Positions 1 through 41,083 of a stretch of 41,083 bases of DNA are shown here, one piece after another (positions within the stretch are counted from its first letter, which is position 1; every line of letters begins with the position of its first letter). The notes beneath the pieces are model-generated. The model had not been told where the DNA came from, searched no databases, and saw only the letters and a program-made list of their open reading frames with translations. The stretch lies in the NCBI RefSeq assembly GCF_913776365.1, contig NZ_CAJYMO010000250.1, forward strand, positions 1 to 41,083, in the 5' to 3' direction. The position numbers were made by a program, and so were the translations under genes. This DNA is from an uncultured Chryseobacterium sp. GTDB lineage: Bacteria; Bacteroidota; Bacteroidia; Flavobacteriales; Weeksellaceae.

Positions 1-134
1 TGGGAAATATAATCTTCACTTTCATAATACCTGGAAATATCCGGTGGAATAGGAGAGGTCCTGTATATCCCTTTTGTTTCCGTTTCTATAATTTCAAAAA
101 TTTCCTGCGAAAGAAAATGATCTTTGATTTTCAT
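1..134 (-). CDS. SAM-dependent methyltransferase, N-terminal fragment (cut by window edge)
   Basis: Reading the minus strand from the ATG at 134 gives 44 open codons running off the window edge. The protein starts MKIKDHFLSQEIFEIIET and continues through a TSPIPPDISRYYESE stretch. This start resembles class I SAM-dependent methyltransferases of flavobacteria, where the short N-terminal segment precedes the Rossmann fold; the catalytic domain itself lies outside the window, so the assignment rests on the N-terminus only. The gene runs away from mnmG in the same direction, with about 105 bp and a parS site between them. Confidence 0.5.
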   Translation of the reverse strand, partial: MKIKDHFLSQEIFEIIETETKGIYRTSPIPPDISRYYESEDYIS

Positions 135-214
135 TTTTTGTATTCAGTTTAATACAGAATCCGGAGCTTATCAGAGCCCCGGATTTCAGCTTATTTTAAT
201 TTTGACAGGCCGGA

Positions 215-230
215 TGTTTCACGTGAAACA
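215..230. promoter_or_regulatory. parS centromere site (copy 1)
   Basis: The 16-bp palindrome TGTTTCACGTGAAACA is present with no mismatch. This is the consensus ParB (Spo0J) binding word known from Bacillus and conserved across many phyla. It lies just downstream of the mnmG stop codon. A second perfect copy sits just upstream of the mnmG start. Such a 16-mer is very unlikely to appear twice within 2 kb by chance. No parA or parB gene is in the window. Confidence 0.88.
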
Positions 231-239
231 TAAGCCATT

Positions 240-2102
240 TTAACGCCCTAAATAGACCAATAAAACATTAATATCAGCTGGCGAAACACCACTGATCCTG
301 CCTGCCTGTGCAATCGTTTTAGGTTTCACCCGGGACATTTTCTGTTTCGCTTCTGATGAAAGGCTTGATATTTTCATAAAATCAAAATCTTCAGGGATTT
401 TAATATTTTCAAGCCGGTTTAATTTGGCTACATTTTCTTTTTCCTTCTCAATATACCCTTTGTATTTGATATTGATTTCTGCCTGCTCTTTCACTTCACT
501 ATCGTAATGAGAAACTTTTTCACGGATGGCTTCAATTCCTTCCAGTTTTTCTAATGTCATATTCGGGCGGGTCAGGATCTGGGCTGCTCTGAAGGCCTGA
601 TCAACCGGGCTGCTTTCGATGGTCTCCAGGATCGGATTTATTATTCCGGGTTTTAAAGAAGTTTCTTTCAGGAAAGATTCGAGTTCTTCACTGGCTTTAA
701 CTTTTTCCTGTACTTTTCTCAGACGCTCTTCTCTGGCCAGCCCTAACTGGAATGATTTTTCCGTAAGCCGTATATCTGCATTATCCTGTCGCAGCAGCAA
801 TCTGTATTCGGCTCTGGAAGTGAACATCCGGTAAGGTTCCTCAGTGCCCTTTGTAATGAGGTCGTCAATCAGTACTCCGATATAAGCTTCATCACGGTTC
901 AGGATAAATTCATCCTTTTCATGTACTTTATTGTGTGCATTGATTCCTGCCATCAATCCTTGTCCTGCTGCTTCTTCGTATCCTGTAGTCCCGTTGATCT
1001 GGCCTGCAAAATATAAATTTTCCACCAATTTCGTTTCCAGGGTATGCTTGAGCTGGGTAGGAGGGAAGTAATCATATTCAATGGCATAACCCGGACGGAA
1101 TACTTTTACATTTTCAAATCCCGGAATGTGTTTCATTGCTTTGATCTGAACATCTTCCGGTAAAGAAGAACTGAATCCGTTGACATAGATTTCTACCGTT
1201 CTCCATCCTTCAGGTTCTACGAAAAGCTGATGCCTGTTTCTTTCTGCAAACCGGTTAATTTTATCTTCAATGCTCGGGCAATATCTTGGGCCGAGGCTCT
1301 GGATGGTTCCATTGAACATCGGGCTCCTGTCAAATCCTTCCCTTAAAATATCGTGTACGGTTTCATTGGTATAGACGATATGGCAACTCAACTGTCTGGT
1401 TAATTTCGGAGTGTCCAGATAACTGAATTTCTGAGGTTGGTCGTCTCCTTTCTGTTCTTCCATTTTGGAATAATCCAGGCTCCGTCCATCTACGCGGGGT
1501 GGGGTACCGGTCTTCATTCTTCCGGCTTCAAAACCCAGAGAGACGAGTTGTTCCGTAATTCCGAAAGCGCGTGGCTCGCCCATTCTTCCGCCGCCCAGCT
1601 GTTTGTCGCCGACGTGGATGAGCCCGTTCAGGAAAGTACCGTTGGTGAGAACCACTGAACGCCCTTTTATTTCTATTCCCAGCGAGCTGATAACACCTGT
1701 CACTTTATTGTTTTCTACAATCAGCTGTTTTACCATATCCTGAAAGAAATCAAGATTAGGTGTATTTTCCAGGGCCAGCCTCCATTCTTCTGCAAAGAGC
1801 ATCCGGTCGTTTTGTGTTCTTGGCGACCACATGGCAGGACCTTTTGAAAGGTTCAGCATTTTGAACTGGATAGCCGATTTATCCGCTACGATACCGGAAT
1901 ATCCTCCGAGCGCATCAATTTCACGTACAATCTGCCCTTTCGCAATTCCTCCCATAGCAGGATTGCAGCTCATCTGTCCAATGGTCTGCATATTCATTGT
2001 AATCAAAAGGGTTTTTGAACCCAGGTTGGCGGCTGCGGCGGCTGCTTCACAACCGGCATGGCCTGCGCCGACTACGATGACGTCATATATTTCTGAAATC
2101 AT
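240..2102 (-). CDS. mnmG: tRNA uridine-34 5-carboxymethylaminomethyl modification enzyme MnmG (GidA)
   Basis: MnmG is the FAD-dependent partner of MnmE; together they install the cmnm5 group on U34 of tRNAs reading NNA/NNG codons. The 620-residue length is normal for the family. Residues 12-17 form the dinucleotide-binding GAGHAG loop, followed by the family stretch MQTIGQMSCNPAMGGIAKG. The TGTPPRVDGRSLDYS and PGYAIEYDYFPPTQL motifs and the C-terminal helical domain that contacts MnmE and tRNA are all present. The start is the ATG at 2102, which gives the expected N-terminus MISEIYDVIVVGAGHAG. The gene is monocistronic in appearance, with parS sites on both sides. mnmA, which thiolates the same nucleotide, lies at 31018-32205. 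Confidence 0.97.
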   Translation of the reverse strand: MISEIYDVIVVGAGHAGCEAAAAAANLGSKTLLITMNMQTIGQMSCNPAMGGIAKGQIVREIDALGGYSGIVADKSAIQFKMLNLSKGPAMWSPRTQNDRMLFAEEWRLALENTPNLDFFQDMVKQLIVENNKVTGVISSLGIEIKGRSVVLTNGTFLNGLIHVGDKQLGGGRMGEPRAFGITEQLVSLGFEAGRMKTGTPPRVDGRSLDYSKMEEQKGDDQPQKFSYLDTPKLTRQLSCHIVYTNETVHDILREGFDRSPMFNGTIQSLGPRYCPSIEDKINRFAERNRHQLFVEPEGWRTVEIYVNGFSSSLPEDVQIKAMKHIPGFENVKVFRPGYAIEYDYFPPTQLKHTLETKLVENLYFAGQINGTTGYEEAAGQGLMAGINAHNKVHEKDEFILNRDEAYIGVLIDDLITKGTEEPYRMFTSRAEYRLLLRQDNADIRLTEKSFQLGLAREERLRKVQEKVKASEELESFLKETSLKPGIINPILETIESSPVDQAFRAAQILTRPNMTLEKLEGIEAIREKVSHYDSEVKEQAEINIKYKGYIEKEKENVAKLNRLENIKIPEDFDFMKISSLSSEAKQKMSRVKPKTIAQAGRISGVSPADINVLLVYLGR

Positions 2103-2146
2103 TTTATTGCTTGTTTTAAGCCTTAAATTTTAAGTTTTTATGTAAA

Positions 2147-2162
2147 TGTTTCACGTGAAACA
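2147..2162. promoter_or_regulatory. parS centromere site (copy 2)
   Basis: This is a second exact TGTTTCACGTGAAACA word, 45 bp upstream of the mnmG start codon in the 163-bp gap between mnmG and ybeY. Its palindromic symmetry is complete. Bound ParB here could also affect mnmG transcription, because the site lies where a promoter would be expected; no clear TAnnTTTG element was found in this gap. Confidence 0.88.
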
Positions 2163-2265
2163 TTATTTAAAAATACAGGTTTAAATCGCCTGTATTGCGG
2201 TCTGTTTAACCGGCATTCCATCAGATCCAAGTGTCATTTCTTTAAAGATTGCACTTTGGGTTTTT

Positions 2266-2676
2266 TTATTGCTGATACCTGGCTAAATAAAAATCTTCTT
2301 TCTCCCGCATTTCTTTCTCTTCCGCTTCGGTTTTGTCTTTGTATCCTGAAAGGTGGAGAATACCATGAGCCAGCACTCTTCTGAGTTCTTCTTCATATTC
2401 CCGGGATAGAGTAGAGGCGTTATCGGAAATGCGCTGCAAAGATACAAAAATCTCTCCGCTTATGGTCCTGCCTTTTACATAGTCGAAAGTTATAATGTCT
2501 GTATAGTAATCATGTTGTAAATAATCCTGGTTAACTTTCAGCAGATATTCGTCATCACAAAAGATATAACTTATTTCGCCCGGCTTTTTTCCTTCCGAAA
2601 GAATAATATCTTCCAGCCATGCCTTGTAATCTATAGCTACCGATTCCGGCAGATTTTCGTAAAAAAAATGTATCAT
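2266..2676 (-). CDS. ybeY: Endoribonuclease YbeY (16S rRNA 3'-end maturation)
   Basis: YbeY is a small metal-dependent RNase involved in 16S rRNA 3'-end processing and ribosome quality control. The 136-residue protein has the signature HGILHLSGYKD near residues 105-115. In most bacterial YbeY proteins the metal site is H-x3-H-x5-H; here the third position is Asp (GYKDK) rather than His, a variation that I believe is common in Bacteroidota. The middle segment with ITFDYVKGRTISGEIFVS matches the family core. The gene lies 7 bp downstream of the patatin-barrel gene on the same strand, so the two are probably co-transcribed. Confidence 0.93.
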   Translation of the reverse strand: MIHFFYENLPESVAIDYKAWLEDIILSEGKKPGEISYIFCDDEYLLKVNQDYLQHDYYTDIITFDYVKGRTISGEIFVSLQRISDNASTLSREYEEELRRVLAHGILHLSGYKDKTEAEEKEMREKEDFYLARYQQ

Positions 2677-2683
2677 GATAAAT

Positions 2684-4843
2684 TTAAAACCAGTGTCCTA
2701 GAATAACACTGAATATGCCTTTTTGGTTGTTTTTAAGTGAGTGGCTGAAATTGATTTTAATCTGTCCGAATGGAGATTTATATCCTGCCGTAATCCCGAG
2801 TGAACTGTAGTTCAGCTTTACAGCATCCTCAAAACTCAGATCATCCGATAAATTAGCGAATGAAAAATTTCCGCTGATGAAGTAATTTTTGTTGAATTTG
2901 AACTGCAGGTCATTGGAGATGAGAATCACATTATTGGTACTGAGCTGTCCGAAATAAAACCCTGAAAAGCTTTTGAGATTAACCATATTCTGTTCAAATA
3001 TCCCTCCGAGCCTGTATTGGTAAAAAGAGGGAAGATCTTCTCCAATGGTAATTCCTCCATACAGATTAAGCCGGTAGGCAAACTGTTTCGCAATAGGGAA
3101 ATTAATCCTGATATCCGCCTTTACCTGAACCAGTCTTTTTTCAACTTCCGATTTCATCAGGTCGATTACCTTACCTTCTGCATTGATGTAAATCCCGCGG
3201 GTAGGGAAGTCTTTATCGTCCTGGGTATCACTTTTCAGGAACACATACGGATTGAGGAAGCGGTTATAAATTTTATTTCCGCCAATAGGTTCCGATTCAA
3301 AATAGTCATGGCTCATTCCTCCGCCTACTGCAAATTTGTCTCTCCAGATAGATTGTATATACGCCTCATTTCTCAGCCATGTCCATTTTTCTGTATCGTC
3401 GTTGTTTACATTTCTCAGCGTAAAGCTCATTCCGGAGGAATAAAGCCCGAATCCGGGAATATATCCGTTATCGACAAAATAATTCAGGTAATATCTCGGT
3501 TTATCACCTACGATCACATCCAGTGAAAGATTGGAATTTCTGAAAAGCAATCTCTTGGCAGAATAATTGAGCAGAAGCCCTGTTTTGAATATTTCATCGT
3601 AATGCAGGCCGAATTTCAGAAAATGCCTTGAGTCGTCTTCCGTTACATAGAGCTTGAGATAATTCGTATTATTTTCCGTAACAATATCATAGTTGATGAA
3701 TTTATAATTATTTGTAGCAACAAGCTTGTCTATTTTTTTATTAATGCTTCCGTAGGTTTGCAGGGAAGGAAGCCTCAATGCCATTTTACCGAGAACATAA
3801 TTTTCCCCGTAAATCCTTCCGCCGTCAATTGAAACACTGTCTATTTTATATACATTGGAATAAATAGGGTTGACATGCTGCCGGAGGCGGTCAAAAGGCC
3901 GTTTAGGAAGTTCATTCAGGATCTTCAGGTATTTTAGTCCTTCCGTATAGCCGCTGTCGAGTATTTTTTTCTTTTCATCATAACTGGTAGCGGTCATTCC
4001 TTTCAGATCGGGCTTGATATTGATGTCTGTGTATTTATATTGACGCCGGGTGTCTTTTTTAATCCCGAAATCGATTACCTGATTCAGGATAGAGATAATG
4101 CTGTTCAGATCCTCCCGCTTGGAAAGGTCCTGATTAAGATCAACGCCGATGACGATATCAATCCCTTTATCCTTTAATGGTTTTGAAGGATAATTAACTG
4201 ACATGGCACCGTCGATATAAATACTGTCCCCGATTTTTATGGGATCCATCAGAGAAGGGAAAGCAGAACTTGCCATGATGGACTGTACCAGATCTCCCTT
4301 CTCAAAAATTTCCATATTCCCGCTTTCCAGATTGGTTGCAACGCACATGAATGGAATGGGAAGCTTTGAAAAATCATTGATATTAGAAACGTTTTTAAAA
4401 AGTTCTTTCAGAAGATATACATTTTTCTGGCCGGTACTGATGGAAGAGGGAAGGGTAATTTTTCCGTTTTTAAGCGGAATGGAAAGCAGGTATTTGTCTA
4501 CGGATTTATTAAAGAAAGTGGTTTCCTGCCGTGTGGTTTTAGGATCTGTAATCAGAGAATAAAAATCGGTATCCATCACGATCTTCTCAATTTCCTTTCC
4601 GGAGTATCCTGACGCATATAGTCCGCCAACAATAGCGCCCATGCTGGTACCGGCAATATAGTCTATTTTTACGCCCAGTGAATCCAGTACTTTAAGAACT
4701 CCGACATGGGAAAAACCTTTTGCTCCGCCACCGGCCAGGGAAAGTCCGATCCTGGGATTCGGAGGGATCTTAAGGTCTTTTTTTACCTGCGCAGGAATCA
4801 GGATGACTAGAATCACAAACAGAAGGAACAGAAATTTTCTCAT
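2684..4843 (-). CDS. Patatin-like phospholipase with C-terminal outer-membrane beta-barrel (type Vd / PlpD-like)
   Basis: The 719-residue protein begins with a hydrophobic signal peptide (about residues 1-19, MRKFLFLLFVILVILIPAQ). A patatin domain follows: glycine-rich oxyanion loop at 38-43 (GGGAKG), nucleophile elbow GTSMG with Ser67, and catalytic Asp211 in the IDGA motif. From about residue 310 there is a POTRA-like segment and then a long region of alternating hydrophobic and polar strands ending in the aromatic C-terminus LGHWF, as expected for an Omp85-type barrel. This is the architecture of Pseudomonas PlpD and the type Vd autotransporters. It is probably an outer-membrane lipase; its substrate is not shown by the sequence. 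It starts 3 bp after the murF-alr stop codon. Confidence 0.9.
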   Translation of the reverse strand: MRKFLFLLFVILVILIPAQVKKDLKIPPNPRIGLSLAGGGAKGFSHVGVLKVLDSLGVKIDYIAGTSMGAIVGGLYASGYSGKEIEKIVMDTDFYSLITDPKTTRQETTFFNKSVDKYLLSIPLKNGKITLPSSISTGQKNVYLLKELFKNVSNINDFSKLPIPFMCVATNLESGNMEIFEKGDLVQSIMASSAFPSLMDPIKIGDSIYIDGAMSVNYPSKPLKDKGIDIVIGVDLNQDLSKREDLNSIISILNQVIDFGIKKDTRRQYKYTDINIKPDLKGMTATSYDEKKKILDSGYTEGLKYLKILNELPKRPFDRLRQHVNPIYSNVYKIDSVSIDGGRIYGENYVLGKMALRLPSLQTYGSINKKIDKLVATNNYKFINYDIVTENNTNYLKLYVTEDDSRHFLKFGLHYDEIFKTGLLLNYSAKRLLFRNSNLSLDVIVGDKPRYYLNYFVDNGYIPGFGLYSSGMSFTLRNVNNDDTEKWTWLRNEAYIQSIWRDKFAVGGGMSHDYFESEPIGGNKIYNRFLNPYVFLKSDTQDDKDFPTRGIYINAEGKVIDLMKSEVEKRLVQVKADIRINFPIAKQFAYRLNLYGGITIGEDLPSFYQYRLGGIFEQNMVNLKSFSGFYFGQLSTNNVILISNDLQFKFNKNYFISGNFSFANLSDDLSFEDAVKLNYSSLGITAGYKSPFGQIKINFSHSLKNNQKGIFSVILGHWF

Positions 4844-4846
4844 GGC

Positions 4847-7294
4847 TTAATCTTTTATGTAGATCCTTTTCACACGGGGTGAAATGGAAGTTAATACTTC
4901 ATAGGTAATGGTACCGCAGTATCCTGCAAATTCTTTTAATGCAGGAAAGGCATTGAAAAGTGTAACGGGATCGCCTTCTTTGGCATCAGGAATATGGTCT
5001 ACGTTTACCATCATCATATCCATACAGATGCTTCCTACGATGGGTGCCAGAGTTTTATGGATTCCGACATTTCCCACCTGGTTTCCGATCAGTCTCGGAA
5101 TACCGTCTGCATAGCCGACCGGAATAGTGGCAATTCTCATCCGTTGGTCTGCTTTAAACCGCCTGCTGTAGCCGACGGATTCCCCGGCTTCTATGGCAGA
5201 AATCTGTGAAATGACCGTTTTAAAACTTACCACCGGACGCAATTGTCTCTGTATTCCGGAAGCAGGAGATTCTCCCAGCATACCGATTCCGATTCGTACC
5301 ATATCATACTGATGGGCGGTATAATTGGTAATTCCCGAAGAATTAAGAATATGCCGCAGGGGAGTATAGCCCAGTTTCTTGATCAGACTGGATGAATTGT
5401 TCTCAAATGTCGTCAGCTGGGCTGCTGTAAATTCTTTCTCATCCGGCAGATCCGAAGAGGAAAGATGACTGAAGATGCTCTGGACTTTAAGATTCTTATT
5501 TCTCAAGGTGTCTGCCAAATGATCCAGCTCTCCGGTTTTGAAGCCCAGCCGGTGCATTCCTGTTTCCAGTTTGATATGGATAGGGTATTTCTGGTCATAT
5601 CCTGATCTCTGAAGCGCTTCATTAAACAGTTCCAGCACTCTGAAGCTGTAAATTTCGGGCTCCAGATTATAACGGATCACGGTATCATAACTGTGCTGCT
5701 CCGGATTCATTACGATGATGGGAACCGTAATCCCTTTTTTCCTGAGCTCTACGCCTTCATCTGCAAAGGCTACTCCAAGGTAATCGATGTGATGGTGCTG
5801 AAGAAATTCCGAAATCTCATAGCTTCCCAGACCATACGCATTCGCTTTTACCATGGCCATCATCCGGGTGGATGGTTTCAGCAATGATTTATGATAGGCG
5901 ATATTATGCAGGATAGCATTCAGGTTAATTTCCAGTACCGTATCATGTTTCCGGAGTTCCAGAATATCTTTTAGCCGTTCAATTTCAAATTTCCGGGCCC
6001 CCTTTAAAAGGATAATCTGATTTTCAATTTCTGTAAGATACTTGCTGTCAATAAGTTCTTTAGTATCAATGAAAGTATGGGTTTCAGATTTAAATAAATC
6101 ACTGTATTTTGATATATTATAGCCGATCAGGAATACGGAATCGAAATGTTGTTCGTTCACCAGGTCGGCAACTTCCTCATACAGATGCTGCAGATCAGAA
6201 CTTACCTCAATCATATCGGTCAGAACAAGGGACTTTTTTTCCTTATTGTATTCATTCAGAAACTGCAGGGCAGTCTTCAGGGAATCCAGATCGAGATTAA
6301 ACGAGTCATTGATAATAATGTTGTTCCGGATTCCTTCAATGGCTTCCAGGCGCATTTCCACTGCTTTCAGCGCATTGATTTTTTCTACGATCCTGTGGTT
6401 TTCGATCTTCAGTTCTTTTAATACGGTTACAAGAGCCAAGGCATTGGTTAAAGTAGCTTCGTCCCTCTGATGGACAGGAAAGGAGATTTCTTCCCCGAAA
6501 TAGCATACTATAAGATCTTCATCTCTGGAAGACGGTTCTTTAAAATGTACTTCATTGTGTTGCTTGAGCCCGTATGAAATTAATTTTTTACCTGAATAAA
6601 GTGCTTTTAATTTATGATCAGTCAATACGTTATCTCCGTTGTAAATAATGACTCCGGATCTTTTGAAAAGTTTGATTTTTTCGTCGATCAGATGTTCTTC
6701 GGAATCAAAATTGGCGAGATGGGCGGTACCGATATGGGTAAGCAGTCCGATCTGAGGTTGAAACAGATGTTCCAGATGTTCCATTTCGCCGGGCCCGGAA
6801 ATCCCGGCTTCAAAAATTCCAAGCTGATGGGCAGGATTGATCTGAAGCAGTGAAAGGGGAAGGCCGATCTGTGAATTGAAACTTTTCGGGCTTTTCACGG
6901 TCGGGAATTCGTTCCACAGACATTGGTAAAGCCACTCTTTCAATATGGTTTTTCCATTGCTTCCCGTAATACCGATTGATTGCAGATGCGAATTTCTGAA
7001 ATGATATCCCGCCAGTTGTTGCAGGAAGGTTACTGTATTTTCTACAATAATCCAGGTAACTCCTTTGAAACGTGGGTCGTAATGTTCTGATATAATAATA
7101 CTGATTCCCTTTTCTATGGCTGCTTCAATGAATTTTTCACCGGAATTTTTATGGGTATTGATGGCTATAAAAGCCGTATTACGGGTAGAATAAATAATTC
7201 TGCTGTCAAAAGCAATATTCCTGATGAGTAGTCCTGCATCTCCGATAATTTCTGCACTGGTAATTTCTGCTATCTGATGGATGGTATAATTCAT
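4847..7294 (-). CDS. murF-alr: Bifunctional UDP-MurNAc-tripeptide:D-Ala-D-Ala ligase / alanine racemase (MurF-Alr fusion)
   Basis: One 815-residue chain carries two cytoplasmic peptidoglycan-precursor enzymes. The first half is a Mur ligase: N-terminal MurF domain, then the ATP loop GITGSNGKT at about 108-116, and a C-terminal ligase domain to about 450. The second half is alanine racemase: PLP lysine K483 within MVKANAYG, the TIM barrel, then the second catalytic tyrosine Y709 in GYSRRF. Racemase makes D-Ala, which the Ddl enzyme joins to D-Ala-D-Ala, and MurF attaches that dipeptide to UDP-MurNAc-tripeptide; Ddl is not in the window. The fusion is typical of Bacteroidota. The gene is followed after 3 bp by the patatin-barrel gene. 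Confidence 0.95.
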   Translation of the reverse strand: MNYTIHQIAEITSAEIIGDAGLLIRNIAFDSRIIYSTRNTAFIAINTHKNSGEKFIEAAIEKGISIIISEHYDPRFKGVTWIIVENTVTFLQQLAGYHFRNSHLQSIGITGSNGKTILKEWLYQCLWNEFPTVKSPKSFNSQIGLPLSLLQINPAHQLGIFEAGISGPGEMEHLEHLFQPQIGLLTHIGTAHLANFDSEEHLIDEKIKLFKRSGVIIYNGDNVLTDHKLKALYSGKKLISYGLKQHNEVHFKEPSSRDEDLIVCYFGEEISFPVHQRDEATLTNALALVTVLKELKIENHRIVEKINALKAVEMRLEAIEGIRNNIIINDSFNLDLDSLKTALQFLNEYNKEKKSLVLTDMIEVSSDLQHLYEEVADLVNEQHFDSVFLIGYNISKYSDLFKSETHTFIDTKELIDSKYLTEIENQIILLKGARKFEIERLKDILELRKHDTVLEINLNAILHNIAYHKSLLKPSTRMMAMVKANAYGLGSYEISEFLQHHHIDYLGVAFADEGVELRKKGITVPIIVMNPEQHSYDTVIRYNLEPEIYSFRVLELFNEALQRSGYDQKYPIHIKLETGMHRLGFKTGELDHLADTLRNKNLKVQSIFSHLSSSDLPDEKEFTAAQLTTFENNSSSLIKKLGYTPLRHILNSSGITNYTAHQYDMVRIGIGMLGESPASGIQRQLRPVVSFKTVISQISAIEAGESVGYSRRFKADQRMRIATIPVGYADGIPRLIGNQVGNVGIHKTLAPIVGSICMDMMMVNVDHIPDAKEGDPVTLFNAFPALKEFAGYCGTITYEVLTSISPRVKRIYIKD

Positions 7295-7415
7295 TGGTCC
7301 CTTTCTGCTAATCTGTTACTTTACATGGATGCAGCGGCAGTATTTCAGAACAGGCCAAGTCTCTGCCTCTGCAAAACCGGCTCTGTTCAACCGGACAATG
7401 TTAATTCGGTCTAAG

Positions 7416-8009
7416 TTACTTAATTTTCTTTCTGGAAAGTACTTCATCTATAAAAACCCTGCGGCTTACCGCTTCGTAGCTTTCCGTCTCTCCCAGCTCC
7501 ACCAAATCATTTCCCTGGGAAATTCTCATCGAATAGTTGGCCAGGTTTCCTGTCCTTTTGCAGATGGCGTGCACTTTGGTCACGTATTCCGCCATGGCCA
7601 TCAGATAAGGCATCGGTCCAAAAGGGCGGCCCAGGAAATCCATGTCGAGTCCGGCAATGACTACCCGTATTCCGCTGTTTGCCAGTTGGTTGGCTATATC
7701 AATGATTCCTTCATCAAAAAACTGGGCTTCATCAATTCCTACAACATCACAGTTGGAAGCAAGCAGAAGAATCTCACTGGGATTGTCTACCGGGGTACTC
7801 CGGATTTTATTCTGGTTATGGGAAATGACATCCTCTTCAGAATAGCGCGTATCCAGTCTTGGCTTATAGATTTCTACCTGCTGGCCTGCCATTTCCGCTC
7901 TTCTCAGCCTGCGGATGAGTTCCTCCGTTTTGCCGGAAAACATGGAGCCGCAGATAACTTCCATCCAGCCGCTTTGTTTGGAATGATTAATTGTATTTTC
8001 TAAAAACAT
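7416..8009 (-). CDS. tdk: Thymidine kinase (TK1 type)
   Basis: This enzyme phosphorylates thymidine in pyrimidine salvage. The 197-residue chain has the P-loop GSMFSGKT at 21-28, the Walker B-like motif GIDEAQFFD with the probable catalytic base Glu94, and the lasso region near YVTKVHAICKRTGNLANYS. Classical TK1-like enzymes bind structural zinc with CxxC and CxxC/H pairs; here the first pair reads CKRT and the later pair is absent (SRRV), so the zinc site is lost. The gene is divergent from the acidic repeat protein gene at 8071, with only 61 bp between the two start codons. Confidence 0.95.
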   Translation of the reverse strand: MFLENTINHSKQSGWMEVICGSMFSGKTEELIRRLRRAEMAGQQVEIYKPRLDTRYSEEDVISHNQNKIRSTPVDNPSEILLLASNCDVVGIDEAQFFDEGIIDIANQLANSGIRVVIAGLDMDFLGRPFGPMPYLMAMAEYVTKVHAICKRTGNLANYSMRISQGNDLVELGETESYEAVSRRVFIDEVLSRKKIK

Positions 8010-8038
8010 TTGTTAAATTAGCCGTATATTTTTAAGAT

Positions 8039-8046
8039 CAAAAGTA
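8039..8046 (-). promoter_or_regulatory. Candidate -7 element for tdk
   Basis: The minus strand reads TACTTTTG, matching the Bacteroidota -7 consensus TAnnTTTG, about 30 bp upstream of the tdk start. No clear TTG was found at the expected -33 position, so this is tentative. Confidence 0.35.
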
Positions 8047-8070
8047 CGCAATTTTAATAAGATTCTTCCT

Positions 8071-9489
8071 ATGCAGAATATCCAAGATTTAAAGGAGAAA
8101 ATTTTTTCCGAATCCAAGAATATCATTGGTATTCTGGACAGAATAAGCAGTGTAGAGGAACTGTTGGGCAGGGTAGAGCTTATCGATGAGCTTGCCGAAA
8201 GAATTTCATTTCTGCGCCTTCTGGAGAAGAATCTTCAGCATTCCGGAGACGTAAGCCCTTCCTATGCTGCCGGAAGTACGCAGCGTATTTCCGGAGAAGA
8301 AATCATGGAAGAAGAAGCGGTCTTTAATAATGAACTGAACGGAATTGATGCGCAGGGAAATGATCTTTCCGTAAATCAGCCTGAGGAAGAAGCCATTTTT
8401 AACAACCAGCTGCATGAGATTGTAGAAGAAAAGTTTCACGAAGCGCTGGTGAGCAGTGCAGAAGAAAACGCAGAAATAAAAATACCGGAGCCGGATGAGA
8501 CGGCCTCTTATTCCGGGCCAATACAAGAAGATTCCGGAAGTGAAGAAAATTACCGGAATGAAGATACCGGACATGATACCAGCCCTTTAAGGCCATCCGG
8601 CTACAGTGCTGCTACCGAAGAAGAAGTCCTGTTCAATAAGCAGCTGAATGAGATCAATGAATTTGAAAATGAGATTTCCGATCCCGGTGCGACAGACCGT
8701 TTCAGCAATTTTGACGAAGAAGAAAGGATTCAGGAGCGGTATGAAGCAGGAATGATAGCAGATCATCAGTCACCTGAAAAAAACCGGCTTGCTCCGGCTA
8801 TTTTCGGAGACGGGCCTTTAGAAGATCCGGTAAGTGAAAAAGAAGAAAATGAAACCCGTTCCCTGTCTTCGCGGGCGCTGGAAATGGGAGAATTCGCTAC
8901 GGATACTTCCAGTACAGACCTTCTGGTTCATACAATGGAACATGAATCGGCAACAGAGGAAAAGGAAGCATCCGTTCTTGCCGAAATCAATGACAGAAGA
9001 AAGATAACGGATATTGAAAAACAGGTTCCGGATCATGGAAATGATAGTCCTGCTTCGGACAGGGATTTTGAAATCCGGGAATCCGGGAATCCGGAAAGGA
9101 AGATAAGACTTTCCGGTATCAGAGGATTGAAATCCGTACAGTCTTTTTTTGATGACCACCATTTTGAAACGAAACAGACTGAAGAGATACAGAGCCCTGT
9201 TCAGGATGCCGGAAGCCTGCTGAAAAGCAATGTCCCGACCGGATTTATGGAGGCGGAAAAGAAAAAACCGGAATTCCGGCTGGACCTCAATGACAAAATT
9301 GCCTTTTCAAAGATGCTGTTCGGAGGAGACCAGGCTGAACTGAATGCGGTAGTGGATAAACTCAATACTTTCAGGAACATTGAGGAGGCAAAAGAATACC
9401 TGAGCGATCTCTATTATTCCCACAAATGGAATAAAGTGGATGAATATGCCCAGCGGCTCTGGGTATTGGTAGAAAACAAATTTTTATAA
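8071..9489 (+). CDS. Acidic, repeat-containing protein of unknown function
   Basis: I do not recognise a named family. The 472-residue protein has an N-terminal helical segment (1-55, rich in Leu, Glu and Ile), a long acidic low-complexity middle and a conserved-looking C-terminal part (about 405-472) containing KIAFSKMLFGGDQAELNAV and ending at KFL. The middle region carries three copies of a short motif EEExxFNxxLxxI at about 80-92, 105-117 and 183-195. There is no signal peptide or membrane segment, so it is probably cytoplasmic. It lies between divergent tdk and rsmI, with only 8 bp before rsmI, which suggests co-transcription. I recall similar proteins at this position in other flavobacteria, but could not check this. 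Confidence 0.85.
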   Translation: MQNIQDLKEKIFSESKNIIGILDRISSVEELLGRVELIDELAERISFLRLLEKNLQHSGDVSPSYAAGSTQRISGEEIMEEEAVFNNELNGIDAQGNDLSVNQPEEEAIFNNQLHEIVEEKFHEALVSSAEENAEIKIPEPDETASYSGPIQEDSGSEENYRNEDTGHDTSPLRPSGYSAATEEEVLFNKQLNEINEFENEISDPGATDRFSNFDEEERIQERYEAGMIADHQSPEKNRLAPAIFGDGPLEDPVSEKEENETRSLSSRALEMGEFATDTSSTDLLVHTMEHESATEEKEASVLAEINDRRKITDIEKQVPDHGNDSPASDRDFEIRESGNPERKIRLSGIRGLKSVQSFFDDHHFETKQTEEIQSPVQDAGSLLKSNVPTGFMEAEKKKPEFRLDLNDKIAFSKMLFGGDQAELNAVVDKLNTFRNIEEAKEYLSDLYYSHKWNKVDEYAQRLWVLVENKFL

Positions 9490-9497
9490 ATCATATT

Positions 9498-10172
9498 TTG
9501 AGCGGAATTCTCTATTTTGTTCCCACCCCGATCGGGAACCTTGAAGACATGACCTTCAGAGCCATTAAGGTACTGAAGGAAGCGGACTATATTTTATGTG
9601 AGGATACAAGGACATCGGGTATTCTTCTGAAGCATTTTGAGATTTCAAAACCGCTGAAATCCTATCATCTTCATAACGAACACCAGGCGACGGAAAAAGT
9701 GATTGCCGACCTCAAAAGCGGACAGACCGTTGCCATCATCACTGATGCCGGAACTCCCGGTATCTCGGATCCCGGATACCTGCTGGCTAAAGCAGGATCA
9801 GATCATGGGATCGAAATGATCTGCCTGCCCGGAGCAACAGCTTTTGTACCTTCCCTTGTGGTTTCCGGCCTTCCGAACAATGAATTTCTTTTTGCCGGCT
9901 TCCTGCCGCAGAAAAAAGGCCGCCAGACCAAACTCAAGCAGCTTGCCGAAGAGAAAAGGACAATTGTCCTGTATGAAAGCCCGCATAAGATCAATACAAC
10001 CCTGGAACAGATCAGGGAGTTTTTCGGGGAAGGAACCAGGGCCAGCCTCAGCCGTGAAATCTCCAAGAAATTTGAGGAGACCAAACGCGGGACCATTACG
10101 GAACTTATTGAATTTTCCAAAAGCAAAACGCTGAAAGGAGAAATTGTCCTCATCGTCAATAATTCCATCTGA
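9498..10172 (+). CDS. rsmI: 16S rRNA (cytidine-1402-2'-O)-methyltransferase RsmI
   Basis: RsmI methylates the 2'-O of C1402 in the decoding centre, acting with RsmH on the same nucleotide. The 224-residue protein has the tetrapyrrole-methylase fold motifs: PTPIGNLEDMTFRA at the N-terminus, CEDTRTSG, TDAGTPGISDPG, PGATAFVPSLVVSGLP and ESPHKI. It is shorter than the E. coli enzyme, as is usual in Bacteroidota. The start is TTG at 9498; no ATG is available before the first conserved motif, and MSGILYFVPTPIGNL is the expected N-terminus. It begins 8 bp after the acidic repeat protein. Confidence 0.93.
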   Translation: MSGILYFVPTPIGNLEDMTFRAIKVLKEADYILCEDTRTSGILLKHFEISKPLKSYHLHNEHQATEKVIADLKSGQTVAIITDAGTPGISDPGYLLAKAGSDHGIEMICLPGATAFVPSLVVSGLPNNEFLFAGFLPQKKGRQTKLKQLAEEKRTIVLYESPHKINTTLEQIREFFGEGTRASLSREISKKFEETKRGTITELIEFSKSKTLKGEIVLIVNNSI

Positions 10173-10439
10173 TTGCATCTTGCATTCCCTACACCTGCCG
10201 GCCTTATCTTAAAAGATGTGATCCGGCGATCACCCGGGATGTCTGAAGCATTTAAAAAATAAAGCCTGAAACCATAGGATGTAATTCCGGGATGAACTGT
10301 ATTCACCTGTATAATTTGAGTATAGATCATTAATTTAACACAGAATGAGCAGGAGAACTTCTTTCCGGGCTGACTTTCCAGTCGTTGCCATGACAAAAAA
10401 CAGCAACAAAATGTTACTAATAGGATGATTTAAAATGTA
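10173..10439. other. Intergenic stretch before the fabG promoter
   Basis: No convincing gene, repeat or RNA was found here. Together with the fabG promoter and leader, the region between rsmI and fabG is 385 bp. Short open frames exist but show no family features. Confidence 0.5.
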
Positions 10440-10457
10440 TTGAATAACATTTTGTAA

Positions 10458-10465
10458 TATCTTTG
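10458..10465 (+). promoter_or_regulatory. fabG promoter -7 element
   Basis: TATCTTTG matches TAnnTTTG exactly. A TTG lies at 10440-10442, but the 15-bp spacing is shorter than the usual 19-21 bp, so the -33 element is uncertain. Transcription from here would give a leader of roughly 85-90 nt containing both hairpins described below. Confidence 0.6.
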
Positions 10466-10487
10466 CGCACCGTTTTATTTCGGTGCG
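10466..10487 (+). promoter_or_regulatory. 5' leader hairpin 1 of fabG
   Basis: CGCACCG and CGGTGCG form a perfect 7-bp stem around an 8-nt loop (TTTTATTT). It would be at or very near the predicted 5' end of the transcript. It has no U-tract and is not a standard terminator. Confidence 0.5.
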
Positions 10488-10507
10488 GTTTAAATGCTGT
10501 ATATTAG

Positions 10508-10528
10508 CCCGGTTTTCACAAAACCGGG
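10508..10528 (+). promoter_or_regulatory. 5' leader hairpin 2 of fabG
   Basis: CCCGGTTTT and AAAACCGGG form a perfect 9-bp stem with a 3-nt CAC loop. It lies 29 bp upstream of the fabG ATG. It is followed by GAGGTCATAAAG rather than a T-run, so it is more likely a stability or translation-control element than an intrinsic terminator. Confidence 0.5.
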
Positions 10529-10557
10529 AGGTCATAAAGAAAATAATTGTCATACAT

Positions 10558-11301
10558 ATGAAACTATTAGAAGGAAAAGTAGCGCTAATTACGGGAGCTA
10601 CAAGAGGAATCGGTAAAAGAATTGCTGAAATGTACGCCGACCAGGGTGCAAAAATAGCATTCACCTATGCCGGCTCTGTAGATAAAGCGAAAGAATTGGA
10701 AGCCACTTTAAGTTCTGTAACTCAAATTAAAGGGTATCAGTCTGATGCATCGGATTTTGATGCGGCACAGAAGTTAGTTGATGAAGTGATTGCCGAGTTC
10801 GGGCAGATCGATATTGTGGTAAACAATGCCGGAATCACCAAAGACAACCTGCTGCTGAGAATGACGAAAGAAGATTGGGACAAAGTAATGAGAATCAACC
10901 TGGATTCTGTATTTAATCTTACCAAAGCGGTAATCAAGCCGATGATGAAGGCAAAGTCAGGTTCTATTATTAATATGACTTCCGTGGTGGGGATCAGCGG
11001 AAATGCAGGCCAGGCCAATTATGCTGCTTCCAAGGCCGGAGTAATCGGGTTTACCAAGTCTGTTGCTCTTGAACTGGGCTCAAGAAACATCCGTTGTAAT
11101 GCCATTGCACCGGGCTTTATCGAAACGGAAATGACTGCTGCCCTGGATGAAAAAGCTACCCAGAAATGGGCTGATGCCATCCCGATGAAAAAACTGGGGA
11201 AAACCACCGACGTAGCCAACGCATGCATCTTTCTAGGCAGCGATATGTCTTCTTATATTAACGGACAGACCCTGAATGTCGACGGAGGCTTATTAACATA
11301 A
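10558..11301 (+). CDS. fabG: 3-oxoacyl-[ACP] reductase FabG
   Basis: FabG catalyses the NADPH-dependent reduction of 3-oxoacyl-ACP in type II fatty acid synthesis. The start ATG at 10558 gives the typical N-terminus MKLLEGKVALITGATRGIG; an upstream in-frame extension from 10483 overlaps the leader hairpins and is not family-like. The 247-residue protein has the cofactor loop GATRGIG (13-19), the NNAG motif (89-92) and the catalytic Ser142, Tyr155 and Lys159 (YAASK). The C-terminal YINGQTLNVDGG is typical of FabG. It stands alone, convergent with guaC, and two strong hairpins follow it. Confidence 0.93.
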   Translation: MKLLEGKVALITGATRGIGKRIAEMYADQGAKIAFTYAGSVDKAKELEATLSSVTQIKGYQSDASDFDAAQKLVDEVIAEFGQIDIVVNNAGITKDNLLLRMTKEDWDKVMRINLDSVFNLTKAVIKPMMKAKSGSIINMTSVVGISGNAGQANYAASKAGVIGFTKSVALELGSRNIRCNAIAPGFIETEMTAALDEKATQKWADAIPMKKLGKTTDVANACIFLGSDMSSYINGQTLNVDGGLLT

Positions 11302-11317
11302 ATAATACAATAAAAAA

Positions 11318-11347
11318 ACCGGTAGAAAAGTAAGCTCTTCTGCCGGT
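11318..11347 (+). terminator. Terminator-like hairpin downstream of fabG
   Basis: ACCGGTAGAA pairs with TTCTGCCGGT (one G-U pair). It follows an A-run and lies 16 bp after the fabG stop codon. Confidence 0.65.
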
Positions 11348-11355
11348 TCTATCAT

Positions 11356-11397
11356 ATATCGGTCTGGTATGCATTGAAAATGTTTCCAGACCGATAT
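11356..11397. terminator. Second hairpin between fabG and guaC
   Basis: ATATCGGTCTGG and CCAGACCGATAT form a perfect 12-bp stem with an 18-nt loop, followed by TTATTTATT. It lies between the convergent genes fabG and guaC. Confidence 0.55.
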
Positions 11398-11518
11398 TTA
11401 TTTATTAGTCCATACAGGCAGGAACTGTAATCGAAGGAACTGGTAGAGTACAGGATGAAGATGAAGTATTCTGACCGGCTGTCAGTAAGGTTTCATTTTA
11501 GTCATCTGTACCGGAGGT

Positions 11519-12559
11519 TCATCCGTTGAATACCTGGTTTTCCTGTTCCTGTACCCGGATAAAAGTAGTTCGCTTAGACAGTTCTTTCAAAGTGGAAGCC
11601 CCCACATAGGTACAGGTAGAGCGTACGCCCCCCAGAATATCCCTTACCGTTTCCGCAACCGGGCCTTTGTAGGGTACTTTTACGGTTTTGCCTTCCGAAG
11701 CCCTGTATTCGGCGACACCGCCGGCATGCTTATCCATAGCGATCTTTGAGCTCATTCCATAAAACATTCTGAATTTTTTCCCGTTTTCTTCTATGATTTC
11801 CCCGCCGCTTTCATCATGTCCGGCGAACATTCCGCCGAGCATCACGAAATCGGCACCGCCTCCGAAAGCCTTGGCCACATCACCGGGAACTTTGCATCCG
11901 CCGTCTGCAATGATATGGCCTCCCAATCCATGCGCGGCATCCGCACATTCGATAATGGCTGAAAGCTGGGGATAGCCTACGCCGGTTTTCACACGTGTGG
12001 TGCATACGGATCCTGGCCCGATGCCTACTTTGATGATGTCGGCACCCACCAGCAGCAGCTCTTCTACCATTTCACCGGTCACCACATTCCCGGCGATGAT
12101 GATTTTATCCGGAAAATCAGCCCGTGCCTGCTTTACAAAGTCCACGAAATGTTCCGAATAACCATTCGCTACATCAATGCAGAGAAATGCGATTTCCGGA
12201 TGTTTTTCCAGAATAACCTTTATCTTTTCGCGGTCTGCATTTCCGGTTCCGGTGCTCAGTGCAATATACTGGTGGATTTCTTCCGGCTGCGATTCCAGGA
12301 AGGCGGTCCACTCTTCAGGAGTATAATGCTTATGTATGGCAGTAATGATTTTATCCTTAGCCAGTTCGGCAGCCATTTCAAATGTTCCCACCGTATCCAT
12401 ATTGGCGGCGATAACCGGTGTGCCCTTCCATTTCTTTCCTGTATGCCGGAAGGTGAATTCCCTTTCCAGATCTACCTCAGACCGCGATTTCAGTGTTGAA
12501 CGTTTCGGACGGAACATTACATCCTTAAATCCCAGTTTGATATCATATTCTATTCTCAT
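11519..12559 (-). CDS. guaC: GMP reductase
   Basis: GuaC converts GMP to IMP with NADPH, returning guanine nucleotides to the shared purine pool. The 346-residue length and N-terminus [19 protein letters not shown] closely match the E. coli GuaC type. Visible motifs are [29 protein letters not shown] and the catalytic-cysteine loop [17 protein letters not shown], followed by the [23 protein letters not shown] phosphate-binding region. The absence of CBS domains and the GuaC-type N-terminus argue against IMP dehydrogenase. It is divergent from the Lgt-like operon. Confidence 0.95.
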
Positions 12560-12718
12560 AATTCGGAAATATATAACTTAAAATTAAGAAAAAGATCTCA
12601 CGGAAGACACAGTGAAATGAATTTTATGGATTATTTAAGAGGAGCCCTGCGAAATACGGGCGGGAAAAATATGATGCATTTGTCCGGAGATTGCCTGAAA
12701 ATCGATATTTTTGAACTT

Positions 12719-13471
12719 ATGGATTTCCCGGTCACCTTTCACCTTTTCGGAAAAAGCATACTTGCCCATCCTGTCTTTGAAACGGCAGGAATATTCCTCG
12801 GGATGCGGTATTATTTTTATCTGAAAAGAAAGTCCCATGAAAAAGTCTCCTTTAACGTTTCGGCCGCCGTGCTGATCGGAGCCACGGCAGGAGCCCTTTT
12901 CGGATCAAAATTAATTGGAAACCTGGAAAATCCGCATGCTTTTTTCAGTCATTTTGATTTTAAGAAATTCTGGACGAATAATACCATCGTGGGCGGTCTT
13001 GCTTTCGGGCTGATCGGAGTGGAGATTGCCAAAAAGAGCGTCGGGCATAAGAAAAGCACCGGTGACCTTATGGTCTATCCGCTGATGCTGGCCATGATCA
13101 TCGGAAGAATCGGCTGTTTCCTTACCGGAATCCATGAACAGACTTATGGAATTCCTACCCATTCCATATTCGGGATGTATCTGGGAGACCAGTACCGGAG
13201 ACATCCGGTAGCCTTGTATGAAATTGCCTTCCTGGTCGTGCTCTGGATTGTATCGAGAACAGTTCAGCAAAGAAAATCATTGCCTCCGGGTTTCCTTTTC
13301 CAGCTGTTTATGCTGAATTATTTTACTTTCAGGTTCCTGCTGGATTTCATCAAGCCGAGAGTAGAAATTGCCGGAAACCTGGGAACCATACAGCTTGTCT
13401 GCCTGTGTGTTATTTTTTATTACCTTTATCTCATAAAAAAAAGAATAGGATTAAAATACAGTAAGATATGA
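12719..13471 (+). CDS. Lgt-like integral membrane protein (diverged prolipoprotein diacylglyceryl transferase family)
   Basis: About seven membrane helices and the motifs GRIGCF and RHPVALYE place this in the Lgt family, which moves diacylglycerol from phosphatidylglycerol to lipoprotein cysteines. Canonical Lgt has HGG and GRIGNF motifs; here the matching positions read VGG and GRIGCF, so the family His and Asn are missing while the Arg is kept. It is therefore probably not the housekeeping Lgt. I chose the ATG at 12719 (MDFPVTFHLFGK). An in-frame ATG at 12617 would add 34 residues without family similarity. A TATTTTTG word lies just before 12719. The gene overlaps the next one by 4 bp (ATGA), and a Tes-like radical SAM gene follows. 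Confidence 0.75.
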   Translation: MDFPVTFHLFGKSILAHPVFETAGIFLGMRYYFYLKRKSHEKVSFNVSAAVLIGATAGALFGSKLIGNLENPHAFFSHFDFKKFWTNNTIVGGLAFGLIGVEIAKKSVGHKKSTGDLMVYPLMLAMIIGRIGCFLTGIHEQTYGIPTHSIFGMYLGDQYRRHPVALYEIAFLVVLWIVSRTVQQRKSLPPGFLFQLFMLNYFTFRFLLDFIKPRVEIAGNLGTIQLVCLCVIFYYLYLIKKRIGLKYSKI

Positions 13472-13701
13472 AAACACTGACCTTACTGGAAGTCGGAGGC
13501 CTGGAAGGCTTTGTCTTCTTTATTATTCTGATCATTTTGGGGGTCGCTTCATTTGTTTCCCTTATCATTACCGTTTTCGTCAAGCTTATTTATGAAAGCG
13601 GAGGCAAGCGAAAGTTTTCGAATAAACAATTCTGGCAGACCATGCTGATCTCACTGCTGATCTGCGGGTTGATCAGCGGAGCGTTATGCGGAGGAATGTA
13701 A
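13468..13701 (+). CDS. Small two-helix membrane protein of unknown function
   Basis: The 77-residue protein has two strongly hydrophobic segments (about 14-41 and 58-75) joined by a basic linker YESGGKRKFSNKQFWQ. I do not recognise the family. Its start overlaps the stop of the Lgt-like gene by 4 bp, and its stop is 10 bp before the radical SAM gene, so the three genes are almost certainly one transcription unit and this protein may be a membrane partner of its neighbours. Confidence 0.8.
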   Translation: MKTLTLLEVGGLEGFVFFIILIILGVASFVSLIITVFVKLIYESGGKRKFSNKQFWQTMLISLLICGLISGALCGGM

Positions 13702-13711
13702 AAAATAAATT

Positions 13712-15115
13712 ATGCCGGTAAGAAATTATACCTATTACGATTATACCATCAGCCTCTGTCCGGAATGCCTGAAAAGGGTAGGTGCCAAAATCATCATTGA
13801 GGAAGAAGCGGTCTTTATGACCAAAAGATGCCCGGATCATGGTTTTTTTAAAACCAAGATTGCTTCTGATGTCCATTACTACAAAAACATCAGAAACTAT
13901 AACAAAGCTTCTGAAATGCCGCATCATTTCGGAACGGAAGTGGAATATGGCTGTCCTTACGACTGCGGTCTCTGCGTAGACCATGAACAGCACAGCTGCC
14001 TGTCAATTGTAGAGGTAACAGACCGTTGTAACCTGACCTGCCCGACCTGTTACGCCATGTCTTCCCCGCATTACGGGAGCCACCGCAGCCTGGAAGAAAT
14101 AGAGGCCATGTTTGATGTTATCGTAAAAAATGAAGGTGAGCCGGATGTCGTACAGATCAGCGGAGGCGAGCCCACGATTCATCCGGAGTTCTTCAGGATC
14201 ATGGATATAGCCAAATCGAAACCGATCAAACACCTGATGCTGAATACCAACGGTGTACGGATTGCCAATGATCCCGGTTTTGCCGAAAGACTTGCATCCT
14301 ATGCACCGGAATTTGAGGTTTATCTTCAGTTTGATTCCTTCAAGCCGGAAGTTCTGCAGGATTTCAGGGGAAAGGATCTTACTGATGTCCGGATGAAAGC
14401 GCTGGAGAAACTCAACGCCCTGAATCTTTCAACGACATTGGTTATCGTGCTTCAGAAGGATAAGAACATCGACGAAATCGGAAAGATCATTGATTTTGCC
14501 CTGAAGCAGAGATGTGTCCGGGGAATTACTTTCCAGCCGGTGGAAATTGCCGGACGGAACCGGGAAGATTCTGCCCATGAAAAGATTACCCTTACGGAAG
14601 TACGACAGGAAATCCTGAACCAGTTCCCGCTGCTGAATTCCGATGACCTCATCCCGGTCCCCTGTAACCCGGATGCCCTGGTCATGGGCTACATCCTGAA
14701 GCTGGAAGGGGAAACCATTCCTTTAACACGATACATCAATCCTGCTGACCTGCTGAATAATGAAACGAGAAATACCATTGTGTATGAGCAGGATACCGGC
14801 CTGCAGATGCAGCTGCTGGATATTTTCAGTACGGGCATTTCAGTAGATAAAGTACAGCCTAAGGTCAATCAGTTATTATGCTGTCTCCCTGAAGTTTCCG
14901 CTCCCGATCTGGATTATGACAACCTCTTCAGGATCATCATCATGAACTTTATGGATGCCCATGATTTCGATGTCCGTGCCGTGAAGAAATCCTGTGTGCA
15001 TATCGTCAATAAAGACCTGAAGATGATTCCTTTTGAAACGATGAACCTCTTTTACCGGGATGATAAAAGCAAGTACCTGGAAGAATTGAGAAGGGAGGAC
15101 AAAGTCCTGTTCTGA
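13712..15115 (+). CDS. Radical SAM enzyme resembling the tetraether synthase (Tes/MJ0619) group
   Basis: The 467-residue protein has three Cys/His-rich sites in order. First is a CPEC...CPDHG pair (C16, C19, C40, H43), probably a metal site. Second is CPYDCGLCVDHEQHSC at 81-96. Third is the radical SAM cluster motif CNLTCPTC (C106, C110, C113). SGGEP follows at 150-154 for SAM binding. The C-terminal KKSCVHIVNKDLKMIPFE stretch also recalls the archaeal COG1964 group. M. jannaschii Tes, in this group, joins lipid alkyl chains through C-C bonds. I infer a lipid-related radical reaction because the gene sits 10 bp after an Lgt-like membrane operon, but the substrate is unknown. Confidence 0.85.
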   Translation: MPVRNYTYYDYTISLCPECLKRVGAKIIIEEEAVFMTKRCPDHGFFKTKIASDVHYYKNIRNYNKASEMPHHFGTEVEYGCPYDCGLCVDHEQHSCLSIVEVTDRCNLTCPTCYAMSSPHYGSHRSLEEIEAMFDVIVKNEGEPDVVQISGGEPTIHPEFFRIMDIAKSKPIKHLMLNTNGVRIANDPGFAERLASYAPEFEVYLQFDSFKPEVLQDFRGKDLTDVRMKALEKLNALNLSTTLVIVLQKDKNIDEIGKIIDFALKQRCVRGITFQPVEIAGRNREDSAHEKITLTEVRQEILNQFPLLNSDDLIPVPCNPDALVMGYILKLEGETIPLTRYINPADLLNNETRNTIVYEQDTGLQMQLLDIFSTGISVDKVQPKVNQLLCCLPEVSAPDLDYDNLFRIIIMNFMDAHDFDVRAVKKSCVHIVNKDLKMIPFETMNLFYRDDKSKYLEELRREDKVLF

Positions 15116-15286
15116 TCCATTACACTTTATCACAGGTAATGGCATGGGAAGCTGAAGCATTACGGAAATTAAAAATCAATCCGTTAAAAAATTCCTGCTG
15201 TTTGAAGCCCGGAGAGACACCGATAAAATAATGGATTTGCGTAGGTTACGGGAACTTCAGGATTTGAGCTTTCAGGTGTAAAATGA

Positions 15287-15314
15287 AAAAGAGGCAGAAA
15301 TTTCTGCCTCTTTT
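15287..15314. terminator. Bidirectional terminator between the radical SAM gene and surE
   Basis: AAAAGAGGCAGAAA and TTTCTGCCTCTTTT make a perfect 14-bp inverted repeat with A- and T-runs at the two ends. It serves the convergent genes on both sides. The rest of the 206-bp gap holds nothing recognisable. Confidence 0.85.
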
Positions 15315-15321
15315 ATCTTAT

Positions 15322-16092
15322 TTAATCAAATTTCATTACTTCATTCAGCGTATTCATGTACTCATAGGCTGTAAGGTCAAACTTTACCGGTACAATGGAG
15401 ATATATCCGTTGGCCAGAGCCGTTTCGTCGGCATCTTCGGACTCATCCATGTTGTTGAAATAACCGGTCAGCCAGTAATATTTTTTACCGTGCGGATTTA
15501 CCCTTTCATCAAAGCTTTCTTCCCATTTGGCATGGGCCTGTTTGCAGACTTTTACGCCTTTGATCTCTTCTTTTGCAAGCTTCGGAATGTTTACATTGAG
15601 AACAATACCCTTCGGCATCGGGTTTTCCAGTGTTCTTTTTACAATGTTCTGAATGTATTCTTTGGCCTGGGTAAAATCGGCTTCCCAGCTGAAATCCAGG
15701 AGTGAAAACCCGATGGCCGGAAGATTTTCCACGCCTGCTTCTACCGCAGCCGACATCGTCCCGGAATAAATGACATTAATGGAAGAATTTGCTCCGTGAT
15801 TGATCCCGGAAACCACGATATCCGGTCTTCTCGGCAATATTTTATCGAGGGCCATCTTCACACAGTCTACCGGTGTTCCGCTGCAGGAAAAATCGGTTTG
15901 CGGGCCGTCCAGCTGTACTTCTTCATAGCTTAGCGTAGAATTGATGGTAATAGCATGGCCTTTACCGCTTTGCGGGGAATTGGGTGCCACCACCACAACT
16001 TCCCCGATTTCGTTCATAAAACTGACAAGATTTCTGATACCAGGTGCTGTAATTCCGTCGTCATTCGTTACCAGAATAAGGGGTCTTTCCAT
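15322..16092 (-). CDS. surE: 5'/3'-nucleotidase SurE
   Basis: SurE is a metal-dependent phosphatase of nucleoside monophosphates linked to stress survival. The 256-residue protein shows the metal-site loop LVTNDDGITAPG (residues 8-19), the VVAPNSPQSGKGHAIT segment, the cysteine-containing GTPVDCVKMAL and the SGINHGANSS motif. Length and motif order are normal. Upstream on the minus strand a TATATTTG word (16112-16119) could be the -7 element. Confidence 0.95.
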   Translation of the reverse strand: MERPLILVTNDDGITAPGIRNLVSFMNEIGEVVVVAPNSPQSGKGHAITINSTLSYEEVQLDGPQTDFSCSGTPVDCVKMALDKILPRRPDIVVSGINHGANSSINVIYSGTMSAAVEAGVENLPAIGFSLLDFSWEADFTQAKEYIQNIVKRTLENPMPKGIVLNVNIPKLAKEEIKGVKVCKQAHAKWEESFDERVNPHGKKYYWLTGYFNNMDESEDADETALANGYISIVPVKFDLTAYEYMNTLNEVMKFD

Positions 16093-16111
16093 AGATGTAT
16101 TTTAATTTTAA

Positions 16112-16119
16112 CAAATATA
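16112..16119 (-). promoter_or_regulatory. Candidate -7 element for surE
   Basis: The minus strand reads TATATTTG (TAnnTTTG) 20 bp before the surE start. A -33 TTG was not found at normal spacing. Confidence 0.35.
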
Positions 16120-16211
16120 CTATTAAAAGCTTTTCTTTAAAAACCTTTGTATTTAAATATTATCTGAACTTTTTAATATTTTTTACTCATTTTTGCAGCA
16201 AACTAATTGAG

Positions 16212-16658
16212 ATGATTTCCATGAGAATATTTTTATATGTTACCGGTATTTTGGTATTACTGCTGGTACCGTTCTTTGTTAAAACCCATACCGTGAATAA
16301 AATGGTAATCGGTTTTTTGCTGGGATTTGTGGCCATAACCTTCCTGATCAATATTGAATTCTTTTCACCGCCTCCCGCTCAAACTTACAAGGAAGACGCG
16401 CTGATCTATGTTGTGAATTGGGTAGCCTATGGAATATTCGGCCTGATCTGCCTGTTGTATCTTCTGATAAAAGCGGGAAGCCGGAAAGAATATTTTTTCT
16501 TTTTCCCTGCCATAGCTACCTGCGTTGTCTTTACTCTTACCTCTTTCTACGGAGTAAAGTATTCATCCATCATAACAGGGAACATTCTGCTGGTATTTTT
16601 ACCGGTTTATATCCATATTTATTATCTGAAGTACAAAGCAAGAAAACTTCAGCCATAG
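16212..16658 (+). CDS. Small integral membrane protein of unknown function
   Basis: The protein of about 148 residues is almost entirely hydrophobic, with four or five membrane helices and a short loop around FSPPPAQTYKEDAL. I do not recognise a family. The frame is open from 16095, but the first part would overlap the surE promoter and lacks helix-like character. The ATG at 16212 (MISMRIFLYVTGIL), or the one 9 bp later, is the better start. It stands alone between surE and the Prc protease gene. Confidence 0.65.
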   Translation: MISMRIFLYVTGILVLLLVPFFVKTHTVNKMVIGFLLGFVAITFLINIEFFSPPPAQTYKEDALIYVVNWVAYGIFGLICLLYLLIKAGSRKEYFFFFPAIATCVVFTLTSFYGVKYSSIITGNILLVFLPVYIHIYYLKYKARKLQP

Positions 16659-16750
16659 CTTTCTAATTTTATCATTTCTTCTTCTTACCGTTGATTTTAA
16701 CAGTAAGAATTGATTGAAATCATCATTCTGATAAAATGTCTTAAAAGTAA

Positions 16751-16780
16751 TTGATATTTGTAAATAAGGTATTAAATTTG
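16751..16780 (+). promoter_or_regulatory. Promoter of the Prc protease gene
   Basis: TTG at 16751-16753 and TAAATTTG at 16773-16780 are separated by 19 bp, a textbook Bacteroidota promoter. The leader to the ATG at 16858 would be about 70 nt. Confidence 0.75.
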
Positions 16781-16857
16781 ATAGTTTGTAACGATATAAA
16801 AAAAGTGACTACTTATTACATACTTTTTTAAAATTAATAAAAATACAGTACAGATTT

Positions 16858-18987
16858 ATGTGGAAAAATTTTAAGTTGAATAAATTTTTACTCCTCATTC
16901 CATTAACAAGCCTCATGTTTTGTTTCAACTCGCCAAAAAATGATGACGAAAAGATGCAGACGATAATGGTGAGCGTCAAAAATACACTTTCATATTTGCA
17001 TTACAGCCCGAAACCGATCAACGATGCCTATTCAAAGGATGTGTACAAGCATTATTTTGAGCTGGTGGATCCGGGAAAAAGATACTTCGTACAGTCGGAT
17101 ATGAATGAATTCGGCAAGCACGAAACCAAGCTGGACGATTACATCAATCAGGGAGACCTTACCTTTTATAAGCTTACCATTGACAGATTGTACCAGCGGG
17201 TAGACGAGATTGATAAAATCACACAGGATATTTTCAGCAAGCCGATCAACCTTGAAGAAGATGAAACCCTGATCCTCGAGCCGAAATCGAAAAAAGTTCC
17301 GGCCAATAAACAGGAACAGTACAATGAATGGAAGAAGTTCATCAAGTACAATATCCTTCAGGAAATTGAATCGATGAACAGCAAGGAAGAAGCCCAGAAA
17401 GAGAAAAAAGACTCTGTTCAGAAATACAACCTGAAAGACACCATCAAATACCAGCCGCTTGCCCCGGACCAGAAGCTGAAAAAAGCAACGGATGAGGTAA
17501 AAGACCTTGTCAAAGAGACCTTTACAAGGTTCAAGAAAAGAAAGAAAATGGATTGGTTTACCGTGTACATGAACGCGTATACAGAAGTTTTCGATCCGCA
17601 CACCAACTATTATTCGCCTAAGGACAAAGAGGATTTTGATACTAATTTTACCGGTAAGGTAATTGGTATCGGTGCGATCATCCAGGAGAAAAAAGGGAAT
17701 CTCTACCTGGGAGCCTTAACGATCGGAGCTCCTGCATGGAAGTCGAAGCAGCTTTCGGAAGGTGATAAAATCCTGAAGGTAAAATCCAAGCCGAAAGAAG
17801 ATGCGGTAAATGTGGTAGGCATGCTTTCTGATGAAGCAGTAAGGCTGATCAGAGGTGAAAAAGGAACTCCTGTTACCCTGACCGTACAGAAAAAAGACGG
17901 AACCATCAAGGATGTGACCATGATCCGTGAAGAGGTGGCTATTGAAGATACTTTCGCAAGAAGCATCGTGGTAAATTCACCAAATGGGAAAAAATACGGA
18001 TTTATTAACCTTCCGAGCTTTAATGCTGATTTTGAGAATCCGAACGGCAGAAATGCTTCGGATGACATCAAAAATGAAATCATCAAGCTGAAAGGTCAGA
18101 ATATTGAAGGGATCGTACTGGACCTGAGAAATAATGGCGGAGGATCGCTGACGGAAGTAGGGGATATCATGGGACTGTTTATGCAGGCAGGACCCTATGT
18201 TCAGGTAAAAGACGGAAACGGGAAAATACAGACGTTAAAAAATAAAAACGAAACCCCGGTATGGACAGGCCCGCTGGTAATCATGCAGAATGAATTGTCT
18301 GCCTCGGCATCGGAAATCCTGGCCGGAGTGATGCAGGATTACGGAAGGGCTATGATCATAGGTTCCCCGCAGTCTTTCGGGAAAGGTACGGTACAGACTT
18401 TCGTAGATCTTAACAGGTTCCTGAATACGGAAGATGATTTCGGATCCCTGAAACTGACCATCCAGAAATTCTACAGGATCACAGGAGAATCTACCCAGAG
18501 AAAAGGCATTGTCTCCGATATTCAGATGAAGGATTTCTTTACCTATGCGGAAATCGGTGAAAGGTATGACGAATTTGCACTGGCATGGGATAAAATTCCG
18601 GCTACCAAGTTCCAGCCGCTGAATTACTTCAATATAAAGGCACTGGAAGCCAAGAGCGCATCCAGGATGGCTAAAAACAGCAATTACCAGCTGTTGCTTG
18701 AATCGGCTCAATGGAGAGAAAAACTGGACAAAGAGGAAACCATTACCTTAAACATGAACAAATTCAATGAGATCATGAAAGAGAGGAAAGCCCAGATCGA
18801 AAGATTTAAAGTGCTGACGAAGTTTGACAACGGACTGAAATTCATGATGTATCCGGCCGAAATCGAAAGGGAGAAGAAAGATGAAGCATTCAAGAAAAAA
18901 TCTGAAATGTGGATCAAGAACCTCCGGAAAGATACCTATCTGCAGGAGGCCATGAATATCATTGCCGATATGAGTGTAAAAGCATAA
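16858..18987 (+). CDS. Carboxy-terminal processing (tail-specific) protease, Prc family
   Basis: The 709-residue protein follows the E. coli Prc plan: an N-terminal membrane or lipoprotein-like signal (MWKNFKLNKFLLLIPLTSLMFC), a helical N-terminal domain, a PDZ domain around 235-330, an S41 peptidase domain and a C-terminal helical domain. The catalytic pair is most likely Ser483 in ELSASASEI and Lys509 in FGKGTVQ, matching the Prc Ser/Lys dyad. It probably acts in the periplasm on protein C-termini and cell-wall hydrolase adaptors, as in E. coli. Cys22 could be lipid-modified, but its upstream residues (LMF) are a poor lipobox. It is monocistronic, with its own promoter and a strong terminator. 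Confidence 0.93.
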   Translation: MWKNFKLNKFLLLIPLTSLMFCFNSPKNDDEKMQTIMVSVKNTLSYLHYSPKPINDAYSKDVYKHYFELVDPGKRYFVQSDMNEFGKHETKLDDYINQGDLTFYKLTIDRLYQRVDEIDKITQDIFSKPINLEEDETLILEPKSKKVPANKQEQYNEWKKFIKYNILQEIESMNSKEEAQKEKKDSVQKYNLKDTIKYQPLAPDQKLKKATDEVKDLVKETFTRFKKRKKMDWFTVYMNAYTEVFDPHTNYYSPKDKEDFDTNFTGKVIGIGAIIQEKKGNLYLGALTIGAPAWKSKQLSEGDKILKVKSKPKEDAVNVVGMLSDEAVRLIRGEKGTPVTLTVQKKDGTIKDVTMIREEVAIEDTFARSIVVNSPNGKKYGFINLPSFNADFENPNGRNASDDIKNEIIKLKGQNIEGIVLDLRNNGGGSLTEVGDIMGLFMQAGPYVQVKDGNGKIQTLKNKNETPVWTGPLVIMQNELSASASEILAGVMQDYGRAMIIGSPQSFGKGTVQTFVDLNRFLNTEDDFGSLKLTIQKFYRITGESTQRKGIVSDIQMKDFFTYAEIGERYDEFALAWDKIPATKFQPLNYFNIKALEAKSASRMAKNSNYQLLLESAQWREKLDKEETITLNMNKFNEIMKERKAQIERFKVLTKFDNGLKFMMYPAEIEREKKDEAFKKKSEMWIKNLRKDTYLQEAMNIIADMSVKA

Positions 18988-19009
18988 CGATTGCTATAAC
19001 CATAAAAAG

Positions 19010-19037
19010 AACCGCTGCCTATTTTTAGGCAGCGGTT
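19010..19037 (+). terminator. Terminator of the Prc protease gene
   Basis: AACCGCTGCCTA and TAGGCAGCGGTT form a perfect 12-bp stem with a TTTT loop, followed by TTT. Confidence 0.88.
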
Positions 19038-19212
19038 TTTATGTTTGATGACGATCTGCTTTTATTCAGAAACTTCTACATCTGGATCATTACATACAAC
19101 ATAAGATACAGGAATAGCAGATAAAAGTGATGGATAAAATGATCAGATTCTGTCATAAAATAAAAATCACTAAACTGACTCGGCGATTTTCATTTTACAG
19201 TAAGTCAGTTAA

Positions 19213-19716
19213 TTACTTAATCTCCACACATCCTACACGTCCTCCGGCATTTCCGGTGGGCTGGGTATGGAAATCATCGGCAGCGGCATGAATAATCAGG
19301 CCTTTCCCGATGATGTTTTTAGAAGGATCCGTGCATCCCAGGCACCATTTGTCGGTGGTAAAAGTCAATACGGCATTTCCATCCTGGCCGGCGGTAAGGT
19401 TTCCGATATCGCCCATATGGAAATGTTCGGCACCCCATTTTCCGTGATCGTCTTTGGCCGGGTTCCAGTGGCCTCCTGTTGAGGTTCCGTCGGCAGCTGA
19501 ACAGTCACCTTTTTCATGAATGTGTACGGCGTGAATTCCAGGGGTAAGATTGGTGACATCAAGTTTCATGATGACCTCGTTTCCTTTTTGGGTAAATTTT
19601 GCCGTTCCTCCGGTTTGGGTATTGCTCTTGGACATCACCTGGTAGGTATTGGTGGTTCCGCAGGATACTGCAAACAGGGCACATCCGGCAAGTAACAGAA
19701 GACTTTTGCTTTTCAT
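19213..19716 (-). CDS. sodC: Cu/Zn superoxide dismutase, lipoprotein
   Basis: SodC removes superoxide outside the cytoplasm. The N-terminus is a lipoprotein signal ending at the AVSC box with Cys19. Copper ligands are H65 and H67 (HAVHIHEKGDC), bridging H83 (GGHWNP) and H143 (IIHAAADDF). Zinc ligands are H83, H91, H100 and D103 (HFHMGD). The structural disulfide C72-C163 and the guiding Arg160 (GGRVGC) are present. An unusual extra CLGC pair (C125, C128) follows Trp124. The gene is divergent from the AraC-type regulator, which may or may not control it. Confidence 0.94.
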   Translation of the reverse strand: MKSKSLLLLAGCALFAVSCGTTNTYQVMSKSNTQTGGTAKFTQKGNEVIMKLDVTNLTPGIHAVHIHEKGDCSAADGTSTGGHWNPAKDDHGKWGAEHFHMGDIGNLTAGQDGNAVLTFTTDKWCLGCTDPSKNIIGKGLIIHAAADDFHTQPTGNAGGRVGCVEIK

Positions 19717-19834
19717 AGATCAATAATTAAGTGATTATGTGCTAATTTAAAAAAGATTTTCCGGAAAGTTTTCATCACGGCAACGGTTTTTTACAATCTG
19801 CAACAAAAGACAAGCATTTTCCTGGAAATCCTGA

Positions 19835-19842
19835 TATTTTTG
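19835..19842 (+). promoter_or_regulatory. Candidate -7 element for the AraC-type regulator
   Basis: TATTTTTG matches TAnnTTTG and lies only 14 bp before the TTG start, implying a leader of less than 10 nt. No TTG is present at the expected -33 position. Confidence 0.4.
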
Positions 19843-19856
19843 CAGAAAATACCATT

Positions 19857-20759
19857 TTGGAAGAATATAAAAAGAGAATTGTAAAAGCGATCCGGTATAT
19901 TGATGATCATCTGGACGAAGAACTGTCCCTGGAGCAGGTTTCGGAGGTGGCTGCGTATTCCCCTTTCCATTTTCACAGGATCTTCCGGCTGATGACCGGC
20001 GAAACGCTACAGCAGTATATCATCCGGAGAAGACTTGAGAAAAGTGCTTTCTACCTTGCCCTGCGGAAAGAGTTCAGTCTCAAAGATATTTATCTCCAGT
20101 CCGGTTTTTCCAGCCATTCAGCCTTCAGCAAAACCTTTAAAAACTATTATGGCATCTCACCATCAGGGTTCAGGAAATCGGTTCCCGAAAGCTTTCACCG
20201 GATCATTCAGGAACAGAGCAAGAATGGACAAGTCAGCACGGTTTTCAGCGATTACCTTTGCCATATCGAAAATCTTTTAAACTGGACCGATATGAATATA
20301 ACCATTACCGTCACCGAACTTCCCGAAATGCATCTGGCAGCCGTGATGAGCCTGGGAATCGCCAACGTGGAAACCTCTTATGGCACCCTGATTGACTGGG
20401 CAAAAGAAAAAGCCCTGTTTCCTGACGATCATGTAAAAATGATCTCTGTTTATCACGACAGCTTTAAAGTGACACCCCCTGATAAAGTAAGGATTCATGC
20501 CTGTATGCTTTTGAAAGACCGGCTGGAAAAGCAGGAAGGTGAAGTTTTTCCGGAAGCCCTTGATGCCGGGAAATACATAGTCGGCAGCGGGGAAGTTACG
20601 CTGAACGATTTTGAACAGTGCTGGGTATCACTGTTCATCTGGATGAATGAGAACGGATATGCCATGCGTAAAGCCTTTCCTTTTGAGATCTACCATACCA
20701 ATTTCAAAGAACATCCCGAAGGCAAAATGACGGTTGATTTCTGCATTCCGGTCAGTTAA
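19857..20759 (+). CDS. AraC-family regulator with C-terminal GyrI-like ligand domain
   Basis: The 300-residue protein has two helix-turn-helix motifs at the N-terminus (about residues 8-105, with LSLEQVSEVAAYSPFHFHRIF and the second one ending GISPSGFRKS). An effector domain of GyrI-like type (about 143-300) follows, including a run ending IYHTNFKEHPEGKMTVDFCIPV. This layout is that of Rob/BmrR-like small-molecule sensors. The start is TTG at 19857, because the first conserved residues (EEYKKRIVKAIRYID) follow immediately and no ATG precedes them in frame. It is divergent from sodC. The ligand is unknown. Confidence 0.88.
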   Translation: MEEYKKRIVKAIRYIDDHLDEELSLEQVSEVAAYSPFHFHRIFRLMTGETLQQYIIRRRLEKSAFYLALRKEFSLKDIYLQSGFSSHSAFSKTFKNYYGISPSGFRKSVPESFHRIIQEQSKNGQVSTVFSDYLCHIENLLNWTDMNITITVTELPEMHLAAVMSLGIANVETSYGTLIDWAKEKALFPDDHVKMISVYHDSFKVTPPDKVRIHACMLLKDRLEKQEGEVFPEALDAGKYIVGSGEVTLNDFEQCWVSLFIWMNENGYAMRKAFPFEIYHTNFKEHPEGKMTVDFCIPVS

Positions 20760-20823
20760 GCGGACAGGATTTCCGGCACATTCAGTAAGAATATGATTCT
20801 GTACATCCATGAAATCTGCCTCT

Positions 20824-20847
20824 GGCTTCTTTATTTCTGAAGAAGCC
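20824..20847 (+). terminator. Terminator-like hairpin after the AraC-type gene
   Basis: GGCTTCTT and AAGAAGCC form an 8-bp stem with an 8-nt loop. A T-rich stretch with TTTTTT follows some 10 bp later. Confidence 0.5.
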
Positions 20848-20931
20848 ATTTCATTATCTTTTTTCCCCTTAAATAACTACCGGACCCCGGATTCATGACC
20901 GGTTTGATATGCCTTCTTCAACAGGATGGAA

Positions 20932-20964
20932 AGAATATTCTCCCATCCTGAAAGACAGGCTGTC
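20932..20964. repeat. Inverted repeats upstream of the TonB-receptor promoter
   Basis: CAGGATGG (20932-20939) pairs with CCATCCTG (20943 region to 20950), with palindromic AGAATATTCT between them. Next to it is GACAG-G-CTGTC (20954-20964). These lie about 40 bp upstream of the LytTR-type boxes. Role unknown. Confidence 0.35.
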
Positions 20965-21004
20965 TCATACAATGTATCTTGACTGGGCAAAATAGCTCGG
21001 AATC

Positions 21005-21035
21005 TACGGTTCGGAATTCAAAATCTACGGTTCGG
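21005..21035 (+). promoter_or_regulatory. LytTR-type operator pair upstream of the TonB-dependent receptor
   Basis: Two identical copies of TACGGTTCGG start at 21005 and 21026, a 21-bp period or two helical turns. Identity extends over 14 bp (AATCTACGGTTCGG). The downstream copy ends 9 bp before the -33 TTG. Paired direct repeats of about 9 bp with 10-13 bp spacers are the known architecture of LytTR-domain binding sites. The same arrangement appears at 26953 and, in weaker form, at 24055. Confidence 0.75.
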
Positions 21036-21044
21036 TGACAAAAA

Positions 21045-21076
21045 TTGAGTATCCCTGAAATTTCAGCCTACTTTTG
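21045..21076 (+). promoter_or_regulatory. Promoter of the TonB-dependent receptor gene
   Basis: TTG at 21045-21047 and TACTTTTG at 21069-21076 are separated by 21 bp. This promoter overlaps the upstream TTG codon of the longer open frame, so translation must begin at the ATG at 21095. Confidence 0.75.
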
Positions 21077-21094
21077 AACCGTAATAAAGAAACT

Positions 21095-23311
21095 ATGACA
21101 ACAAAATTACTCTTTTTCGTCTCATTTTTTTTGGTAACCCTAAGCTTTGCACAGATTAAGATCTCCGGGAGAGTGACCTATAAAAACAAAGGAATAGGAG
21201 CGGTAAATGTAACCCTGAAGGATACATATGACGGGGCAACCACGGGTACAGACGGGCATTTCTCTTTCGAGACTTCAGAAAAAGGAGATCATACCCTTGT
21301 CTTTACCCATCCGAAATATACAACAGTTGAAAAAAATATTCCTGCCGGAGATCAGGACCTGGTGGTTGATGCTGAAATGAAGGAGCAGGTTGGCGAAATT
21401 GATGCGGTCGTTATCTCCGCAGGATCTATCGAAGCCAGCGACAGGAAAAGGGCAACGGCAGCATTAACACCGATGGATATTTATACGACGGCAGGCTCTC
21501 AGGGACAGACCACCACCGGATATAAGTTCCTGCCGGGTGTCCAGAATGCCGGGGACAGTGAAGGCCTTTTTGTAAGAGGCGGCACAGGAGCCGAAACCAA
21601 GTTTTACATTGACGGAAACCTGGTCAACAACTATTTCAGCAGCTCGGTTCCGGGACTGGCAGGAAGGGAGCGTTTCAATACTTCCATTTTCAAGGGAAGC
21701 GTGTTTTCCAGCGGCGGATATTCCGCATTGTATGGCCAGGCGCTGTCATCGGTCCTGTTGCTGGAAAGCGTGGATATGCCGGACGAAACCTCTTATTCCT
21801 TCAGCCTTTTTCCTTTTTCCTTAGGTGGCGACTATCAGCACCTTAATGAAAAAAAGACATTCAGTTACGGCATCGATGCCAGCATTTCCGACTTAGGGCT
21901 GGTAACGAAGGTCCTGAATTTTGAAACGGATTTTATAAAAGCACCAAGAAATGTTTCAGTCAACGGGAATTTCCGGATCAAAACAAAGTCAGGCGGATTC
22001 CTGAAATACTACGGGAGCTTTGATACCAATTCGCTGACAGTTTCACAACCCAGCCTGGAGCAGAACTATGATGAACAGCAGCCTGCAGTCAACGGGAAAA
22101 ACACCTTCCACAGCCTTACCTATAAAAAGAAAATGGGCCGTTACCTGATGAATCTGGGATCTTCTTTCAGCATCAATAAAAATGACCTGGAAATAGGCAT
22201 TATCAATGCAGGAAACAGATTGGGAAATGTCAATATGAATACGGAAGGCCTGTATTGGAACAGCAGGGCGGTCTTCGAGAGAAAGATCGCTGCCGTAAGC
22301 AACATAAAAGCAGGGTTTGAACTTCTTTCCGAAAACGATAAGACGTCATTTTCCGTACTGGATGCGCCGCAGCAGGAAAATACGGTCCATAATTTTACCT
22401 CAGCCTTATTTGCAGAAACTAATCTGGCTTTCGGGCGCAATTTTTCTGCCAGCTTCGGAATAAGAACGGAAAACTCCGGTGTTCTGAACCAGTGGAACCT
22501 GGCCCCAAGGTTTTCAGCCGCCTATCGTCTTTCGGAAAAATGGGTTACTTCACTGGCCTACGGGATTTTTTACCAGACTCCGGAAGCCAAATATCTGACC
22601 CAAAGCTTTAAGCAGGATTTCCAGAAGGCAACCCATTATATTTTCCAGATCCAGCGGAGTGAAGAGAACAGGACGCTGCGCATGGAAGCTTTTTATAAAA
22701 ATTACAAAAATTTAGTAAAAACTTCAGCTTCAGGTTTCCGGAATATCGTCCTGCCAGGTTACGGAAACGGTTTTGCAAAAGGCGTTGAGGTATTGTGGAG
22801 AGATAAGAAAAGTATCAAAAATGTAGATTACTGGATATCATACTCTTATCTTGACAGTAAAAGGGAATTCCTGAATTATCCTACAGAATTATATCCGAGC
22901 TTTGCTGCAAAGCACAATATTTCCCTTGTGGCAAAGAAGTTCGTTACCCCATGGAAGACAGGTTTTAATTTTTCCTACACCTACACTTCCGGCCGGCCTT
23001 TTTACAATATCATAGCTCAGAACGGGGAGAATGTACTGAAATCGGAAGGCAAGGTGAAAGATTTCAATTCATTGAACTTCAGCCTCAATTATCTGCCGAA
23101 CCTGGGAAAAAAGGATGCCAAAGCATTTACCATACTGGTAGCCGGTATCAATAACCTGCTGGGTAATAAAAATATCTACGGGTACCGGTTTTCTTCCAAC
23201 GGCCAGATGAGTGCACCCGTTCTGCCGGCAGCCCAGACTTTTGTTTATATCGGTGCACTCATCAGTTTCGGGATCGACAAAACCCAGGAAGCCATAGACA
23301 ACAATCTTTAA
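21095..23311 (+). CDS. TonB-dependent outer-membrane receptor with carboxypeptidase-like regulatory N-domain
   Basis: The 738-residue protein has a signal peptide (1-19, cleavage likely LSFA|Q), a CarboxypepD_reg-like beta domain (about 20-110, KISGRVTYKNKGIGAVNVTLK), a plug domain (GVQNAGDSEGLFVRGGTGAETKFYIDGNLV) and an outer-membrane barrel. It is short for this family and there is no SusD-like partner, so a glycan-uptake role is not supported; a small ligand such as a metal chelate is possible. The ATG at 21095 is chosen because the frame further upstream lies inside the promoter. It is followed by a periplasmic helical-repeat protein 44 bp later, and its promoter carries the strongest LytTR-type operator pair in the window. 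Confidence 0.9.
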   Translation: MTTKLLFFVSFFLVTLSFAQIKISGRVTYKNKGIGAVNVTLKDTYDGATTGTDGHFSFETSEKGDHTLVFTHPKYTTVEKNIPAGDQDLVVDAEMKEQVGEIDAVVISAGSIEASDRKRATAALTPMDIYTTAGSQGQTTTGYKFLPGVQNAGDSEGLFVRGGTGAETKFYIDGNLVNNYFSSSVPGLAGRERFNTSIFKGSVFSSGGYSALYGQALSSVLLLESVDMPDETSYSFSLFPFSLGGDYQHLNEKKTFSYGIDASISDLGLVTKVLNFETDFIKAPRNVSVNGNFRIKTKSGGFLKYYGSFDTNSLTVSQPSLEQNYDEQQPAVNGKNTFHSLTYKKKMGRYLMNLGSSFSINKNDLEIGIINAGNRLGNVNMNTEGLYWNSRAVFERKIAAVSNIKAGFELLSENDKTSFSVLDAPQQENTVHNFTSALFAETNLAFGRNFSASFGIRTENSGVLNQWNLAPRFSAAYRLSEKWVTSLAYGIFYQTPEAKYLTQSFKQDFQKATHYIFQIQRSEENRTLRMEAFYKNYKNLVKTSASGFRNIVLPGYGNGFAKGVEVLWRDKKSIKNVDYWISYSYLDSKREFLNYPTELYPSFAAKHNISLVAKKFVTPWKTGFNFSYTYTSGRPFYNIIAQNGENVLKSEGKVKDFNSLNFSLNYLPNLGKKDAKAFTILVAGINNLLGNKNIYGYRFSSNGQMSAPVLPAAQTFVYIGALISFGIDKTQEAIDNNL

Positions 23312-23355
23312 TCAGAAAAAAATAACAGTAAAAAACAATTTAATATTTAGAAATC

Positions 23356-24003
23356 ATGAGAAAATACCTTTTAACTTTTGCTTTAGCTTTTACCGGTTTA
23401 ACTGCTTATGCCCAGTCCGGTTACGAAAAAATAATGGCTGAGAAAATCAGTAAGATCGAAACTTCAAAATCCCCGGAAGATTTCCAGGCGCTGGCGAATG
23501 ACTTCCAGAGAATTGCCGATAAGGAGAAAGATAAATGGCAGCCGAGCTACTATACAGCACTTGCCTATATCCAGAAAGGACGGGCGCAGATGCAGGGCGG
23601 CAACAACCAGGCCCTGGAAGAAACGGCAGACCAGGCCCAGAAATTCGTAGATGCGGCCGAGTCCCTTCAACAGGATAATTCCGAGATCCACCTGCTCCAG
23701 AAAATGATCTATTCCCTTAAGATGATGGTAAACCCGATGGAAAGGTTCAGGACTTTCGGGTCGAAAGCTGCAGAAGAACTGCAGAAAGCCGAGCAGCTGG
23801 ACCCTTCGAACCCGAGAGTAACGCTGATCAGGGCTGAAGATACTTTTTATACACCCGAGCAGTTCGGCGGAAGCAAGACGAAAGGGATGGAGCTCTTTAA
23901 GGCAGCCCTGGAAAAGTTCAATACTTTTAAACCGAAAACAGCATTGGACCCAACCTGGGGAAAATCGGAAGCCCAGTATTTCTTAAACAGTGCCGAAAAA
24001 TAA
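23356..24003 (+). CDS. Secreted TPR-like helical-repeat protein
   Basis: The 215-residue protein has a signal peptide (MRKYLLTFALAFTGLTAYA|Q) and then a fully helical, Ala/Gln/Glu-rich chain with TPR-like spacing, for example QPSYYTALAYIQKGRAQMQGG and AAEELQKAEQLDPSNPRVTL. It is probably periplasmic. It lies 44 bp after the receptor gene and ends at a terminator, so the two form an operon. I infer that it assists the receptor or reports on it to the neighbouring kinase, but no specific function is visible. Confidence 0.82.
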   Translation: MRKYLLTFALAFTGLTAYAQSGYEKIMAEKISKIETSKSPEDFQALANDFQRIADKEKDKWQPSYYTALAYIQKGRAQMQGGNNQALEETADQAQKFVDAAESLQQDNSEIHLLQKMIYSLKMMVNPMERFRTFGSKAAEELQKAEQLDPSNPRVTLIRAEDTFYTPEQFGGSKTKGMELFKAALEKFNTFKPKTALDPTWGKSEAQYFLNSAEK

Positions 24004-24022
24004 TCATCATTACATTCCTTTA

Positions 24023-24047
24023 AAAACCTTCTCTTACGGAAGGTTTT
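24023..24047 (+). terminator. Terminator of the receptor/TPR operon
   Basis: AAAACCTTC and GAAGGTTTT form a 9-bp stem with a 7-nt loop, followed by a T-run. It separates the receptor operon from the kinase operon. Confidence 0.88.
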
Positions 24048-24054
24048 TTTTATT

Positions 24055-24085
24055 TACCTTTCAGCCATGAAAAGTAACCATTCAG
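24055..24085 (+). promoter_or_regulatory. Degenerate LytTR-type operator pair upstream of the kinase gene
   Basis: TACCTTTCAG (24055-24064) and AACCATTCAG (24076-24085) repeat with the same 21-bp period; the flanking CC extends the match. Each differs from TACCGTTCGG at two or three positions. The second copy ends 10 bp before the -33 TTG, as at the other two sites. This suggests autoregulation with weaker binding. Confidence 0.5.
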
Positions 24086-24095
24086 CCGGAAATAA

Positions 24096-24126
24096 TTGGT
24101 GCGGTACCGAGAATCGGTTAATTTTG
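24096..24126 (+). promoter_or_regulatory. Promoter of the kinase operon
   Basis: TTG at 24096-24098 and TAATTTTG at 24119-24126 are separated by 20 bp. The longer reading frame that opens at 24096 coincides with this promoter, supporting the ATG at 24144 as the start. Confidence 0.7.
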
Positions 24127-24143
24127 GATCAGGAAAATCAGTT

Positions 24144-25460
24144 ATGAAACGTAAAAACCTTATTACCCTCTGCTGGATATCACTGGCTACCTCCATGGTC
24201 TTTTTCCTTGGCTTTACGGATGAAAAGACGCCGGAAAACTTCATGCTTAATCTGGCGGTATGTTCTATGTATTCGTTTGTATTGGGAGCAGGAAACGGCT
24301 TTATCAATGATTTCCTCAATAAAAAATTCCCATGGTCTGAGGCGACTACGAAAAGGGCAGTCATCAGCATCATATCCATCCTTATTGCCAATACGGTGAT
24401 GTTATACTTCTGTAACTATATGAACTTCGTGGTATTTCAGAAAGCGGTAACCACGGAAGAATATTTTTCCGGTAAGTATGGCTTTATCAATTGGTTCACC
24501 ATCAATATAGCCCTGCTGATCTCCGCTTTTCTTCATGCCAAAGGATTTATGGAAGAGCTGAAGAAAACCTCCCGGAAAGAAGTGGTGGAGCAGAAGCTGA
24601 TCGCCAAATCGGCCAATGCCCAGTTTGAGAGCCTTAAAAACCAGCTGGACCCGCATTTCCTTTTCAATTCGCTGAATGTCCTGAGCTCGCTGATCGATGA
24701 AAACCCGAGACAGGCACAGAAGTTTACTGCCTCCATGTCAAAGATTTACAGGTACGTGCTTGAACAGAAAGATAAAGAGCTTGTCACGGTGGAAGATGAA
24801 CTGGAGTTTGCCAAAACTTACTGCGACCTGTTGAAAACGCGGTTTGAAGACAGCGTGGATTTTGTTTTCGGGGTCAGAAAAGAAGAGTACAGGCAATTTG
24901 TAGTGCCGCTCTGCCTGCAGCTGTTGCTGGAAAACTGTATAAAACACAATTTTGCGACTTCATCCAAACCGCTGGTTATAAAAATTTTCTCTGAAAACGA
25001 TACCCTCTGTATCGAAAATAACCTTCAGGTACGCGAGCAGATCAAAGAAAGCTCAGGGATCGGGCTGGCCAACATCGTCCAGCGGTATGCGCTGCTTACC
25101 AGGCGCAACGTCTTCATCGAGAAGTCGGAAGACTACTTCAAAGTGAAGCTTCCGGTGCTTTCTTCCAAACCCAGTACGGTAAGCGTTATACCGGAAAATA
25201 GAAATGAATCCTATGAAAGGGCGCAGAAACGCGTCAAGGAAATAAAAAGCTTCTACAGCAACCTGATTTCATATGGTATTATCATTCCATTTTTAATCAT
25301 TATCAACCTCGTCACAACTCCTGAAAATATCTGGTTCTTTTTCCCGATGCTGGGCTGGGGGATCGGAGTGGTGGCACATGGCATGAGTGTTTTTGCCATC
25401 GGTAAAAAGTGGGAAGACGAAAAGATCAGGCAGATTCTTGAAAAACAAAACAAACGATAA
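24144..25460 (+). CDS. LytS-type sensor histidine kinase with C-terminal 2TM domain
   Basis: The 438-residue membrane protein has four predicted helices in about 1-135. A LytS/YehU-type kinase core follows: the His-kinase motif LDPHFLFNSLNVL with His171, the N-box LLENCIKHN with Asn264, and a G-box SSGIGLANI. A C-terminal 2TM domain (about 355-438) has two hydrophobic segments and the ends ERAQKRVKEIKSFY and WEDEKIRQILE. The 2TM domain is the same type as in three small neighbouring proteins. Its likely partner is the LytTR response regulator at 27722. The start is the ATG at 24144, downstream of the promoter. The next gene begins 11 bp later. Confidence 0.9.
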   Translation: MKRKNLITLCWISLATSMVFFLGFTDEKTPENFMLNLAVCSMYSFVLGAGNGFINDFLNKKFPWSEATTKRAVISIISILIANTVMLYFCNYMNFVVFQKAVTTEEYFSGKYGFINWFTINIALLISAFLHAKGFMEELKKTSRKEVVEQKLIAKSANAQFESLKNQLDPHFLFNSLNVLSSLIDENPRQAQKFTASMSKIYRYVLEQKDKELVTVEDELEFAKTYCDLLKTRFEDSVDFVFGVRKEEYRQFVVPLCLQLLLENCIKHNFATSSKPLVIKIFSENDTLCIENNLQVREQIKESSGIGLANIVQRYALLTRRNVFIEKSEDYFKVKLPVLSSKPSTVSVIPENRNESYERAQKRVKEIKSFYSNLISYGIIIPFLIIINLVTTPENIWFFFPMLGWGIGVVAHGMSVFAIGKKWEDEKIRQILEKQNKR

Positions 25461-25471
25461 ATTTTAAAATC

Positions 25472-25777
25472 ATGGAACCGATCAGCAAAGACGATATCCG
25501 TTATAAAGAAGCCGAAAAGCAGGTAAAAAGGATCAAACAATTCTATGTTTCCCTGTTCATCTATCTTACTGTGAACATTTTTATCCTCATCCTGAATTAC
25601 CGGGAACTGAAACCGGGAGAAACAATATGGCACCTGAAATACTTCTCCCTTCCGCTGTTCTGGGGAATTGCCGTGGTCATCCATGCGATGAGGGCTTTTA
25701 TCCCCGGTTTTATGCTGGGAAGCAAATGGGAAGACCGCAAAATCAGGGAACTGATGGAAAAGGAGAAAATGAAGTAA
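25472..25777 (+). CDS. 2TM-domain protein (copy 1)
   Basis: The 101-residue protein has a charged N-terminal helix (EAEKQVKRIKQFYVSL), two membrane helices and a C-terminal WEDRKIRELMEKEK helix. This is the 2TM domain (Pfam PF13239 type), function unknown. It is nearly identical in layout to the C-terminal domain of the kinase encoded 11 bp upstream, so the two proteins may oligomerise in the membrane. Confidence 0.85.
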   Translation: MEPISKDDIRYKEAEKQVKRIKQFYVSLFIYLTVNIFILILNYRELKPGETIWHLKYFSLPLFWGIAVVIHAMRAFIPGFMLGSKWEDRKIRELMEKEKMK

Positions 25778-25815
25778 GATGCCTGTAAACTGTCAATCCG
25801 TTAAATTAGAATATA

Positions 25816-26385
25816 ATGAACATCCTTCAGATAACTTTTGCCGTTTCCATGGCTGCCTGGTTCCTGAGTGAATTCCTGTACAAAAACATTCTGAAATCCG
25901 GCGAAAACGATCGCAAGGGAAAAGACCGGTCTACCCTGAATTTTCTCTGGATTGCCATTCCGTTTTCCATCACCACCGCTGTCATGGTGTCTGAATACAC
26001 GCGGATTCCCATTACCGGCAGAAACTGGATCCTGTATCTCGGTGAAGCCTTTATCCTCACCGGAATCCTGGTAAGGTACATCATCATCAGGTCGCTGGGA
26101 AGGTATTTTACAGTGGATGTAACCATCCGGAGAGACCACAGCCTGAAAAAGGAAGGATTTTACCGATACCTGAGGCATCCGTCCTATTCATTTTCCCTGC
26201 TGACTTCATTAGGGCTCGGATTGTATTTAAATAACTGGCTGTCACTGGTGTTGGCCTTTCTTCCGCCTTTCATTGCTTTCAGCTACCGGATAGCCATTGA
26301 GGAAAGAACCCTGATTGAACAGTTCGGGGAAGAATACCTGGAGTACGGGAAAAAGACGAAGAAGCTGATTCCTTTCGTATACTAA
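25816..26385 (+). CDS. Isoprenylcysteine carboxyl methyltransferase-like membrane protein
   Basis: The 189-residue protein has about five membrane helices and the ICMT/PEMT signature GFYRYLRHPSY followed by EERTLIEQFGEEYLEYGKK. In eukaryotes ICMT methylates prenylated cysteines; bacterial homologs act on unknown, probably lipid or small-molecule, substrates. It is 38 bp after the first 2TM gene and seems to be the last gene of the kinase operon. Whether it modifies a component of the sensory system is unknown. Confidence 0.85.
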   Translation: MNILQITFAVSMAAWFLSEFLYKNILKSGENDRKGKDRSTLNFLWIAIPFSITTAVMVSEYTRIPITGRNWILYLGEAFILTGILVRYIIIRSLGRYFTVDVTIRRDHSLKKEGFYRYLRHPSYSFSLLTSLGLGLYLNNWLSLVLAFLPPFIAFSYRIAIEERTLIEQFGEEYLEYGKKTKKLIPFVY

Positions 26386-26390
26386 TACTA

Positions 26391-26418
26391 AGATCCCGCG
26401 GATTTGTAACCGTGAGAT
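26391..26418. repeat. REP-like repeat, copy 1 (downstream of ICMT-like gene)
   Basis: AGATCCCGCGGATTTGTAAC and the following CGTGAGAT match the copy at 26908-26936 in the same orientation, with one substitution and one missing base. The two copies bracket the XRE regulator gene. Confidence 0.6.
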
Positions 26419-26445
26419 GTTATTTTGCAATCCTCAGGTTTCTCA

Positions 26446-26907
26446 TCATTTCCGGAGATATTCCTCCAGTTTAGCCATCATTTCCTCTTTTTCTTTCAGC
26501 ATTCTTTCATACAGCGCAATTTTCTCCTCGTGCAGCTGAAGAAGCTTGTCAACCGGATGGTAGGTATTGTTTACCGTATCATTCATAATAGGTAAGGAAC
26601 TGTTGTTAAATGTATTGGCTATGATATTGAATGCCTGTTCTTCCTCTAGTCGTTCGAGAGCTTCTATCGGGACATTCATAATTCCGGCAATTTTTTCAAG
26701 CATGTCCTTTTCAATGGTTTCCCTCTGTTCCAGAAGGGATATTTTCTGCTGGCTGCAGTTGAGGTCGTCAGCCAGTGTTTCCTGCTTAATGTTCAGCATT
26801 TCCCGGAACCTTCTGATGTTCCTGCCCTGATGTATTTTTTTGTCCTGTATATTTGTGTATGTAAAGAACAAATATAAGTAAAAAGTTTCATGGAATTTTT
26901 TCAACAA
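26446..26907 (-). CDS. XRE-family helix-turn-helix regulator
   Basis: The 153-residue frame contains an HTH of XRE type (about 29-88: NIRRFREMLNIKQETLADDL, then CSQQKISLLEQ) and a C-terminal coiled coil (HEEKIALYERMLKEKEEMMA) likely for dimerisation. The start is unclear. A TATATTTG -7-like element lies inside the first codons on the minus strand, and the first 20 or so residues (MLKKFHETFYLYLFFTYTNI) are not typical; a non-ATG start nearer the HTH is possible. It runs opposite to all its neighbours and is enclosed by a pair of direct repeats. Its target is unknown. Confidence 0.75.
   Translation of the reverse strand: MLKKFHETFYLYLFFTYTNIQDKKIHQGRNIRRFREMLNIKQETLADDLNCSQQKISLLEQRETIEKDMLEKIAGIMNVPIEALERLEEEQAFNIIANTFNNSSLPIMNDTVNNTYHPVDKLLQLHEEKIALYERMLKEKEEMMAKLEEYLRK
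26869..26876 (-). promoter_or_regulatory. Candidate -7 element for the XRE gene
   Basis: The minus strand reads TATATTTG. If used, transcription would start downstream of the ATG at 26907, which conflicts with that start codon. Confidence 0.3.
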
Positions 26908-26936
26908 AGATCCCGCAGATTTGTAATCCGTGAGAT
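26908..26936. repeat. REP-like repeat, copy 2 (upstream of XRE gene)
   Basis: AGATCCCGCAGATTTGTAAT followed by CCGTGAGAT is the second copy. Together with flanking bases it folds into an imperfect hairpin closed by AAAGATC and GATCTTT. Confidence 0.6.
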
Positions 26937-26952
26937 CTTTATCTACAATTCT

Positions 26953-26983
26953 TACCGTTCGGTACCGTTTTTCTACGGTTCGG
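26953..26983 (+). promoter_or_regulatory. LytTR-type operator pair upstream of the second 2TM gene
   Basis: TACCGTTCGG (26953-26962) and TACGGTTCGG (26974-26983) again have a 21-bp period. The 9-mer ACCGTTCGG fits the published LytTR consensus [TA][AC][CA]GTTN[AG][TG] at every position. The downstream copy ends 10 bp before the -33 TTG. Confidence 0.75.
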
Positions 26984-26993
26984 TAAGGTAAAG

Positions 26994-27025
26994 TTGATTT
27001 GAGGGAAGGACCTGATGTACATTTG
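26994..27025 (+). promoter_or_regulatory. Promoter of the 2TM/LytTR operon
   Basis: TTG at 26994-26996 and TACATTTG at 27018-27025 are separated by 21 bp, the same geometry as the receptor promoter. Confidence 0.75.
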
Positions 27026-27065
27026 TATCAACAAAAACAAACAATTCATCTTTAAAACAAAAAAT

Positions 27066-27359
27066 ATGGAAACTTTCATCAACAAAGACACCCAGGCTTA
27101 CGAAAAAGCGGCAAGAAGAGTAAAAGAACTTAAAGGATTCTATGGAAATTTAACTTCCTATCTCCTGGTTATTTCTTTTTTAGTCATCCTGAACCTCATT
27201 ACTTCACCAGGTTACCTGTGGTTCATCTGGCCGATGCTGGGATGGGGAATCGGTGTTGCCGCACACGCTGCCGGAACTTTTGGAATCGGTAAAGACTGGG
27301 AAGAAAAAAAGATCAGAGAACTGATGGACGAAGAAAGAAAAAATACCAGGGCATTATAA
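27066..27359 (+). CDS. 2TM-domain protein (copy 2)
   Basis: The 97-residue protein has the 2TM layout: YEKAARRVKELKGFYGNL, two membrane helices around FLVILNLITSPGYLWF and PMLGWGIGVAAH, then WEEKKIRELMDEE. It is the closest relative of the kinase's C-terminal domain, sharing PMLGWGIGV. The start is the ATG at 27066; the frame upstream lies in the promoter. It is the first gene behind a LytTR-type operator pair, so it is probably a target of the neighbouring regulator. It may feed back on the kinase. Confidence 0.85.
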   Translation: METFINKDTQAYEKAARRVKELKGFYGNLTSYLLVISFLVILNLITSPGYLWFIWPMLGWGIGVAAHAAGTFGIGKDWEEKKIRELMDEERKNTRAL

Positions 27360-27388
27360 ATTAAATCAACTTAAAAAAACAGAATATC

Positions 27389-27664
27389 ATGGACTACAAT
27401 CAGGCACAGCAAAGAGTAAAAGACCTTAAAAAATTCTATAAAGGCGTTTTATGGTTTTTCATCGTGGCTTTCATTATATTTTTTGATGATATTTTCGAAA
27501 AGGGAATCTTCAGTTTTTCTTTATGGGACGGATCCATCATTCTCAGCATCTGGGCGGTTATCCTGATCTCAAGGGCCATAAAGCTTTTTCTTCTGGATGC
27601 TGAATGGGAGAGGGGAATTATGGAAAAGGAAATGCGCAAGACAAAGAAGCCGCTGCAGTTTTAG
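27389..27664 (+). CDS. 2TM-domain protein (copy 3)
   Basis: The 91-residue protein has the N-terminal QAQQRVKDLKKFYKGV helix, two hydrophobic segments and the C-terminal WERGIMEKEMRKTK helix. It is the most diverged of the set and lacks the PMLGWGIGV motif. It lies 29 bp after copy 2 and 57 bp before the LytTR regulator, and the three genes probably form one operon. Confidence 0.82.
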   Translation: MDYNQAQQRVKDLKKFYKGVLWFFIVAFIIFFDDIFEKGIFSFSLWDGSIILSIWAVILISRAIKLFLLDAEWERGIMEKEMRKTKKPLQF

Positions 27665-27721
27665 GATCCGCTGAATTTAAGTATTTTTAATCCCTAATTT
27701 TACCCGAAAAAATAAACAGCA

Positions 27722-28465
27722 ATGATCAGAACTGTGATTATCGAAGACGAAAGGCCGGCTTCAAGGAAACTGGAAAGAATGCTTGGTGAATTTCCTGATA
27801 TCGAAGTGGTTGCCAAAATAGAATCTGTGGAAGAAGGCATCCGGTGGTTTTCAGACCAGCCCCATCCGCAGCTCATCTTTTCGGATATTGTACTGGGAGA
27901 CGGCCTGTCATTCGATATTTTTGAAAAAGTTCCTACCAAAGGCTTCATCATTTACACTACGGCTTTTGATCAGTATACGCTGAAAGCTTTTAAACTGAAC
28001 AGCATCGATTATCTTTTGAAACCGATTATGGAAGAAGACCTTTCAGGAGCCGTTGAGAAGTTCAGGTCATTCATCCCGTCAGACAGCTCAGAAAATTCCG
28101 GGGAGATCAAGAATCTCATCAAAAGCGAGAGAACAATACTCTCCAGGATTCTTGTGAAGATAGGATATAACCTTAAAATTGTACAGACGCATGAAATCAG
28201 CTGTTTTTTCAGCGAAAACAAGATTGTATACCTGCAGACCCGTGAGCGGGCTTATCCGTCGGATTTTACCCTTGATGAGCTGGAAGAGGTATTGGATGAA
28301 AAGAAGTTTTTCAGGGTCAACCGGCAGTTTATGATCAGTTCGGATTATATCAAGAATATCCATACTTCACCCAATTACAAAGTGGAACTGGAGTTTCAGC
28401 CGCAGGAAGAGATTAGCGTCAGCCGTGACCGGGTGAAGGATTTCAAGGACTGGCTGGTAAGCTGA
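27722..28465 (+). CDS. LytTR-family response regulator
   Basis: The 247-residue protein has a receiver domain (about 1-120) with acidic pair E8/D9, phospho-acceptor Asp55 in LIFSDIVLGD, and Lys100 in YLLKP. A LytTR DNA-binding domain (about 140-247) follows, with ETHEISCFFSE-type strands and FFRVNRQFMISSDYI. It is the natural partner of the LytS-type kinase at 24144, and its DNA-binding family predicts exactly the kind of paired direct repeats found at 21005, 26953 and 24055. No terminator was seen directly after it. Confidence 0.92.
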   Translation: MIRTVIIEDERPASRKLERMLGEFPDIEVVAKIESVEEGIRWFSDQPHPQLIFSDIVLGDGLSFDIFEKVPTKGFIIYTTAFDQYTLKAFKLNSIDYLLKPIMEEDLSGAVEKFRSFIPSDSSENSGEIKNLIKSERTILSRILVKIGYNLKIVQTHEISCFFSENKIVYLQTRERAYPSDFTLDELEEVLDEKKFFRVNRQFMISSDYIKNIHTSPNYKVELEFQPQEEISVSRDRVKDFKDWLVS

Positions 28466-28511
28466 TCAGGATATGGCAGAATCAAGGATACACTATAATT
28501 TCATCATTCAT

Positions 28512-28539
28512 CACTCATCACTTATCACTCATCACTTAT
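28512..28539. repeat. 14-bp tandem repeat
   Basis: CACTCATCACTTAT occurs twice in tandem, with a further partial copy (ATCATTCATCACT) just upstream. The repeat overlaps the stop codon of the following minus-strand gene. Confidence 0.75.
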
Positions 28540-29432
28540 CTGTAATCCATACGGTTAGCTTCGGTATCTTCAAGCTGTTGTACAATGGTTTTCGGGATTT
28601 CATCGCTGCCGATTGGGAAGCTGAGGGAATCTGAAATGAAGGTCTTCCGGTCTGCCTTCCGGAAAATTTCGAACAGGGCAATAGGTTCTTGGTTGAAGCT
28701 GATACACGTACTTACAAAATGCAACTCATGGAGCTTATATTCTGGATTTTTCAATTTTTCCTTGATGTCTTTTATTCTTGAAATAAAATGACGCTGGCGG
28801 ATGAACGTATTGCTGTTCATGATGATAAAAACGTAGTCTGAATACGCCGTTATTTTCCCGAAATACTTATGCCGGTCGCCGCCGCTCCTTTCAATAAGAT
28901 ATTCACCGGTGGTTTCGGACTTATAGATTTCCGTTGCCGAGCGCCAGACCCGGTCATCCTTGGCATGAAGCGGACTTTCCGGAAGGTTCCTGTTATAGGA
29001 ATACCAGCAGCCGACAAGCCTGTCCAGCAGCTCTGTATTCTGTTTCACATTATTCATATCAATCCTGAGGTCATTGAAGTTGAATGATTCCGTATGGGAA
29101 TTGATAAAGTCGATATAGCTGGAATATCCCAATACCCTGACCATAAGGCTCAGTTTTGCCAGGTTAGGTTTGCTCAGGCCGGCATTTTCGTTTCTTCTGT
29201 ATTTCTTCAGTTTGTTGATGATAAGATGTTCATACAGATAATTGGAACCGAGCAGTTCAGGATTCTTTCCGTTTCCTTTTTCCTGATGGTCAGTATTGAT
29301 CAGGTCATTAAGCTCGGCAACGATGTATGACCATTCTGTTTTGGAAACGTCTTCCCAATGAAGCTTTTTCAAAAAATGCAGGCTCAGGAAGTTCATGAGC
29401 TTTTCCAGATGCAGAATATCCTCTTTTTTCAT
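28536..29432 (-). CDS. Protein of unknown function (298 aa)
   Basis: I do not recognise a family. The protein has no signal peptide or membrane helix. It has a helical N-terminal part (about 1-125, LEKLMNFLSLHFLKKLHWEDV and LSKPNLAKLSLMVRVLGYSS) and a mixed C-terminal part with alternating strands (YLIERSGGDRHKYFGKITAY, FHSRIKD-like). The N-terminal YSSYIDFINSHTESF stretch resembles short death-like or helical recruitment modules, but this is not a firm call. It lies alone, convergent with the LytTR regulator gene and next to a 14-bp tandem repeat. Confidence 0.75.
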   Translation of the reverse strand: MKKEDILHLEKLMNFLSLHFLKKLHWEDVSKTEWSYIVAELNDLINTDHQEKGNGKNPELLGSNYLYEHLIINKLKKYRRNENAGLSKPNLAKLSLMVRVLGYSSYIDFINSHTESFNFNDLRIDMNNVKQNTELLDRLVGCWYSYNRNLPESPLHAKDDRVWRSATEIYKSETTGEYLIERSGGDRHKYFGKITAYSDYVFIIMNSNTFIRQRHFISRIKDIKEKLKNPEYKLHELHFVSTCISFNQEPIALFEIFRKADRKTFISDSLSFPIGSDEIPKTIVQQLEDTEANRMDYR

Positions 29433-29545
29433 TCTTTTAATTTATAAGACCAATATAAGATTATTTTAAAACTTAATACGACTGTTGCAAGACTTTTGTA
29501 TTTTAGGGTTGACGGATATTTCAGTAAGAAATAAACGTTGAAACA

Positions 29546-30301
29546 ATGGAAACAAAAGCACAGTTACAGAACGATCCACTGTGGATCAGGTTACAGCATC
29601 TTTCATTAGACCACCCGGATGCTTATTTTCCTTTCTCTAAAAAACTGGCAGAACAGGAAAACTGGACGGAAGATTTTACGGAAAAGGCAATTGAAGAATA
29701 CAAGAAATTTATCTATCTCTGCTGTACAATACCCACCGGCGCTTCACCCGGTGAAACAATAGACCGGGTCTGGCACCTTCACCTTACCTATACACAACAT
29801 TACTGGGAGGAATTCTGCCCGGAAATCCTGCACCGGAAGCTGCACCATCATCCTTCCGGCGGCGGTAAGGATGAAACCGAAAGACACAGGAAATGGTTTG
29901 AAGAAACCGTAAAAAGCTATCAGGAAATCTTCCGGCAGCCGCCGCCTGAAGAGATATGGCAGCCATTGCGAAAAAATATTCCTGCGAAAAAGAAATTGCA
30001 GTTCACAGGAAAACTGGTCCTGGCTATTCTTATCCTGTCGGTGGTTCTTTATGGTTTCCTGAATGAGTATACGGGACTTATCGCCTGTTTTTCAGGGATT
30101 GCCATTGTTTTTATCATCGTAGGGATCATCCGGAGATATGGTAATAATGCAAACTCTTCCGCAAACGGCAGCAGCGGAATATTCTTTTTTACCTGTGGAG
30201 GAGACAGTTCCTGCGACGATGGCGGGAGCTCTTCCAGCTGCGGAAGTTCCTGTGGCAGCAGCTGCGGCGGAGGATGCGGGGGATGCGGCGGCGGTGATTG
30301 A
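29546..30301 (+). CDS. Membrane protein with WHLHLTY motif domain and Gly/Cys-rich tail
   Basis: The 251-residue protein has an N-terminal soluble domain with the motif WHLHLTYTQHYW (76-87), typical of the glycine-rich-domain-protein (GRDP/TIGR04222-like) group. Two membrane helices follow (about 153-171 and 177-195). The 35-residue C-terminal tail has seven cysteines (217, 223, 232, 236, 240, 244, 247) among Gly and Ser. The tail could bind metal. The role is unknown. The next gene starts 17 bp downstream. Confidence 0.8.
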   Translation: METKAQLQNDPLWIRLQHLSLDHPDAYFPFSKKLAEQENWTEDFTEKAIEEYKKFIYLCCTIPTGASPGETIDRVWHLHLTYTQHYWEEFCPEILHRKLHHHPSGGGKDETERHRKWFEETVKSYQEIFRQPPPEEIWQPLRKNIPAKKKLQFTGKLVLAILILSVVLYGFLNEYTGLIACFSGIAIVFIIVGIIRRYGNNANSSANGSSGIFFFTCGGDSSCDDGGSSSSCGSSCGSSCGGGCGGCGGGD

Positions 30302-30318
30302 TTTTAAAACCAAATGCA

Positions 30319-30669
30319 ATGAAGAAAGTTCTTATTCATACCCTTCCGGTTGCACTTACCTTTACCGGGCTGCTTGTAATCGGGCATGCATTCAATCCGG
30401 TCGCTTTAAAAGGTCCGGACTTTCTGAAGTCTTATCTCATTCTGATATTCAGTTTCTACGCTTCAGTTTTTTCCTCTACATTATTCAAAGAAAGCATTTC
30501 GAAAACCACCCTGTATGGTATGGCTCTTATTTTCATTTTAGGAGTCGTTAAACTGATCAATGGGGTCATTTTACAAAAACCCGTAGGATTTTTACTTATG
30601 ATTTTAACAGGGGAACTGGCTGTTATGCTGTCTGTTTATCTCTATCATTTCAATAAAAGGATGCAGTAG
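30319..30669 (+). CDS. Small integral membrane protein of unknown function
   Basis: The 116-residue protein has four predicted membrane helices. The start is the ATG at 30319 (MKKVLIHTLPVALTF); an in-frame TTG at 30298 overlaps the previous stop codon and adds nothing recognisable. It is probably co-transcribed with the Gly/Cys-tail protein. A terminator follows. Confidence 0.75.
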   Translation: MKKVLIHTLPVALTFTGLLVIGHAFNPVALKGPDFLKSYLILIFSFYASVFSSTLFKESISKTTLYGMALIFILGVVKLINGVILQKPVGFLLMILTGELAVMLSVYLYHFNKRMQ

Positions 30670-30696
30670 CCATTTCAGGATTCTGCAAAAATAAAA

Positions 30697-30716
30697 CCCG
30701 AAACAATTGCTTCGGG
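30697..30716. terminator. Terminator-like hairpin between convergent small genes
   Basis: CCCGAA and TTCGGG form a short stem with flanking A- and T-rich sequence. Confidence 0.6.
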
Positions 30717-30740
30717 CTTATTATTGTATTGATTCTTTAC

Positions 30741-30935
30741 TTATTTTCTTTCCGGTTTTATCCCGTATGTATTGATCAGGGCATAGGTAATGACTACCAG
30801 CATAATGCTTAAGGTTAGCTGCGATTTCTCAGGGCTTACTATTTCCTGATACAGGTGGTATCCGAAAAATGAAGATACGATGGCGATGATCAGTTGCTGT
30901 ACATGAGAATACCTGTTTTCTAAAATGGCTTTCAT
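30741..30935 (-). CDS. Small membrane protein (64 aa) of unknown function
   Basis: Two hydrophobic segments (about 13-30 and 40-57) are joined by the charged linker EIVSPEKSQ. It has a proper ATG at 30935. It stands alone, between the terminator at 30697 and the mnmA gene; no family is recognised. Confidence 0.6.
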   Translation of the reverse strand: MKAILENRYSHVQQLIIAIVSSFFGYHLYQEIVSPEKSQLTLSIMLVVITYALINTYGIKPERK

Positions 30936-31017
30936 AATGATATTTTTTATTGTTATTTACTGAGTAAGTATCACAATTCAAAATAGGTTACAGAAAAAAA
31001 TGAAATTTTTTCCATTT

Positions 31018-32205
31018 TTATGAAATTACGCCGCTTCCCAACAATTCTTCTCCATTATACCAGGCAGCAAACTGGCCTTCTGCAATCGCAGACTGCGGAT
31101 CTTCAAATTCCACATACAAAGCCTCTTCAAACTGATATAAAACGGCCTTTTGCAAAGGCTGCCGATACCTGAATCTTGCCATCACCTCCATTGATTCCCC
31201 GTTTTTCAGTTTCAGGTCTTCACGCACCCAGTGCAGTTCTGAATAGTTAATCTTCAAAGCTCTTTTCAGCAATCCCGGAAACTGGTGGCTTTCTCCTACG
31301 AACAGGATGTTGTTCTCCATGTCTCTGGAAATGATAAAGCAGCTTTCTTTATGACCGCCGATTCCAAGTCCTTTGCTTTGTCCGATGGTGAAAAACTGGG
31401 CGCCCTGATGCTTCCCGATCACTTTTCCATCCGTTTTTTTATAATTGATCTTCTGGCTCAGGAATTCCAGCTCCTCCTGTTTTGATGAAAATTCAGGCAT
31501 TTCCTGCGTAAAAAGCGGTGAATCCTTGAAAATTTCTACAATTTCCCCTTCTTTTGGAACCAGCTGCTGTTGTAAAAATTGGGGAAGGCTTACTTTACCG
31601 ATAAAGCATAATCCCTGGGAATCTTTCTTATCAGCCGTTACAAGGCCTATTTCTTTTGCAATTTCCCTTACCTGAGGTTTGGTCAGTTCACCAAGCGGAA
31701 ACAATGCTTTGGACAGCTGATCCTGGCTTAACTGGCATAGAAAATACGATTGGTCCTTGTTATTGTCTTTTCCGGCGAGCAAATGGAAAATTTCCTTTCC
31801 GTTCTCATCTGTTGTGGAATCCACCCTCGCATAATGTCCGGTAGCCACTTTATCCGCTCCCAACGACATGGCAGTCTTCATAAAAACATCGAATTTCACT
31901 TCCCGGTTGCACAGCACATCAGGATTCGGAGTTCTGCCTTTCTGGTATTCATCGAACATGTAATCTACAATTCGCTCTTTGTAAAGATCACTCATGTCGA
32001 TTACCTGAAAAGGGATTCCCAACTTCTGAGCGACCATTAAGGCATCATTGCTGTCTTCAATCCACGGACATTCGTCTTCCAGCGTTACGGATGCGTCATT
32101 CCAGTTTCTCATAAACAGGGCGACTACTTCATGGCCCTGCTGCTGTAACAGATAGGCTGTTACGCTTGAGTCTACACCCCCGGAGAGGCCTACTACTACT
32201 TTCAT
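31018..32205 (-). CDS. mnmA: tRNA-specific 2-thiouridylase MnmA
   Basis: MnmA adds sulfur at position 2 of U34 in tRNA-Lys, -Glu and -Gln, using ATP and a sulfur relay. The 395-residue protein has the PP-loop SGGVDSS (8-14), catalytic Cys99 in NPDVLCN and Cys200 in DSQGLCFIG. The insert and C-terminal beta-barrel are typical. It modifies the same nucleotide as MnmG, which is also in this window. A TATTTTTG word (32256-32263, minus) is a candidate -7 element. Confidence 0.96.
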
Positions 32206-32255
32206 TGTATTTCAATTTTACGGAACTCTTAACGGGAGTCCTTAGTTTGACCCGG

Positions 32256-32263
32256 CAAAAATA
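32256..32263 (-). promoter_or_regulatory. Candidate -7 element for mnmA
   Basis: The minus strand reads TATTTTTG, matching TAnnTTTG, 51 bp before the mnmA start. A -33 TTG was not found at normal spacing. Confidence 0.4.
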
Positions 32264-32371
32264 CAATTAAAAAGATTCGTAAGAAAGGGATAATTCAGGC
32301 ATTGATAAAAACAATGTTGGTGACATTGCGTTTAGCTCTTTATTATAATGTGTCAACTGTATAAGAAAAAA

Positions 32372-32396
32372 CCCGTTCTGAAAATATCAGAACGGG
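32372..32396 (-). terminator. Terminator of the secreted-protein cassette
   Basis: CCCGTTCTGA and TCAGAACGGG form a perfect 10-bp stem with a 5-nt loop; on the minus strand a TTTTTT run follows. Confidence 0.88.
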
Positions 32397-32416
32397 CCTT
32401 TCAGTATTTTTTTTCT

Positions 32417-32980
32417 TTAGTAAAAAATGACCCACTCTTCATCTGCAAATGTAAAATAAGTGCCAGAAATCAGAGTCGTATAAGCAGTAAGATTCAAAAC
32501 AGGAGACTGTCCGCAGCTGATATACCCGATTGGGAAATACCCTGCTACATTAGTCCCGGTAGCGGGATCTTTCATTCCGAATTTAAATCCCAGAGAAGTA
32601 GCGGCGTTGCTGCTGCTCAGCGGGATGGTCGCACCGGGAAGTATGTATGGATTCAGATAATCATTATCAAGCACCCAGCGGTCTATTCCGGTTGTTTGCG
32701 GATATAAAGGGTTGAATGTGTTGGACAGATTTAAATCACTTTCGTAAAAGGCCTCAACAGGCGTGCTGGAAGACGGGGCATTGTTCAGCACCATCAGCCC
32801 GGTTACGCTGCTGCTGCCTTCCCAGGTAGGAGAGCAGCCTCCTGATGCATTGGTCTGATCAGATTTGATCAGGTTATATTCCAGTATATAGGGCGTGTAG
32901 TTTTGAAGATGAACTTTCGTACCTTGTGCCGACATCCAACAAGATACAGTGATGGCGGTTAGAGCTAATAATTTTTTCAT
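32417..32980 (-). CDS. Secreted protein of unknown function, paralog A
   Basis: The 187-residue protein has a signal peptide (MKKLLALTAITVSCWMSAQ) and a beta-rich mature part. It shares with its neighbour at 33009 the patterns QNYTPY, SGGCSPTWE, a GYF-x-IGY-like segment with Cys, and the C-terminal YFTFADEEWVIFY. The two conserved cysteines may form a disulfide. I do not recognise a family. It is the last gene of a three-gene cassette, with a good terminator 20 bp downstream. Confidence 0.8.
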   Translation of the reverse strand: MKKLLALTAITVSCWMSAQGTKVHLQNYTPYILEYNLIKSDQTNASGGCSPTWEGSSSVTGLMVLNNAPSSSTPVEAFYESDLNLSNTFNPLYPQTTGIDRWVLDNDYLNPYILPGATIPLSSSNAATSLGFKFGMKDPATGTNVAGYFPIGYISCGQSPVLNLTAYTTLISGTYFTFADEEWVIFY

Positions 32981-33008
32981 GGTATAATCTGTTATCTGTT
33001 GATTTTAA

Positions 33009-33557
33009 TTAATAGAATACCACCCATGTATCTCCTGCAAGCGTAAAATAGCTTGCGTTCACTGCAGGGGACGGATATCCGGATAAATCAGGAACTACGG
33101 CACCTCCGCACTGTTGTCCTACGGTATAATAGCCACCGATGTTATTGCCAGCCACATCAGTAACACCAAACTTGAGGAATGAATAGGTCGTAACATTACT
33201 GAATCCGGTTACAGCACCGGAAGGGGCCACAATGTAGGGCGGATTATAATTACTGTTAATGATGACTCTTCCGATGGGCGGAGTAGGAGGTGTCGCAGAA
33301 AATGCTAAATTAAGATTTGAGTCATATTTTGCATCGAGAGATTCAATTCCGGGATTCGGACTGGGCGGCAGCCAGATATGATCATTGGGTGCGGTTCTGG
33401 CTTCCAGGGTAGGGGTGCAGCCTCCTGATACATTTGTTAAATTTTGCTTGTTGAGCGTGTAGGCAATCTTATGGGGCGTATAATTCTGCATAATGAAAGA
33501 CTGTGCGGATAGGCAACCTGAAACTGCTGTTATTGCCATCAAAAATAGTTTTTTCAT
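33009..33557 (-). CDS. Secreted protein of unknown function, paralog B
   Basis: The 182-residue protein has a signal peptide (MKKLFLMAITAVSGCLSAQ) and is clearly related to paralog A: QNYTPHKIAYTL, SGGCTPTLE, LKFGVTDVAGNNIGGYYTVG and YFTLAGDTWVVFY. Conserved Cys in SGGC and QQCGG match those of paralog A. The pair probably arose by tandem duplication. It lies 28 bp upstream of paralog A and 5 bp downstream of the lipoprotein gene. Confidence 0.8.
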   Translation of the reverse strand: MKKLFLMAITAVSGCLSAQSFIMQNYTPHKIAYTLNKQNLTNVSGGCTPTLEARTAPNDHIWLPPSPNPGIESLDAKYDSNLNLAFSATPPTPPIGRVIINSNYNPPYIVAPSGAVTGFSNVTTYSFLKFGVTDVAGNNIGGYYTVGQQCGGAVVPDLSGYPSPAVNASYFTLAGDTWVVFY

Positions 33558-33562
33558 GAGTC

Positions 33563-33946
33563 CTAGTTTTCAGATTTAAAATTCTGGTTTGCCTTTTTAT
33601 TATATTCCCCATAGATCTGCACGGCCCATTTCAGGATTTTTTCCCTGTCGTTGGCAGTCTGTCTTTCGATTTCAGTAGCAGTTACGCCGGTAGAAGCAAT
33701 CAGTTCCTTGGCTGCAGGAATAAGCATGTCTTTTTTCTCGTCGCTTAATTCTGCTGAGGTTCGCGGCATGGAAGGAGCCGGGTCTTTGATCATGGCTACT
33801 TTTTTAATGGCTGCATTAAACTTAGCCACTGCATCCGGTCTTGTAATTTCAGGGGTGACATTTGTGGCAAGGCTGGATTCATTTCCACAGGAAATCATAC
33901 TCAATGCTGCAATGCTGAAAAGCAAAACTGTTTTTTTCATTTTCAT
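33563..33946 (-). CDS. Small lipoprotein of unknown function
   Basis: The 127-residue protein has a lipoprotein signal, MKMKKTVLLFSIAALSMISC, with Cys20 as the probable lipidated residue. The rest is helical and charged (AELSDEKKDMLIPAAKELIA). A second ATG two codons in would give the more usual MKKTVLLFS start. It is the first gene of the cassette with the two paralogs, 5 bp from the next start, which implies translational coupling. Function unknown. Confidence 0.78.
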   Translation of the reverse strand: MKMKKTVLLFSIAALSMISCGNESSLATNVTPEITRPDAVAKFNAAIKKVAMIKDPAPSMPRTSAELSDEKKDMLIPAAKELIASTGVTATEIERQTANDREKILKWAVQIYGEYNKKANQNFKSEN

Positions 33947-34045
33947 AATATTAATTCTTTATTGTTTAAGGTTTGATAAAGATAATAAAATTTTGTTATT
34001 AGTCATCATTTGGTGAAAAATAAATTCAAAAGGTGATATAAAAGA

Positions 34046-34072
34046 AAAAGCACCGGAAATTCCGGTGCTTTT
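34046..34072 (-). terminator. Terminator of clpC
   Basis: AAAAGCACCGGAA and TTCCGGTGCTTTT form a perfect 13-bp stem around one base, just downstream of the clpC stop on the minus strand. Confidence 0.85.
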
Positions 34073-34094
34073 ATGGTATTGTTTTATATTGATA

Positions 34095-36632
34095 TTAAGA
34101 TTGGGAAGACTTTTCAGCTGATGATTTTTTCGGCTTGGAAGTTTTTCCGGTTAAGCCGTCTTTCGCTTCATTGAGGTCAAGAACTACCGTTTCCCCTTCT
34201 GATAACTGTTTGTTCACCAGCATTTCTGCCAATAAATCTTCAATATATTTCTGGATCGCTCTCTTCAGTGGCCTTGCTCCGAAGTCTTTATCCCAACCCT
34301 TATCGGAGATGAAATCTTTTGCCTCATCGGTAAGTTCCACTTTATATCCTAATTTTTCCAGTCTGCTGTACAGCTTATTCAGTTCAAGATCGATAATTCT
34401 CTTAATATCTTCTTTTTCAAGTGAATTAAAGATTACAATATCATCAATTCTGTTCAGGAATTCCGGTGAAAACGCTTTCTTAAGCGCGTTTTCTATGGTG
34501 CTTCTTGCTCTTGAATCAGTATTGGTCTTCTTGGCATTCGTTCCGAATCCAACGCCGTCTCCGAAATCCTTGAGGTCCCTTGTTCCGATATTGGATGTAA
34601 GAATGATAATCGTATTCCTGAAGTCAATCTTTCTTCCCAAGCTATCGGTCACATGACCTTCATCCAGGATCTGAAGCAGGATGTTGAATACATCAGGATG
34701 CGCTTTTTCAATCTCGTCCAAAAGCACTACGGCATAAGGTTTCCTTCTCACTGCCTCGGTAAGCTGTCCTCCTTCTTCGTATCCTACGTAGCCCGGAGGC
34801 GCACCCACCAGTCTGGATACGGCGAATTTTTCCATATATTCGCTCATATCAATCCTGATCAGCGATTCGTCAGATTCAAAAAGCTCTCTCGCCATTACCT
34901 TAGCAAGTTCGGTTTTACCGACACCGGTGGTTCCGAGGAAAATAAAAGTACCGATCGGGCGGTTAGGATCCTTAAGACCCGCTCTGTTTCGCTGGATGGC
35001 TTTTACCACTTTTTTCACGGCATCTTCCTGGCCGATTACTTTTCCGTTCAGGTTTCCATCCATTCCGGCAAGTTTGTCAAGCTCATTTTTACCCACTTTG
35101 GTTACAGGCACACCGCTCATCATAGAAACCACCTCAGCTACATTTTCTTCGCTCACGGTTTCTTTCTTTTCCTTTACATCTTTGTCCCACTTATCCTGAG
35201 CGGAATTCAGTTCCATCTGCAGCCTTTCCTCCTCATCTTTCAGCTTTCTTGCTTCAAGATAATCCTGTGCTTTCACCGCTTTTTGTTTCAGTTCCTTGAT
35301 TTCTTCGATCTTCTTTTCAAAATCGATAATCTCGGTAGGAACCTTCATATTTTTAATATAGACACGGGAACCGGCCTCATCCATCGCATCAATTGCCTTG
35401 TCCGGTAAGAAACGGTCCGTGATATATCTTGAAGTCAGGTTAACACATGCTGCAATAGCTTCAGGGGTATAAATTACATTGTGGTGCTCTTCATACTTAT
35501 CTTTGATCTGGTTCAGGATCTGAATTGTCTCATCGATGGAAGTAGGTTCTACCATTACTTTCTGGAACCTTCTTTCCAGGGCACCGTCTTTTTCAATATA
35601 CTGGCGGTACTCATCCAGGGTAGTGGCCCCGATGCATTGGATTTCACCTCTCGCCAACGCCGGTTTGAACATATTGGAGGCATCCAGGCTTCCGGTAGAA
35701 CTTCCGGCTCCCACAATCGTATGGAGCTCATCGATAAATAAGATGACATCCCTGTTCTTTTCCAGTTCGGTCATGATGGCTTTCATCCTTTCTTCAAACT
35801 GGCCACGGTATTTGGTCCCGGCAACCAGGCTGGCAAGATCAAGCGTAATTACCCTTTTTCCGTACAGGACGCGGGACACTTTTTTCTGCTGAATCCTCAG
35901 CGCAAGCCCCTCTGCAATGGCTGATTTACCTACACCAGGCTCCCCAATGAGGAGCGGGTTGTTCTTTTTCCTTCTTGACAGGATCTGGGATACCCTTTCA
36001 ATCTCTTTTTCACGGCCGATAACCGGATCCAGTTTTCCGTCCCTTGCCAGTGAAGTGAGATCCCTCCCGAAATTATCAAGGGTAGGGGTTTTGCTTTTTG
36101 CACCTCCGAGATTGCCTGTGGGCTTTCTCATCTGTTCAAAATCTTCTCTTTCGTCATCGTCATCATAGGCACTCATCTGTGGCGCCTGTCCGGAATTTTT
36201 AAGCATGGTCTGGTATTCTTTTGATACCCCTTCATAATCAACGTCATAAGCGCCTAATATGCTGGAAGTAGGATCTTCATATTTGTAGAGAATGCCTAAA
36301 AGCAGGTGAACGGTATTAATTTCATTGCTTTTGTATTGTCTGCATTCAAGTTCAGCACGTTTTACGGCATGATCTGCCATTTTCGTGAATGAAATATTGG
36401 TCACTTCTTCAGAAACAGGATTAAGACTTGCTGTATTTAGGGTTTCAATTTTTCTTCTGATCTGTGTTAAATCCGCATTAAGGTTATGAAGGATTTCTTT
36501 TGCAGAGTTTTCCGTTTTTATAATACCTAAAAGTAGATGTTCTGTATTAAGAAATTCACTTTTCAGCCTCTTCGCTTCGCTTTTGCTTTGTTTGAACACC
36601 TGGCTCAAACCTTGTGAAAACTTATAATCCAT
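34095..36632 (-). CDS. clpC: ATP-dependent Clp protease ATP-binding subunit ClpC
   Basis: ClpC is an AAA+ unfoldase that feeds ClpP. The N-terminal double Clp-N repeat (1-145) is followed by the first AAA+ domain with Walker A GEPGVGKS (230-237). A UVR-type coiled middle domain (LEARKLKDEEERLQMEL) and the second AAA+ domain with GTTGVGKTE then follow. I start at the ATG at 36632 (MDYKFSQGLSQVFKQSK), which matches family N-termini; an ATG 12 bp upstream adds only MRYN. The linker after the Clp-N domain is acidic (AYDDDDEREDFEQ). The gene stands alone, divergent from the YgjV-like gene. Confidence 0.94.
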   Translation of the reverse strand: MDYKFSQGLSQVFKQSKSEAKRLKSEFLNTEHLLLGIIKTENSAKEILHNLNADLTQIRRKIETLNTASLNPVSEEVTNISFTKMADHAVKRAELECRQYKSNEINTVHLLLGILYKYEDPTSSILGAYDVDYEGVSKEYQTMLKNSGQAPQMSAYDDDDEREDFEQMRKPTGNLGGAKSKTPTLDNFGRDLTSLARDGKLDPVIGREKEIERVSQILSRRKKNNPLLIGEPGVGKSAIAEGLALRIQQKKVSRVLYGKRVITLDLASLVAGTKYRGQFEERMKAIMTELEKNRDVILFIDELHTIVGAGSSTGSLDASNMFKPALARGEIQCIGATTLDEYRQYIEKDGALERRFQKVMVEPTSIDETIQILNQIKDKYEEHHNVIYTPEAIAACVNLTSRYITDRFLPDKAIDAMDEAGSRVYIKNMKVPTEIIDFEKKIEEIKELKQKAVKAQDYLEARKLKDEEERLQMELNSAQDKWDKDVKEKKETVSEENVAEVVSMMSGVPVTKVGKNELDKLAGMDGNLNGKVIGQEDAVKKVVKAIQRNRAGLKDPNRPIGTFIFLGTTGVGKTELAKVMARELFESDESLIRIDMSEYMEKFAVSRLVGAPPGYVGYEEGGQLTEAVRRKPYAVVLLDEIEKAHPDVFNILLQILDEGHVTDSLGRKIDFRNTIIILTSNIGTRDLKDFGDGVGFGTNAKKTNTDSRARSTIENALKKAFSPEFLNRIDDIVIFNSLEKEDIKRIIDLELNKLYSRLEKLGYKVELTDEAKDFISDKGWDKDFGARPLKRAIQKYIEDLLAEMLVNKQLSEGETVVLDLNEAKDGLTGKTSKPKKSSAEKSSQS

Positions 36633-36756
36633 ATTGTATCTCATTAGAATAAAGGCAACATTGCCATTTATTCATTATCTAAATTACAAATATTTTACCA
36701 AAAACCAATAAATGACTTTATGGCAGAAAAAATTTTATTATCTTATTGGAAATGAT

Positions 36757-36764
36757 TAAGTTTG
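36757..36764 (+). promoter_or_regulatory. Candidate -7 element for the YgjV-like/glycosyltransferase operon
   Basis: TAAGTTTG matches TAnnTTTG 20 bp before the start at 36785. A properly spaced -33 TTG is not visible. Confidence 0.4.
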
Positions 36765-36784
36765 TGATCCTGTAAATTTTTTTC

Positions 36785-37012
36785 ATGAATACGGAAACGG
36801 CAACTTACATCGGATATTCCGCCTCGCTTTTTATTGTATTAAGTTTTGTCCTGAAAGACATAAGGAAAATCCGGATCGTCAATATGGTCGGCTGTATCTG
36901 CTTTGTCATCTACGGGATCTTCAGCGGGATGCTTTGGCCGGTAATTATACCGAACGGGCTCATCTGCCTGATTCAGATCTATCATCTTGTAGCAGATAAG
37001 AGAAAAGCCTGA
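36785..37012 (+). CDS. YgjV-like small membrane protein
   Basis: The 75-residue protein has three short membrane helices and the pattern GYSASLFIVLSFVLKDIRKIR-IVNMVGCICFVIYGI, typical of the YgjV/PQ-loop-like small proteins. Function unknown. Its stop overlaps the ATG of the glycosyltransferase by one base (TGATG), indicating translational coupling. Confidence 0.8.
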   Translation: MNTETATYIGYSASLFIVLSFVLKDIRKIRIVNMVGCICFVIYGIFSGMLWPVIIPNGLICLIQIYHLVADKRKA

Positions 37013-38115
37013 TGCGGAAAAGAAAAATCATTACTTCTGCCTTCAGCAATTTATCTAATGACCAGCGTATTGAGAAAGCAGGCCGCACACTTTATGAAAA
37101 CGGATATGATATCGAACTGATCGGGAATAACTGGGGCGGGGAAGGAGCTTTGTCAAGGCCTTATCCATGTTCAAGAATACCGCTGGCGTCTTCAAGTTTA
37201 AAGACTGCTTATTTTGAGTTCAACTGGAAATTATACCGCATCCTGAAAAAAAAAGCGGACCGGGATACCGTGCTGTATGCCAACGACCTGGATGCACTGC
37301 TGCCGAATTATCTGGTGTCAGAAAAACTCAATATTCCCTTGGTTTTCGACAGTCATGAAATCTTTTCCGAAATGCCGGCCATTCAGGGCAAAATGTCACA
37401 AAAATTATGGAGATATCTTGAAAAATCTGTCGTTCCTGACATAAAATTCATGATCACGGCAAGCCAAAGCTATTCCGAATGGTTTAAAAAAACATATGGT
37501 GTCAATGCCGTTGTTGTACAGAATGCTCCCAGAAAACTGTATGATATTACCGAAATTCCGGACAACCATCCCCGCATCATCCTGTACCAGGGAGCCCTTA
37601 ACCCTTTCCGGGGAATCGATAAGGCCATTATGGCCATGCATCACCTCGACGATGCCGTTTTTAAAATTGCAGGTGACGGACCGATGAAAAAAGAATATGA
37701 ATCAATGGTCATCAGGGAAAAACTGCACGATAAAGTGGAATTCCTTGGTAAACTGCCTCCTGATGAGTTAAGGAAAGTAACCCTGACTGCCGATTGCGGC
37801 ATGAGCATCGAAGAAAACGGCGGGGCAAGCTATTATTATTCTTTACCGAATAAAGTGCTGGACTGTATCCAGGCAAGGGTTCCGCTGATCCTTTCCGGGC
37901 TTCCGGAAATGCAACGGATCAGGAGCCGGTTCGATATCGGAGAAATCATCGCAGATCACCGACCTGAGAGCATTGCTGTAGCCCTCAGGAAAGTACTTGA
38001 AAAAGGAAGAAAAAACTACCGGCCCGAACTGGAAAAGGCAGCCGGCCTTCTGTGCTGGGAAAATGAGGAACCTAAGCTTCTGCAGGTTTTCGATGAGGCC
38101 AGCCGCGCCTTCTGA
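37012..38115 (+). CDS. Glycosyltransferase, GT4-like (GT-B fold)
   Basis: The 367-residue cytoplasmic or membrane-associated protein has an N-terminal acceptor domain and a C-terminal donor domain with VVQNAPR, ILYQGALNPFRGIDKAI, IAGDGPMKKEYE and a conserved acidic region (SIEENGG...PNKVLDCIQARVP). This is the GT4 family layout. The acceptor and sugar are not visible; envelope polysaccharide or lipid glycosylation is likely. It is coupled to the YgjV-like gene. Confidence 0.88.
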   Translation: MRKRKIITSAFSNLSNDQRIEKAGRTLYENGYDIELIGNNWGGEGALSRPYPCSRIPLASSSLKTAYFEFNWKLYRILKKKADRDTVLYANDLDALLPNYLVSEKLNIPLVFDSHEIFSEMPAIQGKMSQKLWRYLEKSVVPDIKFMITASQSYSEWFKKTYGVNAVVVQNAPRKLYDITEIPDNHPRIILYQGALNPFRGIDKAIMAMHHLDDAVFKIAGDGPMKKEYESMVIREKLHDKVEFLGKLPPDELRKVTLTADCGMSIEENGGASYYYSLPNKVLDCIQARVPLILSGLPEMQRIRSRFDIGEIIADHRPESIAVALRKVLEKGRKNYRPELEKAAGLLCWENEEPKLLQVFDEASRAF

Positions 38116-38214
38116 GAAGCCGGTCCTGCCCGGGTGATGCTGAATGGTTTCTCATAGTAAAGCTGCCTGTTTCCGCCTGTATTCATGCTTCCGGCCTCAT
38201 ATAATTGATTTCGA

Positions 38215-38248
38215 TTGCAAATCATCTTTTATAAATTGGCTATCTTTG
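38215..38248 (+). promoter_or_regulatory. sufE promoter
   Basis: TATCTTTG at 38241-38248 matches TAnnTTTG; TTG at 38215-38217 lies 23 bp upstream, at the long end of normal spacing. Confidence 0.6.
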
Positions 38249-38264
38249 CAGAAAGAAAGTAGAA

Positions 38265-38684
38265 ATGACCATTAAAGAAAAGCAGCAGGAAATTATTGAC
38301 GAATTTTCATTTCTTGAAGATTGGGAACAGAAGTATGAATACATTATCGATCTGGGAAAAGAGCTGAAAGGACTGCCGGAAGATAAAAAAACAGAGGAAA
38401 ACCTGATCAAGGGATGCCAGAGCAAAGTCTGGATTGACGCTGAATTCCGGGAAGGGAAACTGTTTTTCAATGCAGATTCGGACGGAATACTTCCCAAAGG
38501 AATTGTTTCCCTGCTGGTAAGCATCTACAGCGGTCATTCTACCGCAGAAATCCTGGATTCTGATTTTGATTTTATCTCAGAAATCGGGTTACAGGAGTTT
38601 CTTTCGCCTTCACGTGCCAACGGATTGATGGCAATGACCAAGCAGATTAAATTTTACGCCGTAGCCTATCAGTTGAAATCTTAA
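38265..38684 (+). CDS. sufE: SufE family sulfur acceptor
   Basis: SufE takes sulfur from the cysteine desulfurase SufS for Fe-S cluster assembly. The 139-residue protein has the reactive Cys51 in IKGCQSKVW, the expected length and the C-terminal RANGLMAMTKQIKFYA. No suf genes are adjacent. The glycosyltransferase gene follows after 2 bp, so they may be co-transcribed. Confidence 0.93.
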   Translation: MTIKEKQQEIIDEFSFLEDWEQKYEYIIDLGKELKGLPEDKKTEENLIKGCQSKVWIDAEFREGKLFFNADSDGILPKGIVSLLVSIYSGHSTAEILDSDFDFISEIGLQEFLSPSRANGLMAMTKQIKFYAVAYQLKS

Positions 38685-38686
38685 CC

Positions 38687-39655
38687 GTGACAAGAATTTT
38701 AGCCTACCGTTTTTCCGCTTTCGGAGATGTCGCCATGACAGCTCCCGTATTCCGTGAGTTTCTGGAACAGAATCCGGAAACAGAAATTATCATGGTTTCC
38801 CGCAAAAATTTTAAAAGCCTGTTTGATGATATTCCGAATGTGATCTTCAAAGGGATCGACTTGGATGATTATAAAGGTCTTTTCGGATTACGGAAGCTGG
38901 CCAATGAACTGATTGAAGAATTCCGGCCGGATCTGGTGGCCAACCTCCATGATGTAATCCGGACAAAGATCCTGGACAGAATCTATCGGGGAAAAGGTCT
39001 TAAGGTCTTTAAAATCAATAAAGGAAAAGAGGAAAAGGAATTGCTGACAGATGTCTGGAACCTGAATAAGGTCCAGCTGAAAAAAACAGTGGAACGCTAT
39101 GCGGATGTCTTCCGGGAAATGGGCTATCCTGTTGAACTTTCCCACCGTTTACGGCCCCGGGCAGTTGAAAAATCAGGAATCGGCTTTGCGCCTTTCGCCC
39201 AGCACCGCGGAAAAATGCTGCCATTGGAAAAATCCTATGAGCTGGCGAGGATTCTGGCACAGCAGCATACGGTCTATTTCTTCGGGGGCGGGAAATCCGA
39301 AACTGAAACCCTGGAAAAATGGGAACGGGAAATCCCGGGCACCCAGAGCCTGGCAGGCAAACTGAGCCTGACGGAAGAGCTGGATCGGATTTCCCGGCTG
39401 GAGCTTATGATTTCCATGGATTCCGCCAATATGCACCTGGCCAGCCTTATGGGAACGCGGTGCATCTCTGTCTGGGGACAGACCCATCCGTATGCCGGCT
39501 TTCTGGGATTCGGGCAGAGGGAAGAAGATGTGGTACACGTTAAAGACCTTACCTGCAGGCCCTGTTCCGTTTTCGGGGACAAAGAGTGCTACCGCGGAGA
39601 CTGGGCCTGCCTGGAAGAGCTCAGTGTACAGAAGATTGCAGAGAAGGTTCTATGA
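38687..39655 (+). CDS. Glycosyltransferase family 9 (heptosyltransferase-like)
   Basis: The 322-residue protein has the GT9 pattern: N-terminal RILAYRFSAFGDVAMTAPVF, the central GIGFAPFAQHRGKMLPLEK and the donor-site region MDSANMHLASLMGTRCISVWGQTHP. It ends with a cysteine-rich CRPCSVFGDKECYRGDWAC segment. It probably adds a sugar to lipopolysaccharide core. The start is GTG at 38687, 2 bp after sufE, because the conserved N-terminus begins there. Confidence 0.9.
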   Translation: MTRILAYRFSAFGDVAMTAPVFREFLEQNPETEIIMVSRKNFKSLFDDIPNVIFKGIDLDDYKGLFGLRKLANELIEEFRPDLVANLHDVIRTKILDRIYRGKGLKVFKINKGKEEKELLTDVWNLNKVQLKKTVERYADVFREMGYPVELSHRLRPRAVEKSGIGFAPFAQHRGKMLPLEKSYELARILAQQHTVYFFGGGKSETETLEKWEREIPGTQSLAGKLSLTEELDRISRLELMISMDSANMHLASLMGTRCISVWGQTHPYAGFLGFGQREEDVVHVKDLTCRPCSVFGDKECYRGDWACLEELSVQKIAEKVL

Positions 39656-39657
39656 TC

Positions 39658-40086
39658 TCAGTAAGCAGATGAAACAGGGGGTCTGTTTTCCGGCATTCTG
39701 ATTTCTTTCACCAGGTAAATACCGTACCGCTCTTTAGAATAGGGAGGATTCTGCAGGGATGATCTGTGCAGCAGGAGAAATTCAACCGGATCAGCGCTCT
39801 GTGTGCGTACTCTCTGAATGGCCGCCGTAAAAAGATTAAATTCCTCCGGAATCCGGTTGTTCCTTTGTTTTATCCTGTTAACTAAACAGATACTGCTTTT
39901 TGGAGCTGATCAGATCATCAGCAGGGCTCTGTTTGAGATGGATGCCTGCGGCTGCCTGGCAATGATTGAAAATTTGCCGTCCGAAGCTTCATGAGCAGAC
40001 CATTGTCTTCGTTCAGATCCGGCTTTCAACGGTGGTTCCCTCTTTGGATAGTCCCCGGGATTTGTGCCGGATCCCATGATCTGCAT
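39658..40086 (-). pseudogene. Possible decayed coding stretch, one in-frame stop
   Basis: One minus-strand frame, starting ATG at 40086, is open except for a single TGA at 39910-39912. The part before it gives MQIMGSGTNPGDYPKREPPL; the part after it includes EEFNLFTAAIQRVRTQSADP and VEFLLLHRSSLQNPPYSKER. No family is recognised. The stretch is in an otherwise gene-free 518-bp gap. It could be a degraded gene or chance. Confidence 0.25.
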
Positions 40087-40132
40087 ACCGGAGTTTAAAC
40101 CGGATCCTGCGATGGCATTATCACTGAAAATA

Positions 40133-40165
40133 AAAAGCCTCCGTCATCAGATGACGGAGGCTTTT
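40133..40165 (-). terminator. Terminator of tRNA-Leu(CAG)
   Basis: A perfect 16-bp inverted repeat (AAAAGCCTCCGTCATC and its complement) around a single base; T-run on the minus strand. Confidence 0.9.
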
Positions 40166-40173
40166 CTACGCTG

Positions 40174-40255
40174 TGCGGATGAAGGGACTCGAACCCCCAT
40201 GCCTTGCGGCACTAGATCCTGATTCTAGCGTGGCTACCAATTACACCACATCCGC
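40174..40255 (-). tRNA. tRNA-Leu, anticodon CAG
   Basis: The minus strand folds into a class II tRNA of 82 nt: acceptor GCGGATG/CATCCGC with discriminator A, D-arm containing AATTGGTAG, anticodon stem CTAGA/TCTAG with loop ATCAGGA (CAG at 34-36), a long variable arm TGCCGCAAGGCA and T-arm GGGGTTCGAGTCCCT. No CCA is encoded. It has its own promoter and terminator. Confidence 0.93.
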
Positions 40256-40285
40256 AGTTTAAAGAACGTTGTTCATTTATAAGAG

Positions 40286-40315
40286 CAAAGATAAGACATT
40301 TCCTGAAAAATACAA
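40286..40315 (-). promoter_or_regulatory. Promoter of tRNA-Leu(CAG)
   Basis: On the minus strand TTG (40315-40313) and TATCTTTG (40293-40286) are separated by 19 bp, ending 30 bp before the tRNA 5' end. Confidence 0.8.
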
Positions 40316-40833
40316 ACGCAGACGGAGGAATTTTTACATAATACATCAACGAAACCGGCATTCCGCTTACAATCAAGTTTTTAAATATCTGCGGAAATTC
40401 AGAAATCACCTGGGACAGATGTCAAGAAGTCCTGATCACGTGTTATAATTGGTTTTTTCATGTACTTTATAAATGGGAATCCAGAGCAACCGGATCCGAA
40501 AATGCAGAGAATAACGCAAAGAATGGTAGGCGGCATGACGTCGAAAATTGCACTTACCTGGAAATCCATTTTCGGACAGGCTTAAAAAAGCGGGGTCTGT
40601 TTTTTAGAAGGCAGGCGATATTGATAATTGGAGATTGACGAATGATTTGAAACCAGGATTTTTTAGCAGTTCCCGATTCCGGGCGATAAGGAAGATGGGT
40701 ATTTCAGAAGGTTAAATAATGCAACAGGCCGCTGACCGGTTTCACATCGTTTCAGGTACTTATGGCTCCTGATTTTTAAAATCAATTATAAAAGTAATGC
40801 ATCGGCCGCCCGTTCAGTCATTCCTGAAAACAA
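40316..40833. other. Gene-free stretch between tRNA genes
   Basis: I see no gene, repeat or structured RNA in this 518-bp stretch. Open frames are short and without recognisable motifs. Confidence 0.6.
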
Positions 40834-40868
40834 AAAACCCTCTGTCAACCGAAGTTACAGAGGGTTTT
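40834..40868 (-). terminator. Terminator of the tRNA operon
   Basis: AAAACCCTCTGT and ACAGAGGGTTTT form a 12-bp stem with an 11-nt loop, immediately downstream of tRNA-Leu(TAA) on the minus strand. Confidence 0.9.
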
Positions 40869-40871
40869 TAG

Positions 40872-40955
40872 TACCCCGGGCGGGACTTGAACCCGCACGC
40901 CAAAAGAGGCACAGGATTTTAAGTCCTGCGTGTCTACCAGTTCCACCACCAGGGC
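40872..40955 (-). tRNA. tRNA-Leu, anticodon TAA
   Basis: The minus strand gives an 84-nt class II tRNA. The anticodon stem CAGGA/TCCTG holds loop CTTAAAA (TAA at 34-36), the variable arm is long (TGCCTCTTTTGGCG), and the discriminator is A. The acceptor has G-U pairs at its first and fifth positions. Confidence 0.92.
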
Positions 40956-40962
40956 AGCGTGG

Positions 40963-41035
40963 AGCGAAAAACGGGATTCGAACCCGCGACCCCAACCTTG
41001 GCAAGGTTGTGCTCTACCAGCTGAGCTATTTTCGC
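40963..41035 (-). tRNA. tRNA-Gly, anticodon GCC
   Basis: The minus strand gives a 73-nt tRNA: acceptor GCGAAAA/TTTTCGC, D-arm AGCTCAGCTGGTAGAGC, anticodon stem CAACC/GGTTG with loop TTGCCAA (GCC) and T-arm GCGGGTTCGAATCCCG. It lies 7 bp upstream of tRNA-Leu(TAA). Confidence 0.94.
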
Positions 41036-41041
41036 AAACTG

Positions 41042-41083
41042 TGCGGATGAAGGGACTCGAACCCCCACGCCTCACGGCACCAG
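41042..41083 (-). tRNA. tRNA-Leu, 3' part only (cut by window edge)
   Basis: The minus strand ends with a variable arm TGCCGTGAGGCG, T-arm GGGGTTCGAGTCCCT and acceptor CATCCGC plus A, the same acceptor and T-arm as tRNA-Leu(CAG). The anticodon is outside the window. Confidence 0.85.

Follow-up and report, generated by a model that had tools for sequence, protein, structure and literature searches.

Why should a single LytS/LytTR two-component pair be accompanied by four 2TM domains, one fused to the kinase and three encoded as free-standing proteins? The question is raised by a 41,083-nucleotide stretch of DNA from an uncultured Chryseobacterium sp. (contig NZ_CAJYMO010000250.1, hereafter the window), for which the original prediction proposed a membrane-titrated sensory circuit. 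The four domains are real: a Pfam scan places PF13239 above its curated cut-off in all four, and these are the only matches found in the assembly, which is 91% complete. The LytS-type histidine kinase (24144..25460, forward strand), identified by Pfam and a structure model, consists of an N-terminal transmembrane bundle, His_kinase and ATPase domains and a C-terminal 2TM domain (residues 358-432, PF13239 92.7 bits). Its H171 and N264 are invariant in 39 of 39 sequences; the structure model has modest overall confidence (pTM 0.42), and a solved-structure search by kinase sequence returned one match, the histidine kinase chain 6swj. The response regulator (27722..28465, forward strand) joins a receiver (PF00072, 35.9 bits) to a LytTR DNA-binding domain (PF04397, 75 bits), so that the pair has the defining parts of a LytS/LytTR two-component system, i.e. 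a His_kinase domain with H-box and N-box and a receiver plus LytTR domain.

The free proteins, all on the forward strand, are 2TM a (25472..25777, PF13239 78.6 bits), 2TM b (27066..27359, 103.1 bits) and 2TM c (27389..27664, 39.1 bits, the weakest of the four). Among them, 2TM b most resembles the 2TM domain of the kinase (48% identity) and 2TM c is the most diverged, with 21% identity to 2TM b. The three genes do lie between kinase and regulator, as originally described, but two further genes there went unmentioned: one for an ICMT/PEMT-family membrane methyltransferase (25816..26385, forward strand, by Pfam), which follows 2TM a in the same direction and is found in many relatives though not in all, and an HTH gene at 26446 on the opposite strand, between the 25472 and 27066 genes. 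The sequence motifs said to be shared are shared unevenly. RVKxxKxFY and WExxKIR each occur in three of the four domains, but PMLGWGIGV only in two, the kinase and 2TM b; 2TM a has Q in place of R in RVKxxKxFY, and 2TM c lacks both PMLGWGIGV and WExxKIR. A solved-structure search by sequence with the 2TM profile gave no match.

The association of 2TM with LytS/LytTR genes is tight throughout Chryseobacterium, its sister genera and f3 (the one other family of the order, among those sampled, that has 2TM), and the condition of no linkage in other genomes, under which the idea was to be abandoned, therefore does not hold. Every one of the 96 PF13239 matches in 24 Chryseobacterium genomes falls at one locus, beside a LytTR gene. 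Two of the five matches in one of these genomic data sets (G013) resemble pieces of a single interrupted copy. For the wider comparison, 10 named loci whose LytTR sequence duplicated that of a G genome were removed, which left 94 non-redundant loci. A fused kinase:2TM gene is present in 91 of them; among the other three, one (L096) ends at a contig edge. At least one free 2TM gene follows the fused gene in 90 of the 91 cases, two in 88 and three in 69, the free copies numbering one to four per locus.

The locus also carries a putative control site, a tandem direct repeat of 9 bp, a 12 bp spacer and 9 bp (period 21) upstream of a promoter element. This control site is new here. The 'operator pair' of the original prediction is real, and it occurs three times, at 21005, 24055 and 26953, always on the forward strand: before a TonB-dependent receptor gene (21005..21037, PWM 34.0 bits, TAnnTTTG at 21069-21076), before the kinase (24055..24087, 17.0 bits, TAnnTTTG at 24119-24126) and before 2TM b (26953..26985, 36.8 bits, TTG at 26994 and TAnnTTTG at 27018-27025). 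The R1 operator model finds them with E-values of 1.8e-5, 0.005 and 0.012, respectively, the three sites having been among its training sites. The predicted operator has the form described for LytTR-type sites in excerpts from PMC6193735, namely direct repeats of about 9 bp with a 12 bp spacer directly upstream of the promoter. Another site, at G000:C178 (R1 E 0.08), overlaps a reading frame, and we judged it to be due to chance.

Across the relatives, sites above 12 bits precede the receptor gene in 63 of 68 cases, the kinase gene in 67 of 89 (22 of 89 kinases are without) and 2TM b in 66 of 70 upstream regions, the last being the set of sites on which alone the matrix was trained; a free 2TM gene thus does lie behind the operator, as had been claimed. 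A separate count of the regions before 2TM b has the site in 66 of 71. The counts above 12 bits exclude G025a and genes with less than 60 nt upstream. Such sites are rare before HusA (4 of 69) and before genes labelled 2TM a (4 of 101), and none precedes AraC (0/28), ICMT (0/66), 2TM c (0/79) or LytTR (0/91) genes. Of 235 matches above 10 bits, 234 share the strand of the locus, and TAnnTTTG follows 31-32 nt past the site for 2TM b (65/66), the receptor (58/63) and the kinase (67/67), against a background of 2.4%. At the usual place it is found after none of the four sites before a 2TM gene preceding the kinase, and after two of the four before HusA. A few sites are hidden inside open reading frames whose start was placed too far upstream. 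In the window's receptor gene, the in-frame ATG at 21095 follows the promoter element and the TTG at 21074 falls inside it. Coding sequence can also mimic the site: 11 of 55 regions before Y251 score above 12 bits, at one place within a neighbouring coding gene on the opposite strand, and Y251 was ruled out as a target for this reason. Two f3 loci have a match inside the receptor gene as well (L057, 17.0 bits; L166, 15.4 bits).

At E<=0.01, R1 has no match in any of eight genomes of the same order that lack 2TM; two marginal matches (E about 0.05) occur in such genomes. In 12 congeners the same threshold gives 30 matches, one of them outside the locus (G007), before a gene of 352 aa with a lipoprotein-like gene next after it. 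Relaxing the threshold to E<=0.1 gives 45 matches, of which 13 lie outside the locus, above the E-value expectation. Five of the 13 were inspected (two from G007 and a single one from each of G005, G010 and G020), and on these the extra targets were treated as lineage-specific or chance. G005 has a weaker site before a lipoprotein-like gene similar to that of G007, and G010 a promoter-like site elsewhere.

What, then, does the first operator control? The receptor gene (21095..23311, forward strand; CarboxypepD_reg and Plug by Pfam) is followed by a gene for a secreted helical protein (23356..24003, forward strand), the periplasmic "TPR-like" protein of the original prediction. By sequence (profile E 2.2e-40 to 6bqs) and by fold (TM 0.76/0.81, structure model with pLDDT 91) it is homologous to HusA, the haemophore of Porphyromonas gingivalis, and the pair accordingly looks like uptake machinery and an output of the circuit. 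The groove of HusA appears to be retained in part: of 32 rows, 23 have V at V124, 27 an aromatic residue at W130 and 28 F or Y at Y164, while the L123 position is M, not L, in 27, the numbering resting on an offset derived by hand from the profile alignment. A solved-structure search by receptor sequence gave no match. Where receptor-husA pairs occur apart from the 2TM locus, the site precedes the receptor in 12 of 12 cases (9.8-30.7 bits, 10 above 12), and in 11 of these 12 it also precedes husA (7.8-28.2 bits, 8 above 12). In G170 it stands before DUF2141-husA genes, 0.38 Mb or more away from the kinase locus. In G199, with two HusA genes, and in a second region of G197, both without a receptor match, no site exceeds 5 bits. 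Since the detached pairs keep the site, receptor and HusA look like outputs and not like a sensor. The claim that they belong to the circuit thus holds in so far as they share the predicted regulon, but the Pfam scan matched no STN signalling domain in the receptor, and with the operator before the receptor gene we rejected inward signalling as the leading reading.

What can be read directly from the DNA is which domains the proteins have, how the genes are ordered, that an operator lies ahead of a promoter element three times, and that detached receptor-husA pairs have kept it. Because one tandem operator heads all three gene groups, the LytTR protein is likely an activator of both its own circuit and the uptake pair. 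On the reading that we consider probable, free 2TM proteins would in addition tune the kinase through its 2TM domain. The receptor-HusA, kinase and 2TM-LytTR groups would act as operons, likely forming a switch that amplifies itself and governs the predicted uptake of haem or porphyrin; the window's LytTR protein would bind the tandem operator and activate, as its position and LytTR precedent suggest, and HusA homology points to porphyrin as the ligand. The free 2TM proteins may assemble with the kinase's domain and restrain it the more, the higher the output. Their role is deduced from shared domain, co-occurrence and gene order, and membrane modulators of the kinase, resembling LytTR Regulatory Systems (LRS), are in our opinion the best reading.

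It could instead be that the free 2TM proteins act on the LytTR regulator, keeping it at the membrane as in an LRS, and not on the kinase. 2TM b, 2TM c and LytTR do form one operator-headed gene group in the window, and in excerpts from PMC6193735 the LRS inhibitor is encoded together with the regulator, in an operon that is under its own control and has 9-12-9 repeats near -35. Moreover, two loci (L098, L115) have 2TM-LytTR with no kinase in the fetched DNA, and 2TM genes also adjoin HTH_34 regulators at places where no LytS motif was found in the vicinity. We nevertheless think this unlikely, since the fusion in 91 of 94 loci, together with G099, where an unfused 2TM gene is followed by LytS and LytTR genes in one run and the LytS itself lacks 2TM, suggests that the kinase is the 2TM partner. 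The site in G099 scores 13.8 bits and lies about 36 nt ahead of the 2TM gene; it is absent from the R1 matches at E<=0.1.

It is quite unlikely, in our estimate, that the 2TM proteins are inner-membrane parts of a HusA-type uptake or ligand-sensing machinery whose state is read by the kinase copy. In other families, gene runs join HusA, a membrane protein, HTH_34 and 2TM (L176; in L209 and L212 with the receptor as well), and one lone 2TM gene (L168) adjoins a CarboxypepD/Plug receptor gene. However, 15 named genomes keep 2TM and LytTR together with no receptor-HusA pair in the fetched locus (with G195 adjacency left open by a contig break and only partial HusA matches in G192 and G198), and 2TM genes therefore stay with regulators, not transport genes; at 20 of 28 lone 2TM places HusA, HTH_34-type, LytTR and the LytS motif are all absent from the fetched DNA. 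That the extra copies are mere remnants of tandem duplication, with no function, would suit their varying number, the divergence of 2TM c and the interrupted-looking copy in G013, but is very improbable given paralogue classes that mostly track position across genera (several groups in the tree having low support) and the operator kept before 2TM b.

Outside the fused-kinase loci, LytS/LytTR adjoins only 1 of the 28 class-level 2TM places examined. An HTH_34-type regulator adjoins six, of which L176, L209 and L212 match by construction, the model having been built from them, and L210, L211 and L175 are independent; in the former three the 2TM gene comes after HusA, with HTH_34 as the regulator instead. 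A bolder proposal, which we hold to be possible but doubtful, is that the regulator amplifies both the uptake genes and free kinase-2TM copies that join and titrate the kinase oligomer and so set the threshold of porphyrin uptake, and that 2TM serves HusA-type uptake generally as a plug-in regulator in the membrane, working also with HTH_34 in other Bacteroidota.

If our reading is true, the Pfam 2TM domain would gain a role, HusA-type uptake genes in Flavobacteriales would gain a named regulator and operator, and a two-component system would be seen to produce free copies of its own kinase's membrane domain. As the operator makes the regulon readable in related genomes, the idea is testable now. 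Among the matches listed in the open-licence literature we noticed none that connects HusA-type genes with 2TM or with LytS/LytTR. A paper on haem in Flavobacterium psychrophilum nowhere uses LytTR, HusA, two-component or histidine kinase in its main text. A PSP paper was set aside as a 2TM precedent, since '2tm domain' is a generic phrase in the passage concerned.

It is instructive to compare the locus with known systems. The LytTR Regulatory Systems HdrRM and BrsRM of Streptococcus mutans, as presented in excerpts from PMC6193735, similarly have a LytTR regulator with a membrane partner in its gene group, 9 bp repeats with a 12 bp spacer directly upstream of the promoter, and self-activation, which is predicted here. 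An LRS is a minimal pair of regulator and membrane inhibitor outside known sensory paradigms; because the locus also has a receiver domain and a conserved LytS kinase, we do not class it as one, and its membrane partner is a 2TM protein for which inhibition is only proposed. The Hus system of Porphyromonas gingivalis (HusA/HusB; excerpts from PMC6173696 and PMC10100897) has in common with the locus HusA, present here as a homologue, and an adjacent TonB-dependent receptor gene, here of the CarboxypepD/Plug type and likened to HusB by position, the sequence comparison having covered HusA. In contrast to Hus, a shared operator ties the pair to LytS/LytTR and 2TM genes, and porphyrin binding is only predicted. 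With respect to the kinase, a further parallel concerns systems of the Lia type. There LiaF is a separate membrane modulator of the LiaS kinase, which has few extramembrane parts, and the system is autoregulated. The protein families are different, however, and in the present locus the kinase itself also contains the modulator domain.

On one strand the locus encodes first a TonB-dependent receptor and a small secreted protein, next a LytS-type kinase with a C-terminal 2TM domain (PF13239) and a free 2TM protein (2TM a, 25472), and then an ICMT-family enzyme, two further free 2TM proteins (2TM b, 27066, and 2TM c, 27389) and a LytTR response regulator. Pfam matches and gene order confirm the earlier observation of four 2TM domains around a LytS/LytTR pair: 4/4 are above the Pfam cut-off, and they are the only PF13239 matches in the assembly (91% complete), which has eight LytTR domains. 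The motifs described as common to them are spread unevenly, PMLGWGIGV being confined to the kinase and the 27066 protein. Hydropathy and a structure model (mean pLDDT 76.5, pTM 0.42) divide the kinase into an N-terminal membrane bundle, a catalytic part and the C-terminal 2TM domain; its phospho-acceptor histidine and N-box asparagine are invariant in 39/39 aligned orthologues. The ICMT/PEMT-family methyltransferase gene (25816-26385, same strand as the locus) belongs to the kinase gene group, as in most Chryseobacterium loci, and in some others it directly precedes LytTR; it is conceivable that the enzyme's target is a 2TM protein or a lipid. An HTH_3 regulator gene (26446-26907, minus strand), between the ICMT gene and operator 3, has no match in the corresponding loci of 23 congeners and therefore seems to have been inserted recently.

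The linkage of 2TM to LytTR holds throughout the genus, as 96/96 PF13239 matches in 24 Chryseobacterium genomes (the window's included) fall at one locus, adjoined by a single one of the 6 to 24 LytTR genes in each genome; one genome, G013, has five matches, two of which resemble pieces of one interrupted copy. The assignment to Chryseobacterium rests on ten of the congeners, whose LytTR sequences are identical to those of named loci. In other families of the order 2TM occurs in 1/15 genomes, with four copies at a similar locus and one elsewhere. A scan of named genomes (Chryseobacterium, Epilithonimonas, Kaistella, Elizabethkingia, Soonwooa, Cloacibacterium, Frigoriflavimonas, Flavobacterium and others) gave 79 loci, a sample skewed to near kin because it holds best matches only; 39 of these have the exact order receptor, HusA-type gene, kinase:2TM, 2TM, ICMT, 2TM, 2TM, LytTR. 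Among 94 non-redundant loci, at least one free 2TM gene lies downstream of kinase:2TM in 90/91, two in 88 and three in 69. The kinase is absent from L098 and L115 within the locus DNA examined; L096 also has none, but there a contig end cuts the locus. In a tree the 2TM domains group largely by position, several groups being poorly supported, a pattern that suggests old paralogues and not recent duplication.

A tandem direct repeat, the operator, is present in the window at 21005, 24055 and 26953. Such a two-repeat site, with a 21-base period, precedes the 27066 gene in 66/71 upstream regions. The matrix derived from these sites was applied to other genes at a threshold of >12 bits, a value almost never attained by shuffled sequences, and found sites upstream of the receptor (63/68), the kinase (67/89), 4/69 HusA genes and 4/101 genes labelled 2TM a, the last four being 2TM genes that precede the kinase. 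None was found upstream of AraC (n=28), ICMT (n=66), 2TM c (n=79) or LytTR (n=91). Regions before Y251 were rejected as targets: 11/55 exceed 12 bits, but the matches lie inside the neighbouring coding gene. In 1.24 Mb of locus DNA, 234/235 matches above 10 bits are on the locus strand, 15 of the 235 being this coding artefact. The Bacteroidota promoter consists of TAnnTTTG and a TTG-like -33 box; TAnnTTTG follows the site after 31-32 nt in 65/66 (2TM b), 58/63 (receptor) and 67/67 (kinase) cases, against 2.4% by chance.

Genome scans used a second operator model, R1, trained partly on the three window sites. It found no further site at E<=0.05 in the window's whole genome (91% complete). In 12 congeners 29/30 matches at E<=0.01 are inside the locus, and at E<=0.1 13/45 are outside. 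Operator-like sites outside the main locus include L199 site 4906, L202 site 3417 and L201 site 3743; one in G007 precedes a gene for 352 aa that has a lipoprotein-like gene behind it, one in G005 precedes a similar lipoprotein-like gene, and one in G010 has the TAnnTTTG element.

Fifteen named genomes have no receptor-HusA pair in the 2TM locus DNA examined. Each of them matches HusA elsewhere in its genome (two partially), and in 9/15 an R1 site (E<=0.05) lies directly upstream of husA or of a receptor-husA pair. For the 12 complete pairs examined, from 12 of these genomes, the matrix threshold was lowered to 5 bits; a site was found upstream of the receptor in 12/12 (9.8 to 30.7 bits, >12 bits in 10/12) and upstream of husA in 11/12 (7.8 to 28.2 bits, >12 bits in 8/12). 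Eleven pairs share a contig with the 2TM locus at a distance of roughly 10 to 90 kb; the twelfth (G195) is at a contig break and so may adjoin it. No site >5 bits accompanies the four HusA genes (three regions, two of the genes in G199) that lack a receptor match. G170, from another family, has just two sites at E<=0.01, one before its DUF2141-husA and the other before its DUF2141-kinase genes; on the contig 2.2 Mb lie between them (0.38 Mb if circular). R1 gave no site at E<=0.01 in eight genomes of the order that lack 2TM, and marginal matches in two of them. The most solid result of our analysis is thus a predicted shared regulon of the receptor-HusA, kinase and 2TM-LytTR groups. In f3, the other sampled family of the order with 2TM, DUF2141 proteins are encoded directly before HusA or the kinase, behind the operator (L165 7308-7736, L240 5677-6105, L166 3228-3635), and two loci have an additional match within the receptor gene.

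The small secreted protein, described in the original prediction as TPR-like and part of the circuit, is a HusA homologue by profile and fold, and its gene shares the predicted regulon. The best PDB match of its structure model (pLDDT 91) is Porphyromonas gingivalis HusA (E 7e-11, TM 0.76/0.81, 31% identity), and its family profile matches the same chain with E 2.2e-40 over 194 profile positions. A groove in HusA binds haem and porphyrins, which the protein is believed to hand to the receptor HusB (PMC6173696, PMC10100897). The groove positions are partially retained, with an aromatic residue at W130 in 27/32 sequences and either F or Y at the Y164 position in 28/32. The window's own genome has a second, partial HusA-like match (G000:C318:93729-94085, L241), on a contig without an operator match at E<=5.

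The proposed linkage to LytS/LytTR stands in the fused-kinase loci and is rare in the places examined beyond them. In a class-level sample 2TM occurs in 29/149 genomes (25 above cut-off), and 1/28 places outside the fused-kinase loci shows the linkage: G099 has an unfused 2TM-LytS-LytTR gene run with a site of 13.8 matrix bits about 36 nt upstream of the 2TM gene, a site that is missing from the R1 matches at E<=0.1. Six places adjoin an HTH_34-type winged-helix gene as well as one for a membrane protein (Pfam was run on two), and in 20/28 neither HusA nor an HTH_34-type, LytTR or LytS motif was found in the DNA examined. Two of the six have receptor-HusA in the same gene run and one has HusA, all three with no operator at the promoter; the regulator that goes with 2TM and HusA-type genes is therefore not always of the same kind. 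Of these three, L209 and L212, from other Bacteroidota families, carry receptor-HusA, a ~193-aa multi-TM protein, the HTH_34 regulator and 2TM in one run, and L176 has the same run but HusA without receptor; the same uptake genes may thus be wired in a second way.

In LytTR Regulatory Systems (LRS), direct repeats of this form directly upstream of the promoter lead to self-activation (PMC6193735). By this likeness, the LytTR protein is a likely activator of its own gene group as well as of the kinase and receptor-HusA groups, and each round of activation would yield more free 2TM protein. As the kinase shares this domain, the free copies would, on the simplest reading, join it or compete with it, and most likely act as a brake. 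An LRS-like alternative, in which the 2TM proteins hold the LytTR protein, seems to us less probable. The original interpretation is partly supported and extended: the locus encodes a LytS/LytTR system for which self-activation as in LRS is predicted, with a proposed self-made membrane partner and a tie to a HusA-type uptake pair.

Self-activation is described for LRS and predicted for the present locus, where it would occur within a LytS/LytTR system. In Flavobacterium johnsoniae, 5/5 coevolved lines were mutated in one LytTR/histidine kinase pair, FJOH_RS09515/RS09520, according to Table 2 of PMC10197871; the neighbouring tags given there suggest that LytTR and kinase genes are directly adjacent, unlike in the window, where 2TM genes stand between them.
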